Origin: Bacteroidales bacterium
GTDB taxonomy: Bacteria; Bacteroidota; Bacteroidia; Bacteroidales; F082
NCBI GenBank assembly: GCA_027022105.1
Contig: JALVZH010000018.1
Coordinates: forward strand, 2,020 to 46,367
Length of the DNA: 44,348 nt
Direction: 5' to 3'
In this document: piece after piece, positions 1 through 44,348 of the stretch
Position numbering within the stretch: position 1 is the first letter of the stretch
Layout: each line of letters starts with the position of its first letter
The notes under the pieces: model-generated
Database searches by the model: none
Seen by the model: only the letters and a program-made list of their open reading frames with translations
Told to the model about the DNA's origin: nothing
Made by a program: the position numbers and the translations under genes

Positions 1-577
1 GCAGGAAAATCCCGATTATTTATCTGTCATTGCAAAAATGCCCGATGTTTTTGTTGCCAAAGAAGAGGAAATAAGCGATGAATCCTGGCAAAATGCCAGA
101 AAAGCCATTGAAGAGGCCGTAGAGAAAGTAAACCGTTTCAGAACCGATGAAGGGAAAATCCTTGAGAAAGATTTTATTGAAAGGGTAGAGGCCATTATAG
201 GCCTTTTGGGTAAGGTAGAGCCGTTGGAAAAGAACAGAATCCCGAGGATAAAAGAACGAATACAAAAACATCTGAACGAATATCTCGATGATTCCGGTGC
301 CAATCCCGAGCGGTTGGAGCAGGAGATGATTTATTATATTGAGAAGCTGGATATTACCGAAGAAAAAGTCAGGCTGAAAAAGCATTGCGATTATTTTTTA
401 AAGGTGATGCATGAAGAGGAAAATGCAGGGAAGAAACTCATATTTATCGCACAGGAAATCGGACGCGAGGTCAATACCCTCGGGTCGAAAGCCAATGATG
501 CCGAACTGCAAAAAGTGGTGGTGTTGATGAAAGATGAGCTTGAAAAAATTAAAGAGCAATTGTTTAATATCTTATAA
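1..577 (+). CDS. yicC: YicC family protein (endoribonuclease YicC-like), 5'-truncated by window edge
   Basis: Open frame continues upstream of the listed ATG to the window start (..QENPDYLSVIAKMPDVFVAKEEE..); C-terminus ..IYYIEKLDITEEKVRLKKHCDYFLKVM..GKKLIFIAQEIGREVNTLGSKANDAELQKVVVLMKDELEKIKEQLFNIL is characteristic of YicC; followed directly by gmk. Confidence 0.93.
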   Translation, partial: QENPDYLSVIAKMPDVFVAKEEEISDESWQNARKAIEEAVEKVNRFRTDEGKILEKDFIERVEAIIGLLGKVEPLEKNRIPRIKERIQKHLNEYLDDSGANPERLEQEMIYYIEKLDITEEKVRLKKHCDYFLKVMHEEENAGKKLIFIAQEIGREVNTLGSKANDAELQKVVVLMKDELEKIKEQLFNIL

Positions 578-588
578 AACGTGATTTT

Positions 589-1164
589 GTGAGGAAAAAG
601 ACAAAACTGATTATTTTATCCGCTCCGTCGGGAGCCGGAAAAACAACGCTGGTGCACCATTTGATGAAAAAAGTACCGAATCTTGCGTTTTCGATTTCCG
701 CAACAAGCCGTAAACCGAGAAAAGGAGAGGTTAACGGAAAGGATTACTACTTTATTTCCGCAGAAGAATTTAAAAAGAAAATAAGAGAAGGTGCCTTTGT
801 AGAATGGGAAGAGGTGTATGAAAACCAGTTTTACGGAACCCTCATAGCCGAAGTAGAGCGCCTGAGAAAAGAGGGAAAACATGTGGTGTTTGATGTGGAC
901 GTAAAGGGCGGGCTCAGTATCAAACGACTTTATGGAAACGATGCCCTTGCCGTATTTATAAAACCGCCGTCTATGCAGGTGCTGGAGCAGCGCCTCAGAA
1001 AACGATCGACGGAAGATGAAGAGAGCCTGAAAAAACGCTTGGCACGGGCGGAAGAGGAACTCTCTTTTGAATCACGATTTGACGTTACGTTGATTAATGA
1101 TGATTTGGAAAAGGCAAAGAAAGAGATTGTGGAGGTTGTAAAACAGTTTGTAGAGAAAGAATGA
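589..1164 (+). CDS. gmk: Guanylate kinase
   Basis: GTG start; P-loop LIILSAPSGAGKTTLVHHL, SATSRKPRKGEVNGKDYYFIS, VFDVDVKGGLSIK motifs. Confidence 0.97.
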   Translation: MRKKTKLIILSAPSGAGKTTLVHHLMKKVPNLAFSISATSRKPRKGEVNGKDYYFISAEEFKKKIREGAFVEWEEVYENQFYGTLIAEVERLRKEGKHVVFDVDVKGGLSIKRLYGNDALAVFIKPPSMQVLEQRLRKRSTEDEESLKKRLARAEEELSFESRFDVTLINDDLEKAKKEIVEVVKQFVEKE

Positions 1165-1198
1165 TGTGAACCAGAAACGGTTCTTATTGGTTTTACCT

Positions 1199-1573
1199 AT
1201 GACGGAAAAACAAAACATAGAATATAAAAGATCGTGGCATAATGAATACCTGAAGTGGGTATGTGGTTTTGCTAATGCTTTCGGTGGTATTTTGGTTGAA
1301 TTGTTTAAAGAAATCCAAGTTACCCCGCAAGTTACCCCGCAAGTTACCCCGCAAGTTAAAAAACTTCTTTCCGTTCTTACAGATGAAATGGGAAGATTGG
1401 AATTACAGAAAGAGTTGGGTTTAACGGACAGGGAAAATTTCAGAATAAATTATCTTCAGCCTGCCCTGCAATCAGGATTAATAGAAATGGCTTTTCCCGA
1501 CAGGCCGAAAAGCAGCAAACAAAAATACAGGTTAACGGAAACGGGCAGGATATATTTAAAACAACAAAAGTAA
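1199..1573 (+). pseudogene. Internally deleted AlbA_2-type (divergent AAA_4/Schlafen-like) putative DNA-binding/transcriptional regulator; N- and C-terminal ends fused
   Basis: N-terminus MTEKQNIEYKRSWHNEYLKWVCGFANAFGG matches the start of AlbA_2 proteins, then jumps directly to (VTPQ)n and a winged-helix-like C-terminus ending RLTETGRIYLKQQK; the ~300-aa middle expected for this family is absent. Confidence 0.6.
1319..1357 (+). repeat. 12-bp in-frame tandem repeat (GTTACCCCGCAA x3 + GTT), encodes VTPQ repeats
   Basis: Three exact 12-nt copies at 1319-1330, 1331-1342, 1343-1354. Confidence 0.95.
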
Positions 1574-1585
1574 TATGGGCTGATT

Positions 1586-2599
1586 ATGAAAACAAACGCC
1601 ATCGTATTAGAGCAGTACAACCGCAACATTATCAGGGCCTTGTTGGGGTTGAAAGAGGCGGAAACGGAGTTGCCGGAGCCGGGTCCCGATGAGGTGTTGA
1701 TAAAAGTTCATGCGGCACCCTGTAACCCTTCGGACATAGCCTTTATGCAGGGTGGATACAACATTGTAAAAGCATTGCCTGCCGTTCCCGGTTTCGAAGG
1801 TTCGGGAACCATTGTGGAAACGGGAAAAAATATTCCTGCCGGTTTGGCCGGTAAAAAAGTGAGTTTTTTCATTCAGGACGACCGCCCGGGGAGTTGGGCA
1901 GGATATGTTGTGGCGCACAGGGGGAGTATCATTCTTCTCGACGACCGCATGGACCTCGACCAGGCGGCATGTTTCAGCGTTAATCCCCTAACCGCTTTCG
2001 CCATGATGGAAGAGGCGCGCAAAACAGGTACAAAAGGAATTATCCAGAATGCTTCGGGAGGACAGGTGGCGCACTTTATAAGAAAAATTGCTACCGGTTA
2101 TGGCATGGAAGTAATTGATGTTGTAAGAAAAGAGGAGAATGCAGCAGCACTAAGGAACGGCGGGGCAAAGCATGTTTTTACAGAGACGGACCCGGAAATA
2201 AAGGAGAAATTAAAACTGCTTGCCCGGGAAACAGATGCTTTAATTGCTTTTGATGCCGTGGCAGGCGAGCAGTCGGGGATATTGTTTAATGCCCTTCCCG
2301 AAAACGGCCGGCTGATTATTTACGGCGGCTTATCAAACAAGCCCGTGAGCGGCCTGAATGCGCTGGATATTATCTTTAAAAACAAAACCGTCACGGGATT
2401 TAACCTTCCGCAATGGAAAAGCGGTTTGACGGAGAAAGAATTTGAAGAAATAATTAACAGACTACAGGCGAAATTTATTGACGGTACACTCAAAACGGCC
2501 ATTCAGGGCGAAACAGGTTTTAAAAACATAGCCAAAGGGCTGAGGAATTACATTACAAATATGTCGGCAGGGAAAATCTTAATAAAACCCGGATTATGA
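1586..2599 (+). CDS. Zinc-binding dehydrogenase / quinone oxidoreductase-like MDR family protein
   Basis: MDR N-terminal GPDEVLIKVHAAPCNPSDIAFMQGGY..VPGFEGSGTIVETG and Rossmann-like QNASGGQVAHFIRKIA. Confidence 0.88.
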   Translation: MKTNAIVLEQYNRNIIRALLGLKEAETELPEPGPDEVLIKVHAAPCNPSDIAFMQGGYNIVKALPAVPGFEGSGTIVETGKNIPAGLAGKKVSFFIQDDRPGSWAGYVVAHRGSIILLDDRMDLDQAACFSVNPLTAFAMMEEARKTGTKGIIQNASGGQVAHFIRKIATGYGMEVIDVVRKEENAAALRNGGAKHVFTETDPEIKEKLKLLARETDALIAFDAVAGEQSGILFNALPENGRLIIYGGLSNKPVSGLNALDIIFKNKTVTGFNLPQWKSGLTEKEFEEIINRLQAKFIDGTLKTAIQGETGFKNIAKGLRNYITNMSAGKILIKPGL

Positions 2600-3174
2600 A
2601 AAAAACAGGACTTCTTTTCGGATCGTTTAATCCCATTCACCACGGTCATCTGATACTGGCAAACTATATGGCCGAATTCACCGATCTTGAAGAGGTTTGG
2701 TTTGTGGTTTCGCCCCAGAACCCGCTGAAAGACAAAAGACAACTTCTGGCCGGTTACCACCGTATGGCTCTGGTACGTCTGGCCATCGAAGATCATCCGC
2801 ACCTGAAGGCTACCGACATCGAATTTAAAATGCCCAAACCATCTTATACCATTGATACCATGACCTGGCTGGAGGAGAAATATCCCGACAGGCAATTTGC
2901 CTTGATTTGCGGTACCGATATATTCAAATCGTTTCATAAATGGAAGAATCACAGGGTGTTGCTCGACAGATTCCCTTTTTATGTTTATCCGCGACCGGGG
3001 TTCGGTCTTGGTGATTTTGAAAGAGACCCCAACATAAGACTGCAAAAAGCCCCTTTGATGGAGATATCATCCAGCTTCATAAGAAAAGGAATTAAAGAGG
3101 GCAAAAATATGATGTACTGGATGCCCCAAAAAGTATATGACTATATTCTTGAAATGCATTTTTATGAAAAATAG
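2596..3174 (+). CDS. nadD: Nicotinate-nucleotide adenylyltransferase
   Basis: GLLFGSFNPIHHGHLILANYMAEF (HxGH nucleotidyltransferase), SPQNPLK, ISSSFIRKGIKEGKNMMYWMPQKVYDYI. Confidence 0.95.
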   Translation: MKKTGLLFGSFNPIHHGHLILANYMAEFTDLEEVWFVVSPQNPLKDKRQLLAGYHRMALVRLAIEDHPHLKATDIEFKMPKPSYTIDTMTWLEEKYPDRQFALICGTDIFKSFHKWKNHRVLLDRFPFYVYPRPGFGLGDFERDPNIRLQKAPLMEISSSFIRKGIKEGKNMMYWMPQKVYDYILEMHFYEK

Positions 3175-3223
3175 TATTGGTAAATTGTTTAGTAATAAAC
3201 TATTTAAAATAAATAATGAAATT

Positions 3224-3350
3224 AACATATTGCAAATCAGAAAATGAATTCCATTGTTCCCCTCCTTGGAGAGCTTGTCCCGACTTTACGTCGGGAGGTG
3301 TAGGGGTGGGTTTATTGAAAGATATTCACTTTTCTGATTTGCAATATGTT
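3224..3350. repeat. Intergenic hairpin element copy 1 (arms 3224-3249 / 3324-3350; core hairpin TCCCGACTTTACGTCGGGA)
   Basis: Left arm AACATATTGCAAATCAGAAAATGAAT; reverse complement of right arm AACATATTGCAAATCAGAAAAGTGAAT, i.e. fully complementary except one bulged base; core TTCCCCTCCTTGGAG..GGGGTGGGTTT shared with copies 2 and 3. Confidence 0.9.
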
Positions 3351-3382
3351 ATTATTTAATTAATACTTAACTAATTACAATT

Positions 3383-3955
3383 ATGAAAAAGATACTTCTG
3401 TTTCTAAGTCTGTTAATCCTTTCCGGTTCGCTCTTTGCACAAGACATTGACATTTATCAAAAAAGGAAAAACACCAATTACAAACTTCCTTATCTGAATC
3501 CGCAAATGAGCCTTGAAGAATTTCAGTTGCTCAACCGTACCTTGCGTTTGCAAGACATGCTTTACGCCATGGTGGTTCCCGGATATGTCCATTTTAAAGC
3601 CAAAGACCCTGCCGTGGGTTGGACGATGGTGGCATTGCGCATGGCAGGTTTCGGAGGACTCGGATATATCTACCTGAAAGATGATTATACCTTAAAGCAA
3701 CTTTTGTCGGGAAACGGAGAGGGCCTGCCCGATATTTCAGAATTTAAGGCACAACAAAAAATCGCATATTATTCTGTGGGATTGATATTTGCAACCTATT
3801 TCTTCGACTGGATACACGGAAAGCATCGCCTTGATAAAAAACAGGAATACATCCGGTATAAATACGGCATTAAATTAAATATTGAAGCCGGTGAAATTAC
3901 AACACCCGAATTATCAGGCGTTTATCCCATTATTGGCATACAGTATCATTTTTAA
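3383..3955 (+). CDS. Hypothetical membrane/secreted protein with signal peptide
   Basis: N-terminal signal MKKILLFLSLLILSGSLFAQ; hydrophobic segments; no family recognised with confidence. Confidence 0.7.
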   Translation: MKKILLFLSLLILSGSLFAQDIDIYQKRKNTNYKLPYLNPQMSLEEFQLLNRTLRLQDMLYAMVVPGYVHFKAKDPAVGWTMVALRMAGFGGLGYIYLKDDYTLKQLLSGNGEGLPDISEFKAQQKIAYYSVGLIFATYFFDWIHGKHRLDKKQEYIRYKYGIKLNIEAGEITTPELSGVYPIIGIQYHF

Positions 3956-3967
3956 AAAGTTACCGGT

Positions 3968-4786
3968 ATGAAAAAAACAGTATTATTTTTATTTGTGTCT
4001 TTACTGACATTATCGCTGTTCAGCCAGTCTGTCAAAACCGAATACATTTATCTTACACTGGTTAACCGGCAGCAAAATATCAAACTCATTGAAAATAATC
4101 TGAGAAATGCAGAGATAATTGCCGACAGTCTGTTCTTCCGTACTGAAAACGGAGTGAAAGAAAATGATTCCCTCGCTTCACTGTTTTTCAAGGAACTTGC
4201 CGTGAGTTACTATATTTCAGGAAATTATCCTATGGCAATGTTCACGTTTTTGCGGCAGCGTTATCTTTATCCTGACCCTAAAATGGATAAACTTGCGGTC
4301 TATTACTTCGGCCAGGCTGCTGCTTTTAAAAATATAAGTAAGGAAATGGTGACGTTTCAACTGGAAAAAAGTAATCCGGAAACAATCGAAACGGTTTCGG
4401 TAAAAGAGAGGGAGTATGCATTGCTGAACAATTCGATTCTGCTCAATCAAAAAGAGTTGAATCAGGTTATTTTGCATTATGCCGATATGGTCAAGGAAAC
4501 CCGCTATGAAGTTCCCGAATTTGTGAATCAATGGGCTTTTTTGGTAACTATCGGCATCCCGCAAAAGTTGATGAGGGGATATGTCAATTACTATCAGGGG
4601 GAAATTGATACGTTGAATTTCAAATTTAGCAAAATATTGTATCGCAAAGCAGCACATTACTATCTGAAAAACAATGCCTGGGAAACAGCATCGGTTTATA
4701 TTGAAAAATATGACCGTCTGCCCCTGAAAATAAACAACAGGATTACTTCGGGCTGGTTTAAATTCCGGAGAAATCTGCACTTTTGA
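3968..4786 (+). CDS. Hypothetical secreted protein with signal peptide
   Basis: Signal MKKTVLFLFVSLLTLSLFSQS; same strand and adjacent to the preceding ORF. Confidence 0.7.
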   Translation: MKKTVLFLFVSLLTLSLFSQSVKTEYIYLTLVNRQQNIKLIENNLRNAEIIADSLFFRTENGVKENDSLASLFFKELAVSYYISGNYPMAMFTFLRQRYLYPDPKMDKLAVYYFGQAAAFKNISKEMVTFQLEKSNPETIETVSVKEREYALLNNSILLNQKELNQVILHYADMVKETRYEVPEFVNQWAFLVTIGIPQKLMRGYVNYYQGEIDTLNFKFSKILYRKAAHYYLKNNAWETASVYIEKYDRLPLKINNRITSGWFKFRRNLHF

Positions 4787-4807
4787 AAAACTTAAAATAT
4801 TCAAGCT

Positions 4808-5725
4808 ATGAAAAAACTCGTTATTTTCGGTGGCACGGGTTTTATCGGCAGCCACCTTGTCCGTTTGCTTTCAGATGATTATGAAATAGTTATTCCGAGC
4901 CGTAATCCCGAAAAACATAAGGAACGGTTTAACGACATGGCCGTTTTGGTTCCCTCGGGAAATCCGGATACACTTGCACCCTGGTTTGAGGGTGCTGCCG
5001 GTATCATTAATCTTGCCGGCGAAAATGTCGGTGGCCGCTGGACCAAACAAAAGAAAGAGGCCATTTACAACAGCAGGATACAATCCGACCACCTGATTTG
5101 TAAAACCTTTGAGAAAATAAATGATTATCCGGAGGTTGTTATTCAGGGTTCCGGGATGGGTGTTTACGGCACCGAAACATCCGACGAAGCGGTTACCGAA
5201 GATTCACCTTTGGGTACCTCCGGGTTTCTTACAAAAACAGGAATCGACCATGAAACGGCATTGGAAGAAATCAACGACAAAACCAGAGTGATGTTTTTAA
5301 GAACCGGACTTGTAATGGACGGTAAGGAGGGCTCTTTCCCGCAGTTTATCCAACCCTTTAAGTTTTATCTCGGCGGTACCATGGGAAAAGGAAACCAATG
5401 GGTATCGTGGATTACCATTGACGATGAGGTGGAAATCATTAAGTTCTTACTGGAAAATGATAAAGCGGATGGGGCCTTTAACCTTACGGCACCCAACCCC
5501 GTTCGTCAAAAAGAGATGGCAAAAATTATGGGCAAGGTGTTGCACAAACCGGCTGCTGTGCGCATTCCTGCATTTCTTTTAAGGCTGATGATGAAAGACA
5601 TGGCAGACGAACTTATCCTTAATGGGAAAAAAATCCTTCCAAAAAGATTGGTTGAAGCCGGATATTCGTTTCAACATACGGATTTTGAGGAGGCATTCCG
5701 GTATATTTTGAAGAAAGATGCTTAA
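4808..5725 (+). CDS. TIGR01777-type NAD-dependent epimerase/dehydratase (SDR39U1-like)
   Basis: IFGGTGFIGSHLVRLL, INLAGENVGGRWTKQKKEAIYNSRIQS, C-terminal VRIPAFLLRLMMKDMADELILNGKKILPKRLVEAGYSFQH. Confidence 0.93.
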   Translation: MKKLVIFGGTGFIGSHLVRLLSDDYEIVIPSRNPEKHKERFNDMAVLVPSGNPDTLAPWFEGAAGIINLAGENVGGRWTKQKKEAIYNSRIQSDHLICKTFEKINDYPEVVIQGSGMGVYGTETSDEAVTEDSPLGTSGFLTKTGIDHETALEEINDKTRVMFLRTGLVMDGKEGSFPQFIQPFKFYLGGTMGKGNQWVSWITIDDEVEIIKFLLENDKADGAFNLTAPNPVRQKEMAKIMGKVLHKPAAVRIPAFLLRLMMKDMADELILNGKKILPKRLVEAGYSFQHTDFEEAFRYILKKDA

Positions 5726-5754
5726 ATGAAAAAAAGATTTTTATTGGAAACGCA

Positions 5755-6320
5755 AACCGTTCCCCTCCGAGAAGGGGAATGGTTACCGTTAACCAAAGCA
5801 TAACTGTCAATTGGAAGAAAAAATGATTAAACCGATAAATATTTATATTGGAAATCAATGTTCCCCTCCTCGGAGAGTTTATCCCGACTTTACGTCGGGA
5901 GGTGCAGGGGTGGGTTATACATTCTTTTATTTTTGTAAAAAGCCTTTAAACAAGGATAATGGAAATCAACACCTTAAATAAGTAAATGAATATAAGGTTT
6001 TTAAATAAAACCCACCCCTTAATCCCCTCCAAGGAGGGGAATGGTTACCGTTAACCAAAGCATAACCGTTAATGGGAAAAAGAATGTTTAAATCGAAGAG
6101 GAAATTATATTGGAAAAATGAGTTCCCCTTCCGCCTTAGGCGGAGGTAGGGGTGGATAAAAAAATAGTTTATCAACAATTTTTTTAAAAAGAAACATAAC
6201 AAGACGATTAAAAAATCTGAAAATGAACAACATAATAGATCCCCCCTTAATCCTCCCGATTTTATCGGGACGAGCTCTCCGAGGAGGGGAGATCATTACC
6301 GTTAATCAAAGCATTATCGC
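5755..6320. repeat. Cluster of hairpin-rich intergenic repeat modules, both orientations
   Basis: GGGGAATGGTTACCGTTAACCAAAGCATAAC at 5774, 6036 and (variant) 6286; TTCCCCTCC..GGGGTGGGTT modules at ~5870-5920 and ~6122-6155; reverse-oriented CCCACCCCTTAATCCCCTCC at ~6010. Confidence 0.85.
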
Positions 6321-6322
6321 TC

Positions 6323-7138
6323 TTATTTAAAAAATAATCCCCTTTTTATTTTCCCATCCCGGAATAATACCTCTATTATGTAGAATTGATTTTTGGGAAG
6401 ATAAATCCTGTCCTTAAACCTTCCTTTGTACAAAACCCTTCCGCTCAGGTCAATGATTTTAAGGTATGCAGCCTCCTTTTGTGTGTTTATAAACAGATAG
6501 TTTCCCCGGCGGAAAACAACCGAAAAATCCGTCCCGTGCTTTTGAGAAATACCCGTTTCAATATCCACCACAATGGTATCTGCATCACTGCCGCAACTGT
6601 TGGAAACCGTAACACTGTATTCGCCGGCTTCCCGAACGGTTAAAAAACGTGTTGTGTCGCCCGTTGACCATTGGTAATGTGCGCCGGGATTTTGCGCATC
6701 GAGAATCAGGCTGTCCCCTTCGTTAAGAATTGTGTCATTACCGAGAAAAACTTCGGGAACGGCAGTTATAATTACCGAAACCGAATCCATAAAAACCGTT
6801 TGCCCGTTACAAGACCGGAAAAGGCTGATATTAATAACTCCGGGCTCCCACCAAACCAATTGCAAAGGTAAATCACCGGAAGCTATTAAAGAATCGTTGT
6901 AATACCATAAGGGAGTACATCCCACGGAAATATCGGTATCAAAAATTGCGGTATCGCCAATACACCCGTAAGAAGGCCCGGAAACGGGCGCAGGCGCCGG
7001 CGGCGGAGGCTGGATGCTATCCGGTAATGGTGTTATAACATGATTGCCGGCATAACAGTTGTCTTTTAGCAGGAACAAAGAAACAAACGAAAATGTGAGA
7101 AAAGTTAAAAACCCGTACCGCTTAATTTTAGTTGCCAA
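6323..7138 (-). CDS. Secreted Ig/PKD-like protein with probable T9SS-type C-terminus
   Basis: Signal peptide, proline-rich linker, PGAHYQWSTGDTTRFLTVREAGEYSVTVSNSCGSDADTIVV Ig-like repeat, C-terminal AYLKIIDLSGRVLYKGRF..IIEVLFRDGKIKRGLFFK. Confidence 0.75.
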   Translation of the reverse strand: MATKIKRYGFLTFLTFSFVSLFLLKDNCYAGNHVITPLPDSIQPPPPAPAPVSGPSYGCIGDTAIFDTDISVGCTPLWYYNDSLIASGDLPLQLVWWEPGVINISLFRSCNGQTVFMDSVSVIITAVPEVFLGNDTILNEGDSLILDAQNPGAHYQWSTGDTTRFLTVREAGEYSVTVSNSCGSDADTIVVDIETGISQKHGTDFSVVFRRGNYLFINTQKEAAYLKIIDLSGRVLYKGRFKDRIYLPKNQFYIIEVLFRDGKIKRGLFFK

Positions 7139-7224
7139 AAGACGAAATATTTTTTTGTTATTTAGAATAAGTCGTAAAATTATAGAAAAATTTCATGTTT
7201 TCGGTAAAGCAAACCGAAATTAAT

Positions 7225-7232
7225 TACTTTTG
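7225..7232 (+). promoter_or_regulatory. Bacteroidota -7 box (TACTTTTG, TAnnTTTG) for the metK leader
   Basis: Match to Bacteroidota TAnnTTTG consensus ~25-30 nt upstream of the riboswitch; no clear -33 box seen. Confidence 0.5.
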
Positions 7233-7252
7233 CAGCCTCGTTCGATAAAGAA

Positions 7253-7320
7253 CGGGAATTGTGGAGAGATTTGATTGATTGCAACCACGGAAAAAAATGC
7301 TAAACCAGTATTTTCCCGCC
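7253..7320 (+). ncRNA. SAM-II (SAM_alpha)-like riboswitch upstream of metK
   Basis: GUGGAGAGAUUUGAUUGAUUGCAACCACGGAAAAAAAUGCUAAACCAG matches the SAM-II layout (P1 GUGG/CCAC; GAUUUG..UUGCA..CCAC; A-rich; GCUAAA); outer CGGGAA(7253-7258)/TTCCCG(7313-7318) stem; located directly 5' of metK. Confidence 0.75.
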
Positions 7321-7323
7321 AAT

Positions 7324-7344
7324 CATCAAATGCTTCATTTGATG
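7324..7344 (+). promoter_or_regulatory. Hairpin CATCAAATG-CTT-CATTTGATG between riboswitch and metK start
   Basis: Perfect 9-bp stem with 3-nt loop; its 5' side is also complementary to the riboswitch loop (see findings). Confidence 0.75.
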
Positions 7345-7366
7345 TTTAATTAAAAAAAACAATTTT

Positions 7367-8662
7367 ATGGCTTATTATTTCACGTCCGAATCCGTTTCGG
7401 AAGGTCATCCCGACAAAGTGGCTGACCAAATTTCAGATGCAGTTTTAGATGAAATGTTACGGCAGGATCCCGATTCGAAGGTTGCCTGCGAAACCATGGT
7501 TACCACCGGCCTTGCCGTTATTGCGGGAGAGGTAAAAACCAATGCCTGGGTCGATTTGCAATCGGTAACCCGGCGCACCATTGAGCGAATTGGCTATACC
7601 AAAGCCGAGTATCAGTTCGACAGCAAGTCCTGCGGTGTTATTTCAGCATTGCACGAGCAGTCGCCCGACATTAATCAGGGTGTTGAACGGGAAACCGAAG
7701 AAGAGCAGGGTGCCGGCGATCAGGGAATGATGTTCGGGTACGCCATTCGCGAAACAGAAAATCTGATGCCCCTTACGGTTGAAATTGCTCACGACCTCCT
7801 TTACGAACTGTCGAACATCCGCCGCGAGGGCAAGGTGATGACCTACCTTCGTCCTGATGCAAAATCGCAGGTAACACTGGAATACGAAGACGACAACAGG
7901 CCAAAGAGAATAGACACCATCGTTATTTCCACCCAGCATGATGATTTCGATACAGAAGAGAACATGCAGAAAAAGATTAAAGAAGACATTGAAAAGTATC
8001 TGATTCCACGCATCAGAAAAACTTACGACGCTTACCTTTTCGACCATAACTATAAACTGTTTGTGAATCCTACGGGCAAATTTGTTATCGGCGGTCCTCA
8101 TGGCGATACGGGATTGACGGGCAGGAAAATTATTGTGGACACATACGGCGGTCATGGTGCCCACGGCGGCGGAGCTTTCTCGGGAAAAGACTCTTCCAAG
8201 GTTGACCGTTCAGCCGCCTATGCAGCCCGCCATATTGCCAAAAATATGGTTGCCGCCGGTATTGCCGATAAAATTCTGGTGCAGGTGGCTTATGCCATTG
8301 GAGTAAGTCATCCCGTGGGATTTTACGTTAACACTTTCGGGACGGCAAAAGTAAAAGGTGAAAACGGAAACCTGCTGTCGGACGGCCAAATTGCAGAGAT
8401 AACCGAATCGGTTTTCGATATGAAACCGGCATCCATAGTAAAAAGATTCGGACTGAAAAACCCCATCTTTGAAAAAACCGCATCATACGGACATTTCGGA
8501 AGAGATGTTTATGAACAGGAGACAGAGGTTTATTACGAAGACGAAAACACAACCTTTAAAGAAAACCGTAACGGAACAAAGGTCTTTACCAAAAAGGTTA
8601 AGTTCTTCGGATGGGAAGAGTTGAATTATGTGGATGAAGTGAAAAAGGCTTTTAATTTGTAA
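7367..8662 (+). CDS. metK: S-adenosylmethionine synthase
   Basis: [70 protein letters not shown]. Confidence 0.98.
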
Positions 8663-8699
8663 TTGTTAAACATGGATTTACATCCGACTTTCCAAAATA

Positions 8700-8731
8700 A
8701 AAAAAAACCGGCTTTAACAGGCCGGTTTTTT
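8700..8731. terminator. Bidirectional Rho-independent terminator (metK / T9SS protein, convergent)
   Basis: AAAAAAACCGGC-TTTAACAG-GCCGGTTTTTTTA. Confidence 0.88.
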
Positions 8732-8752
8732 TATGATGTTATTTTACCTCTT

Positions 8753-9505
8753 TTACCTTTTAACAATAAGCTTTTTGGTTTTTTCGATTTTACCGTTAAC
8801 CAATACGGTGTAGAAGTAAAGTCCTTCGCTCAGGTTGTTGAGGTCAACCTTAACGGAGCCCTCTGTTTGGTTCAGCGGAATGGTCTTAACCACTTTTCCT
8901 ACCAAGTTAACAATCTTGATTTCAGCGGATTTTACAGTGCTGTTCAGGTGAAAGTCAACATTTGCAAAAGAACTTGCGGGATTGGGATAAATATCGGAAA
9001 CAGCGGTGGTCAGTCCGTTTTCGTCAATTCCGGTATATCCCAGCATGTATTTAACATATACGGTATCAATAATCTCGAAATTATCTTTGTCGAAGAAAGC
9101 ATATTTTACGAGTGAAGTTCCGTATTGAGGATTCCCGTTAATGTCGTTATAGTTGTAATGACCCGAAAACATGTCGTCTTCCGACTGACCGCCTGCTGCA
9201 ATAAACTGATACTGTCCTGAGGTATCTACCATGGGCGACCAGCAAATTACGGGCCAGCAAAAACTGTTCTCGGTTCCGTCAAGAACATCAATGTTGGTTC
9301 TTGCAACCAAAACGTTTATTCCGTTATCGGTATTGTTGTGTACAACGGCGTGAAATGTAAGTTCTCCTTCTTCATTAGGTGGACCGAATATGGTAACGGT
9401 ATCGCCGAAAGTTACGCCGTTCCACGAGAGTGTAACGGGGTCTTGTGCCTTTACAATTGCCGAAAGGCCGATGAACAATGCCAATGAGAGTAATAATTTT
9501 TTCAT
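8753..9505 (-). CDS. Secreted protein with T9SS type A sorting domain
   Basis: Signal MKKLLLSLALFIGLSAIVKA; C-terminus DIYPNPASSFANVDFHLNSTVKSAEIKIVNLVGKVV..LNNLSEGLYFYTVLVNGKIEKTKKLIVKR. Confidence 0.92.
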   Translation of the reverse strand: MKKLLLSLALFIGLSAIVKAQDPVTLSWNGVTFGDTVTIFGPPNEEGELTFHAVVHNNTDNGINVLVARTNIDVLDGTENSFCWPVICWSPMVDTSGQYQFIAAGGQSEDDMFSGHYNYNDINGNPQYGTSLVKYAFFDKDNFEIIDTVYVKYMLGYTGIDENGLTTAVSDIYPNPASSFANVDFHLNSTVKSAEIKIVNLVGKVVKTIPLNQTEGSVKVDLNNLSEGLYFYTVLVNGKIEKTKKLIVKR

Positions 9506-9693
9506 ATCAGTATTTTTTATTTTTCAAATACAAAAACAATGCCGTTTTAATGCGGCAAAAATACACCATTTATTATAACATATGACAAGTAAAATGAAGA
9601 ATATGTTGCCTGAGGGGAATATGGGAATTCAATTTTATGCATCCAATGTTTTATACCCCGCCTGATTTATTACAACTTTTAACAACTCTGTCT

Positions 9694-10485
9694 TCAAAGA
9701 ACCCACTTCGGTTTCCGTTTTTCAAAAAAGGCGGCCATTCCGTCCTGGCCTTCGTCCGAGGCCCTCAGTTGTGCAATGAGGGTTGCGGTATAGTTAGTAA
9801 GCTCGTCCATGTCTGTTGATTCCGTCACCTTGCCGATGAGTTTTTTGGTGGCTTTTACCGCTCCGGGGGCGGCTGTTTTCAGCTCTTTTATCAGTTGTTC
9901 CGTTTTTTCAGGCAACTGCTCCTGCGGGACGGCGTGATTAACAAGATGCCATTTTTCGGCCTCTTTGCCATCAAACCTTTTTCCTGTCAGCATCAGCTCT
10001 TTGGCGCCGAACTCACCAATCCGTTTTATGACAAACGGAGCGATGGTAGCCGGAGCAATGCCCAGTTTTACTTCGCTGAATGCAAATTTGGTGTTTTCGG
10101 CCGCCACCACCATATCGCAGGCCGCCAACAGGCCGTTGGCACCGCCGAATGCAGCTCCCTGAACAACTGCCAGCGTAGGAACCGGACAGTCGTAAACGGC
10201 TTTGAACAACGCCGCAAGCTTCTGCCCGTCGCGCTTGTTTTCTTCAAAACCGAAACCGGCAATGGCTTTCATATAATTAAGGTCGGCACCGGCACAAAAC
10301 GATTTTCCGGCACCCTGCAAAACCACACAGCGCAAACCGCTTTTTTCATTCACCGACCGGAACAATCCGGTAAGTTCGGCTATCATCTGCTCGTTCATGG
10401 CGTTGTGTACTTCGGGCCGGTTCAGGGTTATCCGCATCACGGAATCCCTTGTCTCTTCAACTATTGTTTGATAATTATTATGCAT
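9694..10485 (-). CDS. Enoyl-CoA hydratase/isomerase family protein (methylglutaconyl-CoA hydratase-like)
   Basis: ITLNRPEVHNAMNEQM, GAGKSFCAGADLNYM, VQGAAFGGANGLLAACDMVVAAENTKFAFSEVKLGIAPATIAPFV; ATG taken at MHNNYQ. Confidence 0.92.
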   Translation of the reverse strand: MHNNYQTIVEETRDSVMRITLNRPEVHNAMNEQMIAELTGLFRSVNEKSGLRCVVLQGAGKSFCAGADLNYMKAIAGFGFEENKRDGQKLAALFKAVYDCPVPTLAVVQGAAFGGANGLLAACDMVVAAENTKFAFSEVKLGIAPATIAPFVIKRIGEFGAKELMLTGKRFDGKEAEKWHLVNHAVPQEQLPEKTEQLIKELKTAAPGAVKATKKLIGKVTESTDMDELTNYTATLIAQLRASDEGQDGMAAFFEKRKPKWVL

Positions 10486-10616
10486 CGATCCCAACGGGTT
10501 TTAAGCTGTTTTTATTCATGCCTCAAATCTATCAAAATATTCCATATACATACGTTTTTCGGGTAGAGAAAGCGTTTTTCAGAGCAATTCCGGCAAAAAA
10601 CGGTGTTTCTCCGCTG

Positions 10617-12617
10617 TTATGCCAGGGCTTTGATGAACTCCTCCAGATCGGTGTCGGCGTCAAGACCAAGTTTTTTCTTCAACCGGTGACGCGAGCTTTT
10701 TATACTTGACGGAGCAACATTCAGCACCGATGCCATCTCCTTGCTGGTCATGTTCAGTTTTATCAGGGCACAAAGCCGGTGGTCGTTTTTGGTAAGGTTC
10801 GGATTTATCTCACTAAGTTTTTGGAAAAAGCTCCGGTTTACCTCTTCAAAATAGAGTTTAAACAGTTCCCAGTCTTTTTGCGACCGCAAACTATGTTTTA
10901 TTTTGTTGATAATCGACTTGTACTTCGGTTTTTCCTCAACAGGGGCTTTTTTTGAAAGGTTTTTAATGTCGTCGAGTATTTGTTGAAGCATTGTGTTTCG
11001 ATACATCATATGCAGGGCATGGCTGCTCAATTGTTTTGATTTGTAAAGTACCGACCGCTGCAATTCCTGCTCTTTGAATTTGCTTTTTTCCAACTCCGCT
11101 TTCACGAGTTCCTGCTCTTTTTTATGTACAATCTCTTTTTGAATATGAATTTGTTTGTCTTTTTTCCGCTTTATGTAGATACTGACGGCACCGGTGACTA
11201 TTAATAAAAGAGTAAAAACAAAAATCACAATCGTTTTTTGTTTCTCATCTCTCAATATTTTGTTACGAAGAACTTCCGCCTGTTTTTCTTTTTGTAATAA
11301 TTCTATTTGCCGCTGTTTCTGGGTAGATTCCAGTTGCGCCTGCAATTTATTGTAATTGGCTCTGCTTGCGGAATTGAAAATACTGTCGTGCAGTTCATTG
11401 TGTTTTTTAAAGTAATCGAGCGCCGGTTTGTAGTCTCCTTTCAGGGCATAAGCATCCGACAAAGTTAAATAGGCCTGTTCCATATTGCCGCGTTGTCCCT
11501 TCTCTTTCATAATGGAAAGCCCTTTTTGTCCGTAATAAATTGCCTTTTCCGCATTACCTGTTTTCAGGAAATACAAAGCCATGTTTTGATAGCTTGCAGC
11601 CAATGCACTTTTGTACCTTTTTTTACCGTTCAGTTTCAACGCAAGCAACGCGCTTTCCTTTGCTTTTTTGTATTTTCCCAATTGCAGATATAAAGAGGAG
11701 AGATGGTTAAGGGATACGATTCGGCCTCTTTGGTAGTTTGCTTTTTCGTATAATTTTAGCGCTTTTTTGTAATATTCAATGGCTCTCAGGGTATCCCCCA
11801 TGTTTTTTTGCACCAAACCCAGGTTGGAATAACAGGAAGCCATCTGAGCAGTATCTTTTAAAGTGCTGTATTCGTCGAAAGCCCTTTTAAAGTAATCGGC
11901 AGCAAGACTGTCGTTTCCGTTTTTATAACAAACGGCACCTATGTTAAGCAGAACGGGAGCTATCAATTGAGGCCCGGCGTTATGTTCCTGTCTGTATTCA
12001 AGCGATTGTTTGAAATAGATTATGGCGGAATCGTAATAACCCTGCCGGGTCAGAATGGTGGCTTTGTTGTTAAGCAGTTTGGCATAATTAAAAATACTTA
12101 TCTTTTTTTGACCGGGATGGTTATGGGTGTAATCAATAAGTAATGCCAGTGCTCTTGTAAAAGATGAGTTTGCCAGATTGTATTTTCCCTGATAATAATA
12201 GGTCCAGCCGATATTGGTTAAAAACTCCATAATATGAACCGTATCTTTTTCCTTTTCGCTCAGTTTTAATCCTTTCTCAACAAAAATATCCGAAGAGTCG
12301 TATTTTCGTGCTGCGGCGTAAGCATTAACAAGATTGCTTATGGCTTCTATTTCGTTACTGTAATCAATGTTTTTTGATATATGATAAGCCTGACGCGCAT
12401 AACTTACGGCTTCGTCGGGGTTTGTACTGACAGTTGCTCCGGCAAGCCTGTTCAGTGTGCCTGCCTTTTCAATACCGTTTTGATAATAGAGCCTTACTTT
12501 TAAACTGTCGGTGTTGATGCCGTACAGTGAAACGGTATAAAAAGACAATAAAATTGTAGTAAAAAAAACAATAACCGGATAAAAATGTTTGTTTCCGGCA
12601 ATGCTCTGTTTTGTCAT
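10617..12617 (-). CDS. TPR-repeat membrane protein with C-terminal LuxR-like HTH (Bacteroidota transcriptional regulator)
   Basis: Multiple TPRs, TM segment TIVIFVFTLLLIVTGAVSIYI, C-terminal LTKNDHRLCALIKLNMTSKEMASVLNVAPSSIKSSRHRLKKKLGL. Confidence 0.9.
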   Translation of the reverse strand: MTKQSIAGNKHFYPVIVFFTTILLSFYTVSLYGINTDSLKVRLYYQNGIEKAGTLNRLAGATVSTNPDEAVSYARQAYHISKNIDYSNEIEAISNLVNAYAAARKYDSSDIFVEKGLKLSEKEKDTVHIMEFLTNIGWTYYYQGKYNLANSSFTRALALLIDYTHNHPGQKKISIFNYAKLLNNKATILTRQGYYDSAIIYFKQSLEYRQEHNAGPQLIAPVLLNIGAVCYKNGNDSLAADYFKRAFDEYSTLKDTAQMASCYSNLGLVQKNMGDTLRAIEYYKKALKLYEKANYQRGRIVSLNHLSSLYLQLGKYKKAKESALLALKLNGKKRYKSALAASYQNMALYFLKTGNAEKAIYYGQKGLSIMKEKGQRGNMEQAYLTLSDAYALKGDYKPALDYFKKHNELHDSIFNSASRANYNKLQAQLESTQKQRQIELLQKEKQAEVLRNKILRDEKQKTIVIFVFTLLLIVTGAVSIYIKRKKDKQIHIQKEIVHKKEQELVKAELEKSKFKEQELQRSVLYKSKQLSSHALHMMYRNTMLQQILDDIKNLSKKAPVEEKPKYKSIINKIKHSLRSQKDWELFKLYFEEVNRSFFQKLSEINPNLTKNDHRLCALIKLNMTSKEMASVLNVAPSSIKSSRHRLKKKLGLDADTDLEEFIKALA

Positions 12618-12764
12618 TTCGGTTTTTTTTATCTGTTTACTACGGTAAATATCCGTTTTAAAGTTACCAAATATACACTTTTTGATTGATTACCCGTGTA
12701 AATTTTTATGTCAAAAAACAGCGAATTTTTATATTATTGAAAATCAAACAATAAGATAATTTTT

Positions 12765-12829
12765 TACCCCTGTTTACCTACCATTTGCCTACCAGAAAAC
12801 AAACCGTTGCCTACCATTTGCTTACCTGA
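12765..12829. promoter_or_regulatory. Candidate operator array: 23-bp direct repeats (20/23 identical) 33 bp apart containing 11-bp-phased TACC
   Basis: TTACCTACCATTTGCCTACCAGA (12774-12796) and TTGCCTACCATTTGCTTACCTGA (12807-12829); TACC at 12779, 12790, 12812, 12823. Confidence 0.6.
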
Positions 12830-12883
12830 AAAATAAAAATAATTCTCATCCGCCCTGTATGTTTGCCGAAAAATTTTGATGAA

Positions 12884-13126
12884 ATGAACAAGTGTATTGT
12901 AGATATAAATGAAAACAGGGTTCTTGTTACTTTTTACCACATAGTCAATAACGGCTCTATTGAAATATGGAAAGATGAGGGGAAAAAGAAGCCCTTATTG
13001 GTTTATTCGAAAAAAGTAAAGAATTCCATTTTCGAGAACATCGGTTCGGTTCCGGGAAAAGGATCATATAAAATGGATATTGATATGGACGGTGAAATTA
13101 TTTCGAAAACCATAAAAATATTTTAA
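12884..13126 (+). CDS. Small hypothetical protein (~80 aa, beta-rich)
   Basis: ATG at 12884 (supplied ORF starts at TTG 12863); located between the divergent promoter region and the attenuator-like leader. Confidence 0.55.
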   Translation: MNKCIVDINENRVLVTFYHIVNNGSIEIWKDEGKKKPLLVYSKKVKNSIFENIGSVPGKGSYKMDIDMDGEIISKTIKIF

Positions 13127-13132
13127 GCAAAT

Positions 13133-13223
13133 GCCTCTCAAAATAAATAAATCAAAAGGTAGGAGTTTTGGTATGCAGTCCGGAAGTCGAAGCATCTTCC
13201 GGATTGCAAGAGAGGCTTTTTTT
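13133..13223 (+). promoter_or_regulatory. Attenuator/terminator-like structured leader upstream of giant fiber gene
   Basis: Outer GCCTCTC(13133-13139)/GAGAGGC(13210-13216) followed by T7; inner 12-bp stem GCAGTCCGGAAG(13175-13186)/CTTCCGGATTGC(13196-13207). Confidence 0.7.
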
Positions 13224-13250
13224 AAAAATCTAATTTAAAAACACAATATC

Positions 13251-16200
13251 ATGAAAAATTTATTACTTACAATTGCAACAGTTGTTTTGCTGACAATGAG
13301 CGGATATGCTCAGGTAGCCATTAACGAAACGGGAGCCGATCCCGATCCTTCGGCAATTCTCGATTTATCGAGTACAACAAAAGGTTTTTTGGTACCACGG
13401 GTTACAACCTCTCAAAGAAATGCCATTGGTACAACACAAGGCGGCCTTTTGGTTTACGATACCGATACCGAAAGTTTCTGGTATTACAACAATATATATG
13501 CTACATGGGTTGAAATTAAAGCCGGGAGTGCTTTGGACATTAACAGCCTTGCCGATGGCAGCAGCGACGGTTCAAGTGTTTTTTTGGGATCAAATGCAGG
13601 CAGTGCCGATGATGGAACCAACTACAATACGGCACTTGGAATAAATGCTTTACGCAGCAATACCTCCGGCACTTATAATACTGCCATGGGTAACGGTTCT
13701 TTGTATAATAATACAAGCGGACAAGAGAATACGGCAGTAGGAAACAGCACCCTTGGAAACAATACAACCGGGCACTACAATACGGCAATAGGGCGAAGTG
13801 CTCTTATTAACAATACCACCGCATCGGGCAATACGGCTACCGGAACAAGAGCACTTTATTATGATACAACCGGTTCGAAAAATACCGCAAACGGTTATTA
13901 TTCATTGTATTACAATAGAAACGGAAGTTATAACAGTGCTTTTGGAACTTATTCGCTGTATCATAACACAACAGGAATTTCGAACACTGCTGTTGGTACA
14001 AAAGCCTTATATAACAACACCGACCGTAGCAATCTGGTAGCCGTGGGCGATTCGGCGCTTTTTAATAACGGTACGGGGGTATCGGAAGATTATCATGCAA
14101 CGGCAAATACCGCCGTGGGTTCCAAATCGCTTTATTCAAATACCAGGGGTTATAAAAACACTGCTTTGGGATTTCAAACGCTCTATTCAAACACAACAGG
14201 TGTTAAAAATACAGCTGTCGGATATAATTCCCTTTATAATAATACAGATGGCAATCGAAACACTGCTGTCGGATATTTAACATTAAACAGTCATATAACA
14301 GGTTTTAGTAATACGGCTGTTGGGGCATATGCATTACAATACGACACATCGGGTATTTATAATACTGCCGTAGGTAGCAAATCTTTGAGGAATAATCAGG
14401 ATGGAAGTAGCAATACCGCAGTGGGAAATAATACTCTTGCAAATAATACAAGCGGGAGCAATAACACTGCAATAGGGCGAAGTGCTCTAAGCGATAACAC
14501 TACCGGTACGGGCAACACGGCTATCGGACAACAATCTCTTAGTTATGATACAACCGGCTCGAGAAATACTGCAACCGGTTATTATTCACTATTTTATAAC
14601 AGAAGCGGCGATTACAATAATGCATTCGGATACGGAGCGCTCTATTCAAACACAACAGGAATTTCGAATACTGCTGTAGGTACAAGAGCTTTATATAACA
14701 ACACCGACCGCTCCAATCTTGTTGCCGTGGGCGATTCGGCTTTGTTCAACAACGGAACCGGTGCTACGGAAGCCTGGCATGCCACTGAAAATACCGCCCT
14801 CGGTTCCAAAGCGCTATATTCCAATACTACGGGATATTATAACACTGCCAATGGTTACCACGCTTTGTATTCCAATACCACAGGGTATAATAACACAGCG
14901 AATGGAGATAGAACTTTGTATTCCAATACGACTGGAAACAGCAATACTGCTAGTGGATATAGAGCATTGCAAAATAATACAACCGGAAATAAGAATACCG
15001 CCACCGGATTTGCCGCATTGGATTACAACTCAACCGGAGAATGTAATACGTCTAACGGGTATCAAGCATTATATTCCAACTCTTCCGGTAACAATAATGT
15101 GGCCAATGGAAATAGTGCATTGTTTATGAATACAACAGGAAATTCAAACATTGCCATAGGAGTAAATAGCTTATTCAAAAACACCGACCGTAGTAATTTG
15201 GTAGCCGTGGGCGATTCGGCTTTGTATAACAATAGCACCGGTGAATTTAATACAGCTATTGGTTCTAAAACCCTTTATGCCAATACAACTGGAACCAGAA
15301 ATACAGCTTGTGGATACAATGCATTAAAGGGGAATACCACAGGCGGTTGGAACACCGCCACCGGATCTTTTGCATTGAACCAAAACACCACAGGTATTGG
15401 AAATACAGCCATTGGATATGGTGCGGCATCATATAATATATCAGGTATGAAAAACACGGTTAACGGATATTTTGCTTTATACTTAAACAAAACCGGAAGT
15501 GGTAATGTAGCCATAGGTACGTTTAGTCTATACCACAGTAACAATCTTAGCCATCTGGTAGCCGTGGGCGACTCGGCTTTGTATAACAACGGAACCGGTA
15601 TTACTCAATCCTGGCATGCCACTGAAAATACCGCTATCGGTTCCAAAGCGCTATTTTCCAATACAACAGGATATTACAATACCGCCAATGGTTACCATAC
15701 TTTATATGCCAATACCACGGGATATAGAAATACGGCTTCCGGAAACCAATCATTGTATCAAAATACAACTGGACAATCAAATACTGCACACGGTAATGAT
15801 GCATTAAGAAATAATACCACGGGAAGTTTCAATACTGCTGTCGGACGTGATGCCTTGAATGCCAATACAACGGGGGATCATAATACTGCCGTTGGGTACA
15901 ATGCTTTTGGTAGCGGAACATACTCCAATTCAACCGCCATTGGCTACAATACCCCCATAAGCGGTAACAACCAGGTTCACCTTGGTAATACCAGTATTAC
16001 CGAAATAAAAGGTGAGGTAAACTTTACCACTTATTCCGACGGACGAATCAAAGAAAATATCAAAGAGGATGTGAAAGGTCTGGAGTTTATTATGAAACTG
16101 CGCCCCGTTACTTTCAACATCAATCTCGATAAAGAGAATCAACTGTTGGGCCTCGTTGACCGGGCAAGCTATGAAGGAAAATACGACATTGAAAAAATAA

Positions 16201-16439
16201 AACGTACAGGTTTCATCGCGCAGGAAGTAGAGGCTGCTGCCAAAGAAGTGGGTTACGACTTCAGCGGTGTGCAAAAGCCAAAAAATGAAAAGGATTTATA
16301 CGGCTTATCCTATGCCGAATTTGTGGTGCCGTTGGTAAAATCGGTACAGGAACTAAATCAAAAACTTGAAAAAGAAAATGCCGGGTTAAAAGCACGCCTT
16401 GAAAAGCTGGAGAAATTATTAATTGAGAAAACAAAATAA
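13251..16439 (+). CDS. Giant secreted fiber-like protein: 43 x 17-aa NTAxG repeats plus C-terminal Peptidase_S74 (intramolecular chaperone) domain and coiled coil
   Basis: Signal peptide; repeats NTAVGxxxLYxNTTGxx; C-terminus YSDGRIKENIKEDVKGLEFIMKLRPVTFN..RTGFIAQEVEAAAKEVG..LYGLSYAEFVVPLVKSVQELNQKLEKENAGLKARLEKLEKLL. Confidence 0.92.
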   Translation: MKNLLLTIATVVLLTMSGYAQVAINETGADPDPSAILDLSSTTKGFLVPRVTTSQRNAIGTTQGGLLVYDTDTESFWYYNNIYATWVEIKAGSALDINSLADGSSDGSSVFLGSNAGSADDGTNYNTALGINALRSNTSGTYNTAMGNGSLYNNTSGQENTAVGNSTLGNNTTGHYNTAIGRSALINNTTASGNTATGTRALYYDTTGSKNTANGYYSLYYNRNGSYNSAFGTYSLYHNTTGISNTAVGTKALYNNTDRSNLVAVGDSALFNNGTGVSEDYHATANTAVGSKSLYSNTRGYKNTALGFQTLYSNTTGVKNTAVGYNSLYNNTDGNRNTAVGYLTLNSHITGFSNTAVGAYALQYDTSGIYNTAVGSKSLRNNQDGSSNTAVGNNTLANNTSGSNNTAIGRSALSDNTTGTGNTAIGQQSLSYDTTGSRNTATGYYSLFYNRSGDYNNAFGYGALYSNTTGISNTAVGTRALYNNTDRSNLVAVGDSALFNNGTGATEAWHATENTALGSKALYSNTTGYYNTANGYHALYSNTTGYNNTANGDRTLYSNTTGNSNTASGYRALQNNTTGNKNTATGFAALDYNSTGECNTSNGYQALYSNSSGNNNVANGNSALFMNTTGNSNIAIGVNSLFKNTDRSNLVAVGDSALYNNSTGEFNTAIGSKTLYANTTGTRNTACGYNALKGNTTGGWNTATGSFALNQNTTGIGNTAIGYGAASYNISGMKNTVNGYFALYLNKTGSGNVAIGTFSLYHSNNLSHLVAVGDSALYNNGTGITQSWHATENTAIGSKALFSNTTGYYNTANGYHTLYANTTGYRNTASGNQSLYQNTTGQSNTAHGNDALRNNTTGSFNTAVGRDALNANTTGDHNTAVGYNAFGSGTYSNSTAIGYNTPISGNNQVHLGNTSITEIKGEVNFTTYSDGRIKENIKEDVKGLEFIMKLRPVTFNINLDKENQLLGLVDRASYEGKYDIEKIKRTGFIAQEVEAAAKEVGYDFSGVQKPKNEKDLYGLSYAEFVVPLVKSVQELNQKLEKENAGLKARLEKLEKLLIEKTK
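13626..15881 (+). repeat. 51-bp (17-aa) coding tandem repeat array, 43 units with three 7-aa insertions
   Basis: Each unit starts at the N of NTAxG (or LVAVG); 2256 nt = 752 aa = 43x17 + 3x7. Confidence 0.93.
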
Positions 16440-16475
16440 ACCGTTTCTGTCATCAACAAATAAAAACCTGAAAAA

Positions 16476-18962
16476 ATGAAAAAACTGTTATACTTATCAT
16501 TAGCCCTGGCAATAATTTTCGCTTCCGGCTGCAGAAAAGAGGAAAATCCGCAACCCGAACCGGAGCCTGATCCTGAACCGACGCAGGAGTATATTGTGGC
16601 CGAAAATACGGTTGTTGTTGATGAAAATGCAAGGAATGCCATCACCAGTATCGATACTGCAAATTTCCGGTTCACTTTTGACGGAAGCAGCACCATTATC
16701 GATTCTCTTAAAGTTGGCGATATACTTGTTGACAGTTCTTCTGAAATGGCTCCTTACGGATATCTTAGAAAGGTAAAATCCATAAGCGGCAACAAAGATG
16801 GCGAAACGGTTGTGGTTACCGAAGCCGCCACGCTGGTAGAAGCCGTTCATAAAGGAAGCATTCATTTTAATACCGGTAAGCTTTCCATGGCACAGGTTGA
16901 ACGCTATGAACTTGCCGACGGTGTTACATTACAAAACCTTAAAAACACCGATTTCACAGTTTTTTCCATGGACTATGAAAAGGTTTTCACCAACGAATAC
17001 GGAGAGGTAACCATTTCGGGGCACACCGACCTCGACATCGAGTTCTTTTTCGATTTCGACTGGGATTGGGAACTTCTGCCTTATCCCCACGCTTTTGTCG
17101 ATAAATTCGAATCAGGCGTAAAAATCAATCAAAATGCCTCAATTAATGTTTATTCCGAAGCAGGGGCGGGCATGCACGAGCGTATCTCTCTGGCAAAATT
17201 TTATTTCACCCCCTGGACCTTTACGGTTGGGCCCGTGCCTGTGGTGTTTGTACCCCGTATCGAGTTGTTTGTCGAGATGGACGGCAGCATAACAGCTGTT
17301 TTTACATCATCGGCTACCGAAACACTCAACGGACGTATCGGGTCGAGATATACCGACGGTAACGGCTGGAGTAAGATTTCGGAAAAACAATACGAAACGG
17401 ATTATGTTGCACCAAACCTTACGGCAGGAGCCGAATTCGGCGCTCATATCGGGCCTGAAATTGCCCTGTTGCTTTATGGTATAGCAGGCCCTTATGCCGA
17501 CCTTACCGCCTGCAGTCAGATAAATGCCTTTTTACATACGGCAACCGGAAACTGGGACCTGGAATTTAAAGTGGGTATGCGAAGCCGGGTTGGCGTGGTG
17601 ATGGATATCATCGGATTTAGAGAAAGCTGGAACCCGGGTGAATATTGCCTGTTTGAAGAAACACTTTTGCACCTTGAAAACGAACCTTTTGGAAACGATA
17701 TTTTTATCTCTTTTCCCATTGACGGAGGTTCCTATTTAATTGGTGACGATATTACGGTAACAACATCATATACGGGCGAAACCCCCGATGAAGTTGAATT
17801 TATCTACGACAATACTCTTGTTTTTACCGATACCGAAGAACCGTTTGAATATGTTATACCCACTGCCAATGAGCCTGAAGGGGGCCATATAATCCGTGTA
17901 AATGCAAAAATTAACGGGTTAGAAATAGCAAGCGATTATGCCTCATTTAATTTAGTAATTCCTGTTTGGGATTTGCTCGATTTGAGTTCCGCAGGACTAA
18001 ATGAAAATACCGATGCCAACGACCTCTTTTTTAACAGCACCTCCGACGGGTGGATGACCGTTGAATCTTATTCGGGATCGGGGAAAATTCTTAAAACCAA
18101 TGATGCGGGAGTAACCTGGGAAGAGATTAGCACCATTTCCACGCCGCTGCGTCAGGTTATTATGTTTAATTCGTCCGAAGGGATTTTCCTTGCCGGCGAC
18201 GGAAGGGTTATGTTTACAAGCGACGGAGGCAACAACCTTGAAGAACTTACTTACGGCCAGTTTAACCGGCCTTCGTTTCAATGGAACGATGTTTTTGACC
18301 TTGCTACCAATAACGATGGCGAAATAGTGGCAGTTACCAAAGACGAAGGAATTCCTTATTACTTTAAAGTGGGTAGGGCTAATATGGCCTCGCACGACCC
18401 CGCAGGATATTTCAAATTGCCCTATCCGAACGAATACGGACTGCCTCCGAAAATTGTAATGAAGGGAAATAAAGGGTTTCTTTACAATGTTTACCATGAA
18501 GACGAGCCTGATAAATCCTATTTTATGTCAACAACCGATGGCGGTGTCAGCTGGGAAGGTTTTGAACTGGGTTCGGTGGATGTAAACACGCGGCTGTATG
18601 GCGCCCACATGCCCGATGAAACACATGTGTGGATTGTAGGCGAAGATGACAACGGTGCCGTGGTAATTATGTCGGACAATGGTGGCAACAGTTGGACAAC
18701 CGTCAATTTAACCGGAACCCCCGGCTTTAGTTCGGTTTATTTTACCAGCAACGATATTGGCTACGCAACGGTAAAAGAGTGGAGCGATGAGTTTGAAGCC
18801 AAACTGTATAAAACACTTGACGGCGGCCATACCTGGAATCCGATGATTGATACCAGAGGAAAATACGGAATGAGCAGCGTATTCTTTCTCGGCCAGGATT
18901 TTGGTGTGGTTTGCGGCAAAGGGCCGTATGTTTACAGGTATTCGGTTGGGAAAACCAGATAA
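16476..18962 (+). CDS. Lipoprotein with C-terminal BNR/Ycf48-like beta-propeller repeats
   Basis: Lipobox-like LALAIIFASGCRKEEN followed by PEPEPDPEP linker; repeated TSDGGNN, TTDGGVSWEGF, MSDNGGNSWTTV, TLDGGHTWNPM motifs. Confidence 0.85.
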   Translation: MKKLLYLSLALAIIFASGCRKEENPQPEPEPDPEPTQEYIVAENTVVVDENARNAITSIDTANFRFTFDGSSTIIDSLKVGDILVDSSSEMAPYGYLRKVKSISGNKDGETVVVTEAATLVEAVHKGSIHFNTGKLSMAQVERYELADGVTLQNLKNTDFTVFSMDYEKVFTNEYGEVTISGHTDLDIEFFFDFDWDWELLPYPHAFVDKFESGVKINQNASINVYSEAGAGMHERISLAKFYFTPWTFTVGPVPVVFVPRIELFVEMDGSITAVFTSSATETLNGRIGSRYTDGNGWSKISEKQYETDYVAPNLTAGAEFGAHIGPEIALLLYGIAGPYADLTACSQINAFLHTATGNWDLEFKVGMRSRVGVVMDIIGFRESWNPGEYCLFEETLLHLENEPFGNDIFISFPIDGGSYLIGDDITVTTSYTGETPDEVEFIYDNTLVFTDTEEPFEYVIPTANEPEGGHIIRVNAKINGLEIASDYASFNLVIPVWDLLDLSSAGLNENTDANDLFFNSTSDGWMTVESYSGSGKILKTNDAGVTWEEISTISTPLRQVIMFNSSEGIFLAGDGRVMFTSDGGNNLEELTYGQFNRPSFQWNDVFDLATNNDGEIVAVTKDEGIPYYFKVGRANMASHDPAGYFKLPYPNEYGLPPKIVMKGNKGFLYNVYHEDEPDKSYFMSTTDGGVSWEGFELGSVDVNTRLYGAHMPDETHVWIVGEDDNGAVVIMSDNGGNSWTTVNLTGTPGFSSVYFTSNDIGYATVKEWSDEFEAKLYKTLDGGHTWNPMIDTRGKYGMSSVFFLGQDFGVVCGKGPYVYRYSVGKTR

Positions 18963-19052
18963 TAAATCGAATGCATTACTTTTAGTTCCGGCGAAATAAC
19001 ATGATAATATGGCTTTTTCATTTTAATATGCCGTTTTAGTTTTACAAGGAGG

Positions 19053-19221
19053 TTGTTTAAAGTTAACGTGATGAAAATGAGTATAAAATATTGGAAACCA
19101 GAAAATGAATTCCATTATTCCCCTCCTTGGAGGGGTGCAGGGGTGGGTTTATTAAAAAAGATATTCACTTTTCTGGTTTCCAATATTTTATACTATAACC
19201 GTTTTATTAGACTTTAAACAA
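19053..19221. repeat. Intergenic hairpin element copy 2 (inner arms 19081-19110 / 19163-19193; outer TTGTTTAAAGT 19053-19063 / ACTTTAAACAA 19211-19221)
   Basis: GTATAAAATATTGGAAACCAGAAAATGAAT vs reverse complement GTATAAAATATTGGAAACCAGAAAAGTGAAT (single bulge); core CCCCTCCTTGGAGGGG. Confidence 0.93.
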
Positions 19222-19245
19222 GTTCAAGATTTAAAATTTATAAAA

Positions 19246-21339
19246 ATGATTAAAAAACTATTATTTACAACCATTACGTTTTTCGTAATTTCCACAATGG
19301 TTGCACAGGTAGGCATTAACTATGATGGATCCGTGCCTGCGTCACATTCAATTTTGGATGTCAAATCAGATTCAACAGGAATGATTATCCCCAGACTTAA
19401 CACAACACAAAGAGGTGTGTTGGCCTCAAAACTGGATAATTCACATAAGGGGATGTTAGTTTATGACAAAACCGGGAACATGATGTTTTTCTGGAACGGT
19501 TCTGAATTTGAAAATTTTGAATCTGGAGGAGTTACTATTCTCAGAGATGAAGATGGCGATACCTACATTGATACCGATAGCGGGGTTGATCCGGATTACA
19601 TAGCCGTCTCCACCGGAGGAACAATTTTTTGGATTTTCGACCATGGAAGACTGGCTACAAATAATACAGGTTCATCAGTATTTATTGGTGAAGGGGCAGG
19701 TGTTCATGACGATCTTACAGACAACAAGAATGTATTTATTGGACAAAATGCTGGAACGGCGAACAGTACAGGGTACGAAAATGCAGCAATTGGTTACGAA
19801 TCGTTTATAGCCAATACCAGTGGAGCAAACAATACCGCTTTTGGTAGTTCAAGCCTGAAAAGCAGCACCACTGCAAGTTTCAATACTGCTATAGGGTCAA
19901 GAGCACTTGAAAATACAACAACCAGTGCATACAATACAGCCCTTGGAACCTACTCCCTCAGGCATAATACAATTGGAGCAAAAAATGTTGCCCTTGGCTA
20001 TGCTTCAGGATTTTATACCGGTGGATCCAAAAATACAATTATTGGTTACAGAGCCGGAAGGGGTACATCTGCAAACAACATCAGCGGTAATGTTTTTATC
20101 GGTTACGAAGCCGGTTATTTTGAAACAGGTGACAACAAGTTGTATATTGAAAACTCCAATTCATCAAGTCCTCTTATTTATGGTGACTTTTCAAACAATG
20201 TTTTAGGATTTATGGGTGATGTTGGGATAGGAACAAAAAACCCTTTAAAAGACCTTCACATTATGGGAACTACTTCGCTTGCATCCTTACTTATTTCACC
20301 GAATACATCTGTCAATGGCAATTCTGAAATTTTGTTTACTGAAGATGATGATTTTACTTATGGAATGTTCATAAAATACAATGGGAACGATAACAGATTA
20401 TATTTTTACGGAAAGGCTGATGCTGATACCTCCGGGTCTCACCTTACCATAGAGAGGGATGGAAATGTTGGTATTGGAACAGATAATCCAACAGAGGCTT
20501 TTGAGGTTGTAACCACCTCCGATAGACGTACTGTATATTTCACTGGTGAAGGACAGGGAATCGATGATGCAACTGTTTATTCTGATAATACAAGTACAGG
20601 CTCCGGTATTGCCGGTTTTTTCCAAACTGCCGGAACAGACGCAACTTTCGTTCTAAAACAAAATGGGACAGGACACTTTCTGAAAGCTTTTGGTCCGGAC
20701 GGAGGAGATGAAGAGTGGAATGTTCGTAATGATGGAACCATGCAGTTTTATAACTCCGGTCACCACCGTACTATTGCGATTGAACCATCAGAATCAGGCA
20801 CCAACGATGCAGGACAAATTACCCTTTACGATGCTACAGGAACCATCCGTACCATAGAAATAGATGGTGATTATAATGGTAACGGCAGAATAACAACCAA
20901 CGAACTTCAAATAACCGGGGGCAGCGATTTGTCCGAATTTTTTGAGCTTTCCGATTATTCAGAAATTAAAAAAGGAATGGTGGTTTCAATTGATGAAAAT
21001 AATCCGGGACAACTGAAAATTACCACTGAAGCATACGATAAAAAAGTAGCCGGAATTGTCAGCGGTGCCAACAGCATTAAACCGGGTTTGATAATGAGTC
21101 AGAAAGGAACCATTGCCGATGGCGAACACCTTATCGCCCTTTCGGGCAGAGTGTATTGTATGGTTGATGCAACAAAGAATCCGGTTGAAATTGGTGATAT
21201 GCTAACTACCTCTTCAACTCCGGGCCATGCTATGAAAGTTGATGATTACCAACAAGCTCAGGGCTCTATTATTGGTAAGGCAATGACTTCGCTTAAAAAG
21301 GGAAAAGGTTTGGTTTTGGTTCTGGTCACTCTTCAATAA
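19246..21339 (+). CDS. Fiber-like secreted protein A1 (shared N-terminal module, short 17-aa repeats, Peptidase_G2-like/SDLSEFFEL C-terminal module)
   Basis: Signal peptide..QVGINYDGSVPASHSILDVKSDSTGMIIPRLNTTQR; NTAFGSSSLKSSTTASF-type units; VGIGTKNPLKDLHI; C-terminus SDLSEFFELSDYSEIKKGMVVSIDENNPGQLKITTEAYDKKVAGIVSGAN..GDMLTTSSTPGHAMKV..IIGKAMTSLKKGKGLVLVLVTLQ. Confidence 0.88.
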   Translation: MIKKLLFTTITFFVISTMVAQVGINYDGSVPASHSILDVKSDSTGMIIPRLNTTQRGVLASKLDNSHKGMLVYDKTGNMMFFWNGSEFENFESGGVTILRDEDGDTYIDTDSGVDPDYIAVSTGGTIFWIFDHGRLATNNTGSSVFIGEGAGVHDDLTDNKNVFIGQNAGTANSTGYENAAIGYESFIANTSGANNTAFGSSSLKSSTTASFNTAIGSRALENTTTSAYNTALGTYSLRHNTIGAKNVALGYASGFYTGGSKNTIIGYRAGRGTSANNISGNVFIGYEAGYFETGDNKLYIENSNSSSPLIYGDFSNNVLGFMGDVGIGTKNPLKDLHIMGTTSLASLLISPNTSVNGNSEILFTEDDDFTYGMFIKYNGNDNRLYFYGKADADTSGSHLTIERDGNVGIGTDNPTEAFEVVTTSDRRTVYFTGEGQGIDDATVYSDNTSTGSGIAGFFQTAGTDATFVLKQNGTGHFLKAFGPDGGDEEWNVRNDGTMQFYNSGHHRTIAIEPSESGTNDAGQITLYDATGTIRTIEIDGDYNGNGRITTNELQITGGSDLSEFFELSDYSEIKKGMVVSIDENNPGQLKITTEAYDKKVAGIVSGANSIKPGLIMSQKGTIADGEHLIALSGRVYCMVDATKNPVEIGDMLTTSSTPGHAMKVDDYQQAQGSIIGKAMTSLKKGKGLVLVLVTLQ

Positions 21340-21348
21340 CTATTGATT

Positions 21349-23865
21349 ATGAAAAAAGTTGTAATTCTGTTTGCAGCTCTTTTATTGATTTTTTCTTCTT
21401 TTCTTTTTTTCGGAAAAAACGAAAAAAAATATGGATACGGAGGGGAGGAAAAATACAATAAAGCAACACATGCTGCCGACTACCAGAAATTCCGCAGAAA
21501 ATCCAGAGAAGATAAAAACGGTCGTATTCCAATGGATGGATTGATAAAAGCAAAAGAGCATATTAAAACAATGACGGGTGTTTCGCGTGATGCAGGTCTT
21601 TGGGAATGGGAATGGCTTGGCCCGTCGAACATAGGTGGCCGTATCAGAACAATACTTCCCGACCCCAATGATCCGAATACTATCTGGATAGGTTCGGCAG
21701 GCGGAGGCATATGGAAAACTACTGACGGAGGAAATACATGGTCAACAGTTGGTGATTTTATTCCCACTTTAACCGTCAGTTCTCTTGTGTTTGACCCATC
21801 TTCAACCAATATTATTTATGCTGCCACCGGAGAGGGTTTTGGAAATTTTGATGCACTTCCGGGTGCCGGAATATTAAAAAGTACCGATGGAGGAGTAACA
21901 TGGTATCAGCTTGCGAGTACCAACATTGATGATTTTAAATATGTGAACCGTCTTGCGGCACATCCCGACCCCGATAGTGCCGGAGTACTTTATACTGTAA
22001 CAAGTGACAATGGCGTTTTTAAAACAGAAGACGGAGGTGATACCTGGGATTTTAAATTAAATACAAATTCAAAAGCCTATGATGTAAAAATTAACCCTCA
22101 TAATCCAAACCAGATTATTGTTGGCTGCGAAAATGCTGTTTATCTTTCAAATGATGATGGAAATAGCTGGCAAAGGCAAACAACGGGTTTTCAAAATAAA
22201 CTTCCTTTAAACCCGGGTAGATGTGAGGTTACTTTTTGCCCATCGAACCAAAGCAAAATATATGTTACAATGGAAAGAAACGGAGGTGAAATCTGGCGCT
22301 CAACCGATAGTGGCTCAACATGGACTAATATGAGTACAGGGACTAACTATATGAATGATCAGGGTTGGTATGATAACGCCATATGGGTAAGCCCTCAAAA
22401 CAGTAACTGGCTTGTAGTCGGAGGTATCGATCTTTGGCGAAGTACCGACGGCGGCGCAACTCTTACAAAAATCAGCGACTGGCACGATTATCATAATAAC
22501 AGTAGCGCTGATTCGCCTCATGCCGACCAACATGCAATTGTGAGTGCAGGCGATTACGATCAATCAACCAATCCGGTTGTTTATGTGGGTAATGACGGGG
22601 GAATTCAGAGAGCCGGTAATATATGGACGGTTACGGAAAATTCAGGATGGGATAATCTTGCAAATACCTCTCTGGGAATTACACAGTTTTTTGGTGGAGC
22701 AGCAGCCTCCGACGGAAGCATTATTGTAGGCGGAGCACAGGATAACGATAAACTCAGGTACAGAAGCAGTGGTGCCTGGAGCGGTTCGAACAACTGGTAT
22801 CAGGCACAGACAGGAGATGGTGGCTACGCGGCAATAAATTATAATGATTTAAACATTGTTTACGGCTCATATGTAAGACTTAGAATAATGAAGAGTACAG
22901 ACGGGGGCGATAGCTATTCCAATTCATACAATGGCATTGCCGACCAGGGGAATCCGTTAAGGGCTTTGTTTATATCTCCTTTTAGCATGGACCCCAATGA
23001 CCCGACCATACTTGTAGCAGGAGGTTCCAGGATATGGAGAACCACCAATTCTGCTAATAACTGGGGAGAAATTCGTGCAGAAATAGGCAGCTTTATTAAT
23101 AACAATGGTGACCTTGAATTTTTTAAATGTAGTGCCATTGATATAGACGACGGTAATTCGCAATTGATTTGGGTTGGTTATAACAACGGTCATGTTGCCT
23201 ATACAAACGATGCCGGAGCGTCATGGCAAAGAGTTGACGATAATGGTGTAGGAATTCCGGACAGATATATTACCGATATTGCCATTAACCCAAATACCCC
23301 TACACAGGTATTTGTTACTACCGGGGGATATAATCCTGATAATGTATGGTTTTCGGATGATGCAGGAGTAACATGGTACAACCGAAGCGGTAGTGCGCCA
23401 AACAACCTCCCTTCTATTCAGGTAAATACCATACGGTTTCATCCTTCAAACTCCAATTGGGTTTACGTTGGGACCGATATGGGTGTTTTTGCCTCACAAG
23501 ACAAGGGGAACAACTGGAGTGTTGTAACCAATACAAATGCAGGAAACGGTAATGAAGGCCCGGTAAATACCGAAGTATCAGAACTTTTTTGGCAGGGTGA
23601 TGAATTTCTTATAGCTGCAACTCACGGACGTGGAATGTACCGTACGGCATGCCCACCATACAAAATTTATGTTGATGCCAACGCTGCTCCGGGTGGCAAT
23701 GGCAGTCAGGCACATCCGTTTAAAACAGTGGCCGAAGCTGTGGCGGTTGCAGGTCCCGGAGCAACCATTTCAATAGAATCCGGAACTTACGACGAATCGG
23801 AAATCATTACTTTTCAGAATGAGGGATATATAATTGCTCCTAACGGCGGGGTGCTGATAAAATAA
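21349..23865 (+). CDS. BNR/sortilin-like beta-propeller protein B1 with C-terminal DUF1565-like segment
   Basis: Repeated STDGGxTW motifs, SNIGGRIRTILPDPNDPNTIWIGSAGGGIWKTTDGGNTW; C-terminus IYVDANAAPGGNGSQAHPFKTVAEAVAVAGPGATISIESGTYDESE. Confidence 0.9.
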   Translation: MKKVVILFAALLLIFSSFLFFGKNEKKYGYGGEEKYNKATHAADYQKFRRKSREDKNGRIPMDGLIKAKEHIKTMTGVSRDAGLWEWEWLGPSNIGGRIRTILPDPNDPNTIWIGSAGGGIWKTTDGGNTWSTVGDFIPTLTVSSLVFDPSSTNIIYAATGEGFGNFDALPGAGILKSTDGGVTWYQLASTNIDDFKYVNRLAAHPDPDSAGVLYTVTSDNGVFKTEDGGDTWDFKLNTNSKAYDVKINPHNPNQIIVGCENAVYLSNDDGNSWQRQTTGFQNKLPLNPGRCEVTFCPSNQSKIYVTMERNGGEIWRSTDSGSTWTNMSTGTNYMNDQGWYDNAIWVSPQNSNWLVVGGIDLWRSTDGGATLTKISDWHDYHNNSSADSPHADQHAIVSAGDYDQSTNPVVYVGNDGGIQRAGNIWTVTENSGWDNLANTSLGITQFFGGAAASDGSIIVGGAQDNDKLRYRSSGAWSGSNNWYQAQTGDGGYAAINYNDLNIVYGSYVRLRIMKSTDGGDSYSNSYNGIADQGNPLRALFISPFSMDPNDPTILVAGGSRIWRTTNSANNWGEIRAEIGSFINNNGDLEFFKCSAIDIDDGNSQLIWVGYNNGHVAYTNDAGASWQRVDDNGVGIPDRYITDIAINPNTPTQVFVTTGGYNPDNVWFSDDAGVTWYNRSGSAPNNLPSIQVNTIRFHPSNSNWVYVGTDMGVFASQDKGNNWSVVTNTNAGNGNEGPVNTEVSELFWQGDEFLIAATHGRGMYRTACPPYKIYVDANAAPGGNGSQAHPFKTVAEAVAVAGPGATISIESGTYDESEIITFQNEGYIIAPNGGVLIK

Positions 23866-23932
23866 AGGAACCGTTAATAGCAGGGGTTTTGTTTTCGAGC
23901 AGATATTTTGATTTGTCAATAATCAATGAAGC

Positions 23933-24097
23933 TGTTTAAAGTTAACGGGATGACAATGAGTATAAAATATTGAAAACCAGAAAATGAATTCCATTATTCC
24001 CCTCCTTGGAGGGGGAGGGGTGGGTTTATTAAAAAAAGATATTCACTTTTCTGGTTTTCAATATTTTATAATTTATCAAATGTTTAGACTTTAAACA
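23933..24097. repeat. Intergenic hairpin element copy 3 (inner arms 23961-23989 / 24041-24070; outer TGTTTAAAGT 23933-23942 / ACTTTAAACA 24088-24097)
   Basis: TATAAAATATTGAAAACCAGAAAATGAAT vs reverse complement TATAAAATATTGAAAACCAGAAAAGTGAAT (single bulge). Confidence 0.93.
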
Positions 24098-24114
24098 AGT
24101 TAAATGTATTTGCC

Positions 24115-24225
24115 CGTAATTTAAAAATCATAATTGTTCTGTTATCCCTTTTTCCGGCAATTACTTTTGACGGCTCGCCGGTATCGTTATACAGCCTGCA
24201 AAAGTTTACCGTGAAATCCCCTTAG
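24115..24225 (+). pseudogene. Degraded 5' remnant of a TPR gene paralogous to 28973-30382
   Basis: KIIIVLLSLFPAITFDGSPVSLYSLQKFTVKSP* aligns with KTIIVLLILFPGITFADSLVRLDSLQKQLNL of the intact TPR protein; no start codon; stop after ~33 codons. Confidence 0.8.
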
Positions 24226-24261
24226 TAAAAATTTGAAATAATTTTTATTTGTTTTGCCTTT

Positions 24262-24290
24262 TTTGTAATTTTGTCTTGTTGCATAACTTT
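24262..24290 (+). promoter_or_regulatory. Candidate Bacteroidota promoter for A2 (TTTG / TAACTTTG)
   Basis: TTTG at 24262-24265 and TAACTTTG (TAnnTTTG) at 24283-24290, ~70 nt before the A2 ATG. Confidence 0.45.
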
Positions 24291-24362
24291 GGTGTTTTTG
24301 TTATTTTAAAAGTTTTATGAAATCTGAAACCGGAATAAATTATAACCCAAAAAATAACAAAA

Positions 24363-26363
24363 ATGATTATGAAACATTTTTTTACGCTGGCAGTCCTGCT
24401 GCTTCTAACGGTAAATTCAGGCTTGGCGCAAGTAGGTATCAACTATAATGGAGAAGCGCCGGCATCACACACGATTCTTGATGTAAAATCGGACACTACC
24501 GGAATGTTGATTCCGCGTATGACAACAACCCAGAGAAATGCTCTTGCGGCAAAACTTGATTCTTCCCACGAGGGAATGGTAGTTTATGATAAAACGGAGG
24601 ATGTGCTCTACTTTTGGAACGGCTCGGAATTCGAAAAGATTGCTTCCGGTATTTTAAGCAGAATTAACGATGCGGATAACGACACCTGGGTTGAAACAGA
24701 AACGGGTACCGATTCCGATGATATCAACATTGGTAACAATGGGGTAAGGTATTGGCGATTTAAAGACGGGCGATTGGAATTTTTAAATACGGGAAATTCG
24801 GTTTTATTGGGATATAATGCAGGTAATAATGATGATTTCTCATCAAATCAAAATATATTTATTGGTTATAATGCCGGTTATAGTCTGTCTTCCGGCTATG
24901 GGAATGTTGCCATCGGAGTTAATTCATTATTTAACTCAAATTCACCGTATAATGTAGCTGTGGGTCATTCAGCACTTTATAATATTACATCAGGGGCGAA
25001 TAACATTGGTTTGGGATATCGTGCCGACTATTACAACCAAACCGGCAATAACAATGTAATTATCGGTTACAAAGCTGGATTTGTCGGCTCAACCCACAGC
25101 AAGTCGGGAAATGTTTTTATAGGAAATATGGCAGGATACAATGAGACGGGAAGCAATAAACTGTACATTGATAACTCAAGTACTTCAACCCCGCTTATTT
25201 ACGGTGATTTTTCGAGTAATGAATTAGGATTTATGGGTAATGTGGGAATCGGGACAAAAACCCCTGAAAAAAATCTTCACGTGGTTGGATCCGATACTTT
25301 AGGATCAATACTTATTTCACCTAATGAGAGTGGAAACGGCGATGATGCTGAATTGCTGTTTGGAGAGGATATAGATTACACCTATGGCATGTCAATAAAA
25401 TATGACGGAGGTGCAAATAAAATGTTTTTCTACGGGAAAAGCGGTAGTAGCACATTTGGCCCTCTTCTCACCATTGAAAGATCGGGAAATGTCGGAATCG
25501 GGACGGATGATCCATCGGAAGCTTTCGAGGTGGTAACAACGGGTGATGTCCGTACAGCCTATTTCACGGGTGAAGGAGAGGGAATAAGTGACGCAACGCT
25601 ATATTCCGAAAATACCAATTCAACTTCGGGTATAGCCGGTTTTTTTCTAACGGAGGGAGCCGATGCCACTATTGTATTAAAACAAAACGGAACAGGAAGT
25701 TTTATGAAAGCATTCGGACCTAACGGTGGAAATGAGGAATGGAAAGTTGATAACGACGGACGTATGACTTTTTATAATTCCGACCACAACAAAACCATTG
25801 TTATTGATCCGTCCGAAATTGGCACCAACGATGCGGGACAAATTACCCTTTACAATGCTGCGGGAACCAATGCTGTCATCGAAATAGACGGTAATTATAA
25901 CGGCGATGGCAGAATAACAACCAACGAACTGCAAATAACCGGTGGCAGCGACCTTTCCGAATTTTTTGAACTTACCGATTATTCCGAGATTAAAAAAGGC
26001 ATGGTGGTTTCCATTGATGAAAATAATCCCGGCCACCTGAAAATTTGTACCGAAGCGTACGATAAAAAAGTTGCCGGGGTTGTCAGCGGAGCAAACAGCA
26101 TCAGGCCCGGTTTAATCATGAGCCAAAAGGGTACCATTGCAGACGGTGAACACCTTATCGCTCTTTCGGGCAGGGTCTATTGTTTGGTAGATGCAACGGA
26201 AAGGCCGGTTGAAATTGGCGATATGCTTACCACTTCACCCGTCCCCGGATATGCCATGAAAGTTGACGATTACCAAAAAGCCCAAGGCGCTATTATCGGT
26301 AAAGCAATGACATCCCTTAAAAAAGGAAAAGGTTTGGTTTTGGTTCTGGTTACTCTTCAATAA
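24363..26363 (+). CDS. Fiber-like secreted protein A2 (paralogue of A1)
   Basis: Same N-terminal module (QVGINYNGEAPASHTILDVKSDTTGMLIPRMTTTQR), same C-terminal module as A1. Confidence 0.88.
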   Translation: MIMKHFFTLAVLLLLTVNSGLAQVGINYNGEAPASHTILDVKSDTTGMLIPRMTTTQRNALAAKLDSSHEGMVVYDKTEDVLYFWNGSEFEKIASGILSRINDADNDTWVETETGTDSDDINIGNNGVRYWRFKDGRLEFLNTGNSVLLGYNAGNNDDFSSNQNIFIGYNAGYSLSSGYGNVAIGVNSLFNSNSPYNVAVGHSALYNITSGANNIGLGYRADYYNQTGNNNVIIGYKAGFVGSTHSKSGNVFIGNMAGYNETGSNKLYIDNSSTSTPLIYGDFSSNELGFMGNVGIGTKTPEKNLHVVGSDTLGSILISPNESGNGDDAELLFGEDIDYTYGMSIKYDGGANKMFFYGKSGSSTFGPLLTIERSGNVGIGTDDPSEAFEVVTTGDVRTAYFTGEGEGISDATLYSENTNSTSGIAGFFLTEGADATIVLKQNGTGSFMKAFGPNGGNEEWKVDNDGRMTFYNSDHNKTIVIDPSEIGTNDAGQITLYNAAGTNAVIEIDGNYNGDGRITTNELQITGGSDLSEFFELTDYSEIKKGMVVSIDENNPGHLKICTEAYDKKVAGVVSGANSIRPGLIMSQKGTIADGEHLIALSGRVYCLVDATERPVEIGDMLTTSPVPGYAMKVDDYQKAQGAIIGKAMTSLKKGKGLVLVLVTLQ

Positions 26364-26372
26364 CTATTGATT

Positions 26373-28886
26373 ATGAAAAAAGTTGTAATTCTGTTTGCAG
26401 CTCTTTTATTGATTTTTTCTTCTCTGCTTTTTTTTGCAAAAAATGAAAAAAAATATGAATACGGAGAGGGGAAAAAATACGATAAGGCAACACATGCTGC
26501 CGACTATCTGAAATTCCGCAGAAAATCCAGAGAAGACAAAAACGGTCGTATTCCAATGGATGGATTGCTAAAAGCAAAAGAGCATATTAAAGCAATGATG
26601 GATGTTTCGCGTGATGCAGGACTTTGGGAATGGGAATGGCTTGGGCCGTCGAACATAGGAGGCCGTATCAGAACAATACTTCCCGACCCCAATAATCCGA
26701 ACACTATCTGGTTAGGTTCGGCAGGCGGAGGCATATGGAAAACTACCGACGGAGGAAGTTCATGGTCGTCAGTTGGCGATTTCATCCCGACACTATCCGT
26801 TAGTTCTCTCGTGTTCGACCCTTCTTCAACCAATATTATTTATGCTGCCACCGGCGAGGGTTTTGGAAATATTGATGCACTTCCGGGTGCCGGAATATTA
26901 AAAAGTACCGACGGAGGAGTAACATGGAATCAGCTTGCAAGCACCAATATTGATGATTTTAAATATGTGAACCGTCTTGCGGCACATCCCGATCCCGACA
27001 GCTCCGGAGTTCTTTATGCCGTAACAAGTGCCTGTAAGGTTTTTAAAACAGAAAACGGTGGAGATACATGGGATTTAAAATTAATTACCAATTCCGCAGC
27101 TTTTGATGTAAAAATTAACCCTAATGATCCGAGCAAAGTTATTGTCGGATGCCGGTATGATGTTTACCTTTCAACAGATTACGGAGAAACCTGGCACAGG
27201 CAAAATACCGGTGCAGCAAATAAACTTCCTCAATACGTAGGCAGGTGCGAGGCAACTTTCTGTCCGTCGAATCCAAGCAAAATATATGTGGCAATGTCAA
27301 GAGACAGTGGTGAAATCTGGCGCTCTACCGATAATGGAACAACATGGGCTCGTATGAACAGAGGGACTCATTATATGAGTAATCAGGGTTGGTATAATAA
27401 TGCCATTTGGGTAAACCCTCAAAATAGTAACTATCTTGTGGTCGGAGGTATTAACCTTTGGCGAAGTACCGACGGCGGTGCAACTCTTACAAAAATAAGC
27501 GACTGGCGTGATTTCCATAACAACAGCAGTGCCAATTCTGCTCATTCCGATCAACATGCAATTGTCAATGCAAGCAATTACGATCAGTCAACCAATCCCG
27601 TTGTTTATATTGGAAATGACGGGGGAATTCAGAAAGCCGGTAATATATGGACGGTTACGGAAAATTCGGGATGGGAAAACCTTGCAAATCCTTCTTTGGG
27701 AATTACGCAGTTTTACGGTGGAGCGGCAGCCCCCGACGGAAGCATTATTATAGGCGGAACACAGGATAATGATAAACTCAGGTACAGAAGCAGTGGAGCC
27801 TGGAGCGGCCCGGATAACTGGTTTCAGGCGATGACCGGTGATGGTGGTTACGCGGCTATAAATTATAACGATTTAAATATTCATTACGGTGAATATGTAT
27901 TTCTGACAATACTGAAAAGCACAGACGGGGGCGATAGTTATTCCGCTTCTTATAACGGCATTGCCGACCGAGGCAATCCGTTAAGGGCTTTATTTATAGC
28001 CCCTTTTAGTATGGATCCCAACGACCCGACCATACTTGTAGCAGGTGGTTCCAGAATATGGAGAACAACAAACTCTGCTGATACCTGGCAGGAAATTCGT
28101 GCAGAAATAGGCAGTTTTATTCATAATAACGACACCATATATTATAAATGTAGTGCCATTGATATAGATGACGGTAATTCGCAATTGATTTGGGTTGGTT
28201 ATACCAACGGTCATGTTGCATATACCGATGATGCAGGATCAACATGGCACAGGGTAGATAATAACGGAATTGGTATTCCGGACAGGTATATTACCGATAT
28301 AGCCATTAACCCAAATAATCCTTCGCAAGTGTTTGTTACCACGGGTGGATATAATGCAGATAATGTGTGGTTTTCGGATGATGCAGGGGTAACATGGAAC
28401 AACCGAAGTGGCAATGCACCAAACAACCTCCCTTCTATTCAGGTAAATACCGTACGGTTTCATCCTTCAAACTCCAATTGGGTTTATATTGGAACCGACA
28501 TGGGTGTTTTTGCGTCACAAGACCAGGGGCAAACCTGGAGTGTAGTAACCAATACCAATGCTGCAAACGGTAATGAAGGCCCGGCAAACACAGAAGTATC
28601 GGAACTTTTCTGGCAGGGTGACGAATTCCTTATTGCTGCAACTCACGGACGGGGAATGTTTCGGACGGCAGGCCCCCCACTCATAATTTATGTTGATGCC
28701 AATGCCGCACCGGGTGGTAACGGCAGTCAGGCACACCCGTTTAAAACAGTGGCCGAAGCTGTGGCGGTTGCAGGTCCCGGAGCAACCATTTCAATAGAAT
28801 CCGGAACATACAACGAATCGGAAATCATCACCTTTCAGAATGAGGGATATATTATTGTTACCAATGGTAGCGTAGTTATAGAATAG
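26373..28886 (+). CDS. BNR/sortilin-like beta-propeller protein B2 (paralogue of B1)
   Basis: Near-colinear, highly similar protein to B1 throughout. Confidence 0.9.
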   Translation: MKKVVILFAALLLIFSSLLFFAKNEKKYEYGEGKKYDKATHAADYLKFRRKSREDKNGRIPMDGLLKAKEHIKAMMDVSRDAGLWEWEWLGPSNIGGRIRTILPDPNNPNTIWLGSAGGGIWKTTDGGSSWSSVGDFIPTLSVSSLVFDPSSTNIIYAATGEGFGNIDALPGAGILKSTDGGVTWNQLASTNIDDFKYVNRLAAHPDPDSSGVLYAVTSACKVFKTENGGDTWDLKLITNSAAFDVKINPNDPSKVIVGCRYDVYLSTDYGETWHRQNTGAANKLPQYVGRCEATFCPSNPSKIYVAMSRDSGEIWRSTDNGTTWARMNRGTHYMSNQGWYNNAIWVNPQNSNYLVVGGINLWRSTDGGATLTKISDWRDFHNNSSANSAHSDQHAIVNASNYDQSTNPVVYIGNDGGIQKAGNIWTVTENSGWENLANPSLGITQFYGGAAAPDGSIIIGGTQDNDKLRYRSSGAWSGPDNWFQAMTGDGGYAAINYNDLNIHYGEYVFLTILKSTDGGDSYSASYNGIADRGNPLRALFIAPFSMDPNDPTILVAGGSRIWRTTNSADTWQEIRAEIGSFIHNNDTIYYKCSAIDIDDGNSQLIWVGYTNGHVAYTDDAGSTWHRVDNNGIGIPDRYITDIAINPNNPSQVFVTTGGYNADNVWFSDDAGVTWNNRSGNAPNNLPSIQVNTVRFHPSNSNWVYIGTDMGVFASQDQGQTWSVVTNTNAANGNEGPANTEVSELFWQGDEFLIAATHGRGMFRTAGPPLIIYVDANAAPGGNGSQAHPFKTVAEAVAVAGPGATISIESGTYNESEIITFQNEGYIIVTNGSVVIE

Positions 28887-28927
28887 AGGGAATATTAACA
28901 GCAGGGATTTTGTTTTCGGGCGGGTAT

Positions 28928-28955
28928 ATTGATTTAGCAATAATCATTATATTTG
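28928..28955 (+). promoter_or_regulatory. Candidate promoter of TPR gene (ATTG / TATATTTG)
   Basis: TATATTTG (TAnnTTTG) at 28948-28955, ATTG 28928-28931, 16-bp spacer. Confidence 0.45.
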
Positions 28956-28972
28956 CCTGATATTTACCTGCA

Positions 28973-30382
28973 ATGAATAAGTGGAAAACCATAATTGTTC
29001 TGTTAATACTTTTTCCCGGAATCACTTTTGCCGATTCGCTGGTACGTCTTGACAGTCTGCAAAAGCAACTTAATTTGGAACACGGGATAGAAAAGGCAAA
29101 GACACTGATACTAATGTCGGAAACGGTGCGCTCCATCTCTTATACCGACTGTATCAACTATGGAATGCAGGCCATCGAAATTGCAAAAAATGAACACAAC
29201 AAAAACATTGAAGGGGAGGCATACAAATCTCTCGGTGTAAGTTGCTATTATCTCGGCGATCTTCAACAGGCACACGATTATTTCAAAAAAGGGCTGGAAG
29301 CATTTCGGCAGTCAAATAATTTGCAAGGTGTTTCAAACTGCCTGAACAATATGGGGTTGCTTTACGAAGAGTGGTCGGTTTTCGATTCCGCATACAGCTA
29401 TTACAAACAATCGCTGGCATTGGAAGAACAACTGGGAAATAAAAAAGGAATGGCCCTCTCGCTTATCAATATGGGTAATATCGGTTATTACCGTAAAAAC
29501 TATAAGCAGTCGCTCGACAATTATTACCGTGCCATGCTGCTGTTTCATCAGGGAGGAGATATTGAAGGGGAAGGGAGAGCCTGCAATAATCTGGGAATTA
29601 TCTACTGGTTAATGAAAAAGCCCGACAAAGGCAATGAATATTATATGCTGGCCGAAGAACTCTTTAAAAAAGCAAAAGATTACCGCGGTCTTGCCCGTAC
29701 TTATGTAAATCTGGCCGAACTTTATTCAAAAGGATATAAAAAGTACAAAACGGCACTGGATTATTACAACAAAGCTCTTGACCTGAAAAAGAAACTGGAT
29801 GAAAAAGAGGGTATTGCTTTAATATATAACGACCTGGGAGCTTTATATGCAGACATGGAAGATACCGAAACCGCAGCTTCTTATTTTGAGAAGTCATTGG
29901 AATTGTACAAAAAACTCAACAGCAAAAAAGGAATTGTAATGGTTTTGTACAATTACGGCAAACTGTACCATCTTGAACACAAACTCAAGGACGCCATTAA
30001 AAATTTTAATTTAAGTCTCAATATGGCCAAAGAGATAGGCTATGTAGATTATTATAAAGACAATTATGAAAGTCTTTTCAGGTGTTATGCCGAATTGGGT
30101 GAAGTCGATTCTTTTAATTACTATTTCAAGCAGTATAAAGCCATTGAAGACAGCCTGTCGGACAAACTCCGGGACGCACAAATCAGACAAATAGAGGCAA
30201 AGTATCAGGTGGATGAGTTGTTAAAGCAAAAAGAAAACATAGAGAAGCAAAAATTGGAAAGCGAACAAAAATTACGCAAATACCGCCTTATTTTAACCGG
30301 TGTTGCAGGGGCTTTAATCTTGTTGATCATCACTTATTTGGTAATAGTAAATATCAACAGGACGGCAAAACGGGACAAATGA
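28973..30382 (+). CDS. TPR-repeat membrane protein ending just after its TM segment (no recognisable output domain)
   Basis: Signal peptide, TPR arrays, coiled coil, TM YRLILTGVAGALILLIITYLVIVNI then stop. Confidence 0.85.
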   Translation: MNKWKTIIVLLILFPGITFADSLVRLDSLQKQLNLEHGIEKAKTLILMSETVRSISYTDCINYGMQAIEIAKNEHNKNIEGEAYKSLGVSCYYLGDLQQAHDYFKKGLEAFRQSNNLQGVSNCLNNMGLLYEEWSVFDSAYSYYKQSLALEEQLGNKKGMALSLINMGNIGYYRKNYKQSLDNYYRAMLLFHQGGDIEGEGRACNNLGIIYWLMKKPDKGNEYYMLAEELFKKAKDYRGLARTYVNLAELYSKGYKKYKTALDYYNKALDLKKKLDEKEGIALIYNDLGALYADMEDTETAASYFEKSLELYKKLNSKKGIVMVLYNYGKLYHLEHKLKDAIKNFNLSLNMAKEIGYVDYYKDNYESLFRCYAELGEVDSFNYYFKQYKAIEDSLSDKLRDAQIRQIEAKYQVDELLKQKENIEKQKLESEQKLRKYRLILTGVAGALILLIITYLVIVNINRTAKRDK

Positions 30383-30404
30383 TTATGAGGTGCTAAACCG
30401 GCTT

Positions 30405-30415
30405 GCAAACGATTT
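30405..30415. promoter_or_regulatory. Candidate LacI-family operator (GCAAACGATTT) upstream of lacI
   Basis: CG-centred LacI/GalR-type site; CAAACGATT recurs upstream of the amylase gene. Confidence 0.45.
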
Positions 30416-30469
30416 AACAAAAGGATTATCCCGTATTTAAATTTATTCTACCTTAGCGCTCTATTTAAA

Positions 30470-31477
30470 ATGAAAAAACAGGTTACCATAAAAGATATTG
30501 CCGATAAACTGAATATTTCGGTTTCAACGGTTTCCCGGGCTTTAAAAGATCACCCCGACATAAGCCTTAAGACCCGAGAGGCAGTTAAGGAGCTGGCAAA
30601 ACTGCTTGGCTATCGTCCCAACCGCATTGCCCTGAATCTGAAAAACAGCAAAACCAATACAATCGGTTTATTGATTCCCGAAACACAACACTATTTCTTT
30701 TCTACTATTATCAACGGAATTGAAGAGGTGTGTTACGAAAACAATTACAATGTAATGGTGTTTCAGTCCAATGAATCGTTTATGCGCGAAGTGTTGAATA
30801 CACAGGCTCTGATATCGAACCGAGTTGACGGAATACTGGCCTCATTTTCAAAAGATACGCACGATTTCTCGCATTTCAGGCAGATTATCGAAGATGAAAT
30901 ACCGCTTGTTTTTTACGACCGTATTATAAAAGATCTGCATGCCGATACGGTTTCGGTGGACGATTTTCACGGTGCTTACGATGCAGTGAACCATTTAATA
31001 GAAAAAGGTTGCCGTCGTATTGCCATCTATTCGGCACCGCAGCATCTGATTATCGGGCAAAACCGCTTGGAAGGCTATAAGAAAGCTTTGGAAGACAATG
31101 GTATTGGGTTTACAAACGATTTGGTCTATTCGTGCGATACCTACGACGATTCCATCAAAATTTCACGAAGTGTTCTGCGCAAAAAAGACCGCCCCGACGG
31201 GATTTTTGCCGTAAACGATATCAGTGCCCTTGGTGCCATGAAAATTGCAAAACAACTTGGAATTAACATCCCTGAAGAGTTAAAAGTTGCCGGATTTGAA
31301 AACAGCGTAAGCTCATATCTGTGCGATCCGGAGCTTACCACGGTAGATCAATATGGTTTTGAACTTGGTAAAGAGGCAGCAAAACTGTTGCTGAAACGGA
31401 TTAATGGCAGCACCTTTGATTATACACCCGAACATATTGTCATAAAAACCCGTCTTATCCCGAGAGGAACCACATGA
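30470..31477 (+). CDS. LacI family transcriptional regulator
   Basis: VTIKDIADKLNISVSTVSRALKDHPDISLKTREAVKELAKLLGYRPNRIALNLK HTH plus periplasmic-binding-like domain. Confidence 0.96.
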   Translation: MKKQVTIKDIADKLNISVSTVSRALKDHPDISLKTREAVKELAKLLGYRPNRIALNLKNSKTNTIGLLIPETQHYFFSTIINGIEEVCYENNYNVMVFQSNESFMREVLNTQALISNRVDGILASFSKDTHDFSHFRQIIEDEIPLVFYDRIIKDLHADTVSVDDFHGAYDAVNHLIEKGCRRIAIYSAPQHLIIGQNRLEGYKKALEDNGIGFTNDLVYSCDTYDDSIKISRSVLRKKDRPDGIFAVNDISALGAMKIAKQLGINIPEELKVAGFENSVSSYLCDPELTTVDQYGFELGKEAAKLLLKRINGSTFDYTPEHIVIKTRLIPRGTT

Positions 31478-31769
31478 GTGGAAAATGGCAATAATACAAT
31501 GTTTGGAAATTTTTTCCGATAGTTTTATAATTTCTTCGCAAACGTTTTAGATTTGAAATATGCAGGGAGCACATTAGTTAATCTATTGTTTTTCATAAAG
31601 AAATCTATTAAAAAAGTTGACGGTTAAAATAAAATCCGGACTTTTACACTGTGAAAAAGAAAGAATTCGTTCTAAAAAATTATTTCGTGTAATGGCGGAA
31701 TAAATTCTCCCTGTAAGCGAAAGTACTATTGCTTTCACTTGTGAAGAGATAAGCTGTAATTGTCCATTC

Positions 31770-31799
31770 AAAAAAACCTGCCTTCCGGCAGGTTTTTTT
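31770..31799. terminator. Bidirectional Rho-independent terminator between lacI and amylase
   Basis: AAAAAACCTGCC-TTCC-GGCAGGTTTTTTT. Confidence 0.92.
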
Positions 31800-31819
31800 G
31801 TTTGTAGTAATGGGATTTC

Positions 31820-34618
31820 TTAGTTCACTATGAATTTCCGGCTTTCAATACGGTTTTCTGTTTTTACCACCAAAAAATACATCCCTTTGGGCAACCTGCT
31901 TACATCAACATTCCACCGCATTTCATCCTGAAGTGTTTTACCCTTAAAGAGTGTTTCTTTCAGAACCCCCGCAAGAGAATAAATATTGACCGTAACATCT
32001 GTTTGTCCTTCCGTTTGCAGCGAAACAGTCATCCGGTCGCCGGCAGGATTGGGATACAACTCTGTTTCATAATTTATTTCCGGTTTTTCTTTTACTCCTA
32101 CCCACGGTACATCAATGTATTTTGATGCATACAGATGATATTCACCCGGAGCGAGAGAAACGGATTCCGAAGGATTGGAAACAACGATGGAATCGCCGGT
32201 GAGCAGGTCGTACCAGGTTCCTGCCGATTGAAATTCGGGATTAATGCTTCCCTGCGTAACACCGAAATTACCGATAATGGTAACATTCATATCATCGCTG
32301 TTAAGGTGTATGGATTTCAGATCTCCCGATACCGAAAGTTGATAATCTGAAGTACTGAAAACAGGCTCGGTCTGTTTCAGGTAATTAAGGGCGGCATAAA
32401 CCGAATAGAGACTGTAACGGTTAACATTGTAATAATAATCCCAGCGGACTGGTTTGGGGTGCGTACGGCAACCCTCGTCAATGCTGCCGTCTTCACAACG
32501 GTTGATGCTGAAATCGTATCCCAGTTCTCCGAATTGCCATATCATTTTCGGCCCCGGAACCGGAATAAAAAATACGGCGGCCATTTCATTGCGTTTCAAT
32601 GCAGTATTCAGGTCTTTTATGTTGTAGCCTCCCGAGGAATTTCCATATTGAAGGTTTTTATACATCAGCCTCTCTTCGTCGTGGCTTTCCATGTACCCCA
32701 TTACTCCCGGTTTGCTCCAGCCTCTTTGTTTATACGAAATCCATGAAAAATCGGAGTTGTCAGTCCAACCCATGGTAGCTTCGTTGTAGTTGTAATTTGA
32801 ATTACCCCAAATCATCATTCCGTAATTGGCCAGTACTTTTTCTTCCGAATTGGCCGTAAAATGTTCCAGAATAACATAAGCGTCAGGTTTAAAAGCCCAA
32901 ATGGAATCGGCCATCCTTTTCAATATGTTAATTCTCGACTGGTCGTAACCCCAGCCGTCGCCGGGCGTATTTGTAAATCCTTTTGTAAAATCGAACCTGA
33001 AACCGTCAATTTTATATTCCGACATCCAGTATCTGTTCACACTGTCCACAAAATTTTTGGTATCCTGACTTTCGTGGTTAAAATCATTTCCCCAACTGTA
33101 AGTGGGATTGGGCGAAGTAACGTTAAACCAGGGATTGTCGGGGGCAGGCCTGTTGTTTGCTGCATCCCAGTAAAGCATGGCCAGCGGACAGGTACCGTAA
33201 GCATGGTTCAATACCATATCCATAATTACGGCTATTCCGTTGCTGTGACAGGAATCAACAAAAGCCTTAAAGGTATTTTTCGGCCCGTAATATTTATCGG
33301 GAGCAAAATAGTAATTGGGATTGTAGCCCCAGCTGATATTGCCTTCAAATTCACTTACCGGCATCAGCTCAATGGCGGTAACGCCAAGGTGTTTCAAATA
33401 GGAAAGGGTATCAATCAGGCTGTTAAAGGTGTGTTCTTCGGTAAAATCCCTAACCAGTAACTCATACACCACCAGTTTGTTTTTATCGGGAGGAGTAAAA
33501 TTTGTAACCTTCCAGTTATAGGGTTGTTGTGCCGTTTGCAACACAGTGGCTATGCCGGTTGTTTTTCCCGTTGGATAGGCAATCAGGTCCGGATAAGTAC
33601 TGTTATCAATGTATTTATCGTTCCAGGGGTCGCTTACCTTGTCGGCATAAGGGTCGCCGATGCGGATACTTCCGTCAACCAGATATTGGAATACATACTC
33701 TTTTCCGGATTCCAGTCCGTTAATTTCCACCCAGAAACGGGTACTGTCGGGTGTTATGTTGGTATAGTGGTTTTCATTCACTTCCCAGTTATTAAAATCG
33801 CCGATGACAAAAACATAGCTTTTACCGGGTGCGTACAGGCTCAGAATTACACTTGTATCACTGATGTAATTAATACCGTCAACCATTCCCGCGGGAAGTT
33901 CGGCAACAGTGGGTTGGGGCCGCACAAAATAGCTTACCGAATCGGAGGCGGTACCTTCGCTACCGTAAGCAACGGCTATTATCCAGTGTTTACCGTATTC
34001 AACAGCCTGACGGTCGGCATAGAAGGAGTTTTCCGTAGTCGAAAGAATCAGGTCGTCATCTATGTACAAATATGTGGAATCGGCACCGGTACTGTTTCCT
34101 TCGATATGAACGGTGTCGCCAAACTCAACTATGAGCGGTTGTTGTTCCGGCAATGTTATCTGAACATTGACACCTTGCTGGTAAACATCGTAAAAGATGT
34201 CGCCGCCGTCGGAATCCCTACCGGTAACCGAGCCGTCGGTATTGCGGAAAACAAAAGCGAGTTTCAGAACGGTTTCACCGGCATTTACACCGTAGTATTC
34301 GTTAATACTTGGGGTAATATCCAATTGCCAGAGGTCGCCTCCGAGGTGGGTCATTTTACATTCGGGAATGTTTTGGTTCCAGCCGGCTTTTACGTGTTTC
34401 CAGTCGGAACCCGAAGAGCTTTCGTTGGTAATGACACCCGTATGGGCATACACATCACCCGTGTATCCCGCCAGGCCGCCGTCGCCCTGCGAAGCGTCAA
34501 AGGTAATGGTTACCGCATCGGTTTGAGTAGGAAACGGAGGATCGGCCGTAATCAGTTGCGCACCGGCATAAAAATAAAGAGCAAAAATAAAATTAAGTGT
34601 CAGGAATAATTTTTTCAT
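31820..34618 (-). CDS. Secreted GH13 alpha-amylase family protein with T9SS C-terminal sorting domain
   Basis: VTAIELMPVSEF, VIMDMVLNHAYGT, IDGFRFDFTKGF catalytic motifs; YMESHDEER; C-terminus ELYPNPAGDRMTVSLQ..VSRLPKGMYFLVVKTENRIESRKFIVN. Confidence 0.95.
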   Translation of the reverse strand: MKKLFLTLNFIFALYFYAGAQLITADPPFPTQTDAVTITFDASQGDGGLAGYTGDVYAHTGVITNESSSGSDWKHVKAGWNQNIPECKMTHLGGDLWQLDITPSINEYYGVNAGETVLKLAFVFRNTDGSVTGRDSDGGDIFYDVYQQGVNVQITLPEQQPLIVEFGDTVHIEGNSTGADSTYLYIDDDLILSTTENSFYADRQAVEYGKHWIIAVAYGSEGTASDSVSYFVRPQPTVAELPAGMVDGINYISDTSVILSLYAPGKSYVFVIGDFNNWEVNENHYTNITPDSTRFWVEINGLESGKEYVFQYLVDGSIRIGDPYADKVSDPWNDKYIDNSTYPDLIAYPTGKTTGIATVLQTAQQPYNWKVTNFTPPDKNKLVVYELLVRDFTEEHTFNSLIDTLSYLKHLGVTAIELMPVSEFEGNISWGYNPNYYFAPDKYYGPKNTFKAFVDSCHSNGIAVIMDMVLNHAYGTCPLAMLYWDAANNRPAPDNPWFNVTSPNPTYSWGNDFNHESQDTKNFVDSVNRYWMSEYKIDGFRFDFTKGFTNTPGDGWGYDQSRINILKRMADSIWAFKPDAYVILEHFTANSEEKVLANYGMMIWGNSNYNYNEATMGWTDNSDFSWISYKQRGWSKPGVMGYMESHDEERLMYKNLQYGNSSGGYNIKDLNTALKRNEMAAVFFIPVPGPKMIWQFGELGYDFSINRCEDGSIDEGCRTHPKPVRWDYYYNVNRYSLYSVYAALNYLKQTEPVFSTSDYQLSVSGDLKSIHLNSDDMNVTIIGNFGVTQGSINPEFQSAGTWYDLLTGDSIVVSNPSESVSLAPGEYHLYASKYIDVPWVGVKEKPEINYETELYPNPAGDRMTVSLQTEGQTDVTVNIYSLAGVLKETLFKGKTLQDEMRWNVDVSRLPKGMYFLVVKTENRIESRKFIVN

Positions 34619-34741
34619 CGAAATATGTTTTCAGAATTTAACTGTACAAAAATAACCATAATAACAGGGCTGTTTACGAATAAAGACTATTGATTGACAA
34701 ATATTTGTTAACGGTTATTATGCTTGCGGCGAAATGGAGTT

Positions 34742-34753
34742 GCAATCGTTTGT
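34742..34753. promoter_or_regulatory. Candidate LacI-family operator (reverse complement ACAAACGATTGC) upstream of amylase
   Basis: Shares CAAACGATT with the site upstream of lacI. Confidence 0.4.
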
Positions 34754-34760
34754 GAGAAGG

Positions 34761-34867
34761 TTTGGATGTAGTATTTTGGATGTATTATGTTTTATGTAAT
34801 ATGTTTTATGTGGGATTTTGGATGTATGATTTTGGATGTATTATGTTTTATGTGATATTTTGGATGC
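34761..34867. repeat. Imperfect tandem repeat TTTTGGATGTATTATGTTTTATGT
   Basis: Five TTTGGATG occurrences with interspersed TATGTTTTATGT. Confidence 0.85.
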
Positions 34868-34995
34868 GGGATTAGAAATCGGATTTCCAATGGTTAATCA
34901 ATTAATCTTCAATCGAACGTATTTTTAATGTATGATGTTTGAACTGATTGTAAGACACTTTTTTCTTGACTCTTTTTCTTTTTTCTGATGACAAC

Positions 34996-37485
34996 TCAGG
35001 ATTCATGAAAATAAACCCGTTTTACCCTGCGGGAAATACGGCTGAGGATTTCATAAGGGATGGTTTTCGCAGCGGCAGCTATCTCTTCAACAGGATGTTC
35101 GGCATCAAATATTATAACCGAATCGCCTTCGGCAGCCTGTACGCCGGTAAGGTCTGTCATGCACATATCCATACAAATATCGCCTATTACCGGTACGCCA
35201 GTTCCGTTTACATACAACTTTAGCTTTCCGTTACTCAGCAGGCGGGGAATACCGTCGGCATAACCTATGGAAACCACTCCGACGGTCATGTCGTTTGCGG
35301 CTTTAAAACTGCGGTTATAACCCACTGTTTCTCCTTTTTTTATTTTTCTGATTTGGGTTATTTCCGATTTTAAGGTGGTTACCGGACGAAGCTGTTTTTC
35401 TCCTTTTATTCCGATACCATACAATCCGATTCCTATTCGAACCATATCGAAATGTGCTTCGGGAAACCGCAATATTCCGGCAGAATTCAATATGTGCATC
35501 ATAACCGGATGGTCTGCCGCTTTCCTTATTTTGTCTGCCATGGCTTTAAAACGGCTGATTTGTTCATTAGTAAAATCGTCCAGTTCCGGTTTGTCGCTAC
35601 CTGCAAGATGTGAAAATACCGACTGAACATAAATCAACGGATTATTGTATAATCGTTTTATCAATTCGTCCACTTCATCCTCTACAAATCCCAGACGGTT
35701 CATTCCCGTGTCGAGTTTTATATGAACTTTCACCGGTTTGTTTTCGGGAAGTGCATTTCTGCCGATGGCATTTTCCAGCATGGCAAGGGTTCTGAAACTG
35801 AAAAGCTCCGGTTCCAACTGATGTTTAATCATTAAATCAAAAGCATGTTCTTCGGGACTCATCACCATAATGGGCAACGAAATGCCGGCTTTACGTAAGG
35901 AGACACCTTCGTCCACATAGGCCACTGCAAGGTAATCGGCCTGATGATACTGCAACACATTGGCTATTTCAAAACTGCCGCTGCCGTAAGAAAAGGCTTT
36001 TACCATGGCCATTACCTTTGTACCCGGTTTCAGCTTAGACCGGAAAAAATTATAGTTGTGCACCAAAGCAGTCAGGTTTATTTCCATAACGGTTTCGTGA
36101 ACTTTTTGCTGCATATACCTGCTGATGCGTTCAAACTCAAAAACTCTGGCCCCTTTTAAGAGTACAGCCTGATTTTGCAATGTTGCCAGAGGAAATCCGG
36201 TTAAAAATTCGGAAGTATCGGGGAAGAAACTTTTTTCGATATTGAACTTATCGGCATGTTTGGAAATGTCGGGGCCAATGCCTATCAGACGGTTGATATT
36301 CTTTTTTTCCAACAGATTTGCCACCTCTGTATAGAGTTCCATTTTATTCCTGCCGCTTTGTAAAATGTCGGAAAGGATTACGGTCTTCTCCTTGTGCTGA
36401 TTTTGCTGATTCAAAAAGTCGAGGGCGATGCTCAACGAGTTAAAGTCGGAATTGTATGAGTCGTTGATAATGGTGCAATTATTAATTCCCTCTTTTTGCT
36501 CCAACCGCATGGCAATGGGCATAAGAGACTTTATTCTGTTGCTTATGGTTTCCTGCGGATAACCCATTGCAAGCATCAACGACCAGCAGTGAATGGCATT
36601 TTCGATGGAACCTCTGTCAATAAAAGGAATTTGAATCGCAATTTCTTTTTCGTTAAACAGTGCCGAAATACGGGTGCTTCCCGACTCCGGTTCCACATTG
36701 ATGATTTGCAGATTGTTGTCGCTGCTTTTCCCCCAAGTGAACGTTTTAATCCGCTCCAACAATCCCGACCTGATCACCACTTCCCGTATCTCATTCTGAT
36801 CGCTGTTGTAAATCAGCGTTTTTACTTTTGTAAACAGTTTCAGTTTTTCGCCGGTTTTTTGTATTGTACTGATAAAATTTTCGGCATGTGCTTCACCGAT
36901 ATTTGTAAAAATACCGTAGTCGGGATTGATAATAGCCTGCAGGTTATCCATTTCGTTGGGTTCTGAAATGCCCGCCTCAAAAATTCCCAGCTCATGATCT
37001 TCGGTCATCTGCCAAACCGAAAGAGGTACCCCGATTTGCGAGTTGTAGCTTTTCGGACTCCGGATAATTTTCTTGTCAGGACTCATGAGCTGGTACAGCC
37101 ACTCTTTAACCACCGTTTTTCCGTTGCTTCCCGTAATGGCAATCACCGGATAAGAGAATTGGCTTCTATGGAAGGCGGCCAGTTTTTGAAGCGCGGCAAG
37201 TGTATTATCAACAACAAAAAACAGGGCTTCCGGATAATCACGGACTGAAATTTTACCATTGTTGACCGTAAAAGCCCGCACTCCTTTTTTGTACAGCTCA
37301 TCTATGTATTTGTGGCCGTCGTTTTGTTTGGTGACAAGGGCAAAAAAGAGACAGTTTTCGGCACTTATCAGCCTGCGGCTGTCAATCAGGATATCTTTTA
37401 TGTCAACCGGAGCATCAACCTGGCCGGTAAGTTCTGCATCCATAACTTGTGCCAACTGCTGCGCACGGTATTTTGCATGTTTCAT
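34996..37485 (-). CDS. Bifunctional UDP-N-acetylmuramoyl-tripeptide:D-alanyl-D-alanine ligase / alanine racemase (MurF-Alr fusion)
   Basis: N-terminal Mur ligase (ITGSNGKTVVKEWLYQLM..SPKSYNSQIGVPLSV) fused to alanine racemase (METNL-like MEINLTALVHNYNFFRSKL..VMAMVKAFSYGSG..IKLDTGMNRLGF..VGIGLYGI). Confidence 0.95.
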   Translation of the reverse strand: MKHAKYRAQQLAQVMDAELTGQVDAPVDIKDILIDSRRLISAENCLFFALVTKQNDGHKYIDELYKKGVRAFTVNNGKISVRDYPEALFFVVDNTLAALQKLAAFHRSQFSYPVIAITGSNGKTVVKEWLYQLMSPDKKIIRSPKSYNSQIGVPLSVWQMTEDHELGIFEAGISEPNEMDNLQAIINPDYGIFTNIGEAHAENFISTIQKTGEKLKLFTKVKTLIYNSDQNEIREVVIRSGLLERIKTFTWGKSSDNNLQIINVEPESGSTRISALFNEKEIAIQIPFIDRGSIENAIHCWSLMLAMGYPQETISNRIKSLMPIAMRLEQKEGINNCTIINDSYNSDFNSLSIALDFLNQQNQHKEKTVILSDILQSGRNKMELYTEVANLLEKKNINRLIGIGPDISKHADKFNIEKSFFPDTSEFLTGFPLATLQNQAVLLKGARVFEFERISRYMQQKVHETVMEINLTALVHNYNFFRSKLKPGTKVMAMVKAFSYGSGSFEIANVLQYHQADYLAVAYVDEGVSLRKAGISLPIMVMSPEEHAFDLMIKHQLEPELFSFRTLAMLENAIGRNALPENKPVKVHIKLDTGMNRLGFVEDEVDELIKRLYNNPLIYVQSVFSHLAGSDKPELDDFTNEQISRFKAMADKIRKAADHPVMMHILNSAGILRFPEAHFDMVRIGIGLYGIGIKGEKQLRPVTTLKSEITQIRKIKKGETVGYNRSFKAANDMTVGVVSIGYADGIPRLLSNGKLKLYVNGTGVPVIGDICMDMCMTDLTGVQAAEGDSVIIFDAEHPVEEIAAAAKTIPYEILSRISRRVKRVYFHES

Positions 37486-37486
37486 T

Positions 37487-38611
37487 TTAGTCCAATACTT
37501 CTTTCAAATCATCCGGAATATCCTCTTTGTCATTTTCGTATGGTTCGTGTTCCGGTTTTATGTCCGGTCCCAAAGGATTTTCGTTCATTTTTTCATATGC
37601 CAGACGATTTCTGTAAATATCCAGTGCCAAATAGATTGCCTGGCGCATCGATTCGAAAGAGGCTATATTTTTACCGGCAATATCATAGGCGGTTCCGTGG
37701 TCGGGCGAAGTGCGGACAATGGGCAGTCCGGCGGTGAAATTAACTCCGGTGTTCATGGAAAGGATTTTAAACGGAACCAATCCCTGATCGTGGTACATGG
37801 CAAGTATGGCATCGTATTTTTTGTACTCTCCCGAGCCGAAGAATCCATCGGCGGGGAAAGGTCCGTACACCAGTTCTCCGTGTTTTTTGGCCTTAATGAT
37901 AGCAGGATGGATAACACGCAAATCTTCATCACCGATAAGTCCGTTGTCTCCCGCATGCGGGTTGAGTCCCAATACGGCAATCTTAGGTGCATTGATGAGA
38001 AAATCCTGTTGCAACGATTTTTTTAAAACAGCCAGCTTGGCCGTAATCAGTTTTTCGTTCAAAATACCGGAAACATCTTTTACGGGAACGTGGCCCGTTA
38101 CGGTAGCGATGCGCAAATCGCCGCTAATCATAAACATTAAAACATCTCCGGTTTGGAAGCGGTTGGCAAGGTATTCGGTATGTCCGGGAAAGTTAAACTT
38201 TTCCGATTGAATATTTTGTTTGTTAATAGGTGCCGTAACCAATACGTCCACCTTTTTCTCTTTCAGGTCGGAAATGGCACGTTCCAACGCCAGAAAAGCA
38301 AGGTTCCCCGCCTGCTGTGTGGCATTACCGTATTCAATTTTTATTTCCTCGGCACTTATATTGATAATGTTGGCCTGCTTGGTCATGGCCTGCCGGGGAT
38401 CTTTAATGATATTATAGTTAAAGTCATTGAAATTCATATTCTTTCGGTGGTATCCCACCACCTTCGACAGGCCGTAAACAATGGGTGTAAACAGTTCGTA
38501 AAGCCGGTTGTCTCTTATGGCTTTTATGATTATTTCATAATTAATACCGTTTACATCACCGTGGGTTATGGCAACTTTAATTTTCTCATTTCTTTTCCCG
38601 AAAGCGTTCAT
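37487..38611 (-). CDS. pdxA: 4-hydroxythreonine-4-phosphate dehydrogenase
   Basis: VAITHGDVNGINYEIIIKA, GHTEYLANRF, LGLNPHAGDNGLIGDED, YDAILAMYHDQGLVPFKIL, GLPIVRTSPDHGTAYDIAGK. Confidence 0.96.
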   Translation of the reverse strand: MNAFGKRNEKIKVAITHGDVNGINYEIIIKAIRDNRLYELFTPIVYGLSKVVGYHRKNMNFNDFNYNIIKDPRQAMTKQANIINISAEEIKIEYGNATQQAGNLAFLALERAISDLKEKKVDVLVTAPINKQNIQSEKFNFPGHTEYLANRFQTGDVLMFMISGDLRIATVTGHVPVKDVSGILNEKLITAKLAVLKKSLQQDFLINAPKIAVLGLNPHAGDNGLIGDEDLRVIHPAIIKAKKHGELVYGPFPADGFFGSGEYKKYDAILAMYHDQGLVPFKILSMNTGVNFTAGLPIVRTSPDHGTAYDIAGKNIASFESMRQAIYLALDIYRNRLAYEKMNENPLGPDIKPEHEPYENDKEDIPDDLKEVLD

Positions 38612-38712
38612 CTTTTAACCTTTCAAATTATTATTTTTTACAATATCCGCTTTTCACATCTGGCAGTTGATGCTGCAAAGGTAGTGTAAAGACCCGTATA
38701 AAGGTTGTTGTT

Positions 38713-39240
38713 TTAATTGGTTTTAAACTTATACTTTACCTCCGAAAGATCTTTGTTTGCCTTGACAATTTTTTGTTTCAGACCTTCCTTATACGCAACT
38801 AATTTTTGCATTATTTCATCGTTTTCCGAAGCCAGAATTTGTGTGGCAAGAATTGCTGCGTTCAGGCTTCCGTTGATGCCTACCGTGGCTACCGGTATTC
38901 CGGGTGGCATCTGAACTATTGCCAACAGTGCATCCATGCCGTCCAACGTGGCGTTTATGGGAACTCCGATAACCGGTAGCGGTGTCATGGCGGCAATAAC
39001 CCCGGGCAGGTGGGCGGCCATGCCTGCTCCCGCAATAATTACTTTGATACCGCGGCCGGCAGCACCTTTGGCAAAAACTTCAACCTCCTCCGGCGTACGG
39101 TGCGCCGACAGGGCGTTTATCTCGAACGGGATTTCCATTTCATCGAAAAATTGAGCTGCTTTTTCCATTACTTTCAGGTCGGAAGTACTGCCCATGATAA
39201 TACTAACAATAGGTTGCATATTAAAACTGTTTTCCGGCAA
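38713..39240 (-). CDS. purE: 5-(carboxyamino)imidazole ribonucleotide mutase
   Basis: VSIIMGSTSDLKVMEKAAQFFDE, SAHRTPE, VIIAGAGMAAHLPGVIAAMTPLPVIGVP, GIPVATVGI. Confidence 0.97.
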   Translation of the reverse strand: MPENSFNMQPIVSIIMGSTSDLKVMEKAAQFFDEMEIPFEINALSAHRTPEEVEVFAKGAAGRGIKVIIAGAGMAAHLPGVIAAMTPLPVIGVPINATLDGMDALLAIVQMPPGIPVATVGINGSLNAAILATQILASENDEIMQKLVAYKEGLKQKIVKANKDLSEVKYKFKTN

Positions 39241-39284
39241 AGGTACGTTAATTTTTTCTTTGGGGTGAGTGGTGGTTTGAGGGT

Positions 39285-39370
39285 GGGAAGTTGGAAGTCA
39301 GAAGTTGGAAGCCAGAAGTTGGAAGTCAGAAGTCGGAAGTTGGAAGTTGGAAGCCAGAAGTTGGAAGTTG
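39285..39370. repeat. GGAAGT(T/C)-type microsatellite-like repeat (GGAAGTTGGAAGTCAGAAGTT..)
   Basis: Repeated GAAGTTGGAAG / GCCAGAAG / GTCAGAAG units. Confidence 0.95.
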
Positions 39371-39428
39371 ATGTAAGATATCCGATATCGGATGTTAGAT
39401 TTTAGAATAGTTGAAATGTGGCAGGGAT

Positions 39429-39509
39429 GGGAGCGGCAGCCCGAGGACTACAGCGGACAGTAGATTGCGATGCCTGAAGGCATGCAACTACGAGCCCGCC
39501 CGGCCGCCC
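39429..39509. repeat. GC-rich structured intergenic element (nested stems)
   Basis: GTAG-a-TTGC-g-ATGCC-TGAA-GGCAT-GCAA-CTAC (39460-39491) nested in GG(G)A-GCGGC / GCCGC-CC(C) (39429-39437 / 39503-39509). Confidence 0.7.
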
Positions 39510-39558
39510 AAATAAGTAGTAAATCAAATATAATCCGTAGATAACATTCTATTTAAAA

Positions 39559-41937
39559 TCAAAAATAAATTCTGAATAAAAACATCGGGTAAAATCCCTG
39601 CTGGTAATCTATTACAAACTCTTTTGACTTGGGATCCCATACCTGTTGAAATACGTTTTTATGATTGGTTAGGTTCTGAATTTCAAGAGCAAATTCCTGG
39701 TCTGTTTTGCCCATGTTCATCCGGAATGATATTTTTAAGTCAATTCTGAAATAATCTTTATGTCGTTGGGAAAATGCGAGGTTTTCGATATAAACGGGTT
39801 GGTATTGCTCTTTGGAAGCCTCTTCGTCCACGGGCGTATAAGGTTTCCCTCCTGCAAATACACCTTTCAAATCAATATTCAAAATGTTGTTTTTCAATAG
39901 AAAACGGTAACCCCCCAAAACATTAATCACATACCTGTTGTCGAATGCAGTAGGATGTTCCTTCCCATTGTACCCTTTGTATAATGAACGGAAAAGAGAG
40001 ACGTTTGATAAAAGATAATAATTGTTTTTGAAGAATTTTTCCAGTGTAAACTCAATTCCGTAGTTGGTACCTGTTCCTTTGTTTACCAAGCTGTCGTAAA
40101 GATTCATATGGAAATATGCACCTTCGTTTAAAACCGAATAATCGGGACTGTTTTCCCTGACCGGAACATCATACAACTTTTGGTAATAAACCTCCGTTTT
40201 AAATCTCCACCGTTTTCCAATCATCTGTTGGTAGCCCAAAACAAACTGGTTGCTTTTGGTAAAATCAAGATTCCGGTTCGTATAATCTATTGTTCCGTCA
40301 GGCAGTTCGGTTCTCACAAAATAGAGAATTTTCGGTTGTGTTTGCGACAACAGTCCGTATCCTAAACTCAATGTTTTGCCGGGTAAAAACCGCCATTCCA
40401 ACCCAGCACGGGGTTCAACCGATTTGCTGCCGTTGAGGCCGAAATACTGAAAATGCAAACCTCCATTTATATTAAAATTATCAGAAAAGTTATGTTTCCA
40501 TTGCGAAAAAGCCTGATAGAGCCCGATATTGCCGCTGACATCGGTATTTCTGAAAAAATCATCCGTTTCGTTGCGGTAAACACTGTCAATGTATGCTACT
40601 TTATACAGTTCCAGAATGATTCCGCCCGTAATAACATCTTTTGCAGAAAATTTATGCGTCAATTTAGATGAAAACCCGTAGGTAACTTCCGAATTTGCCG
40701 ACCTGTAAAACTGCCTTTTGATTTTATCTTCCCCTATAAGTGAATCAACCGATGTGGTTGTGCGGGTTCCCGAGATATAAATACTGTTTTTTAACTTGGT
40801 TTTTTTGTTTATAAAAAAGAGATTTGACAGTCCGGCCACACCCATATCCGAACCGAAATCGGTGTCTGTTCCCGAAAGCCCGTAACTGAATTCATCGTCA
40901 TCTTTCAAACTGTCCCATAATTGTATGAAACTTAAACCGCCTATTCCGAAAAGCGTCCATCTGCCTGTTTTTAAAGTTGGCACATCAATTTTAAAGGTGA
41001 AATCCTGGTATTGCGGCACCGAACTGCCTCCCATTGATTTAATACCGAGTGCATTTAAAACGGCAAGGGTTGAATACCTGTAATCGGCCAGAAAAGAAGC
41101 GTTGCTTTTTTTTGAAAAAGGGCCTTCGGCACCAAGTTCGAAACCGTTAAAGCCAATCTGTCCCACAAATTCGTATTTTTCATTATTTCCGCTTCTCATA
41201 TTAAGATCGAAAGCACCGGAAAGTGCATTTCCGTATTCTGCCGGAAAGGCTCCTGTAAAAAAGTCGGAATTGGATAAAAGATTGTTGTTAAGTATTGTTA
41301 CCGGCCCGCCGGTGGTTCCGGTAGCTGCAAAATGATTGGGATTGGGAATGTGAACCCCTTCCAGTTTCCAAAGAAGCCCCATGGGCGAGTTTCCTCTGAT
41401 AATGATATCATTACGTGAGTCGCCCGCACTCATTACCCCGGCATAGTTTTGAACCATCCGCGAAGGGTCTCCCAAAGTGCCTGCATACATTTGTGTCTCT
41501 TTTGGTGTAAACATTACGGCACTGACAGCAGCCATCTCATTCATCGGTTTTTCCCTGCGAATTTTTGCCTTTATGACGGCTTCTTTAATTTTCAAAACCT
41601 TCTCCTGCATTTTGATATCCAGCACTATTTCTTTTCCCGCAAATAAATCAAGCCCGGAAATAATTTTATCCTTATATCCAACATAACTGATCTTGAGCGT
41701 GTAAGAACCCAAAGGTAGATTTTCCAGTTTAAAACCTCCGTCGTTACCGGTTACGGTTCCTTTTAGGGGGTTGCTCCCCACAATCATTACCGTTGCCCCC
41801 GGCAAAGGCATTTCGGTTATTTCATCCGTTACAATTCCCCTAATAGTTTGTTTTGATTGTCCCGACAGCATTCCGGAAACAAATATTAAAAGAATCAGAA
41901 GCCAAAAAACAGGTTTGAAAAAGACAGAATAATTCAT
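39559..41937 (-). CDS. TonB-dependent receptor with carboxypeptidase-like regulatory (CarboxypepD_reg) domain
   Basis: QTIRGIVTDEITEMPLPGATVMIVGSNPLKGTVTGNDGGFKLENLPLGSYTLKISYVGYKDK; plug NDIIIRGNSPMGLLWKLEGVHIPNPNHF; outer-membrane barrel C-terminus. Confidence 0.93.
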   Translation of the reverse strand: MNYSVFFKPVFWLLILLIFVSGMLSGQSKQTIRGIVTDEITEMPLPGATVMIVGSNPLKGTVTGNDGGFKLENLPLGSYTLKISYVGYKDKIISGLDLFAGKEIVLDIKMQEKVLKIKEAVIKAKIRREKPMNEMAAVSAVMFTPKETQMYAGTLGDPSRMVQNYAGVMSAGDSRNDIIIRGNSPMGLLWKLEGVHIPNPNHFAATGTTGGPVTILNNNLLSNSDFFTGAFPAEYGNALSGAFDLNMRSGNNEKYEFVGQIGFNGFELGAEGPFSKKSNASFLADYRYSTLAVLNALGIKSMGGSSVPQYQDFTFKIDVPTLKTGRWTLFGIGGLSFIQLWDSLKDDDEFSYGLSGTDTDFGSDMGVAGLSNLFFINKKTKLKNSIYISGTRTTTSVDSLIGEDKIKRQFYRSANSEVTYGFSSKLTHKFSAKDVITGGIILELYKVAYIDSVYRNETDDFFRNTDVSGNIGLYQAFSQWKHNFSDNFNINGGLHFQYFGLNGSKSVEPRAGLEWRFLPGKTLSLGYGLLSQTQPKILYFVRTELPDGTIDYTNRNLDFTKSNQFVLGYQQMIGKRWRFKTEVYYQKLYDVPVRENSPDYSVLNEGAYFHMNLYDSLVNKGTGTNYGIEFTLEKFFKNNYYLLSNVSLFRSLYKGYNGKEHPTAFDNRYVINVLGGYRFLLKNNILNIDLKGVFAGGKPYTPVDEEASKEQYQPVYIENLAFSQRHKDYFRIDLKISFRMNMGKTDQEFALEIQNLTNHKNVFQQVWDPKSKEFVIDYQQGFYPMFLFRIYF

Positions 41938-42064
41938 AATAAAATTGTTTTGTTATCGGTTTAATAAACGATGCGGATCATTTTTTCCGACAACAAAATT
42001 AGTTTGTCATACTAAGCAGATAGAAATTAAGTGACAGGGTGACGGATTTTGTTACCAAAAGTCA

Positions 42065-42955
42065 TTATTTCACATTTATGTTACGAATAGCATTCATAAC
42101 ATATTTTTCGTTGGAACGCGACACAGGCACCTTAACGGTCTCATCCTCTAAAATTAATGAGATATTTCTGGCATTACCGGAAGCGCCTTTCACTTTGTTT
42201 ATGTTTACAATGTACGAGCGATGACATCTTATAAAACAGGGAAAATTTTGTAATACATTTTCTACATTCTTCATAGCGACCCTTGAAATTTTGTATGAAT
42301 AGCCGTTGTTCCCCTTCAGGTAAAATGAAGAATAGTTTCCATCGGCTTTAACAAACAATATATTATCAGTTTCCGTTTCAAAGCTGTCCGATTGCACCTG
42401 CGATTCGATTCTGATTTTGTCCGTGGTCCTGCTGCCGGCATTTTTATTGAATTTTTCCTTAATTAGTGCTGTGGTTTTTTCAGCCGTTTTTCTGTTTTCT
42501 TTCAACAATTTGCTTTCCGAATATATCAGATATCCAACTACAGGGAAAATGCCAATGGAAAGCGTATATAAAAGCACCGTTACAATATCAGGTTGAGGAT
42601 CGGTTGTAACACCGGCTATTTTGATATAATAATAATTCGCTATTGAAATCAAAACTATATTCAGTATTGAAACCGCTAAGGTATGTTTCAGTTTCCACTG
42701 ATTTTTATCGAGAAGTTTTCCGGGAATAAAGTGAATTACAAGTGACAGCAATATCATTACCACGAAAGTAACGATTCCGAAACCGGCAATATAAAAGAAA
42801 GGGATTTGTTCTCCTTCATAAACTTTAAAAGGTCTGAAAACAAGCAGAAATATGAAAATAAAAAACCCGAACAGGGCAGGCAATCCGAAAATATTTTCAA
42901 CAGAGTCGAAAGGCGGATAGGGTTTGTTCCAATATTTCAGAATTTTTTGAAGCAT
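42065..42955 (-). CDS. Membrane-anchored LytTR-type DNA-binding response regulator
   Basis: Four hydrophobic TM segments then LytTR domain: ILFVKADGNYSSFYLKGNNGYSYKISRVAMKNVENVLQNFPCFIRCHRSYIVNINKVKG. Confidence 0.93.
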   Translation of the reverse strand: MLQKILKYWNKPYPPFDSVENIFGLPALFGFFIFIFLLVFRPFKVYEGEQIPFFYIAGFGIVTFVVMILLSLVIHFIPGKLLDKNQWKLKHTLAVSILNIVLISIANYYYIKIAGVTTDPQPDIVTVLLYTLSIGIFPVVGYLIYSESKLLKENRKTAEKTTALIKEKFNKNAGSRTTDKIRIESQVQSDSFETETDNILFVKADGNYSSFYLKGNNGYSYKISRVAMKNVENVLQNFPCFIRCHRSYIVNINKVKGASGNARNISLILEDETVKVPVSRSNEKYVMNAIRNINVK

Positions 42956-42973
42956 TTAAAATTATTTCTGCTA

Positions 42974-43013
42974 AATATTTTATACTCAATGTAACCACGT
43001 TAACTTTAAACAA
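42974..43013 (-). repeat. Half copy of the hairpin element (left end only), overlapping the glyS stop codon
   Basis: Reverse complement GTTGTTTAAAGTTAACGTGGTTACATTGAGTATAAAATATT matches copy 2 left end GTTGTTTAAAGTTAACGTGATGAAAATGAGTATAAAATATT. Confidence 0.85.
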
Positions 43014-44348
43014 CTTTATTTTTAACCTTTAATCTGTTTCTTACAATTTCATTGATTTTTTCAATGGGAATGCGTTCCTGCTGCATGGTATCGCGTTCGC
43101 GGATGGTAACCGTGTTGTTTTGCAGGGTTTCGTGGTCAACGGTTACGCAATAAGGTGTTCCTATGGCATCGTGACGGCGGTACCGTTTGCCTATGGTGTC
43201 TTTCTCTTCGTAAAAGCACATGAAATCCTCTTTCAGTCCGTCCATAATTTCCCGTGCTTTTTCGGGCAGTCCGTCTTTTTTGGTCAGAGGGAATACGGCC
43301 ACTTTGTAGGGTGCAAGGAAGGGCGGAAGTTTCATTACCACACGTTGCGAGCCGTCGTCCAGTTTCTCTTCGGTGTAGGCATGGCTCAGCATGGCAAGGA
43401 ACATCCTGTCGAGGCCGATGGAGGTTTCTACCACATACGGTACGTAGCTTTCGTTTACTTCCGAATCGAAATAGCGCAGTTTTTTGCCTGAGAATTTTTC
43501 GTGAGCGCTCAGGTCGAAATCGGTACGCGAATGAATGCCTTCCAACTCTTTAAATCCCATGGGAAATTCGAACTCGATGTCGGCGGCGGCATTGGCATAA
43601 TGCGCCAGCTTGTCGTGGTCGTGAAAACGGAACTTGGAAGCGGGAATGCCTGTGGAAAGGTGCCATTTCATGCGTTCCTCTTTCCAATAGTTGTACCATT
43701 CCATTTCGGTTCCGGGGCGCACAAAGAACTGCATTTCCATCTGTTCGAATTCGCGCATGCGGAAGATAAACTGCCGTGCCACAATTTCGTTGCGGAATGC
43801 TTTTCCGGTTTGGGCAATACCAAAGGGAATTTTCATCCTTCCCGTTTTCTGAACATTGAGGTAGTTGACAAAAATACCCTGTGCCGTTTCGGGGCGGAGA
43901 TAAATTTCGGTAGCTCCCTCGGCGGTGGAACCCATTTGTGTTGAAAACATCAGGTTGAACTGCCGTACTTCCGTCCAGTTTTTCGAACCGGTAAGGGGGT
44001 CTGCTATTTCAAGGTCTTCGATAAGCTGTTTTATGGCAGCCATGTCGTTGTTGTCCATGGCCGGATAGAGCCTGTTTTTGATGTCCTCAATCTTTTTTGT
44101 GTTGGCCAATACCCGCGGGTTGGTATCGCGGAATTGCTGCTCGTCAAAGGCATCGCCAAACCGTTTTTTTGCTTTGGTTATCTCTTTGTTTATCTTGCCT
44201 TCAATTTTGGCAATGTAATCTTCCACCAACACGTCGGCACGGTATCTTTTTTTGGAATCCTTGTTGTCAATCAAAGGGTCGTTAAAAGCATCCACATGTC
44301 CCGAAGCTTTCCAAACCGTGGGATGCATAAATATTGCCGCGTCAATAC
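43006..44348 (-). CDS. glyS: Glycine--tRNA ligase, N-terminus truncated by window edge
   Basis: Frame stays open to the window end (..DAAIFMHPTVWKASGHVDAFNDPLIDNK); class II motifs IYLRPETAQGIFVNYLNV, QTGKAFRNEI, REFEQMEMQFFV. Eukaryote/archaea-like single-subunit type (glyQS/glyS naming varies). Confidence 0.96.
   Translation of the reverse strand, partial: IDAAIFMHPTVWKASGHVDAFNDPLIDNKDSKKRYRADVLVEDYIAKIEGKINKEITKAKKRFGDAFDEQQFRDTNPRVLANTKKIEDIKNRLYPAMDNNDMAAIKQLIEDLEIADPLTGSKNWTEVRQFNLMFSTQMGSTAEGATEIYLRPETAQGIFVNYLNVQKTGRMKIPFGIAQTGKAFRNEIVARQFIFRMREFEQMEMQFFVRPGTEMEWYNYWKEERMKWHLSTGIPASKFRFHDHDKLAHYANAAADIEFEFPMGFKELEGIHSRTDFDLSAHEKFSGKKLRYFDSEVNESYVPYVVETSIGLDRMFLAMLSHAYTEEKLDDGSQRVVMKLPPFLAPYKVAVFPLTKKDGLPEKAREIMDGLKEDFMCFYEEKDTIGKRYRRHDAIGTPYCVTVDHETLQNNTVTIRERDTMQQERIPIEKINEIVRNRLKVKNKVV

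Follow-up and report, generated by a model that had tools for sequence, protein, structure and literature searches.

MITEs of the IS5 family (NF033580) are short, non-coding, intergenic elements of high copy number, with terminal repeats identical to those of a parent insertion sequence and a short target duplication of fixed length. REP and REPIN sequences with their RAYT (TnpA-REP) genes are short, GC-rich, palindromic and dispersed, occur as inverted doublets, and flank a small gene in inverted orientation (PMC3733652, PMC6006769, PMC3116915). For template switching between inverted repeats, the published mark is arm homogenisation together with spacer inversion (PMC8604942), and the process has been put forward as a way in which RNA stems arise and are kept (PMC8794818). 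The element described here resembles each of these systems in part.

The window analysed, a whole stretch of 44,348 nt, is contig C18 of a 3.88-Mb draft genome of Bacteroidales type that is 95% complete and comprises 370 contigs. The original prediction had placed copies of a dispersed hairpin near positions 3224, 19081 and 23961, and all three proved real, being the best three matches of a covariance model in the window at 19077-19200 (139.7 bits), 23956-24078 (126.9 bits) and 3216-3361 (115.7 bits). They belong to a short, non-coding mobile element that has about 150 copies in this genome; genome-wide, the core pattern was matched 154 times (86 on one strand and 68 on the other), and a reversed-pattern control gave 0 matches. 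About 110 copies were extracted from the genome for analysis, and because they were gathered with the core sequence as the query, the conservation of the core among them is partly ascertainment. The family consists of three nested layers, namely an IS5-type MITE, a hairpin of 25-30 bp inside it, and a REP-like core in the loop of the hairpin. Taken jointly, the three layers are probably best explained as a composite miniature transposon. The features of the family in the window are given below, with their basis in brackets where one is noted.

3216..3361, plus strand: copy 1, with hairpin and core but no recognisable IS5-type ends (covariance model)
5740..6322, no strand: intergenic run of four or more cores, alternating in orientation (covariance model, sequence)
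9564..9690, minus strand: decayed element, left end and arm recognisable, arms no longer paired
19046..19048, no strand: target-site duplication AAG, left of copy 2 (sequence; 3-bp duplications in 59 of 80 copies)
19049..19225, plus strand: copy 2, complete 177-bp MITE with ends GAGGTTGTTTAAAG and CTTTAAACAAGTTC (sequence)
19080..19110, plus strand: left hairpin arm of copy 2 (fold and covariation)
19120..19149, plus strand: loop of copy 2 with the REP-like core CCCCTCCTTGGAGGGG-TGC-AGGGGTGGGT (sequence; cross-phylum matches)
19163..19194, plus strand: right hairpin arm of copy 2 with a single bulged C (fold and alignment)
19226..19228, no strand: target-site duplication AAG, right of copy 2 (sequence)
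23925..23927, no strand: target-site duplication AAT, left of copy 3 (sequence)
23928..24102, plus strand: copy 3, complete 175-bp MITE (sequence, ends, covariance model)
24103..24105, no strand: target-site duplication AAT, right of copy 3 (sequence)
42955..43017, minus strand: fragment consisting of a truncated left end and the left arm, where the gene at 43006-44328 ends

Copy 1 is a long-loop variant with a nested GTCCCGACTTTACGTCGGGA palindrome. A nested palindrome GAGCTTGTCCCGACTTTACGTCGGGAGG stands in place of the short loop at 3268-3303 of the window and in many long-loop copies, and is perhaps another insertion layer. Copies 2 and 3 lie upstream of the two halves of a tandem duplication at 19246-28886, in which the duplicated unit comprises two genes (proteins of ~670-700 aa and 840 aa). 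The window also holds a SAM-II riboswitch (7255-7313, 69 bits) upstream of a metK-like gene at 7367.

The outer layer was characterised from 80 copies with recognisable ends in this genome and its relatives. These are 171-227 bp long (~175 bp with a short loop and 200 bp with a long loop), are bounded by GAA[G/C]TTGTTTAAAG and its inverse, and in 59 cases have identical 3-bp sequences on the left and right, compared with 11.4 expected by chance when the flanks of different copies are paired. The outer TTGTTTAAAGT/ACTTTAAACAA repeats, which the original prediction had read as a second nested inverted repeat of copies 2 and 3, do form such a repeat, but they are the ends of a transposable element, and copy 1 is without them. 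Searching relatives for a transposase turned up a DDE gene with its stop codon directly against the same 14-bp end. The terminal inverted repeats GAAGTTGTTTAAAG / CTTTAAACAACTTC are identical at 14 of 14 positions to those of an insertion sequence in the same-genus genome G004. The intact parent there (L185) is 924 bp long, with 14-bp ends identical to those of the MITE and a 3-bp duplication of its own, and starts with the same 19 nt as the MITE, GAAGTTGTTTAAAGTTAAC. Its transposase scored 128 bits against the IS5-family model NCBIfam NF033580 (cut-off 110) and also matched PF13340 and PF01609; a MITE copy with these ends is present in the same genome (L215). In the own genome, one copy on contig C76 (L033:1257-1433) interrupts a Y1-transposase gene, separating NDSH from VNRVREY, and has the duplication ATG. 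The outer layer is almost certainly a MITE of an IS5-family insertion sequence, and, viewed as a mobile element, the whole belongs to a known kind, the IS5-type MITEs, but has an uncommon composite structure.

An IS5 transposase that recognises the GAAGTTGTTTAAAG ends presumably moves the MITE in trans, duplicating 3 bp of the target. The suggestion of a hairpin or foldback mobile unit is borne out for a dispersed, mobile hairpin but not for mobility arising from the hairpin itself, given the IS5-type ends, the 3-bp duplications and the intact parent in a sister species. An intact IS5 parent was not found in the own draft genome, which holds two decayed remnants only (C335 and C104); both are internally deleted and frame-broken, so that present mobility is uncertain, and this lineage may no longer have an active transposase. 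Two other readings were rejected. An integron site of the attC type, prompted by the bulge and the GTTTAAA ends, does not fit the orientation of the ends, and the target duplications argue against it. For RAYT, none of 33 Y1_Tnp loci was flanked by the hairpin, and the sole adjacent gene (on C76) is the one interrupted by a copy.

Within these ends, the predicted fold of copy 2 has an energy of -71 kcal/mol (z = -7.9 relative to shuffled sequences), and the site of this copy matched no Rfam family. Three arm columns that differ among the three window copies (C-G/A-T; C-G/G-C/A-T; T-A/C-G) are complementary in every copy, confirming the compensated differences first noticed there. The bulged base, a C on the plus strand of the right arm, is likewise common to these three, but its claimed conservation fails, because many other copies lack it or have T instead. 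Among 52 diverse copies drawn from the own genome and its relatives, both-side changes occur at 24 of 29 arm pairs, all four pair types are seen at one arm position, and the covariation score is 0.268, against 0.06-0.10 when the pairing is slid by 1-3 columns. Since kinship among copies can mimic covariation, an R-scape-like test with a tree-based null was used, in which Fitch-counted substitutions were re-dealt on the tree of the copies. The covariation that had been predicted to exceed the phylogenetic background did so: the seven best column pairs of ~7,000 were all arm pairs, three of them at E<=0.05, indicating that the pairing is really maintained and that the significant covariation expected of a structured RNA is present.

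The hairpin also occurs outside the IS5-type ends. In this genome, 12 copies, including copy 1, show no trace of IS5 ends and keep the core, and all but a few of them have paired arms; they were found via the core, and the arms played no part in the search. Six copies lie inside a different, larger repeat. A second dispersed repeat (GTAGTCCTCGCCGGCAGGGCTGTTCGGCTATAATG...) bears the same hairpin with other arms (L054, L068, L071, L093, L101 and L108). A covariance search recovered the hairpin in 26 of 100 relatives, all of the same family, and in other genera of the family it is without IS5 ends and often forms inverted pairs, spaced 30-40 nt and enclosed by GTWACTAATCAGT ends. These other genera hold a second composite element, which carries two hairpin types with the arms AAAATCAGCAAATAAAT and AATTCAAAAAATGAAT, as inverted pairs inside GTWACTAATCAGT ends, at the following sites.

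L217:1338-1651: second composite element
L243:205-519: second composite element
L236:68-334: second composite element

In a further genome (G034; L159, L161 and L163), the core is duplicated in tandem within one hairpin, and can therefore multiply on its own. A comparison of loci by nadD synteny showed no empty site for copy 1, because the right-hand gene is not syntenic in the other loci compared.

The innermost layer has the widest distribution, with exact matches to the loop core CCCCTCCnnGGAGGGGnnnAGGGGTGGGT in records of Verrucomicrobia, Nitrospirae, Planctomycetes, Cyanobacteria, Brocadia and Bacteroidetes. In Verrucomicrobia-type records (L287, L289, L290, L292 and others), the core forms inverted doublets ~30 nt apart, in the manner of REPINs. 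Both inverted doublets and a high dispersed copy number, as in REP/RAYT systems, are found for the core; the REP-type tetranucleotide GT[AG]G is absent from the 5' foot of the stem, the core having GGGGTGGGT on the 3' side only. The repeated spacer GGTTACCGTTAACCAAAGCATAACCGTTAAT of the array at 5740-6322 also flanks the core beside the DUF559 gene of this genome (L388). That gene, the only DUF559 gene detected in the own genome (C220, L388:1360-2080), sits between two inverted copies of the core, which are without long hairpin arms. On either side of it there is also a direct repeat of ~28 nt (CATTTAACGGTTATGTTTTGGTTAACGG), an arrangement like that of a small mobile cassette.

DUF559 was present in 18 of 22 genomes, all chosen for carrying the core. 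Where both flanks were available, a core-like palindrome lay within 600 bp of the DUF559 gene in 33 of 40 loci and on both sides in 22 of 40, and the core density near the gene was 1.25-1.73/kb, compared with 0-0.16/kb farther off in the same loci and 0.009/kb in control transposase loci. The canonical core is missing at several DUF559 loci of the family. In an independent sample of 12 DUF559 loci from a plasmid collection, taken regardless of the core, the gene was enclosed in seven by long inverted repeats rich in GC, of a different sequence at each locus; such repeats flanked 1 of 26 nadD loci and 12 of 20 Y1-transposase loci, the latter serving as positive control. DUF559 genes with inverted GC-rich repeats were seen inside the paaD-paaZ and NAD(P) transhydrogenase (pnt) operons (Deinococcus, Sphingomonas; L466, L469), as expected of a mobile cassette.

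Given this observed association, it is reasonably likely that the core belongs to a DUF559-associated repeat class, in which the nuclease would have a putative role. More tentatively, and with a probability that we place a little short of even from the sequence patterns, these cross-phylum REP-like palindromes may have a DUF559 nuclease as their cognate enzyme, instead of an HUH RAYT transposase. Under the same tentative reading, each DUF559 gene would be bracketed by its own palindrome in inverted copies. The palindrome would multiply genome-wide and could be captured and amplified by further mobile elements, of which this IS5 MITE would be one. On the first and likelier of these two readings, the core represents a cross-phylum class of palindromes that stand as inverted pairs around DUF559 (Vsr-like, PD-(D/E)XK-type) nuclease genes, much as REPs do around RAYT genes, and the MITE probably acquired this REP-like core and then amplified it.

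The maintenance of arm pairing had been framed as a choice between selection and arm-to-arm copying, and the evidence leans to copying, as judged by transversion doubles and inverted loops, with selection keeping some support. Shared descent only, in which a few perfect-armed subfamilies were amplified with nothing keeping the arms paired, is highly improbable: two large subfamilies (GGAAACC and GAAAACC) explain much of the variation, but the arm pairs lead under the tree-based null, one position carries all four pair types, private doubles occur in seven single copies (L020, L038, L039, L075, L090, L104 and L121), and pairing is kept with different arms in related genera. Copying of the arms from the target flanks at insertion is ruled out, the arms being homologous across copies and genera. 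Among 96 ungapped copies of the own genome, 72 complementary double and 30 single-sided deviations were counted, with ~0.04 doubles expected by chance; the 72 doubles are inflated because several come from length-shifted arms (L035, L116, L097), and a stricter count, limited to copies with exactly one deviating pair, gave 7 doubles and 19 singles. Six of these 7 isolated doubles are transversions, for which no G-U (wobble) intermediate is possible. Furthermore, the core is inverted relative to the asymmetric outer ends in at least three copies, and changes in arm length are mirrored in the opposite arm in some copies. Template switching is preferred because doubles are in excess and mostly transversions, there is no clear G-U bias, and some loops are inverted; from this pattern of changes, we regard it with moderate confidence as the principal reason why the arms match. 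A polymerase that stalls in the extruded hairpin would switch template and copy one arm onto the other, which would turn single mutations into matched doubles and at times invert the loop. Such arm-to-arm correction would be leaky, because decayed copies with unpaired arms exist (9564-9690 in the window).

Two forms of selection are less probable as the cause. The element could be read through from an upstream gene, so that the hairpin would serve as an mRNA end stabiliser, an RNase III site or an attenuator, and the arm changes would be ordinary compensatory mutations; on the sequence data, this is unlikely. The strong fold of copy 2, the covariation beyond phylogeny and the location of 96 of 97 copies outside long ORFs are consistent with such a role, and in tandem gene contexts the hairpin runs in the same direction as the genes in 42 cases and in the opposite direction in 20, although an orientation bias of this kind can come from insertion or purging without selection for RNA. 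Single-sided changes in the own copies show a mild excess of G-T/T-G over A-C/C-A (14 vs 7), as selection on RNA would predict, whereas in the diverse alignment G-T and A-C are equal at 20 and 20, and the predominance of transversions among isolated doubles, the loop inversions and the lack of an Rfam match at the copy 2 site also speak against selection on RNA. Selection could otherwise act via transposition, if the folded single strand were the substrate of a mobilising enzyme (a DUF559 nuclease or an HUH/RAYT transposase). The 12 own-genome copies with hairpin and core but no IS5 ends, the inverted hairpin pairs inside the different GTWACTAATCAGT ends in other genera, and the cores around DUF559 genes are in keeping with such a substrate; nevertheless, the cores flanking DUF559 in the own genome are without long arms, the hairpin flanks 0 of 33 Y1 transposase loci, and no target duplication or boundary is definable for the hairpin alone, so that we consider this quite improbable.

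With a single hairpin repeated ~150 times in the same genome, the family amounts to a natural replicate experiment on paired-arm evolution, and it cautions against taking covariation by itself as proof of a functional RNA, since template switching can give the same signal. The core suggests what the widespread, unexplained DUF559 proteins may do, namely act as partners of dispersed, GC-rich palindromes in many phyla. This DUF559 link is the most novel part, as the open-access literature searched contained no paper on the core sequence and none joining DUF559 and such repeats.

Compared with described systems, the element shares with IS5-family MITEs all of the traits listed at the outset; it differs from them in its long covarying hairpin and in a REP-like core also found outside these ends, and its parent is intact only in a sister species. 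The Correia repeat enclosed elements of Neisseria are also small inverted-repeat mobile elements with a conserved core, but their ends, core and hosts differ (PMC2649163). The core is like REP/REPIN sequences in its short, GC-rich, palindromic and dispersed nature, in its inverted doublets in several genomes and in flanking a small gene in inverted orientation, whereas the gene flanked here is DUF559, a predicted PD-(D/E)XK nuclease, and not an HUH tyrosine transposase. With template-switch (quasipalindrome) correction (PMC8794818, PMC8604942), the hairpin has in common arm homogenisation, matched multi-base changes and spacer inversion, and the difference is that here these are read from sequence, in natural replicates provided by ~150 copies of one element.
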